Source: an uncultured Prochlorococcus sp. (GTDB lineage: Bacteria; Cyanobacteriota; Cyanobacteriia; PCC-6307; Cyanobiaceae). From it: DNA of 46,056 bases. The first letter of the stretch is position 1, and each line of letters starts with the position of its first letter. Below, one piece after another: positions 1 to 46,056 of the stretch. The stretch is from the NCBI GenBank assembly GCA_902519235.1, contig CABYJE010000007.1:1-46056 (forward strand), in the 5' to 3' direction. The notes below the pieces were generated by a model that ran no database searches, was not told the DNA's origin, and saw nothing but the letters and a program-made list of their open reading frames with translations. A program made the position numbers and the translations under genes.

Positions 1-105
1 ATTAAATTGTATTGACTTTCAATTTCTTGAGAAGAAAAATTTCCCATAAACATAGGTACTATTTTTCTATAGTAGATCAATTGTCAATCAACTAAAAATT
101 AACTA

Positions 106-417
106 TTAACTGGAGGCTGCTGAAATTTCTTTATGGACTGAAAGAAATTCTTTATCTGTTAATACTGGGGTAACTTCAATTTCTACGCCAAAATTATCGA
201 CCCAGATACTACTCCATTTCCATATGTTCTGATGATTTGAAGATTCAACTATTGCCCAACCATTAGCTCCCTCAGGATTTACTACTCGATTAAGAACTTT
301 AAACCCATCAAATTCATCACCTTCGCATCCTCCTTCAACAAAACCAGCGAATGCTTCGGCCCCTTGCATATGACTTTCTTGATCTGGAAACTGCCAGTGT
401 ACGATGTAAGTTTGCAT
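106..417 (-). CDS. DUF3303-like small protein
   Basis: A 103-residue protein beginning MQTYIVHWQFPDQ. The opening and the acidic middle (EGGCEGDEFDGF) resemble the small ferredoxin-like alpha/beta proteins annotated as DUF3303 in marine picocyanobacteria. The match is from memory of the family and was not searched. It has no signal peptide or membrane segment, so it should be cytosolic. The function of the family is not known. It is transcribed leftwards, alone, with an AT-rich upstream region before the small RNA candidate on the other strand. Confidence 0.72.
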   Translation of the reverse strand: MQTYIVHWQFPDQESHMQGAEAFAGFVEGGCEGDEFDGFKVLNRVVNPEGANGWAIVESSNHQNIWKWSSIWVDNFGVEIEVTPVLTDKEFLSVHKEISAASS

Positions 418-541
418 GAATAAAATAATTTTTTTAATTATTAATTATCGAATTTAAAAATTAAATAAAAAGTCTTTAAACACTAATTAAAAAAGCAAAA
501 ACCTAAAAGACAAAATAACAAAAAAAAGACTCTTACGAGCC

Positions 542-666
542 TAGGTGATGGGGACTCCTATAATGACAAATTAAACAGAAACAAACAACCCCATCAATAG
601 GTAATTTTAAGTACTTACAAACACCATATGTAGTGCTAAGATTTTAAAAAGGTTAGGTGATGGGGA
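542..666 (+). repeat. 13-bp direct repeat pair flanking RNA candidate
   Basis: TAGGTGATGGGGA occurs perfectly at 542-554 and 654-666, 112 bp apart. One copy lies just upstream of the -10 box and the other inside the proposed transcript. The inner copy is complementary over 8 bases (TGATGGGG, 658-665) to CCCCATCA at 589-596, so the transcript can form a long-range stem. The upstream copy has the same complementarity at DNA level but lies outside the RNA. Confidence 0.7.
559..564 (+). promoter_or_regulatory. -10 box of small RNA candidate
   Basis: A perfect TATAAT, placed about 7 bases before the proposed start of the RNA that ends at the terminator at 686-708. No clear -35 box is seen upstream, where there is A-rich sequence and one copy of a 13-bp repeat. 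Promoter use is inferred from the box and the downstream terminator. Confidence 0.4.
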
Positions 667-708
667 TTATCCTGCTTTTTGACTGGGGCGAAGCTGTCGC
701 CCTTTTTT
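571..708 (+). ncRNA. candidate small RNA, about 138 nt
   Basis: No coding frame fills this stretch, yet it has a -10 box just upstream, an 8-bp internal complement (589-596 with 658-665) and a textbook intrinsic terminator at its end. The single-stranded 5' part contains AACAGAAACAAACAACC, which recalls the unpaired A/C-rich motifs of cyanobacterial Yfr RNAs, but I cannot assign it to a named family. The RNA ends 1 base before the ATG of the DUF1651 gene. An alternative is an attenuating leader for that gene. Confidence 0.45.
686..708 (+). terminator. intrinsic terminator
   Basis: Stem GGGCGA (686-691), loop AGCTG, stem TCGCCC (697-702), followed by six T residues (703-708). The downstream ATG follows at once at 709, so this hairpin ends an upstream RNA or controls read-through into the next gene. 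Confidence 0.85.
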
Positions 709-969
709 ATGGAAAAATTTACTTTAATAAATCAAGCCAAATCGCAGATTAAAATATTTGAACCTTTTGAAGATAGTTCAAAGACCCCCTCTACGATAGA
801 TGCAATTTTAATCTCTTATGGTTGTGTGCTTAAGCGATCAAGTAAGCCAGTTATGAAAGGCTCTAGAGTCGAATCTATCGAAGAAGCGAGAAAAGAATAT
901 AAAAAACTATTAGAGGAAGGGTGGGAAAAAACTTGTATATTCAACAGTTTTTTTAAAAAAAAATGGTGA
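709..969 (+). CDS. DUF1651-like small protein
   Basis: An 86-residue protein from ATG 709. An upstream in-frame TTG at 679 would place the start inside the terminator stem and is unlikely. The C-terminal part, EEARKEYKKLLEEGWEKT, has the basic helix followed by a Gly-Trp pair that I associate with DUF1651 proteins of Prochlorococcus and marine Synechococcus; function unknown. No signal or membrane segment. A relative with the same ending pattern lies at 13044-13313. Because the ATG abuts the terminator poly-T tract, translation may depend on read-through of that hairpin or on a promoter hidden within it. Confidence 0.6.
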   Translation: MEKFTLINQAKSQIKIFEPFEDSSKTPSTIDAILISYGCVLKRSSKPVMKGSRVESIEEARKEYKKLLEEGWEKTCIFNSFFKKKW

Positions 970-1042
970 ATAGGTACTTTACCTAAAATTTGACATTATT
1001 AAAAATTAATTGCTAGATAAGCTTCAGAATGGAAGTTTAACC

Positions 1043-1210
1043 ATGAATAAAGACATTTATTCAAATATTAAAGATTCTGATGCTTTGGAAAGTTTTTTTG
1101 AATGTATAACTTCTTGTAGCATCAATAGTGAGGGAGTTGATTGCACAACAGCTTGTTATGCTAAGCATTTAGAACCAAACAATATCGATTACCCTTTAAA
1201 ATTTTCATAA
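1043..1210 (+). CDS. small twin-CX3C protein
   Basis: A 55-residue protein from ATG 1043 (a TTG 33 bases upstream is in frame but less likely). It has four cysteines arranged as CITSC, eight residues, CTTAC, that is CX3C-X8-CX3C, on a predicted helical stretch followed by YAKH. Twin CX3C pairs are known to form disulfide-linked helical hairpins or metal sites in unrelated protein families; which applies here is not known. There is no signal peptide, so it should be cytosolic. I do not recognise the family. Confidence 0.55.
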   Translation: MNKDIYSNIKDSDALESFFECITSCSINSEGVDCTTACYAKHLEPNNIDYPLKFS

Positions 1211-1243
1211 TCAAAACTTATTTATAATTGTTATATTTCATTG

Positions 1244-1357
1244 ATGTTATTTCCTCCTCCTCAAGCTATTTTTGGTCTATTGCTTTTATCTATTGCGGTC
1301 GTTCTAATCTGGGATATTAGATACAATCCTTTTGGAGAAGACGAAGACGGAATTTAA
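1244..1357 (+). CDS. 37-residue single-pass membrane protein
   Basis: Reads MLFPPPQAIFGLLLLSIAVV, then a charged tail with GEDEDGI. It has one hydrophobic segment of about 18 residues and an acidic C-terminus, a layout common among small thylakoid or photosystem-associated peptides. No specific family is recognised. Its stop lies 3 bases from the stop of the convergent small gene at 1361-1477. Confidence 0.5.
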   Translation: MLFPPPQAIFGLLLLSIAVVLIWDIRYNPFGEDEDGI

Positions 1358-1360
1358 TCT

Positions 1361-1477
1361 TCAACTAGGGAGCTGATTTGTAGGTGGTGCGTGAAATTGC
1401 CGTTTCTTTCTTTTGAGTCTTTTGTAAGCGACTAAAAAGCCTAATAATAACAATGTAATAGCTATTGAGTTAATCAT
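1361..1477 (-). CDS. 38-residue single-pass membrane protein
   Basis: Reads MINSIAITLLLLGFLVAYKR, then a strongly basic stretch (LKRKKRQ) and a proline-containing tail. One N-terminal membrane segment followed by positive charges suggests an N-out, C-in anchor. It is convergent with the 37-residue membrane protein next door, and the two stops are almost touching. No function can be given. Confidence 0.45.
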   Translation of the reverse strand: MINSIAITLLLLGFLVAYKRLKRKKRQFHAPPTNQLPS

Positions 1478-1652
1478 ATAAAGTAGTTTTATATATATAA
1501 AAACAAATATGTTCTAAATATCAATAACTAAAGTTATTTTTTTAAGTGACTAATTAAGGACTAATTTTTAATATTTAGCTTTTTAATTAGGCACCTTAAA
1601 CAACCAAGAGAAAATGCTTATCTCACCAAAAGTAATTGCTATGCAATAAGAA

Positions 1653-1757
1653 TCACTTTTTCTTATTTCTCATTTGATATTGCAAAACAGCTTTTAGATG
1701 TTGTACTTCTTTTTCTAAAGCCTCAATTCTTTTTTCTAGTTCTTCATTTGTTGCCAT
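1653..1757 (-). CDS. 34-residue coiled-coil peptide
   Basis: Starts MATNEELEKRIEALEKEVQH and continues with LKAVLQYQM and a lysine tail. Leucine and isoleucine recur every three or four residues over about 25 positions, a clear short coiled coil that could dimerise. It resembles the SlyX/leucine-zipper type of mini-protein in layout only. No neighbour on the same strand suggests a partner. Confidence 0.5.
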   Translation of the reverse strand: MATNEELEKRIEALEKEVQHLKAVLQYQMRNKKK

Positions 1758-1902
1758 ATTATTTAGAGATAAATTCCATAATGTTTATACTATTAAAAAA
1801 GCGCCTTGTTACTCATGGTAAATGTCTAATAAGTAATAGAACCTATTGATGTGCATAATCTCTCTAGATAAATTATGCAGAGTATAAATTTAGAGGTAAT
1901 TT

Positions 1903-2046
1903 ATGAGTGGAGATTATGAGACACTAGAAATAAATCAACCTAAAATTACATATTTTCAGAAAAGATCCGAAAATAATACAGAATGGTTAGATGAATTAAT
2001 CAACCAAATTGAAGATATGAAAAACAATATATCCAAATCTGCTTAA
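1903..2046 (+). CDS. 47-residue hypothetical, first gene of small operon
   Basis: An acidic soluble protein from ATG 1903 with an amphipathic C-terminal helix (WLDELINQIEDMKNN). GAGG at 1893-1896 sits 6 bases before the ATG and could serve as ribosome binding site. Its TAA overlaps the ATG of the next gene by one base (TAATG), so the two are likely translated in a coupled way. It begins a run of seven same-strand genes ending at 3926. Family unknown. Confidence 0.5.
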   Translation: MSGDYETLEINQPKITYFQKRSENNTEWLDELINQIEDMKNNISKSA

Positions 2047-2162
2047 TGACAGAAAAAGAGTTAAAAGAATTAGAGAAATTTGTAAAAGAAAATGGATACA
2101 ATGACGAGCTACAAGATATATATTTAAGGGAAGTCATTGACAGAAATAAAGAATACGAATGA
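2046..2162 (+). CDS. 38-residue charged hypothetical
   Basis: Begins MTEKELKELEKFVKENGYND and ends with an acidic and basic tail; predicted to be one long helix with a break at NGY. It starts by a TAATG overlap with the preceding gene and ends in an ATGA overlap with the next, so it sits in the middle of a translationally coupled trio. No function is recognised. Confidence 0.5.
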   Translation: MTEKELKELEKFVKENGYNDELQDIYLREVIDRNKEYE

Positions 2163-2389
2163 GATCAAATTTTCGACCAAATATTCGACTAGCTACAAAC
2201 ATTCTTTTAGTTATTGGTACTTTTGCTATTGCTTTAAAGATTGCTCCAATAGCAGAGGTATATCAGGAAAAAAATTTATGTATTAAATATTTAAAACATC
2301 AAATAGATCGAGACAAACTTATCAAAAGACTAAAAATAGTTAAACAAGCAAATCCATCTAGTATTTGTGACTCTATCCTTAAAAGTTAA
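2159..2389 (+). CDS. 76-residue membrane-anchored hypothetical
   Basis: One N-terminal membrane segment (about residues 12-28, ATNILLVIGTFAIALKIAPI) is followed by a basic outer or inner domain with two cysteines (LCIKY near 41 and SSICDS near 69). Layout and size resemble the gene at 6589-6819, also a membrane anchor plus two-cysteine tail, though the sequences are not clearly homologous. ATG overlaps the stop of the gene before; the MauE-like gene starts two bases after its stop. A role linked to the copper/redox cassette downstream is inference from position. Confidence 0.55.
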   Translation: MRSNFRPNIRLATNILLVIGTFAIALKIAPIAEVYQEKNLCIKYLKHQIDRDKLIKRLKIVKQANPSSICDSILKS

Positions 2390-2391
2390 AA

Positions 2392-2844
2392 ATGAATATT
2401 AAGTCATTTACCCCATTAATTGCAGTCTTTGGTACTTCATTTCTAATAACCATTTCATCACTTAAAAGTTTCCAAGTTTTTATGGGGATATCAATTTGTC
2501 TTTTAGCGATGCTCAAGCTTATGGATATTGAAGCTTTTGGAACAAGTTATAAGAAATATGATTTAATATCTTCTAAATTTGCTGGCTGGATATATATTTA
2601 TCCTTTTTGCGAATTATTAATTGGAATAAGTTTTCTTAATTCTTCTCCACCCTCGTTAATTATTTTTATTGCCCTAATTTTAGGAATTTCTGGAATGATT
2701 TCAGTATTTAAGGCTGTTTATTTGGATAAATTAAAATTAAATTGTGCATGTATCGGTGGATATGCAAAAACTCCTTTGGGAATTGTTAGTTTTATCGAAA
2801 ATCTTTTAATGGCAATTATGAGTGTCTTAATTTTAATTAATTAG
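2392..2844 (+). CDS. MauE/DoxX-like redox-associated membrane protein
   Basis: A 150-residue integral membrane protein with about four hydrophobic segments. The pattern of a glycine-rich second half and LNCACIGGYAKTPLG before the last helix matches the MauE/DoxX-like family, whose members assist disulfide or redox chemistry outside the membrane. The Cys-X-Cys lies at about residues 117-119. It is directly followed by a DUF411 protein, a pairing that suggests metal or thiol handling in the periplasm. Substrate unknown; family assignment is by pattern only. Confidence 0.65.
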   Translation: MNIKSFTPLIAVFGTSFLITISSLKSFQVFMGISICLLAMLKLMDIEAFGTSYKKYDLISSKFAGWIYIYPFCELLIGISFLNSSPPSLIIFIALILGISGMISVFKAVYLDKLKLNCACIGGYAKTPLGIVSFIENLLMAIMSVLILIN

Positions 2845-2905
2845 CGATTTAATAAATTTTGATTTATGTTTAATTTAAATATTAAATTTAATCTTCATAA
2901 TTAGC

Positions 2906-3460
2906 ATGGCACTAAAAAAAATATATATGAAAAGAGGATTTTTAAATTATCTAATTTTTTCTGGAATTCTTTTTACAAATATAATTAATCCAGATAAGAG
3001 CATTGCTTTAACTCAAGAAAATATAGATATCCCAAAAGTTGTTTCTTACAGATCAGCATCATGTGGTTGTTGCAAAAAATGGATCAACCATTTAAGAGAT
3101 AATGGATTAGAAGTTGTTGATAATATAGTTGAGGATGTTTCAGTAATTAAAAACCAATATCAAATTCCCAATAATCTTAGATCATGTCACTCTGCTCAAA
3201 TAGCTAACTATACGATTGAAGGACATGTCCCGATTGAATCAATAAATAAACTTTTTAGAGAAAAACCAAATATCAATGGGATAGCAGTTCCAGGAATGCC
3301 ACTTGGCTCTCCAGGGATGGAAATGCATTCTCACGAATCGCACTCTCATGATTATGAAAACTACAAAGTAGTTTCATTTAGTAAAACTGGCAAAACAAAA
3401 ATATTTGATAGAATCTCTTTAATGCAAATTCTTATTTGGAATAATGAATATTTTTCTTAG
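2906..3460 (+). CDS. DUF411 periplasmic copper-type metal-binding protein
   Basis: A 184-residue exported protein. An N-terminal hydrophobic signal (about 11-35) is followed by the DUF411 hallmarks in order: SASCGCCKKW (cysteines 53, 55, 56), LRSCHSAQ (94-95), YTIEGHVP (about 102-109), GIAVPGMPLGSPGMEM (125-140). A histidine-rich tail, HSHESHSHD, follows and could bind copper. DUF411 proteins have been linked to copper resistance in proteobacteria. The start could also be the ATG at 2927, which gives a more typical signal peptide (MKRGFLNYLIF). It overlaps the next gene by 17 bases. Confidence 0.9.
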   Translation: MALKKIYMKRGFLNYLIFSGILFTNIINPDKSIALTQENIDIPKVVSYRSASCGCCKKWINHLRDNGLEVVDNIVEDVSVIKNQYQIPNNLRSCHSAQIANYTIEGHVPIESINKLFREKPNINGIAVPGMPLGSPGMEMHSHESHSHDYENYKVVSFSKTGKTKIFDRISLMQILIWNNEYFS

Positions 3461-3665
3461 AAATTTTAAATTTTTTATTTTTTTATTTTTCTTATCTCTA
3501 AATTTAAATAGTTATTCGCAAGCACATATGAGGGGTACATTTCTTTCTGAAGAGGACGCCGAAAATCGATCTTTAGAACTTGGTTGCGAAGGAATACATA
3601 AGAATCAAGATAAATGGATGCCATGCAAAAACGAAAAAGAATTACATATCTATTTGAGGAAATAA
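3444..3665 (+). CDS. DUF3721 secreted protein
   Basis: A 73-residue protein with an N-terminal signal (residues 1-27, rich in Phe and Leu) and a mature part with the DUF3721 pattern: MRGTFLSEEDAENRSLELGC, then GIHKNQDKWMPCKNE. The two cysteines, the His and the WMPC motif are the conserved positions. Function is not established. Its position between a DUF411 protein and a PepSY-type membrane protein argues for a periplasmic metal-related role; this is inference. The start overlaps the DUF411 gene, and the next gene begins immediately after its stop. Confidence 0.85.
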   Translation: MNIFLRNFKFFIFLFFLSLNLNSYSQAHMRGTFLSEEDAENRSLELGCEGIHKNQDKWMPCKNEKELHIYLRK

Positions 3666-3926
3666 ATGGGAAAATTAAAAACCGATAAAAGAAAAATTCA
3701 CAGAAAAATAACCGCAATTTCAGCAATCCCTTTACTAATTACTATTGTAACTGGGACTATTTATAGTATTTTTCAACCACTAGGAATAGATGCTTTTTGG
3801 TTAATAAAATGGCATACAGGTAATTTTGGCATTATTAATTTGCAACCTTTTTACTCGATATTTCTTGGTATAGCTTCAATAATCTCAATAATATCTGGCG
3901 TTAAACTATTACAAAAAAAATCTTAA
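3666..3926 (+). CDS. PepSY-associated-type membrane protein
   Basis: An 86-residue protein with two membrane helices. The opening KIHRKITAISAIPLLITIVT, followed by a histidine in WHTG between helices, resembles PepSY-associated membrane proteins, which occur with iron or copper reduction and uptake genes. His13 in the first turn and His51 in the loop could bind a metal or haem. ATG follows the stop of the DUF3721 gene with no gap, so it closes the cassette. Confidence 0.65.
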   Translation: MGKLKTDKRKIHRKITAISAIPLLITIVTGTIYSIFQPLGIDAFWLIKWHTGNFGIINLQPFYSIFLGIASIISIISGVKLLQKKS

Positions 3927-3954
3927 ATATATTCTAAGCCAAGCCAAAATTTAA

Positions 3955-4152
3955 CTAATTAATACTATTTGCGCCTCCACTTACTAAGAAAATTATCGCT
4001 CCTAGTGCCATTGTTGCTACACCCATATAAGGGTATTTCTTAATTCTTGATTTAGTAATTGGAAGCAATGAAAGGTATCTATCAGATTTATTTAATTCAT
4101 TTTTTTGTCTAGGTGGCAATCCTAATTCTTCTCTTCTTTTAGCTTCGCCCAT
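3955..4152 (-). CDS. DUF2839 protein, copy 1
   Basis: A 65-residue protein that begins MGEAKRREELGLPPRQK, the signature opening of the DUF2839 family of cyanobacteria. A C-terminal membrane helix (about 42-58, MGVATMALGAIIFLVSGG) makes it a tail-anchored protein with a basic cytosolic face. Function unknown. A second copy is at 6371-6586. It is convergent with the copper-type cassette, 28 bp away. Confidence 0.85.
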   Translation of the reverse strand: MGEAKRREELGLPPRQKNELNKSDRYLSLLPITKSRIKKYPYMGVATMALGAIIFLVSGGANSIN

Positions 4153-4258
4153 AATCTTAAATTTGTTTATGTATCAATATTAAAAATTATGTTCTACACC
4201 TGCGAGTTAACTTTATTAAAAACAGAGGTCCTTTGTAGATAAACAAATTATTTAAAAT

Positions 4259-4405
4259 TTATTTAGCCTTCTTTAAATATAGATTCTTTGTATTTGCCTG
4301 ATCTGATGTAAATAACAAAATTAAGATAGTTCCAACTAGAAATGAAAAAATCATTGTCAAACCAACAACTTCAACCATTTCACTAGGCAGATAATTTAGA
4401 AACAT
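4259..4405 (-). CDS. 48-residue single-pass membrane protein
   Basis: Reads MFLNYLPSEMVEVVGLTMIF, then SFLVGTILILLF and a polar, lysine-rich tail. One membrane helix; a shorter start at the internal Met (ATG 4378) gives 39 residues. Small size and layout suggest a membrane-complex accessory peptide, but no family is recognised. Confidence 0.45.
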   Translation of the reverse strand: MFLNYLPSEMVEVVGLTMIFSFLVGTILILLFTSDQANTKNLYLKKAK

Positions 4406-4556
4406 TAATGAATAGATCTCTTATCTTAAACTTAGCAATTGTATCTTTTATGTAAAGTAAGTATTCCTCCTTAAATTTCGAAAAGAGCTTTCAGAGACTT
4501 TTTAAACTTTATTTTTATTTGCGGGATAAATCTATTTCTAGCCGATCACAATTTTC

Positions 4557-4847
4557 TTATTTAGCTATTCCTATTTTCTTAAGCAATTTCAGGTAAGGCA
4601 AGGCCCAATTACCAAAGGTAAAAGAGATTGTCGTATTTTTTGTAGTTGGAAATAATGTTTTAGAACGTTTAGAGGCTAATTTAGAAAATATCTTAATAGT
4701 CTCTACTTCTAGATTATCCATATACAATTTTTTTTGAACACCTCGATCTTTCTTTTGGGGCAAATAATTTTCTATAAACCATAAAACTTGTTCTAAATTT
4801 GATTTATTGGGTGCGTTTTTAATTTGTTTATTTTTCTTTTGAAACAT
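4557..4847 (-). CDS. hypothetical protein
   Basis: A 96-residue basic soluble protein starting MFQKKNKQIKNAPNKSN. The middle (LEQVLWFIENYLPQKK) is a likely amphipathic helix and the end (NWALPYLKLLKKIGIAK) another. No signal or clear domain. It stands alone on the minus strand between AT-rich gaps. Not recognised. Confidence 0.5.
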   Translation of the reverse strand: MFQKKNKQIKNAPNKSNLEQVLWFIENYLPQKKDRGVQKKLYMDNLEVETIKIFSKLASKRSKTLFPTTKNTTISFTFGNWALPYLKLLKKIGIAK

Positions 4848-4980
4848 ATTTATTTACCTCTTAATTACTGAATTAAACTTGCCATTTATATAATTTAAAT
4901 CAATAGTACACTCATCAAAATTTTGTTCTTTTTAATAATCGATAATCAAAAAAATAAATTAATAATTACGTTGTTTTTAT

Positions 4981-5010
4981 AAAAAAAAAGAGAGGGATAA
5001 AACCCCCTCT
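4981..5010 (-). terminator. intrinsic terminator of 5037-5207 gene
   Basis: Read on the minus strand: AGAGGG stem (5010-5005), an 8-base loop, CCCTCT stem (4996-4991), then CT and nine further T. It lies 27 bp after the stop of the small gene at 5037-5207. Confidence 0.8.
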
Positions 5011-5036
5011 AAATTGATCAGTTTCAAAAAAAGAAT

Positions 5037-5207
5037 TTAATTTTTTGAGTCTTTCAATTTCATTTCTTTTTGTGTTTTCCTGATTCTTTCTTCAAAGACG
5101 GATCTTCTGTATGGAGTAACTTCTCCACTTTTAGTAGCCAAAAGTTGGGCTTCATAAAGCCTATTGGCTCTTTTGATTTTTTCTCTTATTTGTAAGAGGT
5201 TATTCAT
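5037..5207 (-). CDS. 56-residue charged helical protein
   Basis: Begins MNNLLQIREKIKRANRLYEA and continues with a GEVTPYRRSVFEERIRK segment and a lysine tail. It is almost entirely helix-forming and rich in Arg, Lys and Glu, so it could bind nucleic acid or form a helical hairpin. It is followed by a strong terminator, which supports a real short transcript. Family not recognised. Confidence 0.6.
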   Translation of the reverse strand: MNNLLQIREKIKRANRLYEAQLLATKSGEVTPYRRSVFEERIRKTQKEMKLKDSKN

Positions 5208-5393
5208 GGTCTTTTGCAGTTAATGAGAATCCCGTTCCCTACTCCCATTTCATGCGTCCAGAGATATAAACTTGGATGAACGTAAGTGATCAATAACATC
5301 TTTAAAAAAAATTTGTGAGTAATTTTTACTAAATTTTTCTTAAAAAATAAATATTGAATAGATAGTAAGAACAAGGTTTTAATATTTCCTAAA

Positions 5394-5669
5394 TTAGGAT
5401 AATAAAATTGTTTGCGACCCATCATTATTATCCTGAATCACTATTTTTTTATTAGGGAAAATATCTGATAATATTCTTTTCAAATTTGAATTATCTGAAT
5501 GAATTATATTACTCATATTTTTTGAATTAATTTTCCAATTTTCATCTACAAATAGTTCTTTATCATCGCCTTTTTCATTCTCCAGTGATGTCTTTTTTAG
5601 AATCTTAAGTAACAGTTCTGAATCATAATCTTTAAATTCTTCAGGGCCCTCTTTTAATTTTTTAATCAT
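5394..5669 (-). CDS. hypothetical acidic protein
   Basis: A 91-residue soluble protein starting MIKKLKEGPEEFKDYDSELL and ending IVIQDNNDGSQTILLS. The N-terminal half is helical and acidic; the last 30 residues look like two beta strands. No signal or membrane segment. Unrecognised, probably a lineage-specific gene. Confidence 0.5.
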   Translation of the reverse strand: MIKKLKEGPEEFKDYDSELLLKILKKTSLENEKGDDKELFVDENWKINSKNMSNIIHSDNSNLKRILSDIFPNKKIVIQDNNDGSQTILLS

Positions 5670-5894
5670 TATTTAGAAATCTAATGTTTCTAAATCTTGC
5701 ATAAGAAATTTGAAGAATACAAGGTATTAATTACCTAAAAATTTCTCTTAAGATAAAAAATCCAGATACATTTAAAATAATTTTCTTTAGAAAATTTAAT
5801 TCCAAAATAGCTAAAGAATGATATTTAAAAAGATTAATTAATCATTTACACCATTTATTTACTTGTTAGGTTGCAATTAAGAGAATCAGAAAAG

Positions 5895-6026
5895 ATGCCA
5901 AGAGTAATTAACAAAAAAATTAGACTTTTAAGATGGTTAAATTCAGGCATGATACTACCATTTATCATTATGGCTGCATACTCATCAATCATTCTTTATG
6001 GTGTTTTATTTATCCTAATAAAATAG
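5895..6026 (+). CDS. 43-residue single-pass membrane protein
   Basis: Reads MPRVINKKIRLLRWLNSGMI, then a long hydrophobic segment (LPFIIMAAYSSIILYGVLFILIK) of about 23 residues. A basic N-terminus before one helix predicts N-in topology. No family recognised. Its stop is 10 bp from the stop of the convergent gene at 6036-6170. Confidence 0.5.
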   Translation: MPRVINKKIRLLRWLNSGMILPFIIMAAYSSIILYGVLFILIK

Positions 6027-6035
6027 TTTTTTAAT

Positions 6036-6170
6036 TTAAGCAGCTAAGTTTTCCTCAGATTTAGACATAATTATTGCAGCTTTTTTTAATAAACTAACTA
6101 CTTCTTTTCTTCCAACTGCATTATCAGCTTGACGCATTATTTCATAATATTTTTTATTTATTTTCTTCAT
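6036..6170 (-). CDS. 44-residue helical hypothetical
   Basis: Begins MKKINKKYYEIMRQADNAVG and continues RKEVVSLLKKAAIIMSKSEE. A soluble, basic two-helix peptide with a TPR-like turn (ADNAVGRKEVVSLLKKA). Not recognised; no partner is evident beside it. Confidence 0.45.
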   Translation of the reverse strand: MKKINKKYYEIMRQADNAVGRKEVVSLLKKAAIIMSKSEENLAA

Positions 6171-6347
6171 AAATAGTTTTAATTTAATCTAAAATTACAA
6201 CACAATATGATGGTGTCAACTGTAAATAATTCTCATATATTATTGCTTTGATTATTTTTGCACAATAAAAATTGCTCATTGATTATCCTTCAAATTTTTA
6301 ATTGATGATACCAAAAAATCATAAATATCAAAATTAATAATCCTTTT

Positions 6348-6389
6348 AATTAAGCTATATTGAAGGATAATTAAGCTATATTGAAGGAT
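6348..6389. repeat. perfect 21-bp tandem duplication
   Basis: A 21-bp unit beginning AATTAAGCTATATTGAAGG is present twice in perfect tandem (6348-6368 and 6369-6389). The second copy holds the last six codons and stop of the DUF2839 gene at 6371-6586 (minus strand); the first is just beyond the stop. As 21 bp is seven codons, the duplication is in phase but silent because the stop comes first. Perfect identity suggests a recent slip. Confidence 0.9.
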
Positions 6390-6586
6390 TTGAAAACATA
6401 AAATAAACCTCCGATTAGGATCAATATTGCAGCTCCATAAAAAAGAAAAGGGATAATTGGATATTTATACAATGTAGACCTTACTTTTTGTTGTATGGCT
6501 TTTTTATCAAGTTGAGGCAACTTTATATCTTCAGCTTTTTCTCTAGGCGGAATACCTAAATTTTTTCTTCTCTTTGCCTCTCCCAT
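6371..6586 (-). CDS. DUF2839 protein, copy 2
   Basis: A 71-residue protein starting at the ATG of MGEAKRRKNLGIPPREKAED; a longer in-frame start nine codons upstream would precede this conserved opening and is not favoured. It has one C-terminal membrane helix (about 48-66, IIPFLFYGAAILILIGGLF). It shares the opening and the helix layout with copy 1 at 3955-4152 but diverges between, so they are old paralogues. It lies 2 bp downstream of the gene at 6589-6819, probably in one transcript. Function unknown. Confidence 0.85.
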   Translation of the reverse strand: MGEAKRRKNLGIPPREKAEDIKLPQLDKKAIQQKVRSTLYKYPIIPFLFYGAAILILIGGLFYVFKSFNIA

Positions 6587-6588
6587 AA

Positions 6589-6819
6589 TTAATACTGAGG
6601 TATTCCCATACATTTTAAATAATTGTTATCAGCTAAATCTAAAATTTGATTCCATTCTTCATGAGATGTTTCCAAATTATTTTTAAAATCTTTTTCAAAT
6701 TTAAGAATACACCTTTTTTCTATATTTTCTGGAGAATTATAATTTCTTAAAAAAGAAACGCTCAAATACGATAATGATGAAAAAACTATAATTATTTTAG
6801 CAATCCTAAAATTATTCAT
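6589..6819 (-). CDS. membrane-anchored hypothetical, upstream of DUF2839
   Basis: A 76-residue protein with an N-terminal signal anchor (about 6-24, AKIIIVFSSLSYLSVSF) and an outside or lumenal domain carrying two cysteines (EKRCILKF and YLKCMGIPQY). Two bases separate its stop from the DUF2839 start. The layout parallels that of the protein at 2159-2389. A disulfide between the two cysteines is possible in the periplasm or thylakoid lumen. Family not recognised. Confidence 0.55.
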   Translation of the reverse strand: MNNFRIAKIIIVFSSLSYLSVSFLRNYNSPENIEKRCILKFEKDFKNNLETSHEEWNQILDLADNNYLKCMGIPQY

Positions 6820-6901
6820 ACCTTAAATGATATTGCCATATAAGAAAATAAGGTACTTGTTGGTTTTATAATTAATTTTATCTATTAAAAATAATTATCA
6901 A

Positions 6902-7099
6902 ATGATAAATTCGGTGAATTTTAACCATTTACCTATTCAGGATTTGGTTGTTTCAGGGTTAATAATCTTTATAATGTCGACGATTATTGCCAATATTTAC
7001 GACCCATTATTAGGAATAACTTATGCATTTGGGAATATACTTACTCTTACCTTTTTGAGCTGGTTATACAAAGAAACTTGGAGTGATCCAAAGAAATAA
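6902..7099 (+). CDS. 65-residue two-helix membrane protein
   Basis: Starts MINSVNFNHLPIQDLVVSGL. Two hydrophobic segments (about 14-31 and 37-54) separated by NIYDPLLG, then a short polar tail ending WSDPKK. No motif points to a function. It is divergent from the DUF2839 pair. Confidence 0.5.
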   Translation: MINSVNFNHLPIQDLVVSGLIIFIMSTIIANIYDPLLGITYAFGNILTLTFLSWLYKETWSDPKK

Positions 7100-7174
7100 A
7101 TCTCATAAAGAAAAAAGATAAATAAAAAAAACTACTTCTGTATTTTTAATTTCGAAGAATACTTTAAATTAACT

Positions 7175-7333
7175 ATGTACGTTGCAAGAAGAGAGAGTAT
7201 CAAAAAAAATAATAAGCTTTCCAAGGTAGATTGGGGCATAACCATGAGTAGTACCAAAAATGATATATCTTTAAAGAAACGAATTCTGAAAAAAAATCAA
7301 CCCTTTCATCATTTTTTATTCTCAAACTTATAA
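7175..7333 (+). CDS. possible 52-residue basic protein
   Basis: An ATG-started frame, MYVARRESIKKNNKLSKVDW and onward, very rich in lysine, with a hydrophobic end. It is the only frame of note in the 275-base gap between 7099 and 7375. No family or clear ribosome binding site supports it; it may be chance in AT-rich DNA. Confidence 0.22.
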   Translation: MYVARRESIKKNNKLSKVDWGITMSSTKNDISLKKRILKKNQPFHHFLFSNL

Positions 7334-7374
7334 ATTTAATTTACCTTATAAAATCTCTGAGATTTAGATTGATT

Positions 7375-7731
7375 TTAATTTGAAAAATATTTTTCTGCCC
7401 TCCTAAAGGCTTTTACTGCTCCTTTATAATCAAGACTTTTTAATTTTTCCTTACTTTTTTGTTCCAGCATTTTTACTATTTGATTTCTCTTTATTTCATC
7501 AATTTTCAGCTTATGATCGAAAATAAGATCAAACTTTGAGGAATACAATCTGGATAATTCTTCTCTATATTTTTCAATAATTTTTTCATCACAAGATTTG
7601 GATTTCAAAATTGCATTAGCCTTCATTTTGTCATCTATTTCCCCTTTAAAATTTCCTTGTTTAAATTTTTTCTCACTTGATCTAGTTAGCTTAATAATAT
7701 TTCCCAATATCAATTCATTAGAATCTTTCAT
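7375..7731 (-). CDS. hypothetical helical-repeat protein
   Basis: A 118-residue basic soluble protein. Two similar stretches, KQGNFKGEIDDKMKANAILK (about 24-43) and LDYKGAVKAFRRAEKYF at the end, look like TPR-type helix-turn-helix units with the G-D/N-F/Y-K-G-A pattern seen in small picocyanobacterial TPR-like proteins. This suggests protein binding. Exact function unknown. Confidence 0.6.
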   Translation of the reverse strand: MKDSNELILGNIIKLTRSSEKKFKQGNFKGEIDDKMKANAILKSKSCDEKIIEKYREELSRLYSSKFDLIFDHKLKIDEIKRNQIVKMLEQKSKEKLKSLDYKGAVKAFRRAEKYFSN

Positions 7732-7807
7732 TTATTCATCTTTGCATAGGTTAATGCTATCAGAATAAAATAAACAACTTATTTTTAATACTCAAATAAT
7801 TAAACAA

Positions 7808-8107
7808 TTAACCAATAACAAGTCCTTTTTCAAGAAGTAAATCGAAAACCTCCACACTTTTCGTTTTCCCAAATTGGGGGGGTTTATGTAAATCTAATAT
7901 TTCAGCAAGGCACATAATCCAATAAGTATCTTTTTTTAAATTGAGACCTTCACAAATATGGGTAGGGGCCGATTTAAAACAGCCAAAATCTGTTGATATA
8001 TTAATGTTCATGATTTGAGTTTCAAGTTCCAGACTTAAAAGTTCTATTTCTTGCTCAGAAAGGGCTGTCCCAAAAGAATATGATTCAATTAAAAGTTGAT
8101 AATTCAT
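7808..8107 (-). CDS. hypothetical protein
   Basis: A 99-residue acidic soluble protein: MNYQLLIESYSFGTALSEQE, a leucine-rich helix, CFKSAPTHICEGLNL in the middle and a helical end. It ends 15 bp from the start of the DUF3764 gene upstream, on the same strand, so the two probably form one transcript. The CX7HxC stretch around residues 43-53 is notable but not a known motif. Confidence 0.55.
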   Translation of the reverse strand: MNYQLLIESYSFGTALSEQEIELLSLELETQIMNINISTDFGCFKSAPTHICEGLNLKKDTYWIMCLAEILDLHKPPQFGKTKSVEVFDLLLEKGLVIG

Positions 8108-8122
8108 AAAAGATTTATTTTT

Positions 8123-8404
8123 TCAAGAAATCCATCGAGTTATTTTTGTACCCTCATAAATATGCCCTGAAGCTTCAACAATAGGTTTTGTTTCAGGATT
8201 CATAAAAATATCGTATAAAACATTTTCTGGTCCTTGAAAAATTACAGTTGCCTTTTGTGGATCATCTAATGATTTACCAATATAAAATGTTTTAACCCCC
8301 ATTTCTTTAAACATCGACTGCTGTTCCTCAGCATTCATATGAGATTCATACTCCTCATAGGTATTGCTTAGTTGAAAATCTAAAATAGTTGTTTCAATAG
8401 TCAT
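8123..8404 (-). CDS. DUF3764 protein
   Basis: A 93-residue protein with a pattern I recognise as DUF3764: ETTILDFQLSNTYEEYESHM, MFKEMGVKTFYIGKS, DDPQKATVIFQGPENVLYDI and the ending HIYEGTKITRWIS. It has the size and strand pattern of a ferredoxin-like dimeric alpha/beta barrel fold. The function of the family is unknown. It lies upstream of the hypothetical gene at 7808-8107 on the same strand. Confidence 0.85.
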   Translation of the reverse strand: MTIETTILDFQLSNTYEEYESHMNAEEQQSMFKEMGVKTFYIGKSLDDPQKATVIFQGPENVLYDIFMNPETKPIVEASGHIYEGTKITRWIS

Positions 8405-8538
8405 AAGAATAATTTAAGTTTTTTAATTCTAAATCTTTATCAAAATAATTAATCTAAAAAAATTAGTTTTTATTAAGCAAAGTGTTAACTAATTTTCATT
8501 TATGAGTTATAAATCAACTATAAAAAACGATTCTAATT

Positions 8539-9882
8539 TTGGACTCAAAAATTTCTCAAAGAGAACAATGGACTAGTAAGCTAGGATTCATTCTCGCAGC
8601 CGCTGGTAGTGCAGTAGGTCTAGGCAACCTTTGGGGTTTTGCTTACAGAGCATCTCAAGGTGGAGGTGCGGCGTTTGTACTCTTGTATATATTGATCGTT
8701 TTAATTGTATGTCTTCCGGTATTTGTTGCTGAAATGGCTCTAGGAAGAAACGCAATGGCAAGCACATTGCTTGCTCCTGTAAAGCTGGCTGGGAAGAATT
8801 GGTATCCATTAGGAATTCTTTTCTTCATAGCTCCTCTGGGAATAGCATCATATTATTCAGTGATAATGGGATGGACTGCAGATACCTTGTTCCATTCTTT
8901 ATTTTTTGGATTACCAAAGAATTTAACTGAAGCAGAAACCTTCTTTGGCTCAATTAGTAGTGGCAGCAGTGTTTTATTGGGCCATCTATTAAGTCTTGTA
9001 CTTACAGCAATAATAGTTTCATCAGGTATAAAAAAAGGTATAGAAAAGGTTACTAGATATTTCATGCCAATCCTTTTCATAATTATTGTGATTCTTGCTA
9101 TTTGGGCTACTTCACTTTCAGGTGCATGGGAAGGATATAAAACATTTCTACTTAAGTTTGACTTTAATGAATTGAGAAATCCTCAAACAATAAGAAACGC
9201 TTTTACACAAGCATTCTTTTCATTAAGCTTAGGGATTGGAATTATGGTTACGTACGCGTCCTATTTAAATAAAAAAAGTAATCTTCCAAAACTAAGTGTT
9301 GGAGTTGCATCATTAGATACTTTGGTTGGACTAATGGCTGGATTTATAACTTTCCCAATAGTTTTAACATTCGGTTTAAGTGACGCTATTTCTGAATCCA
9401 CTGTTGGTGCTTTATTTATCTCAATTCCAACAGGCCTAGGTACATATGGTATGGCAGGTAGAATTGTAGCTGTTGCATTTTTTGCATTAGCTTATATCGC
9501 AGCCATAACTTCATCTGTTTCATTATTAGAGGTTCCAGTTTCCTCTTTAATGGATAAATTCGGCTTTAAAAGAGAAAAATCAGTTTGGTTGATAACTCTT
9601 TTCCTATTCTTAGCAGGCATCCCTTCTGCATTAAATTTAAATATTCTTGGAACAGTTGATTCGATTTTTGGTGGCGTATTACTTATCTTTGGTGGATTCT
9701 TGGTTACTTTCTTTATGGGATGGGTGGTCCCTGGAAAATTTAATGAGGAACTTAGTGATTCAAAAGTTGGAATCAAAACGACACGTTATTTGAAATTCAT
9801 GACAAGATGGGTTGCTCCTCCAATTATTGGTTTTGGACTATTTATTAGTGTTTTTGATTTGCTGAAAGGCTGGGTAAGTTAG
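8539..9882 (+). CDS. sodium-dependent transporter, NSS/SNF family
   Basis: A 447-residue membrane protein of the LeuT-fold neurotransmitter:sodium symporter family, which imports amino acids or similar small solutes with sodium. The first helix has GFILAAAGSAVGLGNLWGFA (about 13-32), with the unwound glycine-rich centre that binds sodium and substrate, and GGGAAFVLLY follows. About 11 helices are predicted, matching the shorter bacterial members. The start is TTG 8539 since no in-frame ATG precedes the conserved first helix; no Shine-Dalgarno is seen. The substrate cannot be told from sequence. Confidence 0.93.
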   Translation: MDSKISQREQWTSKLGFILAAAGSAVGLGNLWGFAYRASQGGGAAFVLLYILIVLIVCLPVFVAEMALGRNAMASTLLAPVKLAGKNWYPLGILFFIAPLGIASYYSVIMGWTADTLFHSLFFGLPKNLTEAETFFGSISSGSSVLLGHLLSLVLTAIIVSSGIKKGIEKVTRYFMPILFIIIVILAIWATSLSGAWEGYKTFLLKFDFNELRNPQTIRNAFTQAFFSLSLGIGIMVTYASYLNKKSNLPKLSVGVASLDTLVGLMAGFITFPIVLTFGLSDAISESTVGALFISIPTGLGTYGMAGRIVAVAFFALAYIAAITSSVSLLEVPVSSLMDKFGFKREKSVWLITLFLFLAGIPSALNLNILGTVDSIFGGVLLIFGGFLVTFFMGWVVPGKFNEELSDSKVGIKTTRYLKFMTRWVAPPIIGFGLFISVFDLLKGWVS

Positions 9883-9967
9883 AAAATTTTTACAGGAAAT
9901 AAAGTGCGGAAATAAGGGGGTGGTATAAGTCGATCAACAAATTAAATTTTGAAACTTTTTTCAAATC

Positions 9968-10120
9968 ATGTTAAAGCAAACTAGGAAAAATCTTCAATTT
10001 ATAAGTATTTGCAGTGTTTCTTGTTTAAAAATTAATATATTGGAGAAGTTCTTTTTATTTTTTAAAAGCCAAAAAATTTTTTCCAAAAAAGGTCTTGCCG
10101 CGGATCCTTTTTTTATTTAA
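9968..10120 (+). CDS. possible 50-residue peptide ending GLAADPFFI
   Basis: The 370-base gap between the transporter and selO holds one reasonable frame, from ATG 9968 to TAA 10120. It starts MLKQTRKNLQFISICSVSCL and ends SKKGLAADPFFI. The ending does not look like random AT-rich translation. It coincides with the terminator-like hairpin at 10085-10114, so the stretch may be coding, a transcript end, or both. No other feature was seen in the gap. Confidence 0.35.
   Translation: MLKQTRKNLQFISICSVSCLKINILEKFFLFFKSQKIFSKKGLAADPFFI
10085..10114 (+). terminator. terminator-like hairpin
   Basis: AAAAAAGG (10085-10092) pairs with CCTTTTTT (10106-10113) around a GC-rich loop containing CCGCGG, and a T run follows. 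It is nearly symmetric, so it could act on either strand. It lies about 200 bp after the transporter stop. It overlaps the end of the possible peptide gene at 9968-10120. Confidence 0.4.
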
Positions 10121-10253
10121 GTATTAACTTTTAACTTATATTTAATCTCAAACGTATCGCCCAAAAACCATCCCTAATAGAATCTATATAAGATACATTT
10201 AGGTGTTTAATTTAAAGAAATTAGAGCACCTCAAAGAATAGATAACAAATTTG

Positions 10254-11957
10254 ATGTCAACCAAATCTGATTCATTAAAAGTAAAGCTTACAGAAAATTT
10301 TTCTGAATTTTCTCAACTATCTGACTATTCTTTTATAAATTCTCTTAAAGCAGATCCTCAATCAACAAAAGATGGAAATGATCATAAGCCGCGTTCAGTA
10401 TATTCAGGTCATTATGTACCAGTTGTTCCAACTGCTATTCCAGAACCAGAATATATTTCGCATAGCAAGAAACTTTTTAAAGAACTAAGGCTAAGCTCAG
10501 ACCTTGCTATGGACGAGAATTTTTGTCGTTTTTTCTCAGGTGATATTTCTGTTGCTAAATATCCAATGAGTCCTGTTGGCTGGTCAACAGGTTATGCATT
10601 ATCAATTTACGGAACTGAATATACCCAACAATGTCCCTTTGGCACTGGCAATGGTTATGGTGATGGCAGAGCAATTTCTGTTTTTGAAGGTTTATTCAAT
10701 GGGAAAAGAATGGAAATGCAACTTAAAGGTGGAGGTCCAACTCCCTACTGTCGTGGAGCAGATGGCAGAGCTGTCTTAAGGTCTAGCGTACGAGAATTTC
10801 TCGCACAGGAATTAATGGATTCTTTGGGAATCCCTACCTCAAGATCCTTAACACTTTATGTCTCACGTTCAGAAACAGTTAGAAGACCTTGGTATTCCAA
10901 AGGGTCCAGATATTTTGAACCTGATATCATAATTGATAATCAAGCGGCAATTACTACGAGAGTCGCTCCATCTTTTTTACGTGTAGGCCAGATTGAACTT
11001 TTTGCAAGACGAGTTCGTAATAATGCGCATGATGAGGCCCTAAATGAACTAAAGATGATAGTTCAACATCTAATTGACAGAAATTATAAAGATGAAATTG
11101 AAAATGAGATTTCAATTGAAAGTAAAGTAATAAAACTTGCTTCTTTATACAGATCAAGACTTATATCACTTATAGCCAACTGGATGAGAGTTGGTTATTG
11201 CCAGGGTAATTTCAATAGTGATAATTGTGCTGCTGGAGGTTATACCTTGGATTATGGCCCCTTTGGATTCTGTGAATTATTTGACCCAAGATTTCAACCA
11301 TGGACAGGTGGAGGTGAACATTTCTCATTTTTTAACCAGCCTTCTGCAGCGGCAATCAACTTTAAAACATTCTGTTCCTCTCTTAGTCCGTTACTTTCAC
11401 AAAGCAAACAAGATCAAGAAAAGTTAGATCAAATCGAAAAAGACTTTTCTGAATTAATGAATAAAGAATTGATGAAAATCTGGGCAAACAAGCTTGGTTT
11501 AGAACATTACAACGAAACTCTAATAAATGAATTTTTTAATCTCATGGTCATTTCAAAAGCAGACTATACAATATTGTTCCGTAAACTCTCTGAAATACCT
11601 GATAACTTAGATTCTTTAAAAGACTGTTTCTATTTGCCAATTAATGACGAGCTCAATAATAGGTGGGAAGTATGGCTTGAAAACTGGCAATCAGTCTTGA
11701 AGAAAGAGGGAAATATTAAAGCACAATCGGAATCAATGAAATCCCTTAATCCAGTCTATACTTGGCGCGAATGGATGGTCGTTCCCGCATATGAAGAAGC
11801 TGAAAAGGGAAATTACAAAAAAATAAAAGAGTTACAGGATGTCTTTAGCAATCCATATGTAGAACAACCCCCAGAAATAGATCAAAAATATAATCGACTA
11901 AAGCCAAGCCAGTATTTTAACTATGGAGGAGTATCTCATTACAGTTGTTCTTCGTAA
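10254..11957 (+). CDS. selO: SelO family protein adenylyltransferase (YdiU)
   Basis: A 567-residue SelO pseudokinase-family enzyme. In characterised members it transfers AMP from ATP to protein Ser, Thr or Tyr and has a role in redox stress. Visible blocks: YPMSPVGWSTGYALSIYGTE, MQLKGGGPTPYCRGADGRAV followed by LRSSVREFL, the LGIPTSRSLTL segment, ARRV and NWMRVGYCQGNFNSDN, then LDYGPFGFCELFDP, which holds the metal-binding Asp. The C-terminus ends SCSS, like E. coli YdiU, with Cys where eukaryotic SelO has selenocysteine nearby. ATG 10254 is chosen over the TTG three bases before. It is a single gene, convergent with a cupin gene. Confidence 0.95.
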   Translation: MSTKSDSLKVKLTENFSEFSQLSDYSFINSLKADPQSTKDGNDHKPRSVYSGHYVPVVPTAIPEPEYISHSKKLFKELRLSSDLAMDENFCRFFSGDISVAKYPMSPVGWSTGYALSIYGTEYTQQCPFGTGNGYGDGRAISVFEGLFNGKRMEMQLKGGGPTPYCRGADGRAVLRSSVREFLAQELMDSLGIPTSRSLTLYVSRSETVRRPWYSKGSRYFEPDIIIDNQAAITTRVAPSFLRVGQIELFARRVRNNAHDEALNELKMIVQHLIDRNYKDEIENEISIESKVIKLASLYRSRLISLIANWMRVGYCQGNFNSDNCAAGGYTLDYGPFGFCELFDPRFQPWTGGGEHFSFFNQPSAAAINFKTFCSSLSPLLSQSKQDQEKLDQIEKDFSELMNKELMKIWANKLGLEHYNETLINEFFNLMVISKADYTILFRKLSEIPDNLDSLKDCFYLPINDELNNRWEVWLENWQSVLKKEGNIKAQSESMKSLNPVYTWREWMVVPAYEEAEKGNYKKIKELQDVFSNPYVEQPPEIDQKYNRLKPSQYFNYGGVSHYSCSS

Positions 11958-12001
11958 AAGGTGAACCCTAAAAATACTGATCAAATTACCTAGAGAATCT
12001 T

Positions 12002-12424
12002 TTATTCATTTATGGCAGTAGGCATACCAACTACTGATACAACTCCCACATGAAGTATGGCCGGCTTCTTCCCAACATTTTTCACATAGTGGCTTCCCCC
12101 ATTATTACTCTCTATAAATGCATCGCCCGCTTTAAAGAAATTAATTTCTTCACCCCTTACATGTTTTAATCTGCCTCTGGTGACATGAATCAACATTGGG
12201 GAAGGATGATTATGAATTGGAGTTTTCAAGCCTACTGGAATCTTTACTTTTAAGAGTCTTAATTCAGGCTTACCTTCGAGATAATTAAAATTTTTACCAC
12301 TAAGTCCTTTTGAACTTTGAATAATAGTTATAACTTCAATCTTTTCTTCAGCAAAAGAAGGTTGTGGTAAAGCTAAAGTCCCAACAAAAAGGCAGAAAAA
12401 GGGAATAAATTTTTTTAATTTCAT
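12002..12424 (-). CDS. exported cupin-domain protein
   Basis: A 140-residue protein from the ATG of MKLKKFIPFFCLFVGTLALP; a GTG six codons upstream is possible but less likely. A signal peptide with cleavage near PSFA-EE is clear. The mature part is one cupin: PIHNHPSPMLIHVTRGRL is motif 1 with the metal-binding His residues, and GDAFIESNNGGSHYVKN motif 2. Such small exported cupins usually bind a divalent metal; no substrate can be assigned. It is convergent with selO. Confidence 0.85.
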   Translation of the reverse strand: MKLKKFIPFFCLFVGTLALPQPSFAEEKIEVITIIQSSKGLSGKNFNYLEGKPELRLLKVKIPVGLKTPIHNHPSPMLIHVTRGRLKHVRGEEINFFKAGDAFIESNNGGSHYVKNVGKKPAILHVGVVSVVGMPTAINE

Positions 12425-12476
12425 TAGATATTCGATTTTCACTAATAATAGGTATTTTGCAAAAATAATTACTAAT

Positions 12477-12638
12477 TTATTTTTTATATAACTTTTCTAA
12501 TTGCTTAATTTCCTCTCTTAAATCCTTACCTCTCTCATTTAATTTATTATTTTTAATAACTATTGGGATAATCCACCAGGCTTGAAGACCTAAAAAGATA
12601 AATACTAAAATCAATAATTCAAAAGTTCCAGGCTGCAT
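12477..12638 (-). CDS. 53-residue membrane-anchored coiled-coil protein
   Basis: Starts MQPGTFELLILVFIFLGLQA, then WWIIPIVIKNNK and a charged helix ending EEIKQLEKLYKK. A single N-terminal helix plus a short coiled coil, a layout I associate with conserved small proteins of marine cyanobacteria. Function unknown. On the same strand as the cupin gene, 53 bp upstream of it. Confidence 0.6.
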   Translation of the reverse strand: MQPGTFELLILVFIFLGLQAWWIIPIVIKNNKLNERGKDLREEIKQLEKLYKK

Positions 12639-12711
12639 TTGATAAATTAATCTAGTATATAAATACTAATATTCTAAAAGCTATTAAATACTCATGAGAT
12701 TTACAATATTT

Positions 12712-12936
12712 CTAAGCTGCCCCTAATTCAATATTAAGTTCAATACCTTTTGATATTATTGCTTCTTTAAAGTCAATCAGTTTGCCAATAATTTTTTGCT
12801 TCTCCTGTTCAGTTTTATAGACATCCTCAACTACCTCCTGCATTGCAAGTGTTACTTTTTGTAGTTTGATTTCTAAATCTTCCCTGTAATTCATAAGCTC
12901 AACTAAATTGTCTTTTTTATTAAAAAACAAAATCAT
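12712..12936 (-). CDS. 74-residue coiled-coil protein
   Basis: Starts MILFFNKKDNLVELMNYRED and is then helical throughout, with hydrophobic heptads (LEIKLQKVTLAMQEVVEDVY, then KIIGKLIDFKEAII). Acidic and soluble; it probably dimerises. Ends with GIELNIELGAA. Family not recognised. Confidence 0.55.
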   Translation of the reverse strand: MILFFNKKDNLVELMNYREDLEIKLQKVTLAMQEVVEDVYKTEQEKQKIIGKLIDFKEAIISKGIELNIELGAA

Positions 12937-12968
12937 TATTAGTAAATAAGTAAATTACCCTAAAAAGA

Positions 12969-12995
12969 TTGACAGCAAAACAAAATAAATATAAT
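12969..12995 (+). promoter_or_regulatory. possible promoter of DUF1651-like gene
   Basis: TTGACA at 12969-12974 and TATAAT at 12990-12995 have consensus sequence, but the spacer of 15 bp is short. It lies 49 bp upstream of ATG 13044, on that gene's strand. Confidence 0.4.
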
Positions 12996-13043
12996 TTATA
13001 GTACAAGTGTATTAATATTTAAATAGCCTATTAAGGTGAAAGT

Positions 13044-13313
13044 ATGAAGCCTAATTACTCATTTGGTTGTAGCGCTAGCAAGCCAAGCGGATGTCTACTA
13101 AATCCCGAAGGCAGCAGAATGATCTTTTTCGAAGAATGCAAAAATATCCCTAAACCTAACCTAAAAATTCATACTCATCTTTTTTATGCAAATCACCTTG
13201 GAGAACCTGCAGGCTACAAATTCTCAGAAAAATTAAACATAGATGCAGCCTGGGAAAAGTGGCATGAACTTCATCAAAAAGGCTGGACAGAGGTCTATTA
13301 CCATTACGGATGA
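13044..13313 (+). CDS. DUF1651-like protein
   Basis: An 89-residue protein. The N-terminal half has three cysteines (FGCSASKPSGCLLNPEGSR, then FFEECKNIPK). The C-terminal half, AAWEKWHELHQKGWTEVYYH, carries the helix plus Gly-Trp ending seen in DUF1651 proteins and in the gene at 709-969. A ribosome-binding AAGGTGAAA-like stretch precedes the ATG. Soluble; function unknown. It lies just before the hli cluster on the same strand, but a 163-base regulatory gap separates them. Confidence 0.6.
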   Translation: MKPNYSFGCSASKPSGCLLNPEGSRMIFFEECKNIPKPNLKIHTHLFYANHLGEPAGYKFSEKLNIDAAWEKWHELHQKGWTEVYYHYG

Positions 13314-13362
13314 AGATTCTCCGTCAAGAAATACTCAAAAAAAATTAACTATTTTACTTTAA

Positions 13363-13389
13363 GTAACGATATAGTTACATATATGTAAC
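13363..13389 (+). promoter_or_regulatory. three phased GTAAC half-sites upstream of hli cluster
   Basis: GTAAC (13363-13367), GTTAC (13374-13378) and GTAAC (13385-13389) alternate in orientation with exactly 6 bases between each, an 11-bp period. This places all three on one face of the helix. The second and third form a perfect 16-bp palindrome, GTTACATATATGTAAC. It lies about 90 bp before the first hli start, where an activator or repressor would bind. The regulator is not known; the spacing does not fit the NtcA pattern GTA-N8-TAC. Confidence 0.6.
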
Positions 13390-13476
13390 ATATATATTGG
13401 GAATAACTTATTTTCTGCCAATTACTTTACATTTGTTAATAGTAGTGTTACATTAATTAACAATTACATAACTTCA

Positions 13477-13683
13477 ATGACTAATTCAAACGTTACTACT
13501 GAATCAGGTGGTAGACAGAATATGTTTCCTACTGAGACACGTCCTTATATAGATGAGTCTGTTTCTTACGACAGCTACCCACAAAATGCAGAAAAAGTTA
13601 ACGGTCGTTGGGCAATGATTGGGCTTGTTGCGTTAGTAGGTGCTTACGTTTCAACCGGACAAATTATTCCTGGCATTTTTTAA
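13477..13683 (+). CDS. hli: high-light-inducible protein 1
   Basis: A 68-residue Hlip: a polar N-terminus of about 40 residues and then one chlorophyll-binding helix, AEKVNGRWAMIGLVALVGAY, ending TGQIIPGIF. The ExxNGRxAM block is the pigment-binding signature. Hlips bind chlorophyll and carotenoid, quench excess energy and help photosystem II assembly under light stress. The TGQIIPG ending is typical of the multicopy Hlip group shared with cyanophages. It overlaps the second hli gene by one base (TAATG). The phased half-sites at 13363-13389 probably control it. Confidence 0.95.
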   Translation: MTNSNVTTESGGRQNMFPTETRPYIDESVSYDSYPQNAEKVNGRWAMIGLVALVGAYVSTGQIIPGIF

Positions 13684-13943
13684 TGAGTCCACTCACAGGT
13701 TTCTTAGCCGTAATTGTATTCTTTACAGCCGTATTCGTTGCTTATTTAACCAAGCAATTTCAAAACGAAAATTTAAACTATTCATCTTCTAATCAAATGA
13801 AAAACCCAAACACAAAAGTCAAATCAATCGAAAAAGAAAAAGTTGTTGCTGAAACTCTTAACGGCAGATTCGCAATGCTTGGATTAATTGCTGCTGTTGG
13901 AGCATACCTAACAACAGGTCAAATAATTCCTGGTTTCGTTTAA
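13683..13943 (+). CDS. hli: high-light-inducible protein 2, with extra membrane helix
   Basis: An 86-residue Hlip starting at the ATG that overlaps the stop of the first (TAATG). Unlike the neighbours it begins with a separate hydrophobic segment (MSPLTGFLAVIVFFTAVFVA), then a 40-residue polar linker and the Hlip helix AETLNGRFAMLGLIAAVGAY with the ending TGQIIPGFV. It thus has two membrane helices, only the second being pigment-binding. A longer in-frame start upstream lies inside gene 1 and is not used. Confidence 0.92.
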   Translation: MSPLTGFLAVIVFFTAVFVAYLTKQFQNENLNYSSSNQMKNPNTKVKSIEKEKVVAETLNGRFAMLGLIAAVGAYLTTGQIIPGFV

Positions 13944-13978
13944 AACTAACTATCTTATAAACCTACAACTCAGTTAAA

Positions 13979-14107
13979 ATGGAAAATTCAAAAACAACTT
14001 ATTGGCAAAACGCCGAGAGAACTAATGGAAGAATGGCAATGATGGGCTTATTTGCATTAGTTGTAAATTATGGCTTATTCGGATGGATAATCCCAGGAAT
14101 TTTTTAA
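13979..14107 (+). CDS. hli: high-light-inducible protein 3, minimal
   Basis: A 42-residue minimal Hlip: MENSKTTYWQNAERTNGRMA, then MMGLFALVVNYGLFGWIIPG and IF. It keeps the ExxNGRxAM block and the IIPG ending but has GLFGW in place of the TGQ. It lies 35 bp after the second hli gene and one base before the next small gene, in one operon that ends at the terminator at 14311-14346. Confidence 0.93.
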   Translation: MENSKTTYWQNAERTNGRMAMMGLFALVVNYGLFGWIIPGIF

Positions 14108-14108
14108 A

Positions 14109-14288
14109 ATGAATTTAGGATTACTTTTTCTTAAAGTAAATACTTTGGGAGTTATAACTCTTTCTGAACTTGATTGGATAACTAACCATCAATCTGAATT
14201 TTCAAGGCTAGATATGGCTTTAGTTATTAAAATCGGCCGTCTTATGGACTCAGGAGTAGTGGAAATTGATAATAGATTGCCTGTTTAA
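14109..14288 (+). CDS. 59-residue hypothetical closing the hli operon
   Basis: Starts MNLGLLFLKVNTLGVITLSE, then LDWITNHQSEFSRLDMALVI, and ends with RLMDSGVVEIDNRLPV. A soluble helical protein with a winged-helix-like beta ending. Its ATG lies one base after the stop of the minimal hli gene, and a strong terminator follows, so it belongs to the hli transcript. A role in light-stress response is inferred only from that. Family not recognised with certainty. Confidence 0.65.
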   Translation: MNLGLLFLKVNTLGVITLSELDWITNHQSEFSRLDMALVIKIGRLMDSGVVEIDNRLPV

Positions 14289-14310
14289 TTTTTAAAATTG
14301 ATCGTCATGA

Positions 14311-14346
14311 GTGTTTGTCAATAGGGATACTGACAGACACTTTTTT
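14311..14346 (+). terminator. intrinsic terminator of hli operon
   Basis: GTGTTTGTCA (14311-14320) pairs with TGACAGACAC (14331-14340), ten pairs with one G-T, loop ATAGGGATAC, then six T. Ends the transcript of the three hli genes and the gene at 14109-14288. Confidence 0.9.
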
Positions 14347-14364
14347 ATAAGAAAAAATATTTGT

Positions 14365-14403
14365 AAAAAAAAAGAGATTGTTTCTTAGCTAAAAACAATC
14401 TCT
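14365..14403 (-). terminator. intrinsic terminator for minus-strand genes
   Basis: An 11-bp perfect stem, AGAGATTGTTT (14373-14383) with AAACAATCTCT (14393-14403). Read on the minus strand it is followed by a run of T (14372-14365). It should end the transcript of the small membrane protein gene at 14497-14712. With the preceding terminator it insulates the two convergent units. Confidence 0.8.
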
Positions 14404-14496
14404 CAATTACCTAATTCTTACATGAAAATTTCAAGTAAGCTTTCAGATCTTAACTGATTTGTTTTTATAGTAAATCCCTAAAAATGCTTTTGTAAT

Positions 14497-14712
14497 TTAT
14501 CTTTTTAAACCACCTCTCTTTATCCAAAGGAACCATGTAACCCAAATAGGAGGAAGGAATCTGATTAAAAAAGAAATTTTATACATATAAAATGGGGCAT
14601 TTTCACTTTGAAATAAATTCATCAAAAAGGAAGATATAGTTACCCAAAGTAAAATTATTAATATATTTGCTCCCAACAAAGCGAACTTATTTTGTTTGAA
14701 TATTTTTGGCAT
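14497..14712 (-). CDS. 71-residue two-helix membrane protein
   Basis: Starts MPKIFKQNKFALLGANILII and has two hydrophobic segments (about 9-30 and 45-62). The second reads FLIRFLPPIWVTWFLWIKRG. The basic ends predict both termini inside. It is the last of three small membrane proteins on this strand and is followed by a strong terminator. No family recognised. Confidence 0.5.
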   Translation of the reverse strand: MPKIFKQNKFALLGANILIILLWVTISSFLMNLFQSENAPFYMYKISFLIRFLPPIWVTWFLWIKRGGLKR

Positions 14713-14770
14713 AAAATAAATTTTTTATATTCTTAATTTTAAATAATCTCGGGAAATAAATTATACATTT

Positions 14771-15022
14771 TCAAAAAAACTTCAAATTTAAAATCCATAT
14801 CCAAATAAAAAAAGTACTGAATTTCAATCCCTCTCCAAATAACAATCCAAAAGCGATAGGAGGAGAAAATATTAAAAAAAGAATAGAGAACAAACTAAAT
14901 AACGCAAATGATCCTCTTAGAAAAAAATTCTTTCTTTTTGTTCTTCTTAGATTTTTTAAAGTATTCCACTCCCATTCAATAAACTTATAGAACTTCTCTG
15001 ATAATAAAAAAAAATACTTCAT
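14771..15022 (-). CDS. 83-residue membrane protein
   Basis: Starts MKYFFLLSEKFYKFIEWEWN, then a basic stretch (LRRTKRKNF) and two hydrophobic segments (about 37-60 and 66-82), the end being FFIWIWILNLKFF. Rich in Phe and Trp. Not recognised; it lies between two other small membrane-protein genes on the same strand. Confidence 0.45.
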   Translation of the reverse strand: MKYFFLLSEKFYKFIEWEWNTLKNLRRTKRKNFFLRGSFALFSLFSILFLIFSPPIAFGLLFGEGLKFSTFFIWIWILNLKFF

Positions 15023-15075
15023 TAATATTATTAATTTCTATCGGCTTTTCTTATTTATAAAATTAATTTCACCTG

Positions 15076-15366
15076 TTAGCAATAAACCTTATCCCCTTCT
15101 TCAGAAAGATAGTAAATTTTATTTTCTGAACTTACGAAGAAAGTTAATCCCTTATATTGTGATCTTTTAAATTTATCTAATCTAAGTTTGTGTAAATCCC
15201 AATTATCAGTACTTATGTCAGGATTAAATTCTTGTTCTTTTAAGAAAGGTACATAAGTTGGTCTAATTTTTGTTTTTTGGGCTAACCCTTTATTTCGTTT
15301 TGAATAAAAAAGTAATAAAAATAAAAATACAAAAAAAAGAATTAATAATATATTTGTCATTATCAA
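15076..15366 (-). CDS. membrane-anchored hypothetical
   Basis: A 96-residue protein (94 if it starts at the second Met, 15360). One N-terminal helix rich in Leu and Phe (about 4-22), a basic linker, then a soluble C-terminal domain with YKGLTFFVSSENKIYYLSEE and a final cysteine. Anchored to a membrane with the domain on the side of the C-terminus. Not recognised. Confidence 0.55.
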   Translation of the reverse strand: MIMTNILLILFFVFLFLLLFYSKRNKGLAQKTKIRPTYVPFLKEQEFNPDISTDNWDLHKLRLDKFKRSQYKGLTFFVSSENKIYYLSEEGDKVYC

Positions 15367-15503
15367 TTTTTCTAATTTGAAAAAACTTTATTTGGAGAAT
15401 CAAGAACTTTTTACAATAAATTTCTTAGTAAGTAAAAAATCCTATTTTTATATTCTTGTATTTTTGAATACTTATCAAGAGGTTACCTTAATCAGATTAT
15501 AAA

Positions 15504-15665
15504 ATGAGTCGCATTTTCAACATGACTCAAAATTCCATGAATACTCCTTATGCAAAAAGAGTAGCTGAAAAATTTAGGGAGGCTCAAAACTATTTAAAAA
15601 CTAATGGTTTTAGTAGATCAACTAAACATTTACTGGAAGATATTGAAAATTCTGTTGAAAAATAA
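15504..15665 (+). CDS. 53-residue hypothetical
   Basis: Starts MSRIFNMTQNSMNTPYAKRV, then AEKFREAQNYLKTNGFSRST and a helical acidic end. It is soluble and basic in the middle. Its stop overlaps the start of the next gene by one base (TAATG), so the pair is coupled. Not recognised. Confidence 0.55.
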   Translation: MSRIFNMTQNSMNTPYAKRVAEKFREAQNYLKTNGFSRSTKHLLEDIENSVEK

Positions 15666-15823
15666 TGTCAATACCCCCTCACTTACCACAACTACAATAT
15701 GGCTACGATGATGGCTTTACAACCATTGTTTTTGGGATAATAGGAAGTTGCTTAGGATGTATCTTAATTTTATTAATTTCATTTTTTGAATTTAAATTCA
15801 AAAAGCAAAATAGTAAGCCTTAA
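15665..15823 (+). CDS. 52-residue single-pass membrane protein
   Basis: Starts MSIPPHLPQLQYGYDDGFTT, then a helix (IVFGIIGSCLGCILILLISF) and a basic tail. The helix contains a Cys-Leu-Gly-Cys pair. It is coupled by TAATG to the preceding gene and ends 8 bp from the stop of convergent ychF. Not recognised. Confidence 0.55.
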   Translation: MSIPPHLPQLQYGYDDGFTTIVFGIIGSCLGCILILLISFFEFKFKKQNSKP

Positions 15824-15831
15824 GAGACTTA

Positions 15832-16923
15832 CTAAACGTTAAATAAGAACTCCATTACATCACCTTCGTTAACAATATATTCCTTACCTTCACTTCTTAA
15901 AAGGCCTTTAGTTTTTGCATTGGCAATTGAACCTGAATCAATTAAATTTTGATAAGAAATAGTCTGAGCTCTTATGAATCCTTTTTCAAAATCAGTATGA
16001 ATTACTCCTGCTGCCTGTGGCGCAGTCATCCCATCTTTTATTGTCCAAGCTTTTGTCTCCTTTTCTCCGGTAGTGAAATAAGTTTTTAATCCCAATAATT
16101 TATATGTTGATCTAATTAAAGAACTTAATCCCCCTTCTTCTACTCCTAAGCCAATAAGGTAGTCTTTTTTATCTTCTGGTTCTAATTCTATTAATTCAGA
16201 TTCAACTTGCGCTGATATTTTTATACATTCTGTATTTTCATTGCTTGCAAAACTCTGAACTGTTGATGAAAAATCATTACCTTCAGCTAAATCATTTTCA
16301 TTCAAATTAGTTGCGTAAATAATTGGTTTTGCAGTAAGGAAGCCTAATTGCTTAATTATTAAATTTTCTTCTTCATTCAAAGATATTGATCTAACTGAAA
16401 GGCCTTTCTCTAGCTCTTCTTCAATTTTTTCTAGTAAGGAATCTTCTTTAGCTGCCTCTTTACTAGTTCTAACCTGTTTTTTAATTCTTTCTCTTCTTTT
16501 TTGTAGTTGAGATAAATCAGCTAAATTCAATTCCAGATTAATTATCTCAATGTCATCCAGGGGATCTACCTTTCCAGAAACATGAATCACATCATTATCT
16601 TCAAAGCATCTTACAACATGAACTATTGCATCAACCTCCCTAATATTTGATAAAAATTTATTTCCCAAACCTTCGCCTTTACTAGCTCCTTTTACTAGTC
16701 CTGCGATATCTACAAATTCAATTTTTGTTGGGATAATATTTTGGCTAGAACTTAAATTACCTAACTCTTGCAACCTTTGATCTGGGACTGAAACTATGCC
16801 TTTATTAGGTTCTATAGTACAAAAGGGAAAATTAGCCGCTTGGGCCTTAGCATTTTCTACAAGTGCATTAAATAGAGTTGATTTTCCAACATTTGGTAAT
16901 CCAATAATACCTGCTTTTAACAT
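15832..16923 (-). CDS. ychF: YchF (Obg-like P-loop ATPase/GTPase)
   Basis: A 363-residue YchF, full length for the family. P-loop GLPNVGKS is at residues 8-15, the Walker-B type DIAGLVKGAS at about 72-81, a coiled-coil insert follows, and NLNE stands where classic GTPases have NKXD, the change that lets the family use ATP. A TGS domain fills the last 85 residues (YFTTGEKETKAWTI to VMEFLFNV). It binds ribosomes and is linked to oxidative-stress regulation in other bacteria. Transcribed alone, divergent from the HlyD-polA pair. Confidence 0.97.
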   Translation of the reverse strand: MLKAGIIGLPNVGKSTLFNALVENAKAQAANFPFCTIEPNKGIVSVPDQRLQELGNLSSSQNIIPTKIEFVDIAGLVKGASKGEGLGNKFLSNIREVDAIVHVVRCFEDNDVIHVSGKVDPLDDIEIINLELNLADLSQLQKRRERIKKQVRTSKEAAKEDSLLEKIEEELEKGLSVRSISLNEEENLIIKQLGFLTAKPIIYATNLNENDLAEGNDFSSTVQSFASNENTECIKISAQVESELIELEPEDKKDYLIGLGVEEGGLSSLIRSTYKLLGLKTYFTTGEKETKAWTIKDGMTAPQAAGVIHTDFEKGFIRAQTISYQNLIDSGSIANAKTKGLLRSEGKEYIVNEGDVMEFLFNV

Positions 16924-17067
16924 TTGAAAAAACTTATGGAAAAATTATCAAGAAAACATCTTCTAGTAATATAGTATTTACTTAACCAATCTTGGATAAG
17001 TTAATTATAATCGTCTTGATTATTTATTTAGTTCCTAAATATTCTCTAATTCTGCTATTAAAAAGAA

Positions 17068-18129
17068 ATGTTTGATTTAATAAAAAAAAATATAAATCTA
17101 AGAAGTGGAATTATATTGCTTTCTCTAACTATATTTTTCGTTTTTATAAGCAATTCCTTCAAGAAAAATAAGTCAAAAGATATTTCTGATTTTGTAGTTC
17201 AAGTTGAAAAAGGAATTCTCTCAGATTCAATTAATACAAGTGGTGAAGTAAAAGCAATCAGAACAAGCAATATTGGACCTCGGAAGCAAGGTGTAATAAA
17301 AGAAATCAAAGTAGCTGAAGGAGATCTTGTAAAAAAAGATCAGGTTTTAGCTTCACTCGATGATGAAGACTTTATCTATAAACTTCAAGAACTTGAATTA
17401 AATGTCGAAAAACAAAAATCTGAATTTTTAAGAAGAGAATATTTATATCAAGAAGGTGCAGTAAGCAAAGAAGATTACGAAAGTTATAAAAATAACTACA
17501 ACATTAGTAGCGCCAAACTTAATGATGCAAAAGCTGAAAAAAGTTTCTATTTGATTAAAGCTCCTTATGGAGGAAAGATAACTGCAAAATATGCGGAGAT
17601 AGGGTCTTATATCACACCTAGTACAAACTTAAGTTCAGACCCTAAAACCAAAAACTTTATTTTTGAACTATCAGAGGGTCTTGAAATTGTTGCCAAAGTT
17701 CCTGAGAGTGACATTGGCAGAATAAAAATAGGTCAAGAAGCCTCAGTAAGAATTGAGGCTTATCCCTCAAAAAAATATAGTGCAATAGTTAAAAAAATAG
17801 CTACAAGAGCTGTTAAAGATAATAATGTAACCTCATTCGAAGTAACTTTAAATTTTAAAGATATTTTTGAAGAAATTAAAATTGGAATGACTGCAGATCT
17901 TGAATTTAGAGTCGAAGGTATTGAAGAAAAAATCCTAGTTCCAACAGTTTCTATTGTCACAGAAAAAGGTGAAAAAGGAATTTTGAAAGTTGATAAAAAC
18001 AATTCCCCCAAATTTGAAAAAATCGAAATTGGTATTAGTAGTGGAAATAAAACTTCAGTCATTGATGGATTAGAACCTGGAGAGCAAATCTTTATTGATA
18101 TTCCACCTTGGGCTAAGAAGAGAAAATGA
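17068..18129 (+). CDS. HlyD/MacA-type membrane fusion protein
   Basis: A 353-residue periplasmic adaptor of a type used by ABC or RND exporters. An N-terminal anchor (about 13-29) is followed by a lipoyl-like half (KQGVIKEIKVAEGDLVKKDQ), a coiled-coil hairpin (about 105-165), the second lipoyl half (IKAPYGGKITAKYAEIGSYI) and a beta-barrel domain (IVAKVPESDIGRIKIGQEAS). No transporter or outer-membrane partner lies beside it, so the substrate is open. Its stop overlaps the polA start (ATGA), so polA is probably translated from the same mRNA. Confidence 0.9.
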   Translation: MFDLIKKNINLRSGIILLSLTIFFVFISNSFKKNKSKDISDFVVQVEKGILSDSINTSGEVKAIRTSNIGPRKQGVIKEIKVAEGDLVKKDQVLASLDDEDFIYKLQELELNVEKQKSEFLRREYLYQEGAVSKEDYESYKNNYNISSAKLNDAKAEKSFYLIKAPYGGKITAKYAEIGSYITPSTNLSSDPKTKNFIFELSEGLEIVAKVPESDIGRIKIGQEASVRIEAYPSKKYSAIVKKIATRAVKDNNVTSFEVTLNFKDIFEEIKIGMTADLEFRVEGIEEKILVPTVSIVTEKGEKGILKVDKNNSPKFEKIEIGISSGNKTSVIDGLEPGEQIFIDIPPWAKKRK

Positions 18130-21056
18130 GTTTAAAATCTGAAAACTCTAAAAAACCAATTTTACTTTTAGTCGATGGCCACTCACTTGCTTTTAGAAGC
18201 TTCTATGCATTTAGCAAAGGGATTGATGGAGGTTTAACCACCAAAGAGGGATTCCCAACAAGTGTCACTTATGGATTTCTAAAAAGTCTTCTGGATAATT
18301 GCAAAAATATTAGTCCTGAGGGAGTTTGTATTACTTTTGATACCGAAAAACCAACTTTCAGACATGAATTAGATCCAAATTATAAGGCCAATAGAGATGT
18401 AGCACCAGATGTTTTTTTTCAGGATATTGAACAACTAGAAATCATTTTAGAAGAAAGCCTTAATTTGCCAATTTTTAAATCTCCAGGATACGAAGCAGAT
18501 GATCTCCTAGGCACAATTGCAAATGATGCTTCTTCTAAAGGATGGTGCGTGAATATTCTTTCTGGGGATCGGGACTTATTTCAATTAGTAGATGATCAAA
18601 AAGATATTTATGTACTTTATATGGGTGGTGGTCCATATGCAAAAAGTGGTAATCCAACTCTTATGAATGAAAATGGAGTAAAAGAAAAATTAGGTGTTGC
18701 TCCGGAAAGAGTAGTTGATCTTAAAGCTCTAACTGGTGATAGTTCTGATAATATTCCTGGTATTAAAGGGGTAGGTCCAAAAACTGCAATTAATCTACTA
18801 AAAGAAAACGATACACTTGATGGGATTTATCAGGCTTTGGACAAGATTCAACAGAACAACGATAAAAAATATAAAGGATTCATCAAAGGTTCCGTTATAG
18901 AAAAGCTCAGAAACGATAAGCATAATGCTTTTCTTTCTAGGGATTTAGCAAAAATAAATACTGAAGTGCCTTTGATATTAAGTGATGGTTATGAATTAAA
19001 AAATATAAACCAAGAACTTTTATCAGAGTCACTGCAAAAACTTGAATTATCAACACTACTCCGGCAAATTGATATTTTCAATTCAACTTTTAGTAAAGGT
19101 GGTTTTGACAAAAATAATTTGGCTAAAGAGGAAGAGAAAGATCCAAAGGTCTCTAGTAAAAATGAATTAGAAAATAGTGAAAATAAAATCCCTAAAATCA
19201 ATGTGACTGTTGTAAATGATTTTGAATTACTTGATAAATTAATCCAAAGATTAGAAAAGACCAATGAGATAGTTTCTTTAGATACAGAGACTAATAGTTT
19301 AAATCCAATCGATGCTGAACTTGTTGGGATAGGACTATGTCTTGGAGAAGAAACTGATGATTTATTTTATATACCTCTTGGTCATCAAACAAAAAAAGAG
19401 ATCTTTAATCAATTGTCCATTGAAGATGTTTTCTCAAAACTAAGAAATTGGATAGAAGATCCCAAAAAAGAAAAGGCACTCCAAAATTCTAAATTTGACC
19501 GGCAAATATTTTTTAATCACGGACTTGATCTTAAAGGCGTAACCTTTGACACTTTGTTAGCAGACTATCTTCTTAATAATCAGGAAAAGCATGGGCTAAG
19601 TGAAATTAGTTTTAGATTATTTGGATTTAAGCCTCCTTCATTTAAGGAAACAGTTGGAAAAAATAAAAACTTTTCATTTGTTGATATTGATGAAGCTAGT
19701 ATTTACTGCGGTTATGATGTATTTCTAACTTTTAAGATTGTCAAAATTTTTAAAGAAAGATTTTCAAAAGAAAAAAATGATTTAATCAAATTGTTCGAAG
19801 AAATCGAGCTGCCCTTAGAGCCGGTATTGTCTCAAATGGAAATGAATGGAATTACCATTGACATCCCTTATTTAGATAAACTCTCAAAAGAACTAAAAAG
19901 TACCTTAGAAGATATTGAAAGTAAAGTTTATGAATTAGCAGAGGAGAATTTTAATCTATCTTCACCAAAACAACTTGGTGAGATCTTGTTTGAAAAATTA
20001 AATTTGGATAAGAAAAAATCACGGAAAACAAAAACAGGATGGAGTACAGATGCAGTAGTTCTTGAAAGATTAGTCGACGAACATGAAATAATCCAACATT
20101 TAATAAAACACAGAACTCTTAGCAAATTACTTAGCACCTATATTGATGCTCTTCCAAATCTTATAAATGAAAAGACAGGAAGAGTTCATACAAACTTTAA
20201 CCAAGCTGCTACAGCGACTGGGAGACTAAGTAGTAGCAATCCTAATCTTCAAAATATCCCGGTTAGGACTGAATTTAGTAGGAGAATCAGAAAGGCATTC
20301 TTGCCAGAAAAAAATTGGAAACTTTTATCAGCTGATTATTCTCAGATCGAATTAAGAATACTTGCTCACTTAGCGGATGAAGAAATACTAATTAATGCGT
20401 TTCATAAAAATGATGACATTCATTCTTTGACTGCAAGATTAATTTTCGAAAAAGAAGAAATATCCTCTGACGAAAGAAGAGTTGGGAAAACAATAAATTT
20501 TGGAGTTATCTATGGTATGGGGATAAAAAAGTTTGCCCGTTCAACAGGAGTAAGTACTCCAGAGGCAAAAGAATTCCTAATAAAATACAAAGAAAGATAT
20601 TCAAAAATTTTCAAGTTTCTTGAACTCCAAGAAAGGCTTGCCTTATCAAAAGGTTATGTAAAAACAATTTTTGGTCGAAAAAGAGAATTTAAGTTTGATA
20701 AAAATGGACTTGGAAGATTAATTGGAAAAGATCCTTATGAAATTGACCTGCAATCTGCAAGAAGGGCTGGCATGGAAGCACAGTCATTAAGAGCCGCAGC
20801 TAATGCACCAATTCAGGGTTCAAGTGCAGACATTATTAAAATTGCAATGGTTCAACTAAATAAGAAATTCATAGAAATGAATGTTCCCGCAAAAATGCTT
20901 TTACAAGTACATGATGAATTATTGTTTGAAGTTGAACCAGATTCTTTGGAAATTACGACGAAATTAGTAAAGAAGACTATGGAAGATTGTGTAAAATTAA
21001 ATGTGCCTCTATTAGTTGATATTGGTATTGGAGACAATTGGATGGAGACAAAATAA
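18126..21056 (+). CDS. polA: DNA polymerase I
   Basis: A 976-residue enzyme with all three domains. The 5'-3' exonuclease is at 1-320 (LLVDGHSLAFRSFYAFSKG; DLKALTGDSSDNIPGIKGVG). The 3'-5' exonuclease region is at about 375-570 and keeps SLDTETNSLNP, so proofreading is likely intact. The polymerase has motif A DYSQIELRILAHL (Asp 737), motif B RRVGKTINFGVIYG and motif C QVHDELLFE (Asp 930). It fills gaps and removes RNA primers. It starts by a 4-base overlap with the membrane fusion protein gene and lies 24 bp before cysS. Confidence 0.98.
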   Translation: MSLKSENSKKPILLLVDGHSLAFRSFYAFSKGIDGGLTTKEGFPTSVTYGFLKSLLDNCKNISPEGVCITFDTEKPTFRHELDPNYKANRDVAPDVFFQDIEQLEIILEESLNLPIFKSPGYEADDLLGTIANDASSKGWCVNILSGDRDLFQLVDDQKDIYVLYMGGGPYAKSGNPTLMNENGVKEKLGVAPERVVDLKALTGDSSDNIPGIKGVGPKTAINLLKENDTLDGIYQALDKIQQNNDKKYKGFIKGSVIEKLRNDKHNAFLSRDLAKINTEVPLILSDGYELKNINQELLSESLQKLELSTLLRQIDIFNSTFSKGGFDKNNLAKEEEKDPKVSSKNELENSENKIPKINVTVVNDFELLDKLIQRLEKTNEIVSLDTETNSLNPIDAELVGIGLCLGEETDDLFYIPLGHQTKKEIFNQLSIEDVFSKLRNWIEDPKKEKALQNSKFDRQIFFNHGLDLKGVTFDTLLADYLLNNQEKHGLSEISFRLFGFKPPSFKETVGKNKNFSFVDIDEASIYCGYDVFLTFKIVKIFKERFSKEKNDLIKLFEEIELPLEPVLSQMEMNGITIDIPYLDKLSKELKSTLEDIESKVYELAEENFNLSSPKQLGEILFEKLNLDKKKSRKTKTGWSTDAVVLERLVDEHEIIQHLIKHRTLSKLLSTYIDALPNLINEKTGRVHTNFNQAATATGRLSSSNPNLQNIPVRTEFSRRIRKAFLPEKNWKLLSADYSQIELRILAHLADEEILINAFHKNDDIHSLTARLIFEKEEISSDERRVGKTINFGVIYGMGIKKFARSTGVSTPEAKEFLIKYKERYSKIFKFLELQERLALSKGYVKTIFGRKREFKFDKNGLGRLIGKDPYEIDLQSARRAGMEAQSLRAAANAPIQGSSADIIKIAMVQLNKKFIEMNVPAKMLLQVHDELLFEVEPDSLEITTKLVKKTMEDCVKLNVPLLVDIGIGDNWMETK

Positions 21057-21080
21057 ACCTTATGAAATATTTAATTTAAG

Positions 21081-22550
21081 ATGATCAAACTTTTTAATAC
21101 TTTAAGCAAAAGAGTTGAGGTTTTTAAGCCTATTGATAATGTTGTTAAAATTTATTGTTGTGGAGTTACTGTTTATGATTTATGTCATCTTGGTCATGCA
21201 AGAAGTTATATTGCTTGGGATGTATTGAGAAGATTTTTAATTTATAGTGATTTCAAAGTAAAGTATGTTCAAAATTTTACAGATATTGATGACAAGATCT
21301 TAAAAAGAGCTAAAGAAGAAAGCAGTTCAATGAAGGAAGTATCTGAAAAAAATATTATTGAATTTCATAAAGATATGGATTCTTTAGGAATAATGCGTCC
21401 CGATAGTATGCCAAGAGCAACGAATCATATATGCAATATCTGCTCCTTCATAACAATCCTTGAGGACAAAGGTTATGCATACTCTAGGGATGGAGATGTT
21501 TATTATTCTGTTTTTAAAAATAAAAATTATGGAAAGCTAAGTAATCAAAATATACAAGAACAAAATATTAATCAGCAAGGAAGAATGGCTAATGATGAAA
21601 ATAGTAAAAAACTTAATCCGCAAGATTTTGCACTATGGAAAAAAGCCAAAGATGATGAACCATTTTTTGATTCGCCATGGGGCAAAGGTAGGCCAGGATG
21701 GCATATTGAATGTTCAGCGATGGTTAAAGATGAATTAGGAGATACTATTGATATCCATTTAGGTGGTTCTGATTTGATTTTTCCACATCATGAGAATGAA
21801 ATCGCCCAATCAGAAGCAGCCAATGGCAAAAAGCTAGCTAACTATTGGTTACACAATGGGATGGTCAATGTAAATGGACAAAAGATGAGTAAATCCCTTA
21901 AAAATTTTAAAACTATCAGAGAGCTAATTAAGTCAGGTATAAGCCCTATGACTTTGCGATATTTTGTTATGACTGTGAATTATAGAAAACCACTCGATTT
22001 TACTGAAGAAGCTTTAAGGAGTGCTTCAGAAGCTTGGAAAAACATTAATGTAGCCCTTTCTTTTTTGGACCTCACAAAAGATGCTTTTAAATCTATTGAT
22101 AAGAATGAATCTATCGAAGAAGTATATAAAGAGAAAATAAGCTTTGAATTATCTCAAAAAAAGCTTAAATTTTCTGAGGCTCTTGGAAATGACCTTAATA
22201 CAGCAGGGGCTATTGCAATTATTTACGATTTAGCAAAACCATTAAAAAATTTTTTAAACCAATTTCAAAGAGTCGAAGGTTATAAAATAGACCTAAATGA
22301 AAAATTCTTTCTACTTGAGAATTTTAAAACACTTGAAAAGTTGACTAAGGTACTTGGTCTTAAAAAAGAGGTTTTAGTAAAAGAAAGTAAAATAAAAGAA
22401 GAAGAAATATCAATGCTTATTAATGAAAGATTGAAAGCAAAAAAAGAAAAGAATTATACAAAGGCCGATGAAATTAGGAATTTATTAAAAGAAAAAGGTA
22501 TTGAACTTATTGATCAATCAAAGGAAATAACAACATGGATAAGGGTCTAA
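21081..22550 (+). CDS. cysS: cysteinyl-tRNA synthetase
   Basis: A 489-residue class I synthetase that charges tRNA-Cys. The zinc-binding Cys 27 stands in YCCGVTVYD. HLGH (36-39) is the HIGH motif and QKMSKSLKNF the KMSKS loop. WHIECSAMV and FPHHENEIAQSEA supply the other zinc ligands. The helical anticodon-binding end is present. It follows polA by 24 bp and precedes dxr by 82 bp on the same strand. Confidence 0.98.
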   Translation: MIKLFNTLSKRVEVFKPIDNVVKIYCCGVTVYDLCHLGHARSYIAWDVLRRFLIYSDFKVKYVQNFTDIDDKILKRAKEESSSMKEVSEKNIIEFHKDMDSLGIMRPDSMPRATNHICNICSFITILEDKGYAYSRDGDVYYSVFKNKNYGKLSNQNIQEQNINQQGRMANDENSKKLNPQDFALWKKAKDDEPFFDSPWGKGRPGWHIECSAMVKDELGDTIDIHLGGSDLIFPHHENEIAQSEAANGKKLANYWLHNGMVNVNGQKMSKSLKNFKTIRELIKSGISPMTLRYFVMTVNYRKPLDFTEEALRSASEAWKNINVALSFLDLTKDAFKSIDKNESIEEVYKEKISFELSQKKLKFSEALGNDLNTAGAIAIIYDLAKPLKNFLNQFQRVEGYKIDLNEKFFLLENFKTLEKLTKVLGLKKEVLVKESKIKEEEISMLINERLKAKKEKNYTKADEIRNLLKEKGIELIDQSKEITTWIRV

Positions 22551-22632
22551 ATTTTAAGAAAAAAGCCAATTTGAAATTTTTGTTTTTTAAATACACCTTT
22601 AAATGGGAAGATATTAGAAATATCAGAGAAAA

Positions 22633-23862
22633 TTGAAATACATTACTGTGCTAGGTTCTACTGGTTCAATTGGGACTCAAACTCTCGAAATAGCTAGTGA
22701 GCAGCCTGATAAGTTTAAAGCCGTAGCTCTTTCGGCAGGAAGAAATATTAATTTATTAACAGAACAAGTTAAAACACATAAACCAGAAGTAGTTGCGATT
22801 GAGGATGAAAATCTTACAGAAGATTTAAAAGATAATATTAATAACTTAGATTTGGATAGTACTCCCTTGGTTTTGAGTGGAAAGGAGGGGATTAACGCTG
22901 TTGCAGCATGGGATAAGGCAGATACTGTGGTTACAGGGATAGTAGGATGTGCAGGCTTAATTCCAACAATGTCAGCAATTAATGCGGGGAAAAATATTGC
23001 ACTTGCTAACAAAGAAACTTTAATTGCGGCAGGACCAATTGTTATTCCAGCATTAAAGAAAAATAATAGTAGGCTTTTACCTGCTGATTCAGAACATTCT
23101 GCTATCTTTCAATGTTTACAAGGATTACCCAATTATGAAAATGCAGATTTTTCAACAGGAGAGATACCTAAAGGTTTAAAAGCCATACATTTAACAGCTT
23201 CTGGTGGTGCATTCAGAGATTGGTTAGTAGAGGATTTAAAGAATGTCACAGTGGAAGATGCAACTTCACATCCTAATTGGGATATGGGAAAAAAAATAAC
23301 TGTAGATTCTGCAACCCTTATGAATAAAGGATTAGAAGTTATAGAAGCTCATTATTTATTTGGGACCTCTTACGAAAATATCGAAATAGTTATCCACCCT
23401 CAAAGTATTATTCATTCAATGATTGAGATGGAAGATTCTTCAGTATTAGCTCAATTAGGTTGGCCAGATATGAAACTACCTATTTTATATGCCATGAGTT
23501 GGCCTGAAAGATTTAAAACAAATTGGAAAAGATTAAATCTAAGTGAAATTGGAAAATTAACCTTTAAAGAGCCAGACAAGTCTAAATATCCATGCATGGG
23601 ACTTGCCTATGCCGCAGGAAAATCCTCTGGGACTATGCCCGCAGTCTTAAATGCTGCTAATGAAATGGCTGTTGAACAATTCCTTGAAGAAAAAATTTCT
23701 TTTCAAGAAATTCCAACATTTATAAGTAAAGCTTGTGAATCACATATGGAGAATTTGAATTTGAGTCCCGAATTGGAGGATATTCTTGAAGTAGACAATT
23801 GGGCCAGACTTTTTGTTGAGCAAGAAATTAAAAAAGGGAAAAAATACGTAAGTATTGGATAA
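22633..23862 (+). CDS. dxr: 1-deoxy-D-xylulose 5-phosphate reductoisomerase
   Basis: A 409-residue enzyme of the MEP isoprenoid pathway that converts DXP to MEP with NADPH, feeding carotenoid, chlorophyll-tail and quinone synthesis. Visible parts: nucleotide motif [16 protein letters not shown] at the start; [10 protein letters not shown]; metal and substrate region PADSEHSA and [10 protein letters not shown]; and [20 protein letters not shown]. The start is TTG 22633; no in-frame ATG precedes the dinucleotide motif. The ferredoxin-like gene follows after 2 bp. Confidence 0.97.
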
Positions 23863-23864
23863 AA

Positions 23865-24206
23865 GTGAATATAAAAAAACATCTTTTACTATGCGCAACA
23901 CCCACAAAACAGAAATGCTTTAAAGGCAATGAAGGTCAAAAAACATGGGAATGTCTGAAAAAGACTTTAAAAAAATTTGAGAATGATCCATCTACAAAAA
24001 ACGTTCACATATTAAGATCAAAAGCTGACTGTTTAAGGATATGTAAGAACGGCCCAATTCTTCTTGTGTGGCCTGATGGTATTTGGTACGAGAAAGTTTC
24101 TCCAGAAAAAATTTCAGAAATTTTTAGCTCACATATTATTAACGGTAAGCCAATAGAAAAATGGATTTTTAAAAAAACACCATTTTTAAATAGTCCTAGA
24201 TACTAA
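23865..24206 (+). CDS. thioredoxin-like 2Fe-2S ferredoxin
   Basis: A 113-residue protein with a GTG start. LLLCATPTKQKCF near the N-terminus and DCLRICKNGPILLVWPDGIW in the second half give four cysteines in the C-X8-C ... C-X3-C order of the thioredoxin-like 2Fe-2S family (COG3411-type). It probably transfers electrons in the cytosol; the partner is not known. It is 2 bp after dxr, whose pathway needs ferredoxin at later steps, so a link is possible but not shown. The 3' end overlaps the convergent hydrolase gene by 11 bases. Confidence 0.85.
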   Translation: MNIKKHLLLCATPTKQKCFKGNEGQKTWECLKKTLKKFENDPSTKNVHILRSKADCLRICKNGPILLVWPDGIWYEKVSPEKISEIFSSHIINGKPIEKWIFKKTPFLNSPRY

Positions 24207-25281
24207 TAAACCAGTTCTTTACTACTTCGTCTGACCAGCAGCCATGAATAGAGTGAAAACCATTATGACCTCCTTTTTCAGTTATAAAAATAGTAAATTT
24301 ATCAATAAATTTGCCTCTTAAATTCAAAGTTGCATTATATGGAACCCAAGGATCATCTTTAGCATGTATAAAAAGCATGGGGGGTAATTTTTTTATTGAG
24401 TTTTGGATTCTAAATATTGGAGAAGATTTAACATAATAATCTTCTAAAGAATTAAATCCCCAGCTAGGGGCTGTAAATTTATGATCAAATTCCCTTATAC
24501 TTTTTAAACTTCTAATTTTTTTTCTTAATTTCTCGTTATTAAGAATTTTGCCTTCATCATTAAATCCGTCCCATAGCTGATTTTTTAATCGGTGAAGTAA
24601 CCATCTTTGGTAGATATAATTTCTAGGTTTTTCAATACAGGTACTGCATGATGATAAATCTAAAGGACTACTTACGCAGGCTAGGCCATCTAAAAGTTTT
24701 TCTCCTTTGTTTCCATCGGAATCTAAGCAGGCGTTTAAAAGAATTGTTCCGCCTAAAGATAATCCAACTCCGTAAATTGGAAGATTATTCATCTTAATGA
24801 GATCTTTAAACTCCAAATTAATCAATTTTTTAAAATAATTAATTGCGGGAATAACATCACTGGAGCATCTAGCACAATAATTTCCTTTAGCTAAATATCT
24901 CGCAGATCCAGATCCTCTTAGATTTAATTTAAGAACTCCAAAACCATTATTTGCTAATTTTCTAGAGATTCTTCTTAAACCAAACCGTTTAGTTGAGCCC
25001 CCTAAACCATGTGTAACGATTACAAACCCCCTAAGTGAGTCTAAGTTTTCAGGTAATTCTAAAAACCCTAGAAGATAATCATATTCAAATTTTTTAGAAA
25101 GAATTTTATTAATCGGAAAGAATATTTTTTTATTTTTTTTTGATTTATCAAAATCAATAACAAAAGTATCTCTCAAAGTTTGTAAGTCGCCACCTATCCA
25201 AGGTAAAACTTCTCGAAATGGCTTATTTTTTAGGTAATCTGAAAAACTAAAAGATATACTATTATTTCTCCCCAACCCCAA
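24196..25281 (-). CDS. YheT-like alpha/beta hydrolase
   Basis: A 361-residue hydrolase of the YheT/EMB8 group. VTHGLGGSTKRFGLRRI is the oxyanion-hole strand, GVGLSLGGTIL the nucleophile elbow (Ser), DDPWVPYN holds the acid and GGHNGF the catalytic His. RGSGSARYLAKGNYC also fits the group. Substrate unknown. It starts inside the last 20 bases of pntB and so is at the end of the pnt operon, which is a positional link only. Confidence 0.88.
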   Translation of the reverse strand: MGLGRNNSISFSFSDYLKNKPFREVLPWIGGDLQTLRDTFVIDFDKSKKNKKIFFPINKILSKKFEYDYLLGFLELPENLDSLRGFVIVTHGLGGSTKRFGLRRISRKLANNGFGVLKLNLRGSGSARYLAKGNYCARCSSDVIPAINYFKKLINLEFKDLIKMNNLPIYGVGLSLGGTILLNACLDSDGNKGEKLLDGLACVSSPLDLSSCSTCIEKPRNYIYQRWLLHRLKNQLWDGFNDEGKILNNEKLRKKIRSLKSIREFDHKFTAPSWGFNSLEDYYVKSSPIFRIQNSIKKLPPMLFIHAKDDPWVPYNATLNLRGKFIDKFTIFITEKGGHNGFHSIHGCWSDEVVKNWFISI

Positions 25282-26701
25282 GATCCTTTAATTCTCCAAT
25301 CAAATCATTCAGTACCTTTTTTGCATCACCAAAGACCATTGAGGTATTTGGTAAATCAAATAAATCATTTTTTATTCCGGAGTAACCTGCACTCATACCA
25401 CGTTTAATTACAAATACCGTTCTTGCTTCCTGCACATCAAGAACTGGCATGCCATATAAAGGAGAAGAGCTATCATTTTTAGCTTGAGGATTAACCACAT
25501 CATTTGCTCCTAAAACTAAAACAACATCCGTTGCTGGAAAATCAGGATTTACAACGTCCATCTCTTTAAGTTGTTCGTAAGGAACATCTGCTTCTGCTAA
25601 AAGTACATTCATATGTCCAGGCATCCTCCCTGCTACAGGATGAATTGCGTAAACAACTTCAATACCGTTTTGTTCTAGTTTTTTTGTCACTTCCCTTAAA
25701 GTATGTTGAGCTTGAGCTACCGCTAGGCCATAACCAGGAACAATAATTACCTTGTTGGCTGCCTCTAAAGTCAATGCACATTCTTCAACACTGCAAGAAG
25801 TTATGTTTGTATATTCTCCTGAACCAGAAGAGGACGTACTTTGCGCAGATAAAGATCCTCCAAAAAGAACTGAGACCAATGATCTATTCATACCCTTGCA
25901 CATTACTTGAGTAAGTATTAGACCTGCTGCTCCAACCATTGCGCCTGCTACAATCAAAAGCTGACTATCTACAACGAAACCTGCTGCTGCTGCTGCAATC
26001 CCTGAATAACTATTTAATAATGATATAACGACTGGCATATCGGCTCCACCAATTGGCAAAGTAACTCCAATACCTAATAAAGAGGAAACTATAACTAAAA
26101 GCCAAATAGAACTTGTATTGCCGTTTATCAAATCAAAAAAGGCTATCAAGGAAGCAACTGCAAAAACAATATTTACAAAATGTCTAACTTTGCTCTGAGT
26201 CCACCCTGGAGTTGACAACCATCCCTGTAACTTTGCCATCGCCACAATTGAACCTGTGAAAGTTATGGCGCCAACAAATATAGATACAGATATAGAAACT
26301 TCGTTAATCAGTGACTTAAAAAAATCAAAATTTTCTTGGCCACCAGATATAGGAAAAATAGCTACCCCTAAGGCCACTAAAAGGGATGACATTCCTCCAC
26401 AACCATTGAACAAAGCCACTGTTTCAGGCATGGAGGTCATAGGTACTTTTTTTGCAAGTATTGCTCCGAATAAACTACCTATGATTGATCCAATTATTAT
26501 CCAAATCCAAGACTGAATAGCAATGCCGGAAGTGCCTAAATAATAAGAAAGTAATCCTACTACTGATAGCGACATTGCAAATGCAGCTAATCTATTAGCA
26601 TCCCTTGCTGATTTTACTTTTGACAATCCTTTTATTCCCAAAGCCAATAAAAGTACCGCTAGAAGGTCAATAACGAATTTAATGATTACAGGTAGATTCA
26701 T
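25262..26701 (-). CDS. pntB: NAD(P) transhydrogenase subunit beta
   Basis: A 479-residue subunit of the proton-pumping transhydrogenase, which moves hydride between NADH and NADP+ using the proton gradient. About nine membrane helices fill residues 1-275. The C-terminal NADP(H)-binding domain contains VIIVPGYGLAVAQAQHTLRE, HPVAGRMPGHMNVLLAEADV and VLVLGANDVVNPQA. It lies 8 bp after pntA2 on the same strand, and its end overlaps the hydrolase gene. Confidence 0.98.
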   Translation of the reverse strand: MNLPVIIKFVIDLLAVLLLALGIKGLSKVKSARDANRLAAFAMSLSVVGLLSYYLGTSGIAIQSWIWIIIGSIIGSLFGAILAKKVPMTSMPETVALFNGCGGMSSLLVALGVAIFPISGGQENFDFFKSLINEVSISVSIFVGAITFTGSIVAMAKLQGWLSTPGWTQSKVRHFVNIVFAVASLIAFFDLINGNTSSIWLLVIVSSLLGIGVTLPIGGADMPVVISLLNSYSGIAAAAAGFVVDSQLLIVAGAMVGAAGLILTQVMCKGMNRSLVSVLFGGSLSAQSTSSSGSGEYTNITSCSVEECALTLEAANKVIIVPGYGLAVAQAQHTLREVTKKLEQNGIEVVYAIHPVAGRMPGHMNVLLAEADVPYEQLKEMDVVNPDFPATDVVLVLGANDVVNPQAKNDSSSPLYGMPVLDVQEARTVFVIKRGMSAGYSGIKNDLFDLPNTSMVFGDAKKVLNDLIGELKDLGVGEK

Positions 26702-26709
26702 TTTGAAAA

Positions 26710-27003
26710 TTACTTCTTATTTGATTGTTTACGACTAAACATTGCGAGCATTCGATCAGTTACATAGAAACCGCCTACAACGTTGAAAAGTGCGAATCCA
26801 AGAGAAACTGAACCAATTATTAAAAGTGGTATGTTACCTTCTGCTTTTACAATTAAAGTCAAGGCTGCAAGCATTGTTATTCCCGAAATTGCATTTGCTC
26901 CACTCATTAGAGGTGTGTGAAGGGTAGGAGGAACTTTTCCAATTAACTCGAGGCCTAATAAACTACCAAGTAAAAGAACCCAAAGAAGACTTATAAAAGA
27001 CAT
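26710..27003 (-). CDS. pntA2: NAD(P) transhydrogenase subunit alpha part 2
   Basis: A 97-residue membrane piece of the split alpha subunit. Three helices are predicted; the block TPLMSGANAISGITMLAAL is the conserved core. In E. coli this part is fused to the NAD domain; in cyanobacteria it is a separate gene as here. Between pntA1 (12 bp) and pntB (8 bp). Confidence 0.96.
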   Translation of the reverse strand: MSFISLLWVLLLGSLLGLELIGKVPPTLHTPLMSGANAISGITMLAALTLIVKAEGNIPLLIIGSVSLGFALFNVVGGFYVTDRMLAMFSRKQSNKK

Positions 27004-27015
27004 AATTTTAAAACC

Positions 27016-28146
27016 TCAATTTTCAAAAACTTTATTTTGAAGAATAACTCCTTCATCGCTTAATAAACATCCAGAAATGAGTTCATCCTCTTTATCTAAT
27101 TTAATTACACCATCTTTTATAAATGGTGTAATCAAAGATGTTAAGTTCTTAGCATAAAGTGAACTTGCATCATATGGAACTGAAGAGGGTAATTCGCCCG
27201 CTCCTATGAGTTTTACCCCATCTTTGATAATAGTTTCATTTGATTTTGTTCCTTCGCAGTTCCCTCCTTGAGAAACTGCCAAATCTATCACCACAGCCCC
27301 AGGTCTCATTTTTTCAATCATAGGAGAGTCTATTAAAACAGGGGCCTTTTTACCTAGAACTTGCGCAGTACATATAGCAACATCAGCTTCAGATAAATAT
27401 TTAGTTAAAGTTGCCTTCTGTTTTGAGAGGAATTCCGGTGTTACAGCTTTTGCATAACCTCCTGCCTCGCCTGGCTTTTCCTCAACTTCAGGAAGTTCTA
27501 TAAATCTTGCTCCTAAGGACTCTACTTGTTCTTTAACAGCAGGTCTAATATCAGATACAAATACTATTGCACCAAGTCTTTTTGCTGTCGCAACTGCCTG
27601 TAATCCTGCAACTCCTCCACCAAGAACGACTACTTTGGCAGGTTGGACTGTCCCAGCTGCAGTCATAAGCATTGGGAAATATCTATCTAACTCACTTGCA
27701 GCCAAAAGAACTGCTTTATATCCAGCAATATTGGCCTGTGAAGAAAGAACATCAGAAGATTGAGCTCTACTAATCCTCGGCAGCAACTCAAGTGATAAAG
27801 CTGAAATCTTATTACTATTTATGATCCTGAGAAGCTCCTCATTACCATATGGGTTGAGAAGACCAAGAAGAACAGCCCCTTTCTTTAATTTAGTTAAATT
27901 ATCCTCTGATGGAGTTTGAACACAAAATATTAAGTCCGCTTCACGCCAAATTTTTTGATCTAAGTTAGATATTATTGTTCCGCCCGATTCTTCATATGAT
28001 AAGTCACTAAATCCTGATAATTTTCCTGCTGAACTTTCAATATAAACATCACATCCAAGGCTTTTTAATTTCTTTACCGCTTCTGGCGTCGCTGAAACTC
28101 TCCTTTCACCAGAGCTTGTTTCGGAAGGAATAAGTATCTTTGTCAA
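27016..28146 (-). CDS. pntA1: NAD(P) transhydrogenase subunit alpha part 1
   Basis: The 376-residue NAD(H)-binding soluble part of the transhydrogenase. ETSSGERRVSATPEAVKKL opens the alanine-dehydrogenase-like fold. VVVLGGGVAGLQAVATAKRL with VSDIRP is the Rossmann dinucleotide site, and AVSQGGNCEGTKSNETI lies near the interface. It is the first gene of the pntA1-pntA2-pntB-hydrolase run; its promoter should lie in the 127-base gap to the divergent gene at 28274. Confidence 0.97.
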   Translation of the reverse strand: MTKILIPSETSSGERRVSATPEAVKKLKSLGCDVYIESSAGKLSGFSDLSYEESGGTIISNLDQKIWREADLIFCVQTPSEDNLTKLKKGAVLLGLLNPYGNEELLRIINSNKISALSLELLPRISRAQSSDVLSSQANIAGYKAVLLAASELDRYFPMLMTAAGTVQPAKVVVLGGGVAGLQAVATAKRLGAIVFVSDIRPAVKEQVESLGARFIELPEVEEKPGEAGGYAKAVTPEFLSKQKATLTKYLSEADVAICTAQVLGKKAPVLIDSPMIEKMRPGAVVIDLAVSQGGNCEGTKSNETIIKDGVKLIGAGELPSSVPYDASSLYAKNLTSLITPFIKDGVIKLDKEDELISGCLLSDEGVILQNKVFEN

Positions 28147-28273
28147 TTTATTTATTTTTTTAACATACTAAATATAAATTGAAGAAAGTCAAAAGTCTTG
28201 GATTTTTGTTAAAAATATATTTTCTTTTCTGTAAAAAATAGCTATCTAGAATATATAAGTACTAAATAATCCA

Positions 28274-28852
28274 ATGAGTATAAAAGCAATCGAATGTCCT
28301 GATGGAGTATGTCACAGTCATCATGGTGGTCATGCTGTTCCAAGACAAGCTATGCAGAAAAATCTAGAAAGACATGGTAAAGACTGGTGCGAGAAATTAG
28401 CAGAGAGAATTTATGAAATGTCAGTTGATACTTATTCACAGACAGTCATGCCTAGTCTTCACTCAGCAGGTTGGCAAAGAAGACATTTAGACTGGGAATT
28501 TAAGTTGGCAGAAAATGATTCTGAACCTGATGAAGCTCTTGTTGAAGGAATTATTAATGCCACAGAAAGCTTTCTAAGAAGTAGTGAGGTGCATCGATTA
28601 TTTATTCAGGAATTAGTCCAGGGCACATTTGAGGAAGCAAATGACAAAAAAATAATTTCTAAAGCAATAAAATCTATCATTGAAGAAGAAATTGTTATTT
28701 CACTAAGAGCAAAGAAAGAAACTCTGTTAAAGAAAATATCCGCAAAATTAATATCAGAAGAAAAAGTTAGCGAGGAACTTGCAATAAATTCAGCTAAAGA
28801 GGGTTTTGAGGAAGTGGAAAGACTACTTGCAAATCACAGCGAGGCAGTCTAA
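28274..28852 (+). CDS. conserved hypothetical with Cys/His-rich start
   Basis: A 192-residue soluble protein. The start is unusual: ECPDGVCHSHHGGHAVPRQA, with two cysteines and four histidines in 15 residues, a likely metal-binding tag. The rest is helical and acidic, with WQRRHLDWEFKLAENDSEP in the middle and repeated KKISAKLISEEKV-type helices. I recall proteins like it in marine cyanobacteria without known function. It stands alone, divergent from pntA1. Confidence 0.65.
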   Translation: MSIKAIECPDGVCHSHHGGHAVPRQAMQKNLERHGKDWCEKLAERIYEMSVDTYSQTVMPSLHSAGWQRRHLDWEFKLAENDSEPDEALVEGIINATESFLRSSEVHRLFIQELVQGTFEEANDKKIISKAIKSIIEEEIVISLRAKKETLLKKISAKLISEEKVSEELAINSAKEGFEEVERLLANHSEAV

Positions 28853-29006
28853 CTCTATTTTTTTATATTTTCTTTATAATTTACCCAAAAATTGGCTCAA
28901 ATATAAATTAAAGATTAAATTATTGTTTGGAAGTACAAAGTTGTAACTTATTAGACAATACATAGGTTCTCTAGTGTGTTTATCTAAATAAAGCTTAAAT
29001 CTTTGA

Positions 29007-29231
29007 ATGGACAATTTCATTAGAAAAAGGATCGACATAGCGTCCTGTTGGGCAACCAATAGAATTTCTGCAATGGACACTTTAGAAAGGTATGAAGACA
29101 GTTATGCAATTGCAGAAGAATTTAGAGAGTGGATATTACATATTGGAGAAAAGAACGAAAATTTAACAGATTCTGTTTTAAACTTCCCAAAAGAATTAAA
29201 AAAGTTATTAGATCAAAAAGTCAACGATTGA
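29007..29231 (+). CDS. conserved hypothetical, 74 residues
   Basis: Starts MDNFIRKRIDIASCWATNRI and continues SAMDTLERYEDSYAIAEEFR. All-helical, acidic, no signal. The size and helical pattern are typical of small cytosolic adaptor proteins, but no family is recognised. It is 79 bp upstream of the thioredoxin reductase gene on the same strand. Confidence 0.6.
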   Translation: MDNFIRKRIDIASCWATNRISAMDTLERYEDSYAIAEEFREWILHIGEKNENLTDSVLNFPKELKKLLDQKVND

Positions 29232-29310
29232 GTAATAAATCTATCGAGTGAAATCCGCCCTACATTATTTGGGTTAGTTTATTATTATTAATATTGAAAT
29301 TAGCAAATAA

Positions 29311-30687
29311 ATGGAGAATAAAGAGAACACTTCAAATGTAGAAAATGTTGTAATTATTGGTTCAGGTCCTGCAGGATATACAGCTGCAATTTATGCAGCA
29401 AGAGCAAATCTTCAACCATTGCTCGTTACAGGATTTAACTCTGGTGGAATTCCTGGTGGCCAATTAATGACTACAACATTTGTTGAAAATTATCCAGGTT
29501 TTCCAGATGGTGTACTTGGTCCTGAATTAATGGATCTAATGAAAGCTCAAGCCGAAAGATGGGGCACTAATTTATACGAAAGTGATGTTGTCTCAATAAA
29601 TACTGATTCACATCCCTTTGAATTAAAAACTTTAGAAGGAACTATAAAATCTAACTCAATTATTATTGCAACTGGAGCAAGTGCAAATAGATTAGGCGTG
29701 ATAAATGAAGATAAATTCTGGAGTAAAGGAATAAGTGCTTGTGCTATATGTGATGGAGCGACCCCACAATTTAGAGGTGAAGAATTAGCTGTTATTGGAG
29801 GGGGCGACTCTGCATGTGAAGAAGCAGCATATCTCACAAAGTATGGAAGCAAAGTGCATTTGATTGTTAGATCAGAAAAATTAAGGGCTAGCGCAGCAAT
29901 GGTAGATAGAGTAAAAGCTAATCCAAAGATAGAAATTCATTGGAACACAAAAGTTAATAAAGCGGATGGCTCTGAATGGCTTGAGAAAATAGAAACTATT
30001 CACTCTCCAGAAGGTAAAGGGGAAATCAATATAAAAGGTCTTTTTTACGCGATAGGGCACACACCAAATACGAAGTTCTTAGGCAACAAAATTGATTTAG
30101 ATAATAAAGGATATATTGCTTGCAAATCAGGAAGGCCAGAAACATCTATTGAAGGCATCTTCGCTGCAGGTGACGTTGTCGATTCTGAGTGGAGACAAGG
30201 AGTTACCGCTGCAGGAACTGGGTGCATGGCAGCATTAGCTACCGAAAGGTGGCTAGCCGAGAAAAACTTAGCAAAAACTATAGTCAGAGAAAAACCAGAA
30301 CCAGAAAAAAAACTTAATTCATCAGATTTTAATGAAGAAGAAGTGAATGAAGATACTTTCGATTCAAATTCTGAATGGCAAAAAGGCAGTTATGCATTAA
30401 GGAAACTTTATCACGAGAGTAAAAAACCTATCTTAGTAATTTTTAGTTCTCCAAGTTGCGGCCCATGTCATGTTTTAAAACCTCAGTTAAAAAGGATAAT
30501 TAAAGAACTTGATGGTGCAGTTCTTGGCATTGAAATAGATATTGATAAAGATCAAGATATTGCAAAACAAGCTGGTATTAATGGCACACCAACAGTTCAA
30601 CTTTTTAAAGAAAAATTATTAAAAAAACAATGGCAAGGTGTTAAACAAAGAAGTGAGTTTAAAGAAGCGATAAAAAATATTATCTAA
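29311..30687 (+). CDS. trxB: NADPH-thioredoxin reductase fused to thioredoxin (NTRC type)
   Basis: A 458-residue two-domain enzyme. Reductase part, about 1-325: FAD motif [16 protein letters not shown], active-site CAIC (144-147), NADPH motif [17 protein letters not shown] and the second FAD block GIFAAGDV. After an acidic linker (about 330-350) comes a thioredoxin domain with CGPC (383-386) and [11 protein letters not shown]. Such fusions (NTRC) use NADPH to keep 2-Cys peroxiredoxins and other targets reduced in the dark in cyanobacteria and chloroplasts. Both active sites are intact. Convergent with infA, 9 bp apart. Confidence 0.96.
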
Positions 30688-30696
30688 AGTAACTTT

Positions 30697-30963
30697 TTAT
30701 TTATTATTTCTCTTGGGATTATTTTTATTTGTAGTAGGTTTAGCATTGCCTGCATTCCTCTCTCTATAAGTTATCCTCCCTCTAGAAAGATCATAAGGAC
30801 TTATCTCAACTAACACTTTGTCTCCAGCTAATAATTTAATTCTAAATTTAGTCAATTTACCTGCAGCTCTACATAAACATTGATGTCCTTCAGGTTGTTC
30901 TAAGGTAACCAAATAAAATCCATTCCCCTGCTCTTTTTCTATTACACCTGAAGTTTCAATCAT
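30697..30963 (-). CDS. infA: translation initiation factor IF-1
   Basis: An 88-residue IF-1: an S1/OB-fold with SGVIEKEQGNGFYLVTLEQP, HQCLCRAAGKLTKFRIKLLA and GDKVLVEISPYDLSRGRITY. It blocks the ribosomal A site during initiation. The last 20 residues (NAGNAKPTTNKNNPKRNNK) form a basic, asparagine-rich extension that most bacterial IF-1 proteins lack. Single gene, convergent with the thioredoxin reductase gene. Confidence 0.96.
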   Translation of the reverse strand: MIETSGVIEKEQGNGFYLVTLEQPEGHQCLCRAAGKLTKFRIKLLAGDKVLVEISPYDLSRGRITYRERNAGNAKPTTNKNNPKRNNK

Positions 30964-31055
30964 TAATTAATCTTTTACTAAGTACATATTATCAGAAAAA
31001 GATTGGCCAAAATTGATTTAAAAAAAATTACATACGTAAAAATATGCAATTCAAT

Positions 31056-31268
31056 TCAAATTGAAAATTTAATTTCATTAATTATTTGAAGTTGTCCATA
31101 GTAAAAATTTGCTTTCGCAATTTTTTCAGAATCTTCTAATTGATCAAAAAAAACGAACCCAAGGCTTTCCCATAATGAAGATCCGCAAACATTATTCAAT
31201 TCATTTTTTGCTTCTTTTGCAAAATTATCTAGTTTTCGTTCAAGGTTTTTAGACTTGGAAACAGACAT
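31056..31268 (-). CDS. hypothetical protein, 70 residues
   Basis: Starts MSVSKSKNLERKLDNFAKEA and continues KNELNNVCGSSLWESLGFVF, then FDQLEDSEKIAKANFYYGQL. Soluble with two helices; one cysteine. Located between infA and ycf39 on the same strand. Not recognised; probably a picocyanobacterial orphan. Confidence 0.55.
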   Translation of the reverse strand: MSVSKSKNLERKLDNFAKEAKNELNNVCGSSLWESLGFVFFDQLEDSEKIAKANFYYGQLQIINEIKFSI

Positions 31269-31324
31269 AGGTCAATACTATTTAATATAGTACAAATATA
31301 CTGTCTAATTCTAAAATTGCAATA

Positions 31325-32287
31325 TTAAAAAGGTAATCTCTTTTTTTCTTCAATATTAAGATCTGCTTCCATTTCCCTTAATCTTTTAAGTATTTGTTGA
31401 TAATACTCCTTTATATAACTCTCTAGTGAGGTCATATCTTCTTTTTTAACTTCCAATATTTCGTAAGTTTTGCTCATGTCAGCATCTAATGATTCACCAC
31501 TACTAGTTACTTCAGCAAAAGCCAATCGCTCAGCAACATTAAGAGAATCTTGGAAAAAGGAAACTACTTTTTGAGTGACACTAATAAGGAAGGGGGAAAC
31601 TCTAAAAATTTTGGCTTTTTTTTCACTAAATTTTTCACATAAAGATATAACTTCATTTGAATCCCATGCTTTGGGACCTACTAATGGCAATGATGTTCTG
31701 TGAGTTTTTGGATTATTTACTGCTGCTACAACAACTTTCGCCATATCTTGTGTATTCATATAAGCAATTTTAGTTGGAGTCCCACTCATCCACACTGCTT
31801 GACTATCCAAGATTGGGATTGCGAATTGACCTATAACTCCTTGCATAAAAGCTGCACATTTGAAGATTGTATAGTCTAAATCAGATTTTTCAAGAAGTTT
31901 TTCAGTGCAAAATTTAATGTCCATTAAAGGAACATTTCTAAACTTTTCTGTTAGGAGGATAGAAAGGAATATTACCCTTTTAACGTTTAATGATTCGCAA
32001 GAATTGAATAAGTTAAGTTTTCCATCCCAATCAATTTCATAAATACTTTTAGGATCATCTGGCCTACTAGTAGCTGCATCAATAACTACTTCAATATCTT
32101 GCAATGCATATTCGATATCAGAAGAATTTAATAAATTACCTTTTGTTAGCTCACAACCCCATTCTTGTAGAAAGGAAGCTTTTCTTGGATTTCTTACAAA
32201 GCATCTTACTTCATGTCCCTCTTCTATAGCTTGCTTTGCTATTTGTCTACCAAGTGTCCCTGTTGCTCCTACTAAAAGAATCTTCAT
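31325..32287 (-). CDS. ycf39: Ycf39-like NmrA-family protein, photosystem II assembly
   Basis: A 320-residue atypical short-chain dehydrogenase. The Rossmann start VGATGTLGRQIAKQAIEEGH and DAATSRPDDPKSIYEIDWDG match Ycf39, as do KFCTEKLLEKSDLDYTIFKC and the MNTQDMAKVVVAA block. In Synechocystis, Ycf39 forms a complex with Hlips that binds early photosystem II and delivers chlorophyll; the hli genes at 13.5-14.1 kb could supply partners. No enzyme activity is needed for that role. It lies upstream of petM's stop on the same strand, 57 bp away. Confidence 0.85.
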   Translation of the reverse strand: MKILLVGATGTLGRQIAKQAIEEGHEVRCFVRNPRKASFLQEWGCELTKGNLLNSSDIEYALQDIEVVIDAATSRPDDPKSIYEIDWDGKLNLFNSCESLNVKRVIFLSILLTEKFRNVPLMDIKFCTEKLLEKSDLDYTIFKCAAFMQGVIGQFAIPILDSQAVWMSGTPTKIAYMNTQDMAKVVVAAVNNPKTHRTSLPLVGPKAWDSNEVISLCEKFSEKKAKIFRVSPFLISVTQKVVSFFQDSLNVAERLAFAEVTSSGESLDADMSKTYEILEVKKEDMTSLESYIKEYYQQILKRLREMEADLNIEEKKRLPF

Positions 32288-32344
32288 ACTTAAGATTTAC
32301 TTAACTTTAAGACCATAACTCAAACTGTGATGTATCCGTGAGAA

Positions 32345-32443
32345 TCAGTCTCCCTGAAACTTTAATAACAAAGCACCGCCAACTAATCCTATTGGTATCA
32401 GTATCCAAAAAACTGCTGCAATACTAAAAATTTCTTTAGCCAT
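32345..32443 (-). CDS. petM: cytochrome b6f complex subunit PetM
   Basis: A 32-residue single-helix protein, [20 protein letters not shown], then [12 protein letters not shown]. It matches the small b6f subunit VII of cyanobacteria in length and sequence type. It sits at the edge of the b6f dimer in the thylakoid membrane. It precedes ycf39 on the same strand. Confidence 0.93.
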
Positions 32444-32537
32444 AGTAAAATTTAATGATTACTATAATTTACATTCAAAATACATTTATTTGTTAAAAAT
32501 GTAGATAATTCAAATATCTTGAAAATTTTTGATTGTT

Positions 32538-33479
32538 ATGAATAATAATTCCAAAGAAAATGTAAATTTTCCTAATTACTGGATTTGGAATGGTTTTAAA
32601 ATTTGTTGGAGTGTTACAGGCGAAGAAAATGAGATTCCAATTATCTTTCTCCATGGATTTGGAGCAAGTCGAAAACATTGGAGAAACAATTTAGAGTATT
32701 TTGCGAAAAAGAATTTTGCCTCTTATTCTTTGGATTTAATAGGATTTGGGGATTCAGACCAACCTGGGATTAGACAAATTGGAAAAATAGATAATGAGAT
32801 TTGGTCTAATCAAGTGAAAGACTTTATTGCACAAGTGATAAGACCAAAGAATTCTGGGAAAGTAATTCTTATTGGCAATTCCCTTGGATCCCTAGTTGCT
32901 TTAACATGTGCAGTTACATTAGAGGATCAGATTGCAAAAGTTATTGCATCTCCGCTGCCAGATCAAATTCAAGAAAATAAAAAATCGAAAACAAAAAAAT
33001 TATCATTTAAGAAATTTCAAGATAAATTCATAAGAATATTTTTTATGTTTTTTCCTTTGGAGATTATTTTATTTTTAATAACCAAATTAGGCGTTATAAA
33101 ACTGGGGCTAAATTCTGCCTATTTCAAAAAAGATAATATTGATCGCGAATTAATAGATTTGGTAACAAAACCAGTTCTTAGGAGAACTTCCGCTAGATCA
33201 TTAAGAGCAATGTGTATTGGAATGTCTTCAAGAGATGAAAAATTTCAAGCTTCTTACCTTTTGAGAAAACTAAGCGCCTCAAAAAAAGTTCCTTTTTTAT
33301 TAATTTGGGGAGAAAAAGATAATTTCATACCTTTGTTTGTTGGCAAAAAGATTGCAAATTCCCATAGATGGGTAAAATTAAAAATAGTATCCAATTCAGG
33401 GCATTGTATCCATGATGAAGACCCTTCAGTATTCAATAGGATTTCTTATGAATGGATTAGAGATTTAAAACCCTTTTAA
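32538..33479 (+). CDS. alpha/beta hydrolase
   Basis: A 313-residue hydrolase from ATG 32538 (a TTG three codons before is possible). FLHGFGASRKHWRNN is the oxyanion strand, LIGNSLGSLVALT the nucleophile elbow with Ser, WGEKDNFIP the acid region and SGHCIHDEDP the His. The basic linker and hydrophobic stretch at about 155-185 (FIRIFFMFFPLEIILFLITK) suggest a membrane-facing lid. It resembles the hydrolases annotated near pigment genes in cyanobacteria; the substrate is unknown. It is 3 bp upstream of ilvH. Confidence 0.88.
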   Translation: MNNNSKENVNFPNYWIWNGFKICWSVTGEENEIPIIFLHGFGASRKHWRNNLEYFAKKNFASYSLDLIGFGDSDQPGIRQIGKIDNEIWSNQVKDFIAQVIRPKNSGKVILIGNSLGSLVALTCAVTLEDQIAKVIASPLPDQIQENKKSKTKKLSFKKFQDKFIRIFFMFFPLEIILFLITKLGVIKLGLNSAYFKKDNIDRELIDLVTKPVLRRTSARSLRAMCIGMSSRDEKFQASYLLRKLSASKKVPFLLIWGEKDNFIPLFVGKKIANSHRWVKLKIVSNSGHCIHDEDPSVFNRISYEWIRDLKPF

Positions 33480-33482
33480 AAT

Positions 33483-34007
33483 ATGAAACATACATTATCA
33501 GTTCTTGTAGAAGATGAATCTGGAGCCTTGAGTAGAATCTCAGGTCTCTTTGCTAGAAGGGGATTCAACATAGATAGCCTTGCAGTAGGACCTGCAGAAT
33601 CTAAAGGGATTTCAAGGTTAACAATGGTAGTAGAGGGTGATGATGAAACTCTTCAACAAATGACTAAGCAACTTAATAAGTTATTTAATGTTCTGGGAGT
33701 TGTAGATTTCACTAATCTCGCAGCTGTTGAGAGGGAATTGATGTTACTAAAAGTTTCATCGAAAGAAGATACTAGGAGTAATATCCTTGATATAGTACAA
33801 ATTTTCCGTGCAAAAGTTGTTGATGTATCAGATATGGCATTAACTCTCGAGGTAGTTGGAGATCCTGGGAAGTTAGTTGCTTTAGAGAAATTACTCGAGC
33901 CATACGGCATCCTTGAAATAGCGAGGACTGGTAAGGTAGCTCTTAAACGCTCTTCAGGAGTTAATACAGAAATGTTGAAAATAAACAAATATTCTCTAGA
34001 AATTTAA
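33483..34007 (+). CDS. ilvH: acetolactate synthase small subunit
   Basis: A 174-residue regulatory subunit of acetolactate synthase for valine, leucine and isoleucine. The ACT domain opens [20 protein letters not shown] and continues [16 protein letters not shown], with the conserved [16 protein letters not shown]. The C-terminal domain has [20 protein letters not shown]. The family binds valine for feedback control. It follows the hydrolase gene by 3 bp and overlaps the convergent cyclophilin gene by 4 bp. Confidence 0.97.
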
Positions 34008-34660
34008 TTAGATATCTGGACTGCCTTGATGTAATCTTCTTTATTGATTTTTTCGAGTACTTCTAATCCTTTAATAATCTTTCCAAAGATCGAATATCTT
34101 CCATCTAGTTCTGGGATCTTACTAGTTACAAAAAAAAATTCAGTAGATGAAGACTTATTCTTGCCGCTCTTAACCATAGCGATTGATCCACTATCAAAAG
34201 TATTAACTAAATTTTCAGTTTCATTGGGATTGTTTATTTCATAGTTATATCTTGGTTTTATTTCTTCCTTGAATTTTATTTCTAAAGGTATTGATGGGCT
34301 TGTCTTATTCAGATTGTGTTTTCTTTCAATATAAAATTTATTTTCTGGATTAACACCACCATGTATAAACCTTACTTGGGGATAATTTATAATTTTATAA
34401 AATTTTTGATTTACATAAATTTTATTGTCTATGTTTTCCAGAAAGTTTGATACTGTTACTGGGTTATCTTTACCAAATAATTTAACCTCAATATCACCTT
34501 TTGTAGTTTTAAAATTAACAACTTTATTACTCTGAGTACAACTAAGTTTAAGTTTTTGGCAGTAATAATTTGAATCAATCTTATTTTTATAACTACAAGC
34601 TTGAACCAAAAACAAAACTTGTATAAAAGATAATGTTTTTAAAAAATATTTTTTTTTTAT
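34004..34660 (-). CDS. lipoprotein cyclophilin-type peptidyl-prolyl isomerase, AUA start
   Basis: A 218-residue protein if read from ATA 34660. The cyclophilin domain begins [19 protein letters not shown], followed by [40 protein letters not shown] and [20 protein letters not shown]. No ATG, GTG or TTG lies in frame upstream of TTG 34615, yet that TTG cuts a signal peptide in half. From ATA the protein reads [12 protein letters not shown], a hydrophobic stretch, and a cysteine at 22 (LVQAC), a lipobox-like end. GGAGG stands 7 bases before ATA, which overlaps the ycf4 stop as ATAA. Probably attached to a periplasmic membrane face. Confidence 0.82.
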
Positions 34661-35214
34661 TTTAGGCCCTCCAAATTAACATCTAAAAATTTAGCTAGCC
34701 GAGCTCCTTCTTCTTCAACTTGAAGAATTGGTTTAAGTTCACCTGCTCCGCTTAAAGGAAGAGGTTTTTTTCTACCTTTTAACACTAACGCGATTCTTCT
34801 TCTAGGATTAAATCCCTCACTTATATCCAACTTAACAGATTTAATTTCGTCGAAATTTAATTTAACTTCAATATCTTTAAATAATCCTTTTCTTTTTATT
34901 TCTACAGATTTTGATGATTTATCAAAATAATTACTACCTGAACCAAAGTTTATGTAAACCAAATACCACAAGTAAAAATTTAATAAATTGGCTATAACTC
35001 CATATGCTCCCATTATTATTCCTTGAGGAATAAACAATAAAGTTGAAGGATTTCCTAAAGGTAATAAATCCCTTCCTGTATAGCTAGATATAGAGGCCAA
35101 AAGAAAACCAATACCTCCTATAGTTAGCATTCCTCCAATAATATAATTTGAAATTTTTCTTGATCCACCAATTTTTTGTTCGATTTTATCGAATGACGTG
35201 AGGTCTGAATTCAT
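34657..35214 (-). CDS. ycf4: photosystem I assembly protein Ycf4
   Basis: A 185-residue thylakoid protein. Two membrane helices (about 23-45 and 62-90) are followed by the conserved soluble part with VKLDISEGFNPRRRIALVLK and PLPLSGAGELKPILQVEEEG. Ycf4 aids assembly of photosystem I. Its length agrees with cyanobacterial members. Its stop codon overlaps the proposed AUA start of the cyclophilin gene. It is divergent from psbD across a 181-base gap. Confidence 0.96.
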   Translation of the reverse strand: MNSDLTSFDKIEQKIGGSRKISNYIIGGMLTIGGIGFLLASISSYTGRDLLPLGNPSTLLFIPQGIIMGAYGVIANLLNFYLWYLVYINFGSGSNYFDKSSKSVEIKRKGLFKDIEVKLNFDEIKSVKLDISEGFNPRRRIALVLKGRKKPLPLSGAGELKPILQVEEEGARLAKFLDVNLEGLK

Positions 35215-35395
35215 TTTTATTTTTTTTAGAGCCTAATTCAAATAATTTAACAAACTAAGGGAGTATTCTTACCTAATTTTTAATAAAAAAGTCAGGAAAG
35301 CTTTACAAGGCATTTCAGATATACAAATATTTCCCCACATTACTCTCAATCTTTGTTACAGTCACTGCGTATCCCGAAGCTAAAAACGATTTCTC

Positions 35396-36472
35396 ATGAC
35401 GATCGCAGTTGGTAGCGCCCCACAAAGAGGATGGTTTGATGTCCTCGATGATTGGTTGAAGCGCGACCGCTTTGTATTTATTGGTTGGTCCGGACTACTT
35501 CTACTTCCTTGTGCATATCTTGCTATAGGTGGTTGGTTTGTCGGAACAACATTTGTTACCTCTTGGTACACACATGGAGTTGCAAGCTCATACCTTGAAG
35601 GTTGTAACTTTTTAACAGCAGCTGTAAGTACCCCTGGTGATGCCATGGGACACAGTCTTCTATTTTTATGGGGTCCTGAAGCCCAAGGTAGTTTCGTAAG
35701 ATGGCTACAGCTTGGTGGTCTTTGGAACTTCGTTGCATTACATGGAGTATTTGGCCTAATTGGTTTTATGCTTCGTCAGTTTGAAATTGCTGGCCTTGTT
35801 GGAATTAGACCTTACAACGCTTTAGCATTCTCAGCAGTAATTGCAGTATTTACAAGTATTTTCCTTATTTATCCTTTAGGACAGCATAGTTGGTTCTTCG
35901 CACCTTCATTCGGTGTTGCAGCAATCTTCCGTTACATTCTGTTCATTCAAGGTTTTCACAATATCACTTTAAATCCATTTCACATGATGGGTGTTGCTGG
36001 AATTCTTGGTGGTGCCCTACTTTGCGCTATTCATGGAGCTACAGTACAAAATACTTTGTATGAAGATACAAGTATTTATACAGATGGTAAGGTTCAAAGT
36101 TCAACATTTAGAGCTTTTGACCCAACTCAAGAAGAAGAAACTTATTCAATGATTACAGCGAATAGATTCTGGAGTCAAATCTTCGGTATTGCTTTCTCAA
36201 ACAAGCGTTTCTTACATTTCTTGATGCTATTTGTACCTGTTATGGGTATGTGGACATCTTCAATTGGTATTGTAGGCTTAGCACTAAACTTAAGAGCTTA
36301 TGATTTCGTAAGCCAAGAAATCCGTGCAGCAGAAGATCCAGAATTTGAAACTTTCTATACAAAAAATATACTTTTGAACGAAGGTATGCGAGCATGGATG
36401 TCTTCTGTGGATCAACCACACGAAAACTTTGTATTCCCTGAGGAGGTTCTTCCACGTGGAAACGCCCTTTAA
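35396..36472 (+). CDS. psbD: photosystem II D2 protein
   Basis: The 358-residue reaction-centre subunit D2. It starts [20 protein letters not shown] and carries five helices with the pigment and iron ligands, e.g. [40 protein letters not shown], and the C-terminal [12 protein letters not shown]. It binds P680 chlorophyll, pheophytin, QA and the non-haem iron. The 5' gap of 181 bases probably contains the promoter; no clear boxes are assigned. The last 17 bases overlap psbC. Codon use is biased toward highly expressed genes. Confidence 0.99.
36440..36446 (+). promoter_or_regulatory. ribosome binding site deciding the psbC GTG start
   Basis: GAGGAGG inside the end of psbD, 9 bases before GTG 36456. 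It supports GTG as the psbC start rather than the upstream in-frame ATG at 36429. Confidence 0.85.
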
Positions 36473-37838
36473 TAATTTATTAAGAGCCCCAAACCAAAGT
36501 ATTGAAGAAACTGGTTATGCCTGGTATGTAGGTAATGCTAGATTAATCAATTTATCTGGACGTTTATTAGGAGCTCACATTGCTCACTCTGGACTGATAG
36601 TCTTTTGGGCGGGAGCAATGATGCTCTTTGAGGTTAATCATTTTACTTTTGATAAACCAATGTGGGAGCAAGGTTTAATCTGTATGCCACACGTCGCAAT
36701 GTTTGGCTATGGAATAGGCCCAGGTGGTGAAGTTACTGATATCATGCCTTTCTTCCAGGCAGGCGTGGTTCACTTGATAGCTTCAGCTGTACTTGGTTTT
36801 GGTGGTATCTACCATTCATTAGCAGGTCCAGAAAAACTTGAAGAAGATTTTCCATTTTTCTCAACGGACTGGAGAGATAAAAATCAAATGACAAATATCC
36901 TTGGATATCATTTGATTGTTCTAGGTGTAGGTGCATTAGCATGGTCAGTGAACTGGTGTTTTATTGGCGGTGCATATGACACATGGGCACCTGGTGGTGG
37001 TGAAGTAAGACTTGTAAACCCAACCTTAGATCCAAGAGTTATTCTTGGTTATCTATTCAGATCTCCATGGGGAGGAGCTGGTTCAATAATCGGTGTTAAC
37101 TCCATTGAAGATATTGTTGGTGGACATGTTTACGTGGGTATTACTGCAATTATTGGAGGAATATTCCATATCTTTACCAAACCTTTTGGATGGGCAAGAA
37201 GAGCTTTTATCTGGAACGGTGAAGGTCTATTAAGTTATGCTCTTGGTGGAATTTGTGTAGCAAGTTTTATTGCTTCAACATTCATCTGGTTTAACAATAC
37301 TGCTTACCCTTCAGAGTTTTATGGCCCAACAAATGCTGAAGCTTCACAGGCTCAAAGCTTTACTTTCCTTGTGAGAGACCAAAGAATTGGAGCTAACGTA
37401 GGTTCAACAATGGGACCAACAGGTCTAGGTAAGTATCTCATGAGATCTCCTACTGGTGAAATTATATTTGGTGGTGAAACAATGAGATTTTGGGATTTCA
37501 GAGGTCCATGGTTAGAGCCTTTAAGAGGTCCTAACGGATTAAGCCTTGAGAAAATCCAAAATGATATTCAGCCTTGGCAGGTAAGAAGAGCTGCTGAATA
37601 TATGACTCATGCTCCTAACGCTTCTATCAACTCTGTTGGTGGAATCATTACAGAGCCAAATGCTGTTAACTTCGTTAATTTAAGACAATGGTTAGCTGCT
37701 GCTCAATTCTTCCTAGGATGGTTTACATTCATCGGTCACCTTTGGCATGCTGGACGTGCTAGAGCTGCCGCTGCTGGTTTCGAGAAAGGAATCGACAGAA
37801 AGAGTGAGCCAGCTCTAGAAATGCCGGATTTAGATTAA
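36456..37838 (+). CDS. psbC: photosystem II CP43 antenna protein
   Basis: A 460-residue chlorophyll-binding inner antenna from GTG 36456: [20 protein letters not shown]. It has six helices with paired histidines (e.g. [57 protein letters not shown]). The large lumenal loop contains [20 protein letters not shown], with the Glu and Arg residues that bind the oxygen-evolving manganese cluster. It overlaps psbD by 17 bases, the usual arrangement in cyanobacteria and plastids. A strong terminator follows. Confidence 0.99.
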
Positions 37839-37856
37839 TTTCTACTTCACAAAAGA

Positions 37857-37886
37857 AAACCCTATCCAATGATAGGGTTTTTTTTT
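37857..37886 (+). terminator. intrinsic terminator of psbDC
   Basis: AAACCCTATC (37857-37866) pairs with GATAGGGTTT (37871-37880) around a CAAT loop, with T continuing to 37886. It begins 18 bp after the psbC stop. Confidence 0.92.
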
Positions 37887-37897
37887 GCTTGATTTTC

Positions 37898-38509
37898 TTA
37901 TGTATTTAAATTTTGTCTGAGCCATGGCAAACTTAACCCCATTACATTACTAAAGCAACCCTCTATTTTTTCTATATATTTACCGCCTATACCTTCCAAG
38001 GCAAATCCTCCAGCGCAATTTAAAGGTTCATTTGTTTCTACATAACTCTTAATTTCCCAGTCTTCCAAGTTAGAAAAATAAACTCTTGAACTAATTGTTT
38101 TCTTTAGTATTTCAGAGATTCTAAAAAACTTTGAATCTGAATCAAAATTTCCAATTATTAGAGTATGACCAGTATGTAAAAATCCAAATTTTCCAGACAT
38201 TTTTTTCCATCTAATAAATGCCTCTTCTTTATTAGATGGTTTTCCATAAGCTTCTCCTTTAAATTCAAAAATGGAATCACACCCAAGTATTTCTAAAGGA
38301 CCATAATTAAATTCTTCGGGCAATGATGTTTTTTGAATATTTTCAGATAGACTTTTAGCCTTTTGAAAAGATAATTCCAAAGCTAAATTCAATATATTCT
38401 TTTCTTTTATTAAATTTTCATCAAAGTTACTTGAAATTTGAATAAATTCAATCTGACTATTTTCAAGTAATTTCTTTCTAGATTGAGAAGCAGAAGCTAG
38501 AATTAACAC
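37898..38509 (-). CDS. maf: Maf-like nucleotide pyrophosphatase
   Basis: A 203-residue Maf-family protein. It starts [20 protein letters not shown], with the substrate loop slightly altered (ASQSR where ASPRR is common), and holds [20 protein letters not shown] with the catalytic Asp, [16 protein letters not shown], and [20 protein letters not shown]. The family hydrolyses modified or canonical nucleoside triphosphates. Convergent with psbDC and divergent from cobQ. Confidence 0.93.
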
Positions 38510-38575
38510 AAATTTTTTTTCGAATTATAATTCAATTTTCTAAATAATAAATTTCAAAATTAATATAATTTACTA

Positions 38576-40105
38576 ATGGACTCAGAAACGAAATTACATG
38601 AAATAAAAAAACCAATAATGGTCCTTGGCACTTCAAGTGGAGCAGGAAAATCGTTAACTGTTACCGCTATTTGCAGGATTCTTAAAAATTTAGGAGAAGA
38701 GCCAATACCTTTTAAAGGACAAAATATGAGTAACAACGCTTGGGTTGATTGGGAAGGTGGAGAAATGGCATATTCCCAGGCACTTCAAGCTTTTGCTTGT
38801 GGAATTACGCCTTCAGCAGAGATGAATCCCATTTTATTAAAACCTCAAGGCAATTCTACAAGTGAGGTGATTCACCTTGGTAAAAGTATAGGTATATCAA
38901 CTGCAAAAAATTACTATAAAGATTGGTTTATTCCAGGTTGGGAGGTAATTAAAAAAAGTCTAGATTCTATTTATAGGAGGAGCCCAAATTGTCGTTTAAT
39001 TATCGAAGGAGCTGGTAGTCCAGTAGAAATGAATTTGATTCATAGAGATCTTACTAACTTAAAAGTTGCAAAGTATTTAAATGCAAATTGCATTTTGGTT
39101 ACTGATATTGAAAGAGGGGGAGTATTTGCGCAAATAATCGGAACTCTTGAATTAATGAAACCAGAAGAAAAAAAACTTATTAAGGGAATAATTATAAATA
39201 GATTCAGAGGAGACCTTTCATTATTTAAAAAAGGGAAAAAATGGATAGAGAGTAAAACTCAAATTCCTGTTATTGGCATTATTCCATGGCTAAATGATAC
39301 ATTCCCGCCAGAAGATTCACTAGATTTATTAGACAGAAAATCTCGATACAATAATCCTGAAATAAAAGTAGGAATTATAAAGTTACCATCTATAAGCAAC
39401 TTTTCAGATTTTGATCCATTAGAAAATGAAGAATCAATATTAATCGAATGGGTAAGAGAATCTCAGAACTTAAATAAATTTGATTTTATTATTCTTCCTG
39501 GAAGTAAACAAACTATTAAAGATCAAATTTTTCTTGAGGAATGTGGTTTATCTCAGGATATAAAAGATTATTCAAATAATAAAGGAAATATTATTGGCAT
39601 TTGTGGAGGTTTACAAATGTTAGGAACATCTCTTGAAGATCCTTTTTTAAAAGAGGGATCCAAAAATTATTCAGAACAAAAAATAAAAGGCATTGGATTA
39701 CTTCCAATAAGAACCACTTTCTTAAAAAAAAAATTAACACGTCAAATCAACTCTAAATCTTTATGGCCCTGCCAATCAAAAATCAATGGATTTGAAATTC
39801 ATAATGGCCAAACTGAACTAGATAATACCCCAAGTGCGTTAAATGTTAACCCAATTTTTAAAGATGTTGATCTTGGTTGGTATAAAGAGAATAAAAAAGG
39901 TGGGACAATTGCAGGTACATACATTCATGGAATTTTTGAAAATGATAATTGGAGAACTCAATACATAAATTTAATAAGGAGGAGCAAAAATTTACCTATA
40001 TTAGATATGAAAGCAACATCTTATAAAATGAAACGTGAATCAATTATTAACAATCTCGCAAATGAATTTGATAAGTATTTAAATCTCTCATCATTATTAA
40101 ATTGA
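38576..40105 (+). CDS. cobQ: cobyric acid synthase
   Basis: A 509-residue glutamine-dependent amidotransferase that amidates four carboxyls in (pseudo)cobalamin synthesis. N-terminal P-loop VLGTSSGAGKSLTVTAICRI and FKGQNMSNNAWV form the ATP/dethiobiotin-synthetase-like domain. C-terminal glutaminase domain has IIGICGGLQMLG (Cys nucleophile) and GTYIHGIFENDNWR (His). Full length. Its stop overlaps the start of the small ferredoxin gene (TTGA). Confidence 0.97.
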   Translation: MDSETKLHEIKKPIMVLGTSSGAGKSLTVTAICRILKNLGEEPIPFKGQNMSNNAWVDWEGGEMAYSQALQAFACGITPSAEMNPILLKPQGNSTSEVIHLGKSIGISTAKNYYKDWFIPGWEVIKKSLDSIYRRSPNCRLIIEGAGSPVEMNLIHRDLTNLKVAKYLNANCILVTDIERGGVFAQIIGTLELMKPEEKKLIKGIIINRFRGDLSLFKKGKKWIESKTQIPVIGIIPWLNDTFPPEDSLDLLDRKSRYNNPEIKVGIIKLPSISNFSDFDPLENEESILIEWVRESQNLNKFDFIILPGSKQTIKDQIFLEECGLSQDIKDYSNNKGNIIGICGGLQMLGTSLEDPFLKEGSKNYSEQKIKGIGLLPIRTTFLKKKLTRQINSKSLWPCQSKINGFEIHNGQTELDNTPSALNVNPIFKDVDLGWYKENKKGGTIAGTYIHGIFENDNWRTQYINLIRRSKNLPILDMKATSYKMKRESIINNLANEFDKYLNLSSLLN

Positions 40106-40353
40106 AAAAATCAAAAATTAAAATTATTTGGCCAAATAATAATGAAACATATGTTTCAGAGGGAGATGATTGGTTCTCAAGCGCAGAAAAAGCAGGTTTA
40201 GAAATTCCTACTGGCTGCTTGACAGGCAGTTGCGGTGCATGTGAAATAGATGTAAATGGGAAAACGATAAGGGCTTGTATAAGTGATATTAAAAGTAAGA
40301 AACAATCCTTTTTAAAAGTTTCTTTAACTACAGACCCATTTTGGGAAAACTAA
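40102..40353 (+). CDS. small plant-type 2Fe-2S ferredoxin
   Basis: An 83-residue ferredoxin. GCLTGSCGACEIDVNGKTIR and ACISD hold the four cluster cysteines (C-X4-C-X2-C ... C). It is shorter than photosynthetic ferredoxin and lacks its N-terminal part. The TTG start at 40102 overlaps the cobQ stop, so it is coupled to cobQ and might give electrons to a cobalamin step such as cobalt reduction; this is inference from position. Confidence 0.85.
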   Translation: MKKSKIKIIWPNNNETYVSEGDDWFSSAEKAGLEIPTGCLTGSCGACEIDVNGKTIRACISDIKSKKQSFLKVSLTTDPFWEN

Positions 40354-40366
40354 AGTTTTGCTTTCT

Positions 40367-42196
40367 TTAATATAAAAAATTCAACTTAATGCCAAATCTA
40401 AATTCCTTATTTTCAACAAGTTGACCGATATCCTGAATACCAGGAGCATTAGAGTAGTATAAATCAACTGATTTATCTTGGGCATAAGAATATCTAAATG
40501 CGTAGGTCAAATTTAAATCAGAATTATTTTTTAATGAAGTATTTATCTCTGGGATAAACTGCAAATTTTCTAGCAGATTTATATTGCTCGAAATGCCCAA
40601 ACCTCCAAAACTCTCAAGCCCACTATAAAAATATTTAGGGCTAATATTTAATGCCAACCAATCATTAAATCTAAAAGTATTTAGCAATTCAGAGAACATG
40701 TAACCTTGATGGTTTGAACCTTCATTCCTTCCTAAAGATGTTCTTAGTGTCATCCAAAAAAGATCATTCTTTTGAGGACTAAAAATTAATAGTTTCCCTC
40801 CAAATCTATAATTAAAAGCATTTTCATCAAAATATATATTTTGCAAGTTAGAGTTAGTTACATTTTTTAGATTAACGTCATTAAAAGATCCACTACTTAA
40901 TTCTATTTGGAATAAATTCGACAGAGAATAACCATAAGAGGCAAATAAGTTTCCTTTTTCATCATAATTTAAATTTATCTGACTTATTCCTTTCTCAGGG
41001 AACAATGCATTTCCCACTGTCAATCCTCCAAAAAGCAACAAATCATTATTCTTTTTTAAAGGAGCAATTTTAGTGTCTTCTAAAAAAGGTTTATAGTTCC
41101 CGCCTATGTAATAAAGTGGTTTATTATCTGAAGGTATTGTTAATAAAGAAGTAGAGGGCGTTAGGCCATATCCATTAGTAATTTTCCCCTCAATACCTAC
41201 AACAGGACTTACATCCCAATTAAAACCATAACTATAAATTGATTTCCTCTTAAAATTCAAATTTTCATCAAAGCTATTATTCCCTGGACCAAATAAATAC
41301 GTATATGAACTTATTAATTGTAAATTAGTAGCGATATCAAAATTTAATCCTGTCGCCAAGAAATAATTATCTCCATAAAAGTTTTCACCAACATTTTTAT
41401 CTCCTATTTTATCTGGTATAAAAGTTAAGCCTGGGACAATAGATAATTGTATTTGATTACTTAATTGACTAGTGAATGGGAAAGAAAATGAGTAAATAAA
41501 TTTCTCATATCTATCTGTGCCTACAGAATTATCAACCTCGTTATAAATACTTTTTTTATTACCATCTCCACTGCTAAAAACCCAATATTCTAAAGAGCTT
41601 GAAAAAGACAATGAATTTTTATAATCTTCTGATTCAAAAATTTGCTCCTTAAATGCTAGTGCAATACTTGCCCAATTATTTGGAATTAATTTTCCTCCAA
41701 TTAAATTATATAGTGGATCATCAGTTTCAGATAAATATAATGATAATAATGAATAATCGCCTAAACCATATTGAAATTTAAGGCCATAGTTTTGATGTCC
41801 AGTCCCTCCACCTGCTCCCCCATTAAAACTTGATACCCAATTAGTGGAGATAATAAAATCGCCAGAATTCAGAAAATTATTTAGGGGAATATGTGGTTGT
41901 ATTTCTAGTAATTCTTGTTTAATTTTTTGATGATTTATAAATTTATTTTTTTCATTTTTCTTCTTAAATAAAATTTCATCTGAGTTATTCTCTTTATTGT
42001 TTGTCTTTATATTTTTAAAGTATGTTTCATCATCATTATAAGATTTCCAAATAATTTTTAAATTATTTGATTTTTTTTCTATAACCTTCTCCCATATTAT
42101 TTTTTGCTCACTTGTTTCTTTTTTAATTTTCTCTGCTAAAGCATCAATTAAATTAAATAATTGACTAAATAGCAATATATAAAATATTAATCTCAT
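40367..42196 (-). CDS. outer-membrane beta-barrel protein
   Basis: A 609-residue exported protein. A signal peptide (about 1-22, FYILLFSQLFNLIDALAEK) is followed by a charged, lysine/asparagine-rich linker (25-100). Then comes a long series of alternating hydrophobic and polar strands, many ending in aromatic residues, e.g. YGLKFQYGLGDYSLLSLYLS and LNLTYAFRYSYAQ. The last strand, FRFGIKLNFLY, ends with an aromatic residue, as BAM-targeted barrels do. About 20 or more strands are likely. Probably a picocyanobacterial porin-like protein of unknown substrate. It is the last gene before the mobile region. Confidence 0.75.
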   Translation of the reverse strand: MRLIFYILLFSQLFNLIDALAEKIKKETSEQKIIWEKVIEKKSNNLKIIWKSYNDDETYFKNIKTNNKENNSDEILFKKKNEKNKFINHQKIKQELLEIQPHIPLNNFLNSGDFIISTNWVSSFNGGAGGGTGHQNYGLKFQYGLGDYSLLSLYLSETDDPLYNLIGGKLIPNNWASIALAFKEQIFESEDYKNSLSFSSSLEYWVFSSGDGNKKSIYNEVDNSVGTDRYEKFIYSFSFPFTSQLSNQIQLSIVPGLTFIPDKIGDKNVGENFYGDNYFLATGLNFDIATNLQLISSYTYLFGPGNNSFDENLNFKRKSIYSYGFNWDVSPVVGIEGKITNGYGLTPSTSLLTIPSDNKPLYYIGGNYKPFLEDTKIAPLKKNNDLLLFGGLTVGNALFPEKGISQINLNYDEKGNLFASYGYSLSNLFQIELSSGSFNDVNLKNVTNSNLQNIYFDENAFNYRFGGKLLIFSPQKNDLFWMTLRTSLGRNEGSNHQGYMFSELLNTFRFNDWLALNISPKYFYSGLESFGGLGISSNINLLENLQFIPEINTSLKNNSDLNLTYAFRYSYAQDKSVDLYYSNAPGIQDIGQLVENKEFRFGIKLNFLY

Positions 42197-42284
42197 TTCA
42201 ACAATCTTTTATTTTGAGAAAATCTATTATTCAATGATACCGTTTATGATCTAAATCTATCAATTAGAAAAACTTGAAAATTAC

Positions 42285-42540
42285 TACGGAGAGGGTGTCA
42301 TCTGAAATCAGAATTGACCCTAGTATTCAGCAGTAATCTTAGGAATAAAAGATCAAACTGCTGAAAAAGATTCCATTTTCTACTACACCAAATCGGAAAA
42401 TGTTATTTTGTATTCCCCCAAAAATAACACTTTTTTAGGTGTTAGGGAACGCTAAAATAATACTCTAAATTCCGTCAGTTCGGTTGATATAACTGAGTTT
42501 GTATGCTACAATATTGGTATCTAAGTCGGACTATTTTCAA
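42285..42540 (+). repeat. att/promoter module, copy A
   Basis: A module shared with 44049-44305. It opens with TACGGAGAGGGTGT (42285-42298), perfect in both copies, and closes with a 60-bp promoter block (42481-42540) that is gapless and matches copy B at 48 of 60 positions. The distance between the two parts is 196 bp here and 197 bp in B, though the middle has diverged. The stretch 42197-42627 contains no convincing longer gene. Confidence 0.75.
42484..42512 (+). promoter_or_regulatory. sigma-70 promoter in module A
   Basis: TTGATA (42484-42489), a 17-bp spacer and TACAAT (42507-42512). Downstream, GTCGGA (42525-42530) can pair with TCCGAC (42570-42575), giving a leader hairpin. It directs transcription toward the 32-codon frame at 42628 and into the antisense of the lyase gene. 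Confidence 0.65.
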
Positions 42541-42627
42541 GTTCTTTTCTAAAGAATAATCTATTACTTTCCGACAGTAAAGATAAGAAATCAATCAAAA
42601 AATATAAACATTTCTATCTGAGAAATC

Positions 42628-42726
42628 ATGATTAGAACTGCAATAAAACACTTTATCAACACGACCGAGAAACACCCACTTGAACCTGCTCATCAAAAGA
42701 TCGCAGACTATCTGGCGAGTATCTGA
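42628..42726 (+). CDS. possible 32-residue peptide behind promoter A
   Basis: An ATG frame reading MIRTAIKHFINTTEKHPLEP, then AHQKIADYLASI. It begins 88 bases from the start of the hairpin region and lies where module B has the integrase gene. It overlaps the tail of the lyase gene by 19 bp on the other strand. It could be a true small protein, or what is left of a larger gene cut off when the lyase segment came in. Not recognised. Confidence 0.35.
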   Translation: MIRTAIKHFINTTEKHPLEPAHQKIADYLASI

Positions 42727-43616
42727 TCTAAAGTCTTTTCATCTGAGACAACAATGAAATCATCAAAGTGAATCGTTTGGTCGGGGTAACTCACTCCAAC
42801 TACTCGATCTCGATAGAGACCGATTCTGATATGACTTCGATTATACTTTCCACGCCAATCATAAGTGACACCATTATAATCAAACATCAATTCCCCATCC
42901 TTATAGACTCTCACAAACCCATCGTTATCTCTTGTATTGTAGATTCCAATCTTATATGTACTCCATTCCCCTAATGGAGTGAAACTTGCTGTACCATCAA
43001 CATCTCTGTCTTTACTTTCACTTCGGTACTTTTCCCATCTTTGAACCCAATTTCCTTCATAGTTTTTATACTTTGTATCAATACGATAAAGGTCCTTTTC
43101 CTTTTGACTCATAGATCGACGTGCATTTCCTCCGGTCTGTCCTCCTATTTTTAATCTATTTCCATTTTTATAATAACGTAATCCTATCAGAGGACTGACT
43201 TTTCCTGTTGATATCATATTTTTGAATTGAAAAAATAATACTCTGTCGTCGATATGAGTAAAATCCTCTGGAAGTCTTTTTCTGAAACTGATCCATATTT
43301 CTTTACCTAATGCCTTTTTAGGAAACGGTTGAAATTCTGCTCTTTCAGTGAATTCTTTTGTTCTTCCCTTTCGATCCACATTATATCCATCTTTCACAGT
43401 TACAGAGAGATACTGATTACCATCAGGATCTACCTTAATTTCAAATGGTTTGAGACCTGTACCCTTATCGTTAGTCGTAAATTTATTGGTTCTCAATCTT
43501 CCTACCTTTTCATTTTCAAAGTCCTCAACAAAATTCCAAGGAGATCGACCCTTTGAGTATGAATTACCAGTGGTAAAACATATCAAGATGAGAAAAAGGT
43601 ATACAAGTTTTTTCAT
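42708..43616 (-). CDS. exported polysaccharide-lyase-like protein
   Basis: A 302-residue protein from the ATG of MKKLVYLFLILICFTTGNSY, a clear signal peptide; a longer frame upstream would bury it. The mature part looks like the jelly-roll polysaccharide lyases related to heparinase I and glucuronan lyase: KEFTERAEFQPFPKKALGKE, IWISFRKRLPEDFTHIDDRV, LFFQFKN, GEWSTYKIGIYNTRDNDGFV, RVYKDGELMFDYNGV and the strand-rich end RSHIRIGLYRDRVVGVSYPD. Such enzymes cleave acidic polysaccharides by beta-elimination. Base composition is less AT-rich than the core genes. It lies between the two modules and is probably cargo. The exact substrate cannot be told. Confidence 0.7.
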   Translation of the reverse strand: MKKLVYLFLILICFTTGNSYSKGRSPWNFVEDFENEKVGRLRTNKFTTNDKGTGLKPFEIKVDPDGNQYLSVTVKDGYNVDRKGRTKEFTERAEFQPFPKKALGKEIWISFRKRLPEDFTHIDDRVLFFQFKNMISTGKVSPLIGLRYYKNGNRLKIGGQTGGNARRSMSQKEKDLYRIDTKYKNYEGNWVQRWEKYRSESKDRDVDGTASFTPLGEWSTYKIGIYNTRDNDGFVRVYKDGELMFDYNGVTYDWRGKYNRSHIRIGLYRDRVVGVSYPDQTIHFDDFIVVSDEKTLDQILAR

Positions 43617-43746
43617 GTCCGAAAAAAATTTTGAAATTTGATGTAACTGAAAGTCTATATCATTCTCGCGTTCTCTAAAGTCACCTGAATACACCATATA
43701 AAATAGATGTTTATTCTAAATTTTAGATCAACTGTCAACCAATAAA

Positions 43747-43806
43747 CCCCATCAAAATATTCTGTACCACATCAAAATTTCTTGTCCCCCATCATAAGAA
43801 GGTGTC
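43747..43806 (+). repeat. three tandem 20-bp iterons
   Basis: Units at 43747-43766, 43767-43786 and 43787-43806 share CCMCATCA at the start and TGTM or similar at the end (13-15 of 20 matches between pairs). A partial fourth unit, CCACATCTAAAAATAATC, lies at 43875-43892. They stand 131-190 bp upstream of the lyase start and 240-300 bp before module B. They may be recombinase arm sites or an operator. The gap 43617-44424 holds no convincing gene. Confidence 0.55.
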
Positions 43807-43815
43807 ACTTGAACT
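43797..43815 (-). repeat. degenerate third copy of the short att-like repeat
   Basis: On the minus strand, TTCAAGTGACACCTTCTT matches TTCAGATGACACCCTCTC next to the repeat of module A at 14 of 18 positions. TTCAAGT has the form of a tRNA T-loop, followed by GACAC and a degraded acceptor-like end. It overlaps the third iteron. Confidence 0.4.
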
Positions 43816-44048
43816 ATCTCCTAAATTGCTGAAATCGCACTGGTATTTTTATGGACTACATGGGGTTTTTTGTACCACATCTAAAAATAATCTAACTACC
43901 TTTTTGTCCTACCTATTTTCCTTAGATATAACCTATATTTCAAAATCAAAAAGTTATCTTACCATAAGATATTTTCTGAATTATCCTGTGATTGCAGTCT
44001 ATTTGGAGATCTTATAACACCATAAGTCTGCATGCAAAATTGGTGTAT

Positions 44049-44305
44049 TACGGAGAGGGTGTTCTCTGACTTCATTTTACAGTCTTGTACCTGACTTAGT
44101 TCTAGAAGATTGGATATATGAAATAGAGAATTCCACCACATTTTCTCCCACCCAAATCTCTAAATTATCAATTTAGAAACCTAAAAAATAATACAAATTA
44201 TGGGTATTTTGAACCCCTAATATTTGACTTAGTTTTTACCCAAATCGGTTGACACGACTGAGATCTGATGCTATAATATTGGTATCAAAGTCGGATAACT
44301 TTCAA
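44049..44305 (+). repeat. att/promoter module, copy B
   Basis: Second copy of the module: TACGGAGAGGGTGT at 44049-44062 and the 60-bp promoter block at 44246-44305. The short repeat is 1,764 bp from the one in copy A, in direct orientation, and the two enclose the lyase gene and the iterons. Here the promoter leads to the integrase gene. Confidence 0.75.
44249..44277 (+). promoter_or_regulatory. consensus sigma-70 promoter of the integrase gene
   Basis: TTGACA (44249-44254), exactly 17 bp, TATAAT (44272-44277): a perfect consensus promoter. The transcript should start near 44284 and have a leader of about 140 bases before the integrase ATG, including CCTTTTCCAAAGG, a small hairpin at 44306-44318. 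An integrase promoter this strong would normally need repression. Confidence 0.85.
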
Positions 44306-44424
44306 CCTTTTCCAAAGGTAATATATAACCTATCTGTCATCTTTGAGTCTGTTTTTTAGAAATTATATTCTTCGTTTTTTATAGAAAAAAACTTATCAAT
44401 AACCCAAACACATACAGGAAAGTT

Positions 44425-45672
44425 ATGACAACTTCTTACAAGGAATTCTTGCGTAAACCTTCTAATGGCAAGAGACAAAAATTTGGTTTAGGTGGTGGAC
44501 TCTATGGAGGCATTGAACCAACCAATAAAGGTGGAGGACATTTTCTATTTTGGAAGAACTCCAAATATGAAAAAAGACTAGGTAGTATTCCTAGAATCAA
44601 TGAAAAGAAAGCAAGAAGAACTGTTATTCAAATACAAGATTGGATTGCTAAAGGTAATCATCCAAAACTATTTGGAAAGACTTCTCAAGAGAAAAACCAC
44701 ACATTCAAATTTGCCTGTGAAAGATACCTTGAAACTATTGAGGGGAAAGGAAGCAGTATCAAACAAATTACTTTCCTAAACTATAAGAATCAACTTCTCA
44801 ATCAAGCAGTTCCCAGAATAGGTGCGGATACAAAACTCAAAGACCTTGAATGGAAAGATGAAACTAAAGGTAGAGAAATACTTTTGAGAATGACTGAAAA
44901 TCTTAGGGAAGGTAGAACTGGAGAACAGGCAAGAAAAGTCTTAGGAGTTTGCAGACAGGTATTTGATTATGCAATAGACCAAGGTTGGATGAGCAGAGGA
45001 ACTAACCCTGCACTTCATCCAAAAAAATGGAAGCAAGTGAAATCACATCATCCAACTATTACATGGGCAGAAGTTCCTCAGTTGATTGAAGACCTCAATA
45101 AAAATAAAGTTGAAGGATTTATTGAAACTGTTTTAGTAGTGAAGTTTATGATGATGACATTCCTTAGAGTTTCAACAGTTGTTCGCTTGCAATGGGATTG
45201 GATACAAGAAGTTGATGGGATTAGATGTTTCGTTATTCCACCAGATACTCAAGGACTAAAGAGAACTAAGACATCAATAGATGAAGGATCTGCACCTCCT
45301 CATCTCATCCCAATGACTCCAGAGATGGATGAACTTTTAGGGCAACTGAGGAATAAAACAGGATGGCAAGAATATATTTTCTACTCTCCTAGAGGTAAGA
45401 CTTACCCTCATATCCATGAAGATGTTCCTACTAAGCATCTAAAAAGACTTGGATATGCCGGAAAACTTACTGCTCATGGTTGGAGATCAGTTGTTCTGAC
45501 TGTTGGTCAAGATGTTTTGAAGTTTCCCTTTTACACTATCCAACGGCAGATGGGTCACTTACTTGGAGACAAAGTTCGTGAGGCATATGACAGAAGTAAA
45601 ATCCTTGAAGAAAGAAAAGAATTCTTAGACTCTTGGACTTGTGCATTATTTGAGCAAGGTCTAGTTACATAA
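44425..45672 (+). CDS. int: P4-type tyrosine integrase
   Basis: A 415-residue site-specific recombinase. The N-terminal arm-binding region (1-85) has GLGGGLYGGIEPTNKGGGHF and the GSIPRINEKKARRTV block of P4-type integrases. The core-binding domain spans about 93-200. The catalytic domain keeps Arg 248 (TFLRVST), a Lys near 279-282, His 351 and Arg 354 (AHGWRS), His 378 (QMGH) and Tyr 388 (EAYDRS). It ends SKILEERKEFLDSW, also typical. All key residues are present, so it is probably active. P4-type integrases mostly insert at the 3' end of tRNA genes. The promoter at 44249-44277 drives it. Confidence 0.95.
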   Translation: MTTSYKEFLRKPSNGKRQKFGLGGGLYGGIEPTNKGGGHFLFWKNSKYEKRLGSIPRINEKKARRTVIQIQDWIAKGNHPKLFGKTSQEKNHTFKFACERYLETIEGKGSSIKQITFLNYKNQLLNQAVPRIGADTKLKDLEWKDETKGREILLRMTENLREGRTGEQARKVLGVCRQVFDYAIDQGWMSRGTNPALHPKKWKQVKSHHPTITWAEVPQLIEDLNKNKVEGFIETVLVVKFMMMTFLRVSTVVRLQWDWIQEVDGIRCFVIPPDTQGLKRTKTSIDEGSAPPHLIPMTPEMDELLGQLRNKTGWQEYIFYSPRGKTYPHIHEDVPTKHLKRLGYAGKLTAHGWRSVVLTVGQDVLKFPFYTIQRQMGHLLGDKVREAYDRSKILEERKEFLDSWTCALFEQGLVT

Positions 45673-45830
45673 AAAAAATACCCCTGAATAGGAGTGCTGA
45701 GTACATTGTTAGCGTTTGAACTGGAGACAGAAAACTCAACTATTTTTAATTTTCAAATCCTCAATAAATTAATTTTTGAATGATTGTATGTTCTTTATTA
45801 AAATACAAATAATTAAGTTTGATAAAAGAT

Positions 45831-46056
45831 TTGAAATCCCCTATTTTCGTGACCCTTTTTTCATTAACTTTCTTGATATTTTCTTCAGATATCAAAGCAA
45901 GTAACAAACAAGATATTGCACAATGCGTTTCTGATGGTTTACAAAATGAGAATATGGAATCTTGGAGTAAAAGGGAAATTAGAGAGTTATGTACCTGCTT
46001 TGTCGATAATGATTCAGAAAGTTTGTCATCTGAGGCTCTGGGAGAAAAATGTGTAG
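45831..46056 (+). CDS. exported small cysteine-containing protein, cut by window edge
   Basis: The first 75 codons of a gene that runs off the right edge. From TTG 45831 it reads MKSPIFVTLFSLTFLIFSSD, a signal peptide, then SNKQDIAQCVSDGLQNENME and REIRELCTCFVDND, with a final cysteine near the edge. Four cysteines (C, CxC, C) suggest disulfides in the periplasm. The start codon is not certain because no ATG precedes it. Not recognised. It follows the integrase by 158 bp. Confidence 0.55.
   Translation, partial: MKSPIFVTLFSLTFLIFSSDIKASNKQDIAQCVSDGLQNENMESWSKREIRELCTCFVDNDSESLSSEALGEKCV

Follow-up and report, generated by a model that had tools for sequence, protein, structure and literature searches.

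Integron cassettes and CALIN arrays consist of small units without an integrase of their own, which lie in arrays and carry exchangeable cargo. Closer in setting are several systems built on RNA genes. In the account of CIMEs (cis-mobilizable elements) and accretion given in PMC5704250, elements that lack an integrase and keep both att sites form tandems, at a tRNA gene end, with a partner that does carry an integrase. The ssrA genomic islands of Dehalococcoides, as reported in PMC3146451, also stand in tandem and are bounded by copies of the 3′ end of an RNA gene, and 15 of the 31 lack an integration module. Tycheposons are described as elements of 4–200 kb with a tyrosine recombinase (PMC10872708; see also PMC11389934), and a picocyanobacterial integrase acting at tRNA-Phe or tRNA-Cys has been called distinct from the tycheposon integrases (PMC10187409). 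In the additive island fGI-2 of Methylopumilus, located at tRNA-Lys, copies of the tRNA's final 20 bp recur (PMC10872708).

The window, i.e., the whole stretch of DNA analysed here, comprises 46,056 nt of an uncultured Prochlorococcus sp. (GCA_902519235.1, contig CABYJE010000007.1; contig C7 of genome G000 below). Surveys for element 1, promoter words and the right end of element 2 covered 266 Prochlorococcus genomes, gene order was compared with 39 fetched relatives, and integrase homologues were sought in 200 genomes, that of the window included. As judged from these comparisons, the tRNA-Ser(CGA) locus is an integration hotspot, at which the window holds two tandem elements with the following features:

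38576–40353, plus strand: left chromosomal anchor, two genes that we take, by recognition, to be cobQ-like and ferredoxin-like; all 39 fetched relatives have both
42285–44048, no strand: element 1, a unit that has no integrase and carries a single lyase-like gene; its ends are exact and it has moved horizontally
42285–42298, minus strand: att 1, cut-off tRNA-Ser(CGA) 3′ end (core 42287–42297, 11-bp identity to the tRNA), left end of element 1
42480–42540, plus strand: promoter-like block of element 1, TTGATA-17-TACAAT
42630–42728, plus strand: 32-codon open frame, probably not a gene
42708–43616, minus strand: exported polysaccharide-lyase-like protein (putative), cargo of element 1
44049–46056, no strand: left part of element 2, which runs past the contig end; right end unseen in C7
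44049–44062, minus strand: att 2, the other truncated end of tRNA-Ser(CGA) (core 44051–44061), where elements 1 and 2 meet
44130–44158, plus strand: two C-rich words in element 2 that may be arm-type sites, positioned like the repeats of related elements
44245–44305, plus strand: integrase promoter block of element 2, TTGACA-17-TATAAT
44425–45672, plus strand: tyrosine integrase of 415 aa
45819–46056, plus strand: beginning of a small and probably exported protein, truncated where the contig stops; open frame without a Pfam match

The two copies of TACGGAGAGGGTGT that bound element 1 are exact and strand-identical, and a third is absent from the window at up to 3 mismatches, with 0.63 matches expected by chance. 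Within the repeat lie the 3′-terminal 11 bp of tRNA-Ser(CGA), identical to the tRNA 3′ end at C41:111. An earlier, sequence-only reading of this DNA had picked out the perfect 14-bp repeat and taken it to mark insertion sites, and both points hold; what it overlooked is the target, tRNA-Ser(CGA), to whose 3′ end 11 bp of the repeat correspond. Homology between carriers of element 1 begins at att 1, and in genomes G027 and G185 an intact tRNA occupies the place of att 2. A chance origin of the repeats was ruled out by the mismatch scan of the window, the tRNA match and the single orientation of tRNA ends at other loci. tRNA-Ser(CGA) lies downstream of the same anchor genes in 38 of the 39 relatives; in the window genome itself, it is found at the start of a separate contig (C41:111–197), to which, judging from the relatives' gene order, element 2 presumably runs on, the join of C7 and C41 itself being unseen.

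We consider it likely, with a probability of about 0.76, that two elements have been stacked here by successive integration, element 2 with its own integrase and element 1 as an integrase-less cassette moved by a tRNA-Ser(CGA) integrase. Site-specific integration at the tRNA-Ser(CGA) 3′ end would have occurred twice in succession; each event would restore the tRNA and leave a truncated tRNA end on the opposite side of the newcomer, so that the arrival of element 2 would have displaced the older element 1 from the tRNA. Element 2 would supply a tycheposon-type tyrosine integrase of its own, and element 1 would represent a CIME-like cassette in which a lyase-like gene and a degraded integrase promoter lie with both att cores. 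We can only infer the mover of element 1, because the loci of its six other carriers have no integrase of this family; it may be the integrase of element 2 or another with tRNA-Ser(CGA) as its target, acting in trans or, after accretion, in cis. Sequence comparison shows directly that the repeats are tRNA ends, that the unit boundaries are exact, that element 1 has been transferred between species as a unit, and that at one orthologous flank the site is empty in some genomes and differently occupied in others.

Element 1 is present in 7 of the 266 genomes, always at the tRNA-Ser(CGA) locus, as an exact unit of ~1.77 kb (1.73–1.79 kb), with exact ends seen in three genomes. In G027, G185, G181 and G224, it lies directly beside the tRNA, with a cut-off tRNA end on one side and the intact tRNA on the other, and G076 is a second carrier in which another unit has displaced it from the tRNA. 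Between the distant carriers G224 and G076, three parts of element 1 are 99.0, 99.9 and 99.5% identical and cobQ is 87.6% identical; both flanks are unrelated, and similarity changes exactly at the att cores. Between G224 and G181, the flanks are mostly 95–100% identical and element 1 is 65–100% identical by window, so that close relatives carry swapped versions of element 1 inside near-identical flanks. Across carriers, three left flanks of different origin are seen. On this comparison, element 1 is a single-gene unit that has moved between species with exact boundaries, and it is for this reason not merely a relic.

That element 1 is nonetheless a dead remnant, its integrase lost in place and its later spread due to homologous recombination of the surrounding chromosome alone, appears unlikely. 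It is true that the unit has no integrase, that the −10 box is changed in several copies, and that the copies are mosaic, parts having also been exchanged by homologous recombination; moreover, over the 877–1500 bp compared, G185, G181 and G224 have right flanks of 99.5% identity, and therefore flank exchange does occur. Against this reading stand the near-identical unit between the unrelated flanks of G224 and G076, the three left flanks, and the occurrence of this cargo in bounded units at two further targets, tRNA-Ser(GCT) and tRNA-Asn(GTT). Less probable still is that elements 1 and 2 form one composite with a shared integrase, element 1 never having been mobile alone: the two adjoin in the window, and accretion followed by joint transfer is documented for other elements in PMC5704250, but with no integrase of this family beside element 1 in its six other carriers, the composite would have to have lost its partner each time. 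Duplication of one module inside this genome, which the same two parts at nearly equal spacing might suggest, is largely refuted, as the sequence between repeat and block cannot be aligned between the copies and element 1 occurs alone beside the tRNA in four other genomes; the earlier proposal of two independent insertions of related elements at one site is supported.

The stacking of two elements shares with CIMEs and accretion, as described in PMC5704250, the same three-step build-up and the tandem at a tRNA end. Element 1 keeps both att sites (the left core is mutated in G185) and has no integrase; an integrase-bearing neighbour with the same target accompanies it in the window and in none of the six other carriers. 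Unlike the CIMEs of that account, it measures ~1.8 kb, carries one gene and recurs in many genomes, and no conjugative element is known in this setting. The Dehalococcoides islands resemble the window elements in their tandem arrangement and RNA-gene 3′ end boundaries, but are larger and, as reported, employ a serine recombinase at a tmRNA gene rather than a tyrosine integrase at tRNA-Ser (PMC3146451). Repeated tRNA-end copies also recur in fGI-2, in a different host and at a different tRNA (PMC10872708). The system of PMC10187409 likewise involves marine picocyanobacteria, a tyrosine integrase and variable islands at tRNAs; it differs in the tRNAs used, and its integrase is set apart here by its published description.

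Tycheposons, as portrayed in PMC10872708 and PMC11389934, have in common with the window elements the genus, a tRNA target, a tyrosine recombinase and cargo genes. The label of a tycheposon-like island, proposed from the sequence alone, may fit element 2, which is cut by the contig end and likened to tycheposons by description; element 1, at 1.73–1.79 kb and without a recombinase, falls outside the quoted 4–200 kb and tyrosine recombinase (PMC10872708). The integrase of element 2 retains the presumed catalytic residues R248, K279, H351, R354 and Y388, at alignment positions that 20 or 21 of the 21 family members share, in line with the earlier claim of complete catalytic residues. It matches PHROG 1 (integrase, E 2e-36) and, below the family cut-off, NF007246 (E 5e-14); PF13356, PF22022 and PF00589 follow in this order along the protein, a possible P4-type layout of arm-binding N-terminus, central domain and catalytic domain, each below its own cut-off (25.1 against 27.1 bits for PF00589). 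Relatives occur in 20 of the 200 sampled genomes, its own included, and form a genus-wide family beside tRNAs, with a cut-off end of the respective tRNA upstream of the integrase in 12 of 13 testable loci. Distant matches comprise 214 phage records, all below 60% identity (23–25% among the 20 matches listed). IMG/VR scans for the integrase, the lyase and an element 1 word, which used short exact patterns, confirmed nothing, and the right end of element 2 (C41:1–121) had no other match in the 266 genomes. The contig ends 384 bp after the integrase. The island does not end at position 45672, as had been assumed; its right boundary is presumably the tRNA on C41, and a junction of 42196 with 45831 is therefore not the right test for an empty site. 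Element 2 is incomplete in the contig and, as far as it can be read, works like a tycheposon.

Empty sites were found elsewhere. The orthologous flank shared by G244, G181 and G224 is present in 17 genomes, followed by the tRNA in 6, element 1 in 3, other exact-core units in 6 and a mutated or broken core in 2; the 6 genomes in which it joins straight to the tRNA represent empty sites. The expectation of an empty site in relatives is thus borne out at this flank and not at the window's own left flank, for which none was found. Among 44 att-bounded units surveyed at tRNA-Ser(CGA), a single one holds an integrase of this family. Displaced tRNA ends occur at 22 of 43 loci, none in the opposite orientation, and further unit families have fixed paired ends and sizes down to 260 bp. 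Many integrase-less units keep their paired ends together with arm-like repeats 66–90 bp from the core. A shared-word test for such repeats was not significant for elements 1 and 2 of the window (p 0.2 for the candidate sites of element 2 alone, with its right end cut), nor was a repeated 7-mer count, and one of five tested copies of element 1 has them at p ≤ 0.02. Elements with an integrase often have opposite-strand shared words as well (10 of 11), and hence same-strand repetition does not by itself make up the evidence for arms, which lies in the clustering at 66–90 bp.

We tentatively raise a broader possibility, to which we give somewhat less than even odds, namely that tRNA-Ser(CGA) anchors an integron-like capture of cassettes, in which short attP units (a core and two arms) without an integrase accumulate at the tRNA in one orientation, are swapped between species and are driven in trans by tycheposon-type integrases. 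The exchangeable cargo of a unit would number one gene, a few or zero, and the same lyase gene would be packaged for three tRNA targets. The likeness to integron and CALIN arrays is one of arrangement, the sites at this locus being tRNA 3′ ends. If true, this would amount to gene capture built on tRNA attachment sites. Prochlorococcus is a major photosynthesiser of the ocean, with streamlined genomes that continually gain and lose single genes. At this locus, what is exchanged is precisely delimited, a single-gene unit of ~1.8 kb with defined ends and target, from which the outcome of a recombination assay and the circle junctions expected among reads can be predicted directly. It also suggests that Prochlorococcus islands grow partly by the stacking of small cassettes, not by large elements alone.

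The cargo of element 1 lies between the repeats, as the sequence-only reading had it, and matches PF14099 (E 7e-16; 59.1 bits, cut-off 29.9), as do all 12 aligned homologues at E ≤ 0.001. A hydrophobic N-terminus, recognised by eye, points to export, and the lyase function is putative. The predicted fold (mean pLDDT 47) was too low in confidence for a fold search, a PDB sequence search returned just two weak matches, both to designed proteins, and the phage collection contained no match.

The promoter-like blocks of the two elements are 61 nt long, 80% identical without gaps, and start 195 and 196 nt, respectively, after the start of their own 14-bp repeat, confirming the two-part module of nearly constant spacing noted earlier, of which the first copy indeed lacks an integrase; a whole-genome search gave no further strong match to the module. 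The 32-codon frame once thought to be driven by the first block was rejected as a gene: it has no NCBIfam match and is not conserved, because its start codon is missing in G027. The block of element 1 is probably what is left of the promoter of an integrase since lost. Its −10 box is altered in three of the four other copies compared (G185, G076 and G224, unchanged in G027), and the lyase units at tRNA-Ser(GCT) yielded no such block, making a still-needed promoter doubtful. One IMG/VR contig, among the listed frames of which no integrase was recognised by eye, contains the exact marker TTGACACGACT-N8-10-TGCTATAATA; the marker is also present in 4 of the 266 genomes, each time upstream of an integrase already found. 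A search beside related integrases, as had been advised, located the block upstream of 15 of the 21 family members, on some of which the block model was itself built.

Comparison with related genomes shows the target of these elements, their ends and order, the movement of a unit between species and alternative occupancy of the site. Re-checking the sequence located both repeats and both promoter-like blocks where the sequence-only reading had placed them, and the lyase-like and integrase genes are each backed by family matches and homologues. The features are as follows.

42285-42298: 14-bp repeat containing an 11-bp att core, left end of element 1
42480-42540: promoter-like block of element 1
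42708-43616, minus strand: lyase-like gene, the cargo of element 1, which ends at 44048 and lacks an integrase
44049-44062: second 14-bp repeat with att core, left end of element 2
44245-44305: promoter-like block of element 2
44425-45672: tyrosine integrase gene of element 2, which continues past the contig end

Within the 14-bp repeat, CGGAGAGGGTG is the reverse complement of the 3' end of tRNA-Ser(CGA). We compared up to 20 kb from cobQ onward in 39 relatives, picked for good assembly or similarity from the 157 of 200 genomes in which cobQ had a match. The order maf, cobQ, ferredoxin, variable stretch, tRNA-Ser(CGA) (minus strand) and futA-like gene, names that represent our own reading, recurs in 38 of them; in the exception, L065, the stretch stops short of the tRNA. 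The gap between ferredoxin and tRNA is about 35 bp in G004. The window makes up the whole of contig C7 (46,056 bases), and the genome's tRNA-Ser(CGA) lies elsewhere, at C41:111-197, with 110 bp of that 3,089-bp contig ahead of it. Because C41 has this tRNA and the right-hand genes seen in the relatives, its most likely place is to the right of the window. Its futA-like flank is 97-98% identical to those of three carriers of element 1 (L062, L139 and L140) and about 70% to those of G027 and G076, whereas cobQ is merely 85-88% identical in all, and the right side was therefore exchanged separately. To the left of the island, the large barrel-like gene (40367-42196) falls into two classes, with identities of about 52-55% and 78-80%; it is missing in many relatives and apparently broken in L053.

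The left 416 bp of element 1 have a near-full match in 7 of 266 genus genomes, the window genome included, the remaining matches being short. The six other carriers (G027, G185, G181, G244, G224 and G076), all Prochlorococcus single-cell or assembled genomes, match at 89-97%, and all seven copies sit at the tRNA-Ser(CGA) locus, that of G244 on a contig that stops within the lyase gene. Between the window, G027 and G185, homology begins and ends at the att cores. G224 and G076, with cobQ genes 87.6% identical, are 97-100% identical inside the element (left part 99.0%, lyase 99.9%, right part 99.5%) and 36-53% outside it, with the switch at the core on both sides. Conversely, the close relatives G224 and G181 (cobQ 96.1%) have flanks that are 95-100% identical, apart from the outermost left interval (84%), and versions of element 1 that range from 65 to 100% by interval, diverging less than 20 bp from the left core; the version was therefore exchanged between att sites. 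Homologous exchange between copies also occurs, since G027 and G181 have identical lyase genes despite right parts that are 85.9% alike. The 32-codon frame behind the first block, in the sequence-only reading the sole frame driven by it, is not conserved as a gene among the copies compared.

Relatives show empty sites at one orthologous flank. We searched 64 loci with the 300 bp to the left of element 1 from each carrier, keeping matches that reached the last 15 bp. Counting its own copy, the G244 flank gave 18 matches in 17 genomes, L065 and L241 coming from a single one. It is followed directly by an intact tRNA in six genomes (L043, L056, L064, L068, L072 and L076), by element 1 in three (L138, L139 and L140), by further units whose core is exact in six (L071, L074, L078, L231, L237 and L247), by a mutated-core unit in one and by a broken core plus unrelated sequence in one (L075). 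The window's own flank yielded no empty site among the 64 loci: its two more distant matches (L070 and L240) are followed by neither an att core nor the tRNA.

Displaced tRNA ends occur in 22 of 43 tRNA-Ser(CGA) loci, never in the opposite orientation, and bound 24 units of 97-7,268 bp; this search used exact 11-bp matches, and mutated ends like the one in G185 escape it. Searching these 43 genomes with PF00589 placed a recombinase inside one locus of the set, that of G142, where the integrase lies beside tRNA-Ser(CGA) in the opposite direction, pointing away from the tRNA. Adding 20 loci selected for carrying one right-end family gave 63 loci, 62 genomes and 44 units, one of which encodes a member of this integrase family (counting ATG-started frames of at least 70 aa). 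This sole unit, L070:4787-9803 (G142), also contains a serine resolvase. The units fall into groups by end sequences, and in the largest the left end is paired with a matching right end in 20 of 20 cases, 6 of them from the unselected 43 loci. Its members span 260-6,052 bp, including five of 260-295 bp, which is under the room for a 100-codon gene. The longest array surveyed, L236 (G214:C20), has five consecutive att-bounded units ahead of the tRNA. Among the cargo, Pfam scans recognised MrcB-like and GIY-YIG proteins (L141), an HsdR-like protein (L231) and a zinc-finger protein (L236), with 3 of 10 scanned proteins lacking a match. A 7.3-kb att-bounded unit with other ends (L046:10682-15576, G050) contains paired type III methylase and restriction genes and no recombinase.

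The lyase-like cargo also resides at other tRNA genes. Homologues at least 80% identical are full length in 14 genomes, including the window's, with a further fragment at a contig end in G114. Element 1 accounts for seven of the 14, another six are located 248 bp from tRNA-Ser(GCT), and that of G180 is on a fetched contig without a tRNA. At five of the six tRNA-Ser(GCT) loci the gene is in a unit of 1,404-1,440 bp bounded by a cut-off end of that tRNA (none was found at L143), and a 72% homologue in G015 lies inside a 1,491-bp unit at tRNA-Asn(GTT); given their length, these units cannot hold the lyase plus a 1.25-kb integrase. Six homologues of 67-68% (L150-L155) have no tRNA or cut-off end within the fetched stretches. 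The window genome also encodes a longer paralogue (C10:1196-2218, L157; frame of 401 aa, about 53% identical), present in 33 other genomes by our count of matches at 52-55%.

The integrase has a match in 20 of 200 sampled genus genomes, its own included. Among 19 stretches fetched from relatives, 13 contain a tRNA, Ser(GCT), Ser(TGA) or Asn(GTT), and 12 of these have a 12-18-bp cut-off end of the same tRNA upstream of the integrase; in the thirteenth, L174, the predicted tRNA end is shifted and the test failed. The promoter block precedes 15 of 21 integrases at E<1e-6, a count that leans upward because the model was iterated on some of the same sequences; a model from the window's two copies alone recovers three integrase loci (L029, L026 and L024) at E<0.02. 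The repeat-plus-block module of the sequence-only reading is thus what normally forms the left end in this family of elements. The same promoter signature occurs on an IMG/VR contig (L197:6051-6080) among genes that look phage-like to us, with no recognisable integrase. Behind the window's integrase, a small, probably exported protein begins (45819-46056) and is truncated where the contig stops; tblastn found no match to it in 40 cobQ-side or 40 lyase/integrase loci.

Same-strand 8-mers are shared between the left and right ends of 10 of 11 integrase-bearing elements (p<=0.01 against Markov shuffles; L167 is the exception), mostly 66-90 bp from the left core. The 36 remaining cases comprise 34 units of at least 500 bp plus both elements in the window. 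Shared words of this kind occur in 29 of them, compared with an expectation of 16.4, and reach p<=0.02 in 22, again mostly at 66-90 bp; these cases are not independent, belonging to seven end families, one of which is the unit with its own integrase. Opposite-strand words, which count against this pattern, are shared in 10 of 11 integrase-bearing elements and 17 of 36 others. Neither element in the window reached significance (p 0.16 for element 1; p 0.2 for element 2, which is truncated on the right), nor did L074 of the largest end family, and among five copies of element 1 tested only that of G076 did (p 0.02). The words vary by family, e.g., TCCCAACAACAT, TCCCAAACACAT, TCCCCACCATAT and TCCCCCAACATT, and their position and repetition suggest putative arm-type integrase sites.

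Presumably, an integrase acting in trans, or in cis after accretion, would recognise integrase-less units by their core and arms. The CIME scheme, as outlined in PMC5704250, describes the same accretion of an integrase-less with an integrase-bearing unit at a tRNA end, and the integration module is reported absent from 15 of 31 Dehalococcoides ssrA islands (PMC3146451). Tycheposons are known elements of Prochlorococcus (PMC10872708, PMC11389934); the literature searched yielded no description of small paired-end units at tRNA-Ser(CGA), and one may exist in print. Two displaced tRNA ends exceed the usual length (18 bp at L162:9362-9379 and 17 bp at L063:2841), and the recombined stretch may accordingly vary in length.
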